From Vibrio tasmaniensis 1F-187 (GTDB taxonomy: Bacteria > Pseudomonadota > Gammaproteobacteria > Enterobacterales > Vibrionaceae): 10,794 bases of DNA. Positions 1-10,794 of this stretch are shown here, piece by piece (positions within the stretch are counted from its first letter, which is position 1; each line of letters opens with the position of its first letter). The notes beneath the pieces are model-generated. The model did not search any database. It was not told the DNA's origin and worked only from the letters and a program-made list of their open reading frames with translations. The stretch is from NCBI RefSeq assembly GCF_000272405.2, contig NZ_AJZM02000276.1, forward strand, positions 1 through 10,794. Direction: 5' to 3'. The translations under genes were made by a program, and so were the position numbers.

Positions 1-39
1 CATAATTTAGACCCATAATACGCAGTGGGATTGTAGGCC

Positions 40-80
40 CCAGATAGTAATGTCACTTTTGAGCCAGATTAAAATGTCAC
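40..80 (+). repeat. Direct repeat in the IS end (two 17-bp copies)
   Basis: CCAGATAGTAATGTCAC at 40-56 and CCAGATTAAAATGTCAC at 64-80 match at 14 of 17 positions, with starts 24 bp apart. Tandem subterminal repeats of this kind commonly serve as transposase binding sites in IS ends; that role is inferred here. Confidence 0.6.
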
Positions 81-140
81 CTTAGCACTGGTTGCTGACT
101 ACATTTCATGTACCAGCTTCGGTTACTAAGGACTACTGAG

Positions 141-281
141 ATGTTGATTGCCATGAGTGAAAAAGAAATTAGTCGATTCAAAGTTATTCAAGACGTCTGT
201 GAACATCGTTTGCGTCGTACTGATGCGGCAGAGATTCTCTGCTTGAGTGTCCGTCACATCCAACGCTTGATGAACCACCAA
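141..281 (+). pseudogene. ISNCY-family transposase, N-terminal fragment
   Basis: The ATG at 141 is preceded by an AAGGA ribosome binding site, and the protein begins MLIAMSEKEISRFKVIQDVC. This, with the following AAEILCLSVRHIQRLMNH segment, is the helix-turn-helix N-terminus typical of ISNCY transposases, which start near MSEKEL and continue with a second DNA-binding segment and a DDE integrase core. Only about 47 codons remain. The frame runs on to 392, but the residues after about position 280 are unrelated and run antisense over the end of the reverse transcriptase gene. It cannot make an active transposase. The fragment suggests the neighbouring defence operon was joined to, or inserted in, an old IS copy. 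Confidence 0.7.
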
Positions 282-321
282 GGATTCCTCGTAAGCACAA
301 GTTTAAGTAAATGTAATATAT

Positions 322-1662
322 TTAGACTTTGTAACCAAAATCTAGAAGGTCTGTCTCTAGTTCTTTTACTTGCTTCGCCACACGTTTCTTAAAAGCAATT
401 TCAACATCCTCATTAGACATTCCTTCGGTGCTTTTATTAAAGTATTTAATCAAGATTTCAGCCATCTCGTTGTGATTATAAAGGTCAAAATTTTGAATAT
501 ACTTGGAATCATATTTCTTATGTTTTACTTGATAAAAAGCCTTAGTAAACTTTCTAGGTTTAATGTCTACTTCAAATCGCTTACACAGCATCATGATAAA
601 TGAATCTAGTTCGTGTAATAGCTTTTTATCTGTTATTTCTGAGAAAAAGAATAACCACCCTTTTGATTTTTTATTGAAAATACAGCCAGTTATTCTCAAG
701 TTTAGTCGCCACTCTAAGAACTCTTGGCTCTTCAATTTCGAATGTTTATAACCTGAGAAGATAGACAGAATGGATTCTCTTAACTTGTCTACAGAGCCAC
801 TTCGAGCAGATATAAACTGCTCTTCAAAGTGATAACCAAGATATGTAAAGGATTCATCACTAATAACTCCTATTGAAGACTTATCTGGAGCTTTAATTGG
901 GTCATGAACTTTTAACCTCAAACGTTTGAACTGAGCGATCACATCTTCGGCAATCAATTCACAATCGTTTTTTTTACACAATATTAGAATGTCATCGACA
1001 TACCTATAGTAAGCAATATCTGTTCGAGTATTGTAACGTTTATCTAGATTTGAAAGGAAAATTGCAGCAAGTACGTTGGAGGTTGATAAACCTTGCGGGA
1101 CGCCCTTTTCGTTTAAACGGTCAGAAGCATGAGGCTTGGGTACAGTTGGAGCTGTTATCGAGCTTTCTATTACATTCAGTATTACTTTATCTCTAATGCG
1201 TCTTCTTAAACGTTGTAATAGTAGCTGATGATTTATAGACGGGTAAAAATTAGAAAGGTCAAGTTTGATGAAAGCATCAAACTGCCCTGTAGACATATCA
1301 GTCTTAACGTCTCTAATAACGTTTTGAGGTAAATCAAAGTTGATATCATCTTTGAACCTGATTTGGAGGAAGTCGCATAACGCTCTTAGAGCCAATCTAT
1401 CTCTTATTGTGGGTATAGATATTTCACGAGGTGACTTTCCACGTCCTTTGCTAATTAGTTTTAGCTTGTATTTGGTAAACGAGTAGCTCCCTTCCAGTAC
1501 CTTCCTTTCAATAATACTAATTTGCTCATCTTTCATCTCTCTAAAGACTTGATGATTCATGTTATCTATACCAGTAGCATAGGAAGTAGCGATGTGTTGT
1601 TGGTACAAGTTATTAAGATTATCCAACGAAAATGTTCGGTTGAATTCTGTTATTACTTTCAT
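322..1662 (-). CDS. Defence-associated (UG/DRT-type) reverse transcriptase
   Basis: A 446-residue RNA-directed DNA polymerase. Visible RT blocks in order: motif 1-2 region with RDRLALRAL (about 79-95); motif A, FIKLDLSNFY, with catalytic Asp135; the motif 4 block GVPQGLSTSN (187-196); motif C, YVDD at 221-224, with Asp223 and Asp224; and SFTYLGYHF (271-279), the motif 7 type. The catalytic triad is intact. There is no maturase X domain, HNH endonuclease or protease fused to it; the C-terminal 160 residues are basic and unassigned, probably a thumb and RNA-binding part. It starts 3 nt after the SLATT gene with AGG upstream, so the two are probably translationally coupled. No group II intron RNA ends or diversity-generating repeat were seen. 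I infer phage defence by cDNA synthesis from the upstream RNA. A retron is less likely because its msr-msd RNA would show a different fold. The DNA is visibly AT-rich compared with the fabA region, suggesting horizontal transfer. Confidence 0.88.
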   Translation of the reverse strand: MKVITEFNRTFSLDNLNNLYQQHIATSYATGIDNMNHQVFREMKDEQISIIERKVLEGSYSFTKYKLKLISKGRGKSPREISIPTIRDRLALRALCDFLQIRFKDDINFDLPQNVIRDVKTDMSTGQFDAFIKLDLSNFYPSINHQLLLQRLRRRIRDKVILNVIESSITAPTVPKPHASDRLNEKGVPQGLSTSNVLAAIFLSNLDKRYNTRTDIAYYRYVDDILILCKKNDCELIAEDVIAQFKRLRLKVHDPIKAPDKSSIGVISDESFTYLGYHFEEQFISARSGSVDKLRESILSIFSGYKHSKLKSQEFLEWRLNLRITGCIFNKKSKGWLFFFSEITDKKLLHELDSFIMMLCKRFEVDIKPRKFTKAFYQVKHKKYDSKYIQNFDLYNHNEMAEILIKYFNKSTEGMSNEDVEIAFKKRVAKQVKELETDLLDFGYKV

Positions 1663-1665
1663 GGA

Positions 1666-2223
1666 TTACCTGACTAAAAGAGTCAAAAATGGCAGACCTA
1701 CAAAGGCTGTAAGGATTAAGTATTTTCCAAAAGTAAAAGCTATTACTTCAATTACATTAGGTATAGTTGGAACTCTTGTAAGTGTGCCCATATCCTTTTT
1801 TGAGGTATTTAGCCACTCATTCATCAAAGCACTTTTAAAATCTATATCTTCATGGTTTTCTGAACTACCTAAAATTGTTTTATAGTCAGAGTTAGCTTGG
1901 ATTAGGTTGCAACTAGGGTTACGAAGAGTACCCTCCAGTTCACTTAAATGCTCATAGCAATTTTTTAACGAAACTGCTCGCTCTTTGAAATTCCGGTTAC
2001 TTATATAAAGAGATGCACATAATATTAGAACGGAGAGGATAACCATGACAATTGCGAAATCACCACTGTCTGTAGGTTTTTTTAGTTCATAAATTGACAT
2101 GCAAACCGTGAAAGATGAGTACCAGAGCAGAATTAATTGTGAAGCAAAGTCATTAGATTGGAGTCGCTTGGCAGCTTGGATTCTTGCCTTTCTAGTCCAC
2201 CATACTGTGTCTTTAAAAGACAT
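1666..2223 (-). CDS. SLATT-domain membrane protein, partner of the reverse transcriptase
   Basis: A 185-residue protein with a basic, Trp-containing N-terminus (WWTRKARIQAAKRL), two close hydrophobic helices (about 27-46 and 55-75), a soluble Lys/Glu/Ser-rich middle (76-152) and a third hydrophobic helix at the C-terminus (about 157-183). This matches SLATT proteins, whose paired N-terminal helices are thought to form membrane pores or perturb membranes when a conflict system is triggered; one SLATT family (SLATT_5) is known for association with reverse transcriptases. It begins with a near-perfect GGAGGTGA ribosome binding site 6 nt before ATG and ends 3 nt before the RT start. I infer that it is the toxic effector of the pair, kept inactive until the RT product or a phage signal appears. 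The SLATT assignment is from topology and context, without a profile search. Confidence 0.75.
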   Translation of the reverse strand: MSFKDTVWWTRKARIQAAKRLQSNDFASQLILLWYSSFTVCMSIYELKKPTDSGDFAIVMVILSVLILCASLYISNRNFKERAVSLKNCYEHLSELEGTLRNPSCNLIQANSDYKTILGSSENHEDIDFKSALMNEWLNTSKKDMGTLTRVPTIPNVIEVIAFTFGKYLILTAFVGLPFLTLLVR

Positions 2224-2247
2224 ATAATCACCTCCAGAGAAAAGAGT

Positions 2248-2373
2248 GTGAGGCGTCGTTTTTAGTAATAATAAGTAACGCCTATTGCTAGACTAGTTCG
2301 AGGAACTAGAGGTAAAACCTCTCAAAATTAGTAGCACCCATTGCTGGATGACTGGCAAGCCAGTCCGCCTCAC
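2248..2373 (-). ncRNA. Structured non-coding RNA of the RT system (candidate template)
   Basis: Read on the minus strand, GTGAGGCG at 2373-2366 pairs perfectly with CGCCTCAC at 2255-2248, closing a 126-nt RNA. Inside, in order: GACTGGC-TT-GCCAGTC (2365-2350); a 5-bp hairpin with a GCAA loop (2349-2336); an unpaired stretch (2335-2323); AGAGGT-TTT-ACCTCT (2322-2308); CTAGTTC-CTC-GAACTAG (2309-2293, sharing two bases with the previous hairpin); a second GCAA-loop hairpin (2292-2281); and an unpaired AT-rich stretch (2280-2256) with TTACT repeated. The promoter places the start at the first base of the closing stem. It lies just upstream of the SLATT ribosome binding site, so it is probably the 5' part of the operon transcript or is processed from it. 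A template role for the RT is inferred. No small ORF with a good start was seen in it. Confidence 0.72.
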
Positions 2374-2379
2374 GCGTAG

Positions 2380-2407
2380 ATTATATATACCCCTAATTGT
2401 TATGCAA
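2380..2407 (-). promoter_or_regulatory. Promoter of the ncRNA-SLATT-RT operon
   Basis: On the minus strand TTGCAT (2407-2402) and TATAAT (2385-2380) are separated by 16 bp. The start predicted about 7 nt downstream falls at 2373, the first base of the closing stem of the ncRNA. The agreement of the two independent signals supports both. Confidence 0.65.
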
Positions 2408-2513
2408 CTACTTATGGTTCGTTGTAATAAAAAAGTCAAACTAAGTGATTGAGCTCGTCTTTTGGTTTCCAGTGCAGTAAGGAAAGGAGCACTGTTTCAC
2501 CACTAACTGCGCA

Positions 2514-2633
2514 TTACACCAAACGATTCAACGTGCGGGCCATCTCTAAGCTCTTCCTGTCACCGGCCCAAATGATTGATACTTCAAGCTCCCTAGCCGC
2601 CTGTTTAAAAGCTTTGCTAATCACTTCAGCCAT
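2514..2633 (-). CDS. Short ORF in the toxin position after the Phd-type antitoxin
   Basis: A 39-residue frame beginning MAEVISKAFKQAARELEVSI, overlapping the end of the antitoxin gene, as toxin genes of Phd/YefM modules usually do. Vibrio ParE/RelE toxins often begin MAEVI, but nothing after residue 5 resembles the usual ~95-residue RelE/ParE fold, and the frame stops at 2514. It may be a decayed toxin whose body was deleted, or no gene at all. Beyond it, 2408-2513 has no convincing gene. Confidence 0.3.
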   Translation of the reverse strand: MAEVISKAFKQAARELEVSIIWAGDRKSLEMARTLNRLV

Positions 2634-2878
2634 TTTGACATCTTGTTTCTAGCTTCTTCATGACTCAGAGCCTTACTTTCAGAAATGGTACGCTCACCAC
2701 GTGCGATCCCTTCCAGGATAGCCAAGCGGTTTTGCATAAACTGGTAGTCGTCAACATCTACGAGATACGCAGAGGGTCTGCCATGCTCGGTGATCAACAC
2801 GGGCTCTTTGGTGTCGTGCAGATCGGCTAGGATTTTGGTCGCTTGACGCTTAAGGGAAGTAACGAGCTCAACTTTCAT
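2621..2878 (-). CDS. Phd/YefM-family antitoxin
   Basis: An 85-residue protein starting MKVELVTSLKRQATKILADL. The N-terminal half has the Phd/YefM fold signature: LKRQATKIL, then EPVLITEHGRPSAYLVDVDDYQ, the phrase that forms the DNA-binding dimer. The C-terminal part (RTISESKALSHEEARNKMSKWL) is the flexible toxin-neutralising segment. I chose the ATG at 2878 because GGGAG lies 8 nt upstream; a start at 2893 would lack a ribosome binding site. Such proteins bind the palindrome in their own promoter, and a perfect one is present upstream. The expected RelE/ParE/Doc partner is missing or reduced to a 39-residue frame, so this looks like an orphan antitoxin, possibly an anti-addiction relic or a regulator. 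Confidence 0.85.
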   Translation of the reverse strand: MKVELVTSLKRQATKILADLHDTKEPVLITEHGRPSAYLVDVDDYQFMQNRLAILEGIARGERTISESKALSHEEARNKMSKWLK

Positions 2879-3142
2879 GAGGATAACTCCCATATAAGAT
2901 TAAAGTGATACTGTTGTATCACTTTCAATCTTGCAAGATTAACGCATAAAAATACCAAGTGTCGACAATCACGCTCAAATACTTGTCGTTTATGGGAACA
3001 AGGGGATATACGATTTTGTAATCGCCGTACCCTCGCCTGATGCTTCTCATTTTCGAGTTCATCTTTACGCTTTAACGCCTCAACTTTGTTTTGATTAAGC
3101 AGTTTCCCTACCCAACACCTTGTTGTGTTCGGCTAAAGGCAT
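2875..3142 (-). pseudogene. Frameshifted small coiled-coil reading frame, unrecognised
   Basis: From ATG at 3142 the frame reads MPLAEHNKVLGR and then stops early. Removing one G near 3107 joins it to a long open frame, KLLNQNKVEALKRKDELE and onward through a Lys/Glu/Arg-rich helical stretch that runs to a stop at 2875 overlapping the antitoxin start. The charged heptad-like composition looks like real coding sequence broken by a one-base insertion. I do not recognise the family. The part below about 2990 overlaps the antitoxin promoter and may not be coding. Confidence 0.3.
2902..2925 (-). promoter_or_regulatory. Palindromic operator and promoter of the antitoxin gene
   Basis: AAAGTGATAC and GTATCACTTT form perfect 10-bp arms around 4 bp. 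On the minus strand a TTGAAA (2929-2924) and a TTTAAT (2905-2900) 18 bp apart make a plausible promoter that the palindrome overlaps, the arrangement expected for Phd autorepression. The start codon is at 2878. Confidence 0.6.
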
Positions 3143-3322
3143 ACTGATTGTGTAAATATAAAGCGATATGAGAAAAATCGAATCATGTTGCTTCGTATTG
3201 ATGTTTATATCGATAATAAGTTCATAAAATCAGATGGTTACACAAAACCATTATTAGTTTAAAAGCTCTACATTTGGTAAGGTATTCAAGGAATCAATAA
3301 CTTATTATATAAAAGGCTTAAT
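3143..3322. other. AT-rich intergenic stretch before the outer-membrane protein gene
   Basis: With the decayed frame on its left this makes over 400 bases lacking an intact gene. It holds a small inverted repeat, ATGGTT-6-AACCAT at 3234-3251, and a weak ribosome binding site (AAAAGG) ahead of the ATG at 3323. No clear promoter hexamers were found; TATAAA at 3307-3312 is too close to the start codon to be convincing. Confidence 0.5.
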
Positions 3323-3922
3323 ATGAAAATCGGTATGGTTGCCCTATCACTATTCACCGCTTTTGGCATGAGTTCATACACGCTTGCAAATGAAAATGAC
3401 ACAGCAGCTAAAGAGCTTGGTCATTTTTATGCAGGTGTAGATGTCGGATTTTATAATGAAACCGAATTAGAATACCGCGGTAGCAAAATTGAAGATTCTT
3501 CTGATCTAGCTGACTTGAGTTATAACTTAGTTGGCGGTTATGAGTTCAATACACACGATGTAGTAAAGCTGGGATTAGAAGCAGAGTACCGAAAAATTGG
3601 CAAAGTTAACTTTGCTCAAATGATGGATATGGAAGGCCAAGCCTTCTTCGTGAATGTTAAACCCAAATTCATCGTTAAAGGCGACGTCTTGGATTTGTAT
3701 GTCTCCCTGTTAGCAGGCGTTGGATCTATTGATACGGAAATCAAAGCCTTTGGGCTCTCAGCTTCTGAATCTGAGGCCGCTTACCAAATCGGTGGAGAAT
3801 TTGGCGCAATAATTACCGACAATATCGACGTTCATGTTGGTTACCGCTCTGCACATATTGAAATAGAGTCCATCGATGTTTCATCCAAAACAGCATACAT
3901 TGGTGCACGATACCATTTCTAA
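3323..3922 (+). CDS. Outer-membrane beta-barrel protein (porin-family small OMP)
   Basis: A 199-residue protein with a signal peptide (hydrophobic stretch up to SSYTLA, likely cut near residue 22, before NEND). The mature part alternates polar and aromatic residues in strand-sized blocks such as HFYAGVDVGFY, YNLVGGYEF, LYVSLLAGVGS and IDVHVGYRSAHIEI, and ends with AYIGARYHF. A terminal Phe and a repeating ~20-residue strand pattern are the assembly signature read by BamA. The size fits an eight-stranded barrel of the OmpX/OmpA-barrel type (OMP_b-brl). No OmpA-like peptidoglycan-binding domain follows. It is a single-gene unit with its own terminator. The substrate or partner is unknown; adhesion or stress roles in this family vary. 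Confidence 0.82.
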   Translation: MKIGMVALSLFTAFGMSSYTLANENDTAAKELGHFYAGVDVGFYNETELEYRGSKIEDSSDLADLSYNLVGGYEFNTHDVVKLGLEAEYRKIGKVNFAQMMDMEGQAFFVNVKPKFIVKGDVLDLYVSLLAGVGSIDTEIKAFGLSASESEAAYQIGGEFGAIITDNIDVHVGYRSAHIEIESIDVSSKTAYIGARYHF

Positions 3923-3980
3923 AGTTTCTTCAATGGCTAGACCAATTTATTGCGGTCAACTAGCCTAACATTGCAAATAG

Positions 3981-4004
3981 TCCGATCTCTTTGAGGTCGG
4001 ATTT
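3981..4004 (+). terminator. Terminator of the outer-membrane protein gene
   Basis: TCCGATCTC-TTT-GAGGTCGGA forms a 9-bp hairpin (one T-G wobble) followed by TTT, 58 nt after the stop codon. A second weaker inverted repeat, GGCTAG...CTAGCC, lies just before it. Confidence 0.65.
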
Positions 4005-4276
4005 ATCATTATTGGTTCACTTAACTTCCTTTACATTGCCTCCAAATATAGACCTATTCTTCCATCAATATAAAGTTACGTTGCAACTTATTAAAAAAAC
4101 CAGCGCTATTGCAAGATAAATCACTCAAACAGGCTGCTATTTCGTGTTTAAATTTTGATCTATCAATCAGTTATATGATTAAACTTGGTGACTAAGCAAG
4201 CAAACACTATGCATTCACGCTTACATTATGAATTATAGTGTTAACATCAGACAATGTTGTAAACCAGGTGTTTGAT
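4005..4276. other. Intergenic stretch between the OMP and DUF2971 genes
   Basis: Together with 3923-4004 this is a 354-base gap. Beyond the terminator I see AT-rich sequence with no gene. A GTG at 4238 is in frame with the next gene but has no ribosome binding site. TATAGTG at 4234-4240 resembles the core of the 17-bp repeat found at 5014 and 8746. Confidence 0.5.
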
Positions 4277-4879
4277 ATGTTGCCTAAACTTTATAAGTTC
4301 AGATCTCTTCACGATAGAAACATACAATCGATATCCGAGTGTTCGTTGTGGTTTGATTCCGCTAAGACCTTTAATAACCCTTTTGAATCTCATCACCTGT
4401 TCAACAAAGAACTTCAGAACGACTTCAAGGTTATGTGCTTCTCTCAATCGAATGACCATCCCATACTTTGGTCTCAGTATGGCGATAACTTTAAAGGTAT
4501 GTGTATTGAGTATGATCTTAACTGTTATCACGGTGAGGCAGATCTCAATTGCTTTGAAGTTCAGTATACTGACAACCCAAGCATGCTTAGTTCTCCTTCG
4601 CTAGTTGACTTAAAAGCATCGAAATTAGCCGCGAGCGTACTTGGAATCAAACATTCAAACTGGCGTTACGAAAAAGAATATCGCTGGGTACTGCCCAATG
4701 AAGAGATTATTGGCAACAAGCTGTATCTGAATAAAGAGTGTATAAGCTCTGTGATTCTCTCAGAACACGCTCCTGCCGATAGAAAACTAAAGGTACTGAT
4801 GACTTGCCAACACCTCGGCATCCCAGTTAAACACGCTGTCGCTAAACAAGACTCGTGTACATTTGGCACCTTCTGTTAA
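4277..4879 (+). CDS. DUF2971 family protein
   Basis: A 200-residue soluble protein of uncharacterised family DUF2971. Family marks visible: LYKFRS (5-10), the NPFE motif (34-37), CFSQSNDHPILWSQYGDNF (54-72) followed by KGMCIEYD, and WRYEKEYRWV (129-138). The start at ATG 4277 is preferred: AGGTG lies 8 nt upstream and the family usually begins just before LYKYRS, whereas the in-frame GTG at 4238 would add 13 residues without a ribosome binding site. The family's biochemical role is not established; it is common in accessory regions and sometimes beside defence genes, and here it sits about 2 kb from an RT-SLATT module. No signal peptide or membrane helix. The C-terminal tail is Cys-containing (QDSCTFGTFC). 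Confidence 0.8.
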   Translation: MLPKLYKFRSLHDRNIQSISECSLWFDSAKTFNNPFESHHLFNKELQNDFKVMCFSQSNDHPILWSQYGDNFKGMCIEYDLNCYHGEADLNCFEVQYTDNPSMLSSPSLVDLKASKLAASVLGIKHSNWRYEKEYRWVLPNEEIIGNKLYLNKECISSVILSEHAPADRKLKVLMTCQHLGIPVKHAVAKQDSCTFGTFC

Positions 4880-4928
4880 ATAGATATCAGTAAAATGAAC
4901 GCCCTACGTGACATATTGTTTATAAAAG

Positions 4929-4941
4929 GTGACAGTGTAAC
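4929..4941 (+). promoter_or_regulatory. matS-like site (MatP binding)
   Basis: GTGACAGTGTAAC matches the MatP target GTGACRNYGTCAC at 12 of 13 positions (C to A at position 11). It lies in the gap between the convergent DUF2971 and TolA-like genes, 1.3 kb from matP. Confidence 0.45.
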
Positions 4942-5013
4942 AAACTGACATCTAACTCAGTTCACCGTAATCCACTCGTTTTCATTGGCATTTTAAGCAA
5001 TTATATTAATATG

Positions 5014-5030
5014 ATTTAGTTATAGTGCAT
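5014..5030 (+). repeat. 17-bp repeat, copy 1
   Basis: ATTTAGTTATAGTGCAT is identical to 8746-8762. It contains TATAGT, a good -10-like hexamer, but no convincing -35 lies upstream here. It sits in the gap after the TolA-like gene. Confidence 0.6.
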
Positions 5031-5038
5031 CATGATGG

Positions 5039-5350
5039 TCAGTTTGTGATATGAAGTCGGATGTACTTTTCTGGAAAACTGTATTTGAACTTTTTCTTGG
5101 TTGGTAAGTGCTGTTTCGCCTGTCTACAAGCTTTACTATCGCCGGACGTTCTCACTCTCTTGATTTTTGTATAACCTTTGGAGTGCTTCATTTCAATCAT
5201 CAGGTCACAATAACCATCGATTTCAACATTGCTCTTTTTTAGGCCTTTCATGACCGTCGCTTTGATTTTTTTGGCTACGGGATTAACCAATGCATCGTCG
5301 GGAAATACGACTGGGGATAAAAAAAACAACAAAAGGATTAGATATCTCAT
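5039..5350 (-). CDS. Small exported protein with a TolA C-terminal-like domain
   Basis: A 103-residue protein. Residues 1-20 (MRYLILLLFFLSPVVFPDDA) form a signal peptide. The rest resembles the periplasmic third domain of TolA: a helix (AKKIKATVMKGLKK), then CDLMIEMKHSKGYTKIKRV, TSGDSKACRQAKQHLP and the closing strand KYIRLHITN. The two cysteines (48 and 75) are spaced like the disulfide pair of E. coli TolA domain III. It lacks the long helical domain II, so it cannot span the periplasm as TolA does. It could bind colicin- or phage-type ligands or Tol partners; this is inference. It has an excellent AAGGAG ribosome binding site 6 nt before ATG, but site and start are enclosed in a 13-bp hairpin. 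It follows the DUF3634 gene at a 104-nt distance. Confidence 0.65.
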   Translation of the reverse strand: MRYLILLLFFLSPVVFPDDALVNPVAKKIKATVMKGLKKSNVEIDGYCDLMIEMKHSKGYTKIKRVRTSGDSKACRQAKQHLPTKKKFKYSFPEKYIRLHITN

Positions 5351-5385
5351 ACTGTTCTCCTTTATTGGAACTGAGAACAGTATGA
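5347..5385 (-). promoter_or_regulatory. Perfect 13-bp inverted repeat over the start of the TolA-like gene
   Basis: On the minus strand TCATACTGTTCTC (5385-5373) and GAGAACAGTATGA (5359-5347) are perfect complements separated by 13 nt. The 3' arm contains the GAG of the AAGGAG ribosome binding site and the ATG start codon, so in mRNA the fold would hide both. It may be a translational switch (for example temperature-responsive) or, as DNA, a repressor operator. Confidence 0.6.
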
Positions 5386-5454
5386 CGATGGTTAAGGCAA
5401 GCGAAGAACTAACTTAGTATGAAGATTGACAAGATAAGACGTAATTCTTGACCA

Positions 5455-5763
5455 TTACGCCTTCTTTGAGCCTTTAGATTTGAAGCCGTTATGTGGGAAT
5501 ACATTACGAATACTTTGTTGCACGTTCTTAGGTACATCCTTTGTGAACTTGAGATTATAACCAGAGCGCTTTGCGTACACTTTTAATTCGCCTTTAAAAG
5601 TGTTGTTGTGGCCAATCTCTTGAAGGTTGTGCTTAAAGCTGGGTGGAAGATGACCTTTAACTTGTTCGATCGCCCCATCGTTAAATTTGATTTTCAATAC
5701 CGGCCTATCAACCGCGACTAACCAAAAAACCAACGCTGCACCGATTAAGATTACATACATCAT
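5455..5763 (-). CDS. DUF3634 family membrane-anchored protein
   Basis: A 102-residue protein with one N-terminal membrane helix (VILIGAALVFWLVAV, about 4-18) and a small basic domain (LKIKFNDGAIEQVKGHLPP, then FKGELKVYAKRSGYNLKFT and DVPKNVQQSIRNVFP), ending in a Lys/Ser-rich tail. I recognise it as DUF3634, a short family found in vibrios and relatives with no known function. The soluble domain presumably faces the cytoplasm or periplasm depending on helix orientation, which I cannot decide. It starts 23 nt after matP and is probably co-transcribed with it. Two adjacent ATG codons follow GGTGA; the second (5760) has the better spacing and may be the real start. Confidence 0.72.
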   Translation of the reverse strand: MMYVILIGAALVFWLVAVDRPVLKIKFNDGAIEQVKGHLPPSFKHNLQEIGHNNTFKGELKVYAKRSGYNLKFTKDVPKNVQQSIRNVFPHNGFKSKGSKKA

Positions 5764-5786
5764 AATGTCACCACTACTGTTGATGA

Positions 5787-6242
5787 TTATTTATCGTCAG
5801 AAAGGAGCTTGCTTAAATCTTCTTTAAGATTGGTTACTGTCTTGCTGGCCTGTTCACTACGAGATGCTTCGCTCACCAAATACTCAATAGCATCTGATAG
5901 CGTACAACCTAGCTCGTTCGCACGCTGGGATAGCTTTTCCCATACGCGATAATCAAGGTCGATTGATTTTTTCTTGGTGTGAACTTGTTCAGCATTAAAG
6001 TGACGCTTTCGCTTAGCTCGGATCGCTTGCTTAAGCTTGTTATCGAGCTCAGGAGACATGTTGTCAGATATCCACTCAAGAACACCTGTTGGTTGGTGTT
6101 CAAGCTTCAATAAGGCTTGTACAGCAACGTCAGCTTCACTTGAATCAATATGGCAGGTGATCGACTCGCCTTCTTTCCATTTTTTGACCAGATAGTTCCA
6201 TTTCCAACCACATTCCAAGTTTTCAAGTTGCTGATATTTCAT
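5787..6242 (-). CDS. matP: Macrodomain Ter protein MatP
   Basis: A 151-residue protein closely following E. coli MatP: it opens MKYQQLENLECGWKWNYLVK, has the central basic stretch IRAKRKRHFNAEQVHTKKKS (74-93), then the ribbon-helix-helix (SIDLDYRVWEKLSQRANELG, TLSDAIEYLV), and a short C-terminal coiled coil (about 127-151) used for tetramer formation. MatP binds matS sites in the Ter region, condenses that macrodomain and links it to the division machinery through ZapB. Length is normal for the family. It is divergent from lonH, as in E. coli. A matS-like site lies 25 nt upstream of its start, which could make it self-regulating. Confidence 0.96.
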   Translation of the reverse strand: MKYQQLENLECGWKWNYLVKKWKEGESITCHIDSSEADVAVQALLKLEHQPTGVLEWISDNMSPELDNKLKQAIRAKRKRHFNAEQVHTKKKSIDLDYRVWEKLSQRANELGCTLSDAIEYLVSEASRSEQASKTVTNLKEDLSKLLSDDK

Positions 6243-6266
6243 GTCTAATCTCGAGAGTTAATCCTA

Positions 6267-6279
6267 GTGACAGCGTAAC
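6267..6279 (+). promoter_or_regulatory. matS-like site upstream of matP
   Basis: GTGACAGCGTAAC matches GTGACRNYGTCAC at 12 of 13 positions, with the same C to A change as the site at 4929. It lies between the start of matP and the divergent lonH gene, within the likely matP leader or promoter. Confidence 0.5.
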
Positions 6280-6431
6280 CCAAAATAGGCTATTTAACAA
6301 TTGTTGTCTTGAAAGAATAGACCAAGATCATACTTATATTAGCTTAGTGATTAGTAACTACAACATAGAGCTACAAGCGAGATCGGTTTTTCTATATACT
6401 CCCTACCTCATTATCATAATCAGAAACTTAA

Positions 6432-8084
6432 ATGACTCTAGTAGATTGGCGACATGTTACGCCTCAGTACGACGAATATAGCGCTCAATTAGAGCAATTC
6501 CCTGACATCTCGCCTTTCCCATTTTCAGACATTCAACATAGATTCAACGATGCGCTAACCCGCTTTGTCCGCTTGTCCAATCTTTCGCGTGTTTTACTTG
6601 TCAACGCTCCGGACAATTCGATCTATCGTCAAATGATTGTTGAATCTTTAGTAACTGCTCTAGATGATCACACGTTACCAGTAATAAAAACTGAGTCTTT
6701 AAATGCTGTCTCTCTGTTTGACCAAGTTCAATCAAAAGACGGCCAAGTCGTTGCGACAAAGCCTGGCTTACTGGCTAGAGCGAACAATGGTTATCTGATT
6801 GTTTCAGCCAACTTGATTCTAGCAAACCCGGGAAGCTGGTTACTGCTTAAATCTGCACTTCTTGGTGAGGCCGTAGAGCCCATCAGTAGCAACCCTGAAC
6901 ACTTAAACCAATCTCCATCTTTACCGCTTACCTACAATATTAAGTTGATTGTGGTTGGAGACCGAGCTCAACTCGGCGATCTTGATTACCTAGACAGTGA
7001 TATTCAAACCGGTTTCTGCCTATTCAGTGAAATTGAACAAGACATAAAGCTAACAGAAGAGACGTTGACTCAATATCTTGGTTACCTTAAATGGCTCCAA
7101 CAACGTTATGAACTGCCAAACATCACGCAACAAGCTGTGACAGGCATTCTTACTGCTGGAGCAAGAGAAACTGAAGACCAAAGCTATATACCGTTATGCC
7201 CGATTTGGCACAATGCGTTATTGAACGAAGCTTTGATTGAAGCCGACCATGGTGAGATTGATGGTCACCATATTCAGCAAGCACAACAACACAAATACAA
7301 CCGCGAATCGTACTTACCTGAACGTGCTCTTGATGATATTCGAGATGGCCAAGTTATTATCGAAACCGAGGGTGAACAAGTTGGACAAGTTAATGGTCTG
7401 ACGGTTATCGATGTACCAGGACACCCAGTATCGTATGGTGAACCAGCCCGAATTTCATGTGTTATCCACTTTGGTGATGGTGATATTGCCGACGTTGAAC
7501 GCAAAGCGGAACTCGGTGGTAACCTTCATGCTAAAGGCATGATGATCATGCAAGCGTTTGTAAGCAGCGCGTTAAACCTTGAAGATCCGTTGCCCTATGC
7601 TGCTTCTGTTGTGTTTGAGCAATCATACTGCGAAGTTGATGGCGATAGTGCTTCTCTTGCTGAGCTTTGCTCTTTGGTCAGTGCTTTGTCGGAATACCCT
7701 ATCAATCAACAAATAGCGGTAACCGGTGCTGTCGACCAATTCGGTCGTGTACAAGCAGTTGGTGGGCTAAACGAGAAAATCGAAGGCTTCTATCATGTGT
7801 GTAAACACAACGGGTTAACTGGCGAACAAGGTGTGATCCTTCCAAGATCTAACTTACGACATCTTGCTCTGAAGCCAGACCTAATTGAAAGCATCAAAAA
7901 CAAAGAATTCCATATTTGGTCGGTCTCTAATGTAGATGAAGCTATTCCTCTTATTATGAACAAACCATTTAGAGACGATGAACAAGAAAGCGTTCTGAGC
8001 AAAATTGCGGAACGTATTGAAAACTTTGAAAGACATGAGCACCCTATTGGAATTGTTGGACGCATTAAAAACTGGTTTGTCTAG
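6432..8084 (+). CDS. lonH: LonH/YcbZ-type Lon protease homolog (peptidase S16)
   Basis: A 550-residue protein homologous over its length to E. coli YcbZ (LonH, 586 residues). The N-terminal ~300 residues are a degenerate AAA-like region: where a Walker A would sit it reads LLVNAPDNSIYR (55-66), with no GxxxxGK(S/T), so ATP hydrolysis is doubtful. The C-terminal Lon protease domain is intact: ETEGEQVGQVNGLTV, ERKAELGGNLHAKGMMIMQA, catalytic Ser406 in EVDGDSAS and Lys449 in GGLNEKIEG form the Ser-Lys dyad. No membrane helices are seen, unlike archaeal LonB. The ATG lacks a strong ribosome binding site. It lies between matP and fabA as in E. coli, and its stop adjoins the fabA FadR-like site. 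The physiological substrate is not known to me. Confidence 0.93.
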   Translation: MTLVDWRHVTPQYDEYSAQLEQFPDISPFPFSDIQHRFNDALTRFVRLSNLSRVLLVNAPDNSIYRQMIVESLVTALDDHTLPVIKTESLNAVSLFDQVQSKDGQVVATKPGLLARANNGYLIVSANLILANPGSWLLLKSALLGEAVEPISSNPEHLNQSPSLPLTYNIKLIVVGDRAQLGDLDYLDSDIQTGFCLFSEIEQDIKLTEETLTQYLGYLKWLQQRYELPNITQQAVTGILTAGARETEDQSYIPLCPIWHNALLNEALIEADHGEIDGHHIQQAQQHKYNRESYLPERALDDIRDGQVIIETEGEQVGQVNGLTVIDVPGHPVSYGEPARISCVIHFGDGDIADVERKAELGGNLHAKGMMIMQAFVSSALNLEDPLPYAASVVFEQSYCEVDGDSASLAELCSLVSALSEYPINQQIAVTGAVDQFGRVQAVGGLNEKIEGFYHVCKHNGLTGEQGVILPRSNLRHLALKPDLIESIKNKEFHIWSVSNVDEAIPLIMNKPFRDDEQESVLSKIAERIENFERHEHPIGIVGRIKNWFV

Positions 8085-8101
8085 TACTCATCGGACTTGT
8101 T
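8085..8101 (+). promoter_or_regulatory. FadR-like activator site of fabA
   Basis: TACTCATCGGACTTGTT fits the FadR palindrome AACTGGTCNGACCAGTT at the key ACT, TC, GAC and GTT positions (11 of 16 defined positions). It begins directly after the lonH stop codon and is centred about 39 bp before the predicted fabA transcript start, the place from which FadR activates fabA in E. coli. Confidence 0.6.
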
Positions 8102-8125
8102 TAGCGTACACCTGTTCACTAATAT
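8097..8125 (+). promoter_or_regulatory. fabA promoter
   Basis: TTGTTT (8097-8102) and TAATAT (8120-8125) with a 17-bp spacer predict a start near 8132, giving a short leader to the ATG at 8155. The spacer is filled by the FabR-like site. Confidence 0.55.
8103..8120 (+). promoter_or_regulatory. FabR-like operator of fabA
   Basis: AGCGTACACCTGTTCACT is an imperfect palindrome close to the FabR (YijC) motif AGCGTACA...TGTTCGCT known from fabA and fabB promoters of enteric bacteria. It occupies the promoter spacer, consistent with repression of unsaturated fatty acid synthesis. Confidence 0.65.
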
Positions 8126-8154
8126 GCACCTATCAAAAATTGGAGTAATTGATA

Positions 8155-8670
8155 ATGCAAAACAAACGTGATTCTTACACTCGCGAAGATCTTCTAGCAT
8201 CAAGCCAAGGCGAACTATGGCCTGAAGGTCCTCAACTACCAGCACCGAACATGTTGATGATGGATCGCATCACTAAAATGTCTGAGACTGAAGGTGATTT
8301 CGGTAAAGGTTTGATTCTTGCTGAACTGGATATTACTCCTGACCTATGGTTCTTCGACTGTCACTTCCCTGGTGACCCAGTAATGCCTGGTTGTCTAGGA
8401 CTTGATGCAATGTGGCAGCTTGTTGGCTTCTACCTTGGTTGGGTTGGCGGCAAAGGCAAAGGCCGTGCTTTAGGTGTAGGCGAAGTGAAATTCACTGGTC
8501 AAATTCTACCTACTGCGAAAAAAGTGACTTACGAAATCCACATGAAGCGTGTTGTTAACCGTCGCCTAGTTATGGGCCTTGCAGATGGTCGCGTACTTGT
8601 TGATGGCAAAGAGATTTATGTTGCTAAAGATTTGAAAGTTGGCCTTTTCCAAGATACTTCAGCATTCTAA
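8155..8670 (+). CDS. fabA: 3-hydroxydecanoyl-ACP dehydratase/isomerase FabA
   Basis: A 171-residue enzyme nearly colinear with E. coli FabA (172). It dehydrates 3-hydroxydecanoyl-ACP and isomerises trans-2- to cis-3-decenoyl-ACP, the branch point to unsaturated fatty acids in the cytoplasm. The active-site residues are visible: His70 in [16 protein letters not shown] and Asp84 in LGLDAMWQL. The hot-dog fold blocks [16 protein letters not shown] and [11 protein letters not shown] are conserved, as is the terminal LFQDTSAF. I chose ATG 8155 because GGAG lies 9 nt upstream and the protein then begins [16 protein letters not shown] like its relatives; an in-frame TTG at 8149 is unlikely. FadR- and FabR-like sites lie upstream and a strong terminator downstream. 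Confidence 0.98.
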
Positions 8671-8705
8671 TCTAACCATTTGATTAGAATAACGCAGCTA
8701 GATTT

Positions 8706-8734
8706 AATAAAGCAGCCCATGGCTGCTTTATTTT
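8706..8734 (+). terminator. fabA terminator
   Basis: AATAAAGCAGCC and GGCTGCTTTATT are perfect 12-bp arms around CAT, followed by TT. It lies 36 nt after the fabA stop. The A-rich 5' arm means it could also work for transcripts from the other strand. Confidence 0.85.
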
Positions 8735-8745
8735 CACTCCAATAA

Positions 8746-8762
8746 ATTTAGTTATAGTGCAT
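8746..8762 (+). repeat. 17-bp repeat, copy 2
   Basis: ATTTAGTTATAGTGCAT, identical to 5014-5030. Here TATAGT at 8754-8759 lies 17 bp after TTTTCA (8731-8736), so this copy could be a weak plus-strand promoter in the fabA-rmf gap. No gene follows it before the convergent rmf. Confidence 0.6.
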
Positions 8763-8879
8763 TAAGTTATCCCGTATTAAATTTGAAACAGGATAAATCC
8801 ACCAGCGATACACTTATGATAGCGAAACTAGAATGCTAAATAGCTCTGGGAATCTTTGTATTGTTCTGAAACTAACAAG

Positions 8880-8905
8880 GCTCCACTGCTGTACAACAAT
8901 GGAGC
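8880..8905 (-). terminator. rmf terminator hairpin
   Basis: On the minus strand GCTCCATTGTT-GTAC-AGCAGTGGAGC folds into an 11-bp stem with two G-U pairs. On the plus strand the same two positions would be C-A mismatches, so the fold is specific to the rmf transcript. The following CCTTGTTAGTTT is only moderately T-rich. It lies 28 nt after the rmf stop. Confidence 0.6.
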
Positions 8906-8933
8906 TTTGATCTTTGAATATGTTCCGCCCTAT

Positions 8934-9107
8934 CTATTTATAGAGACCTGATTGCTTATCACCTTTGGCGTCACGCCAACCACCTAACCAATAAGACCGA
9001 GAATCCATTTGGCTATATGGGCAAGCTTCTTGTGACCTACCGTTTATACCAGCTTTGTAGCCTTGAGATTGTGCTCGTTCTAGTCGATCACGCTTTTGTC
9101 TCTTCAT
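8934..9107 (-). CDS. rmf: Ribosome modulation factor Rmf
   Basis: A 57-residue basic protein beginning MKRQKRDRLERAQSQGYKAG and containing GRSQEACPY and RSYWLGGWRDA, colinear with E. coli RMF (55 residues, MKRQKRDRLERAHQRGYQAG). RMF binds 70S ribosomes in stationary phase or starvation and brings them into inactive 100S dimers. It has a TGAGGA ribosome binding site 7 nt before ATG, and its own hairpin terminator. It is convergent with fabA, the same neighbourhood as in E. coli. No clear promoter hexamers were found in the AT-rich upstream region, which would fit a ppGpp- or stress-dependent promoter, but this is not shown by the sequence. Confidence 0.96.
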   Translation of the reverse strand: MKRQKRDRLERAQSQGYKAGINGRSQEACPYSQMDSRSYWLGGWRDAKGDKQSGLYK

Positions 9108-9220
9108 AGTGCAGTCCTCATACGGGTGTTCTATTTACTAACATACAATGATTACAACTTTGCGGAGTTTTTGTGACTCCAACTTTAAGAATCGACCAGT
9201 TTTTCACTTTTCTCAAGGCG

Positions 9221-9256
9221 AAAAAAAGCCCGAATTCAGAATTGTGAACTCGGGCT
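9221..9256 (-). terminator. Terminator of the DUF3466 gene
   Basis: On the minus strand AGCCCGAGTTC and GAATTCGGGCT form an 11-bp stem (one G-U) around an 8-nt loop, running directly into seven T residues. It is 12 nt after the stop codon: a textbook rho-independent terminator. Confidence 0.92.
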
Positions 9257-9268
9257 CAAGAGATGAAA

Positions 9269-10794
9269 TTATTTAAATTTTCTACGGAACCCTAATAAGC
9301 CGAGTACAGTCAAAGCGAACCAACCTAAGCTACCGCCTTTACGATCGACCTTTGCTGTATCAGTACTACGAGCTTGGATATCGCTCTTACCTTTACCTTC
9401 GATAGGAATCAATTTAACCGCAACAACCTTTTCAACCGCATTAGACGTAGCACCGCCACAGTATGAGTTGTGAGACGTTGTATCGTATGGTTTAGGTGTG
9501 CCGCCAACAACACATTTGATAGCAGTCGCAGAGATAACACCCGCATCGTTGATACCTGAAGCATCAATGATTCGGAACTTGTTGTTCTCTCCAGAAACGT
9601 TGCCATCGTTAGTTAGATCATCTAGAAACCAAGCTTTGTTCTGAAATAGATCAATTCTTGATGGGTCAGTACCCGTTGCTTGATATGGATAAATAAAGCC
9701 GCGGTGTCTACGCTCACTTCCATCAACTTCACGCGTTGTTTCTGCGTCAACTTGACCAACAATTTCATTGAAGTTGTTAACTGCTCTAGCTTCACCACTC
9801 GAACCAGCAAAGAAGATACCACCAGTTAGGTATGTCGCTGTTGGAGTCGCAACTGAAGCATCAGTAACAACAAACATCTTGCTGCCTGCGCTACCATTTT
9901 CAGGCACTCGACCATTACGCTTAGAGTTACCAATAACAAACAAGTTTTTGTTGATATCGGTCGCTACAGAGTTACTGTATTTGTAATCATTAGACGAGTT
10001 AGAGTTGACCTTAGCCCCCTCAATTGATTTGGTCGTCCAAGTATTCGCGCTGTCAGCTAAGTCCAGAGATTTACTGATGAATACAGATGCATTCATATCT
10101 TGCAGATCACCACTACCATCAACAGTATTGTAGCCTACGCCATAAAACTTAGTATCCGATTCGGCAATTGAACGCATGCTACCTTGAGCATAGTAATCGC
10201 CTTGTCTAGCAGTTCCACCACGAGTCCAATCGATTTGCTTGGTATTCGTACCATCCCAAATAGCAGCTTTTGAACTAAATACAGGATCCGGCGTTGACGT
10301 CTCCGTAATGGTTTCACTAGTAGACACACTACCTACATTGTAAACAGTACCATTACTCGCTGTGATGGCTTTCCATGCTCGAGTCTCAGAAGATCCTGCA
10401 GGCTTGGCTGTCGTTGTAAATATTGCATTGTTTCGGATGGTTCCCTCAGACTTAACACCGAGTGGGTTGGCATCTTTATCTAGAGAGTTGATCACTGTAT
10501 TGCGAGTATCGAGTATTGCCCCGCCTTCTATAAATGCCTTTGCATTTACATAACTCAGGTTGTTTCTTTCCTTAAACCAAGTATCTTCCCAGCGAGTTTT
10601 CGCCCAGCTTTCACATGTGGAATATCTTAGTTCACGGTTACAATAGTTTTTGAAGTCATCGAACTCTTGTAAATATTGGAAGACAGCATCCATAGCAAAA
10701 GGAACTTCTTCACGGTAACTAATGGCTTCAAGCGAATTACGAGTTTCACCTGCTAGCTTAAAGCTATCACATGCGACACCGCCGATAGTAGCGT
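9269..10794 (-). CDS. DUF3466 family protein with GlyGly-CTERM tail (N-terminus beyond window)
   Basis: The frame is open to the right edge, so at least 507 residues are present and the true start and signal peptide lie outside; an ATG at 10693 is internal. The body is a repetitive, Asn/Ser/Thr-rich extracellular type of sequence with recurring phrases (KAITASNGTVYNVGS, DINKNLFVIGNSKRNGRV, ARAVNNFNEIVGQVDAE, IIDASGINDAGVISATAIKC) that look like strand repeats of a beta-propeller or HAF-like fold. The C-terminus is KGGSLGWFALTVLGLLGF followed by RRKFK: Gly-Gly, a short membrane helix and a basic end, the GlyGly-CTERM signal used by rhombosortase and type II secretion in vibrios. Cys residues near the visible N-terminal part suggest disulfides. 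Function unknown. Confidence 0.85.
   Translation of the reverse strand, partial: ATIGGVACDSFKLAGETRNSLEAISYREEVPFAMDAVFQYLQEFDDFKNYCNRELRYSTCESWAKTRWEDTWFKERNNLSYVNAKAFIEGGAILDTRNTVINSLDKDANPLGVKSEGTIRNNAIFTTTAKPAGSSETRAWKAITASNGTVYNVGSVSTSETITETSTPDPVFSSKAAIWDGTNTKQIDWTRGGTARQGDYYAQGSMRSIAESDTKFYGVGYNTVDGSGDLQDMNASVFISKSLDLADSANTWTTKSIEGAKVNSNSSNDYKYSNSVATDINKNLFVIGNSKRNGRVPENGSAGSKMFVVTDASVATPTATYLTGGIFFAGSSGEARAVNNFNEIVGQVDAETTREVDGSERRHRGFIYPYQATGTDPSRIDLFQNKAWFLDDLTNDGNVSGENNKFRIIDASGINDAGVISATAIKCVVGGTPKPYDTTSHNSYCGGATSNAVEKVVAVKLIPIEGKGKSDIQARSTDTAKVDRKGGSLGWFALTVLGLLGFRRKFK

Follow-up and report, generated by a model that had tools for sequence, protein, structure and literature searches.

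Positions 322 to 2407 of the window, by which we mean the whole 10,794-nucleotide stretch of Vibrio DNA analyzed here (one entire contig, C275 of genome G000), very probably carry a DRT10 (UG17) phage-defense operon that would work as the published Escherichia coli systems do, a reading that draws on analogy to those systems. DRT10 is described in a 2025 preprint as the combination of a UG17 reverse transcriptase (RT), a SLATT protein and an upstream non-coding RNA (ncRNA) (PMC12632851). According to the same source, three E. coli DRT10 systems confer a protection against phages that depends on RT activity and SLATT, and in Eco3DRT10 on the ncRNA as well; the RT itself serves as primer of the cDNA, which consists of tandem repeats templated by a segment A-B, with realignment at a segment A' (PMC12632851). 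An earlier note on this DNA had proposed an ncRNA-SLATT-RT module of the DRT10 or a sister type, with the two genes 3 nt apart. The open reading frames (from which the 3-nt separation is read), the protein profiles and a covariance model agree on this module (Table 1), and the UG17 score of the RT, the SLATT protein and the upstream ncRNA together favor DRT10 over a sister type. The subtype can be named because the RT matches UG17, and UG17 is DRT10 in PMC12632851.

Table 1. Features of the predicted DRT10 operon and its border in the window.
Feature	Position	Strand	Basis
ISNCY-family insertion sequence remnant bordering the module	16..276	+	plasmid matches
UG17 (DRT10) reverse transcriptase, 446 aa	322..1662	-	PADLOC RT_UG17, E 1e-162
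Y444, predicted protein primer, followed by K445-V446	331..333	-	alignments; analogy to Eco1DRT10 Y444 (PMC12632851)
Catalytic YVDD, residues 221-224	991..1002	-	alignments
Catalytic D135	codon 1258-1260	-	alignments
SLATT_5 membrane protein, 185 aa, putative effector	1666..2223	-	profiles, hydrophobicity
Ribosome-binding-like site GGAGGU	2230..2235	-	read from sequence
DRT10-type ncRNA, 126 nt	2248..2373	-	held-out covariance model E 9.4e-22, pair changes, fold
ncRNA closing stem	2366-2373 with 2248-2255	-	counted by hand
ncRNA SL1	2350-2365	-	counted by hand
ncRNA SL2	2336-2349	-	counted by hand
ncRNA linker	2323-2335	-	counted by hand
ncRNA SL3	2308-2322	-	counted by hand
ncRNA SL4	2295-2307	-	counted by hand
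ncRNA SL5	2280-2293	-	counted by hand
ncRNA template loop	2256-2279	-	counted by hand
Predicted template A-B, ACU-UAUUAUU, 10 nt	2267..2276	-	place after SL5 and shared GUU; analogy to PMC12632851
A', ACU, realignment segment	2264..2266	-	loop repeat tests
-10 box TATAAT	2380..2385	-	perfect, 6/6; ends 6 nt 5' of the ncRNA 5' G
-35-like hexamer TTGCAT	2402..2407	-	weak, 3/6; read from sequence

The RT is matched over residues 2-441 by the PADLOC profile RT_UG17 with 539.9 bits, the next PADLOC profiles being a generic RT (120.8 bits) and Drt3a (108.1 bits). An alignment of 18 rows shows D135 and Y221-V-D-D224 without variation; of the 153 rows of a wider one, all have D135 and 148 have YVDD, which bears out the intact catalytic residues that had been proposed. 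Among 7995 candidates scored, 1663 proteins matched the RT at E≤1e-40. Its AlphaFold2 model has a mean pLDDT of 85.0, and the nearest solved folds retrieved with Foldseek are group II-type RTs, followed by DRT9 and DRT2; matches of this modeled structure show an RT fold and nothing finer. A group II intron RT or an RT of a diversity-generating retroelement, lying beside an unrelated membrane gene, could draw on these top Foldseek hits and on the 142.5 bits scored with the NCBIfam group II maturase model. That score is below the model's cut-off of 300, however; in Pfam, RVT_1 alone was found and no maturase domain; and the SLATT protein and the ncRNA are conserved together with an RT that UG17 captures far better. 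We therefore regard this alternative as scarcely credible, and a diversity-generating retroelement appears unlikely given the UG17 score. Siding with the group II enzymes is what the earlier note had named as speaking against its proposal; the profile competition, which stood in for a tree of reference UG/DRT RTs, favors UG17 instead.

The three-helix SLATT_5 protein claimed for the neighboring gene is supported by matches to the SLATT_5 families of Pfam (E 1e-30) and NCBIfam (151.5 bits, cut-off 60), by the PADLOC profile RTasSLATT (E 5e-54) and by three hydrophobic peaks at residues 26-44, 56-74 and 157-175, which are predicted transmembrane helices. A search of the PDB for SLATT gave no sequence match at E≤1. 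SLATT_5 is reported to adjoin 82% of the UG17 RTs in complete genomes (PMC8934634), and in our first locus set a BLASTP match to the window's SLATT protein was found at 20 of the 26 loci with an RT hit. The six others are L022-L025, whose RTs have 544-684 residues, L005, which is a short contig, and L003, which has a weak RT hit. The UG17 profile matches the RTs of L022-L025 (E 1e-97 to 1e-111), and the fetched pieces hold no BLASTP match to SLATT. At L004, from Thalassospira, the SLATT match (E 4e-5) lies 3' of the RT gene, while elsewhere it lies 5'.

All parts of the operon are on the minus strand and follow one another in the order -10 box, RNA, ribosome-binding-like site, SLATT gene and RT gene. 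The promoter claimed previously stands in its -10 box, with TATAAT matching at all six positions (2385-2380), a match that is found at a spacing of 2-9 at only 0.1% of 5000 random places in the window. Its other half is weaker: the -35-like TTGCAT, 16 nt away from the -10 box, agrees at three of six positions, and a strict promoter scan consequently did not list the pair. The same scan returned four promoter-like sites in the window, fewer than in shuffled sequences (7.1). No intrinsic terminator was found between 200 and 2600.

The ncRNA is conserved, with compensatory changes, upstream of SLATT. A covariance model from which the window was held out hit the minus strand at exactly the coordinates that had been put forward for a 126-nt RNA (89.7 bits, with E-values that are rough because the calibration was short). 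Three close loci, L036, L071 of E. coli and L029, supplied the sequences for this model, whose structure is their RNAalifold consensus minus one small helix. Folding of 2243-2378 on the minus strand gives -44.3 kcal/mol (z -3.8, none of 200 shuffles as low), and a longer stretch, 2224-2400, reaches z -2.4, with 3 of 200 shuffles as low. No second copy was detected by the model in the 435 contigs of the genome at E≤0.001, and no Rfam family reached its gathering score in the window. Across 46 sources the model gave 27 matches; 13 of the 19 sources without one (L012-L017, L021, L027, L038-L041 and L073) possess a UG17-like RT, 33-41% identical to that of the window and mostly ending in Ser, together with SLATT. 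The RNA model therefore covers the branch of the window and not the whole family.

A MAFFT alignment of 13 ncRNAs yielded a poor consensus of 8 pairs because the stem-loops vary in length, and it was replaced by a structural alignment made with the covariance model. Across its 17 distinct rows, 92.7% of the cells are paired (shuffles, 73.3%), and both partners change in 24 of 35 pairs (shuffles, 18.3); the number of pair types was not above that of shuffles (53 versus 50.2, with 88 of 500 as high). Since an alignment of this kind is fitted to the structure, such counts lean toward it, and controls with slid partners served as a safeguard: sliding by 1-3 columns lowers pairing to 32-46%, and the covariation score of 0.655 compares with 0.07-0.16 for slid partners. 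Folded singly, the RNAs of 13 loci show several hairpins in a conserved order together with a long closing stem; SL4/SL5 of L036, L071 and L029 deviate if the flanks are included in the fold. The relatives share a linker with ...ACUAAUU... between SL2 and SL3 and G-U-U after SL5, except that L019, L020 and L067 have GUUC after SL5 and that L011 departs in the linker. The word ACUAA occurs in the window's linker, ACUAAUUUUG, and again on the 3' side of its template loop (ACUAAAA), as is the case in several relatives, possibly by chance in an AU-rich RNA.

The template loop of the window reads GUUACUUAUUAUUACUAAAAACG and is free of a poly-U run. After SL5 and GUU it continues with ACUUAUUAUU-ACU, so that A is ACU, B is UAUUAUU and A' is ACU; when the flanking UU is counted, UUACU is shared by 2264-2268 and 2274-2278, 10 nt apart. 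By analogy to the E. coli systems, the predicted cDNA repeat of the window is (AATAATAAGT)n. Tested by itself, the window shows an A-B-A' repeat that is weak and short of significance (P 0.09; 0.37 in an anchored test). Pooled over 15 loops, A-A' repeats sum to a length of 62 versus 39.4 ± 3.9, a value attained by none of 4000 shuffles, and the anchored test on 16 loops gives 50 versus 33.5 ± 4.1 (P 0.0005); these pooled P values are optimistic because the loops are related. The 15 loops were delimited by eye and leave out L017, L041, L027, L038, L040 and near-identical ones; the anchored test took one row per distinct 16-nt loop and includes the doubtful L017 and L041. Singly, only 3 of the 15 loops reach P < 0.05; the repeat is weak or missing in L018, L019, L035 and L015, and the unscored loops of L027, L038 and L040 show none by eye. 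The 15 loops vary in sequence, and their best-fitting repeat length is 7-11 nt, with some weak fits. A Fisher test on the loops (P 0.015) carries no weight, as its table was filled by hand and it ignores relatedness.

The product bears on whether the operon might be a sister UG/DRT type that makes something else, such as a homopolymer in the manner of DRT9 or a de novo gene as in DRT2. DRT9 and DRT2 are indeed among the solved relatives found by Foldseek, and the RNA-sense repeat of the window, UUACUUAUUA, holds no stop codon in any frame, as is true of 7 of the 15 loops, the window included. Against this, the PADLOC Drt9 and Drt2 profiles score 61 bits each, far below UG17; a poly-U loop is lacking; the sense strand has stops in all three frames in 6 of the 15 loops (and in one frame in 2 of 15); and the second strand is described as barely detectable in DRT10 (PMC12632851). 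We consider a sister type very improbable. As a general feature, an endless reading frame of the DRT2 kind was rejected on account of the loops with stops in three frames.

The published primers are Ser456 in Eco3DRT10 and, likely, Tyr444 in Eco1DRT10 (PMC12632851). The window's RT terminates in FGY444-K-V, and Y444, which aligns with the terminal Tyr of its relatives, is by analogy the likely primer. The 120 nearest RTs, a set to which the window's cluster belongs, have Tyr as the very last residue in 82 cases and Ser within the last five in another 34; in the remaining four (the window, P0058, P0090 and P0107), Tyr is followed by a tail of one or two residues that lacks Ser. It is these figures, together with a pLDDT below 50 for residues 440-446, the C-terminal tail being unplaced in the model, that would accommodate a system which is DRT10 by descent but inactive or primed otherwise, either because the K-V tail blocks Y444 or because RNA or another residue primes. 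This is improbable in our judgment: the RT gene is intact and recurs with 100% and 99.1% identity in two further genomes, the published enzymes use a C-terminal Ser or, likely, Tyr (PMC12632851), and at least one residue follows the aligned Tyr in 16 of the 120 RTs, the window included.

How the two kinds of C-terminus are distributed was followed on a 66-row tree comprising every third of the 120 proteins, nine proteins picked partly by their C-terminus and 20 locus RTs. A Ser-terminal label, which excludes RTs with Tyr among the last four residues, requires 8 changes, at least 5 of them forced by well-supported branches of a tree whose long branches meet near the base. The Tyr-terminal label requires 10 changes, at least 7 of them forced, though some are mere tails after Tyr, the count of which is inflated by the hand-picked rows. 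RTs that end in Ser without a nearby Tyr thus appear, from these sequences, to have been gained or lost several times.

Among known systems, the E. coli representatives of DRT10 stand nearest to the window. Eco1DRT10, Eco2DRT10 and Eco3DRT10, like the window, combine a UG17 RT and SLATT with an ncRNA upstream of SLATT, and their ncRNAs have a central stem, small stem-loops and a template loop after SL5 (PMC12632851). The window may further share their A-B-A' pattern (P 0.09 for the window alone, as given above), and like them it has a C-terminal hydroxyl residue; it differs in its Vibrionaceae host, its predicted repeat AATAATAAGT and a predicted primer Tyr two residues before the end, and by this primer it stands nearer to Eco1DRT10 (Y444) than to the serine-primed Eco3DRT10 (S456) (PMC12632851). 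A further E. coli UG17-SLATT locus comes from strains 33F4 and 377323_2f (L070 and L071). The L071 RT resembles that of the window (54.5% identical, 444 residues, Tyr end), and its ncRNA has the same architecture, with 137.9 bits from model R1, which was partly built from L071. Unlike the window, L070 and L071 lie next to tRNA-Arg and a tyrosine recombinase, and from their loop, GUU-ACACGAUU-AC, one would expect a repeat of 8 nt in which A has 2 nt; this fits Eco1DRT10 as printed, a likeness drawn from the printed text alone (PMC12632851). The recombinase is annotated as a pseudogene in L071, and the locus is located downstream of an Ogr/Delta-like gene.

DRT9 shares with DRT10 a Class 2 UG RT, an ncRNA of similar shape and protein priming (PMC12632851); it differs by its poly-U template and homopolymer product, and the window's RT scores only the 61 bits given above with Drt9. 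Telomerase resembles DRT10 in having a template plus alignment segment and a stem as 5' template boundary (PMC12632851), but there the substrate DNA primes and the enzyme is far larger; no telomere role is claimed for the window. Vibrio does not occur in the main text of PMC12632851; its supplementary tables, outside that scope, may list the window's system. DRT10 is also mentioned in PMC13174585, a paper on DRT3, and the passages drawn from a Vibrio cholerae defense paper (PMC12409358) hold nothing on the UG17-SLATT system. In the open-licence literature, subscription papers lying outside this scope, we recognized no further primary paper on it.

Our genus search covered 227 genomes, eight of which, the window's own included, have a UG17 RT at E≤1e-60; some of the other relative searches used even draws or samples of larger groups. 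The two further genomes with 100% and 99.1% identical RTs belong to this genus and carry near-identical modules. Two further RTs are encoded in the window's genome, on contigs C120 (L002) and C73 (L003); one, of 400 residues, is by eye of the group II intron type and the other has 537 residues. E. coli relatives were recovered neither with the window DNA nor with L029 in near mode; L036 in distant mode found them in 5 of 5426 genomes (69% of the query, about 68% identity). Phages gave no match at E≤1e-20, and viral contigs scanned singly with P0041, P0028 and P0002 gave no confirmed relative. Three viral-contig RTs (L043, L044 and L046) are 30-34% identical to that of the window and follow a reading frame of 188-203 residues; the gap of 284-339 nt between frame and RT could hold an RNA, which would not be upstream of both.

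The insertion sequence remnant reported beside the module was recovered: two plasmid matches, 69-70% identical and covering 16-249 and 32-276, are annotated as ISNCY family transposase, and four of the six matched records are without annotation there. In genome G090, the module is flanked on one side by a FIST-protein/histidine-kinase operon and on the other by an outer-membrane protein gene, beyond which follow DUF2971, MatP and a LonB-like gene and, after the latter, what we take to be a fabA-like gene. In G155, about 0.9 kb without a match to the module separates the kinase from the outer-membrane gene. The place beside the antitoxin gene is filled in G092 by a NACHT protein with a SNaCT11 domain, phage-like genes, one Zot-domain protein and, by eye, a transposase-like piece; in G140 it holds a 460-residue transposase gene, the edge of which matches 1-78 of the window. 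From this sequence comparison, which covers three hand-chosen genomes and in which the pieces of L087 and L088 stop short of the kinase-side border, the spot seems to exchange defense and phage genes. At the same spot of a related genome, L087 encodes (9359-11149) a NACHT protein with a SNaCT11 domain near phage-like genes and without a PADLOC match. Beside the variable spot, the window encodes a DUF2971 protein (4238-4879, plus strand) that matches the PADLOC candidate family PDC-S31 (E 6e-38); its DNA also matches genus genomes without a UG17 hit, e.g., G214 and G167. A Phd/YefM-type antitoxin gene (2621-2893, minus strand) adjoins the module and is followed, by eye, by a short partner frame; the two look like an incomplete toxin-antitoxin pair.

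On the model of the published E. coli systems (PMC12632851), the RT would bind the ncRNA and use the hydroxyl of Y444 to prime DNA synthesis. Copying would run through the 10-nt A-B segment (ACUUAUUAUU) as far as a limit imposed by SL5, upon which the cDNA 3' end (...AGT) would dissociate and pair again with A' (ACU) so that the cycle repeats, yielding an RT-linked single-stranded (AATAATAAGT)n. SLATT would be the membrane effector, its toxicity probably held by the cDNA and released on infection, resulting in abortive infection. The control of SLATT by cDNA is a discussion proposal in PMC12632851, which calls the matter unanswered, and the step from SLATT release to abortive infection is likewise presented there as an unproven proposal.

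The kind of system is already known as DRT10; modestly new are the predicted repeat, the primer Tyr with a two-residue tail, the recurrent switching between Tyr and Ser, and the variable genomic spot. The window adds an intact, probably marine-vibrio member to a type that PMC12632851 connects, through its RT, with how telomerase arose, and it yields a specific prediction, a 10-nt cDNA repeat and a primer Tyr two residues from the end. We tentatively entertain, as a possibility that we would not yet favor, that the DNA product and the protein anchor of DRT10 are exchangeable, and that SLATT is gated by RT-anchored repetitive single-stranded DNA as such, irrespective of its sequence; on this view the window's system would attach (AATAATAAGT)n to a non-terminal Tyr. 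Members that differ in primer position or repeat help to distinguish the requirements of SLATT from mere variation.
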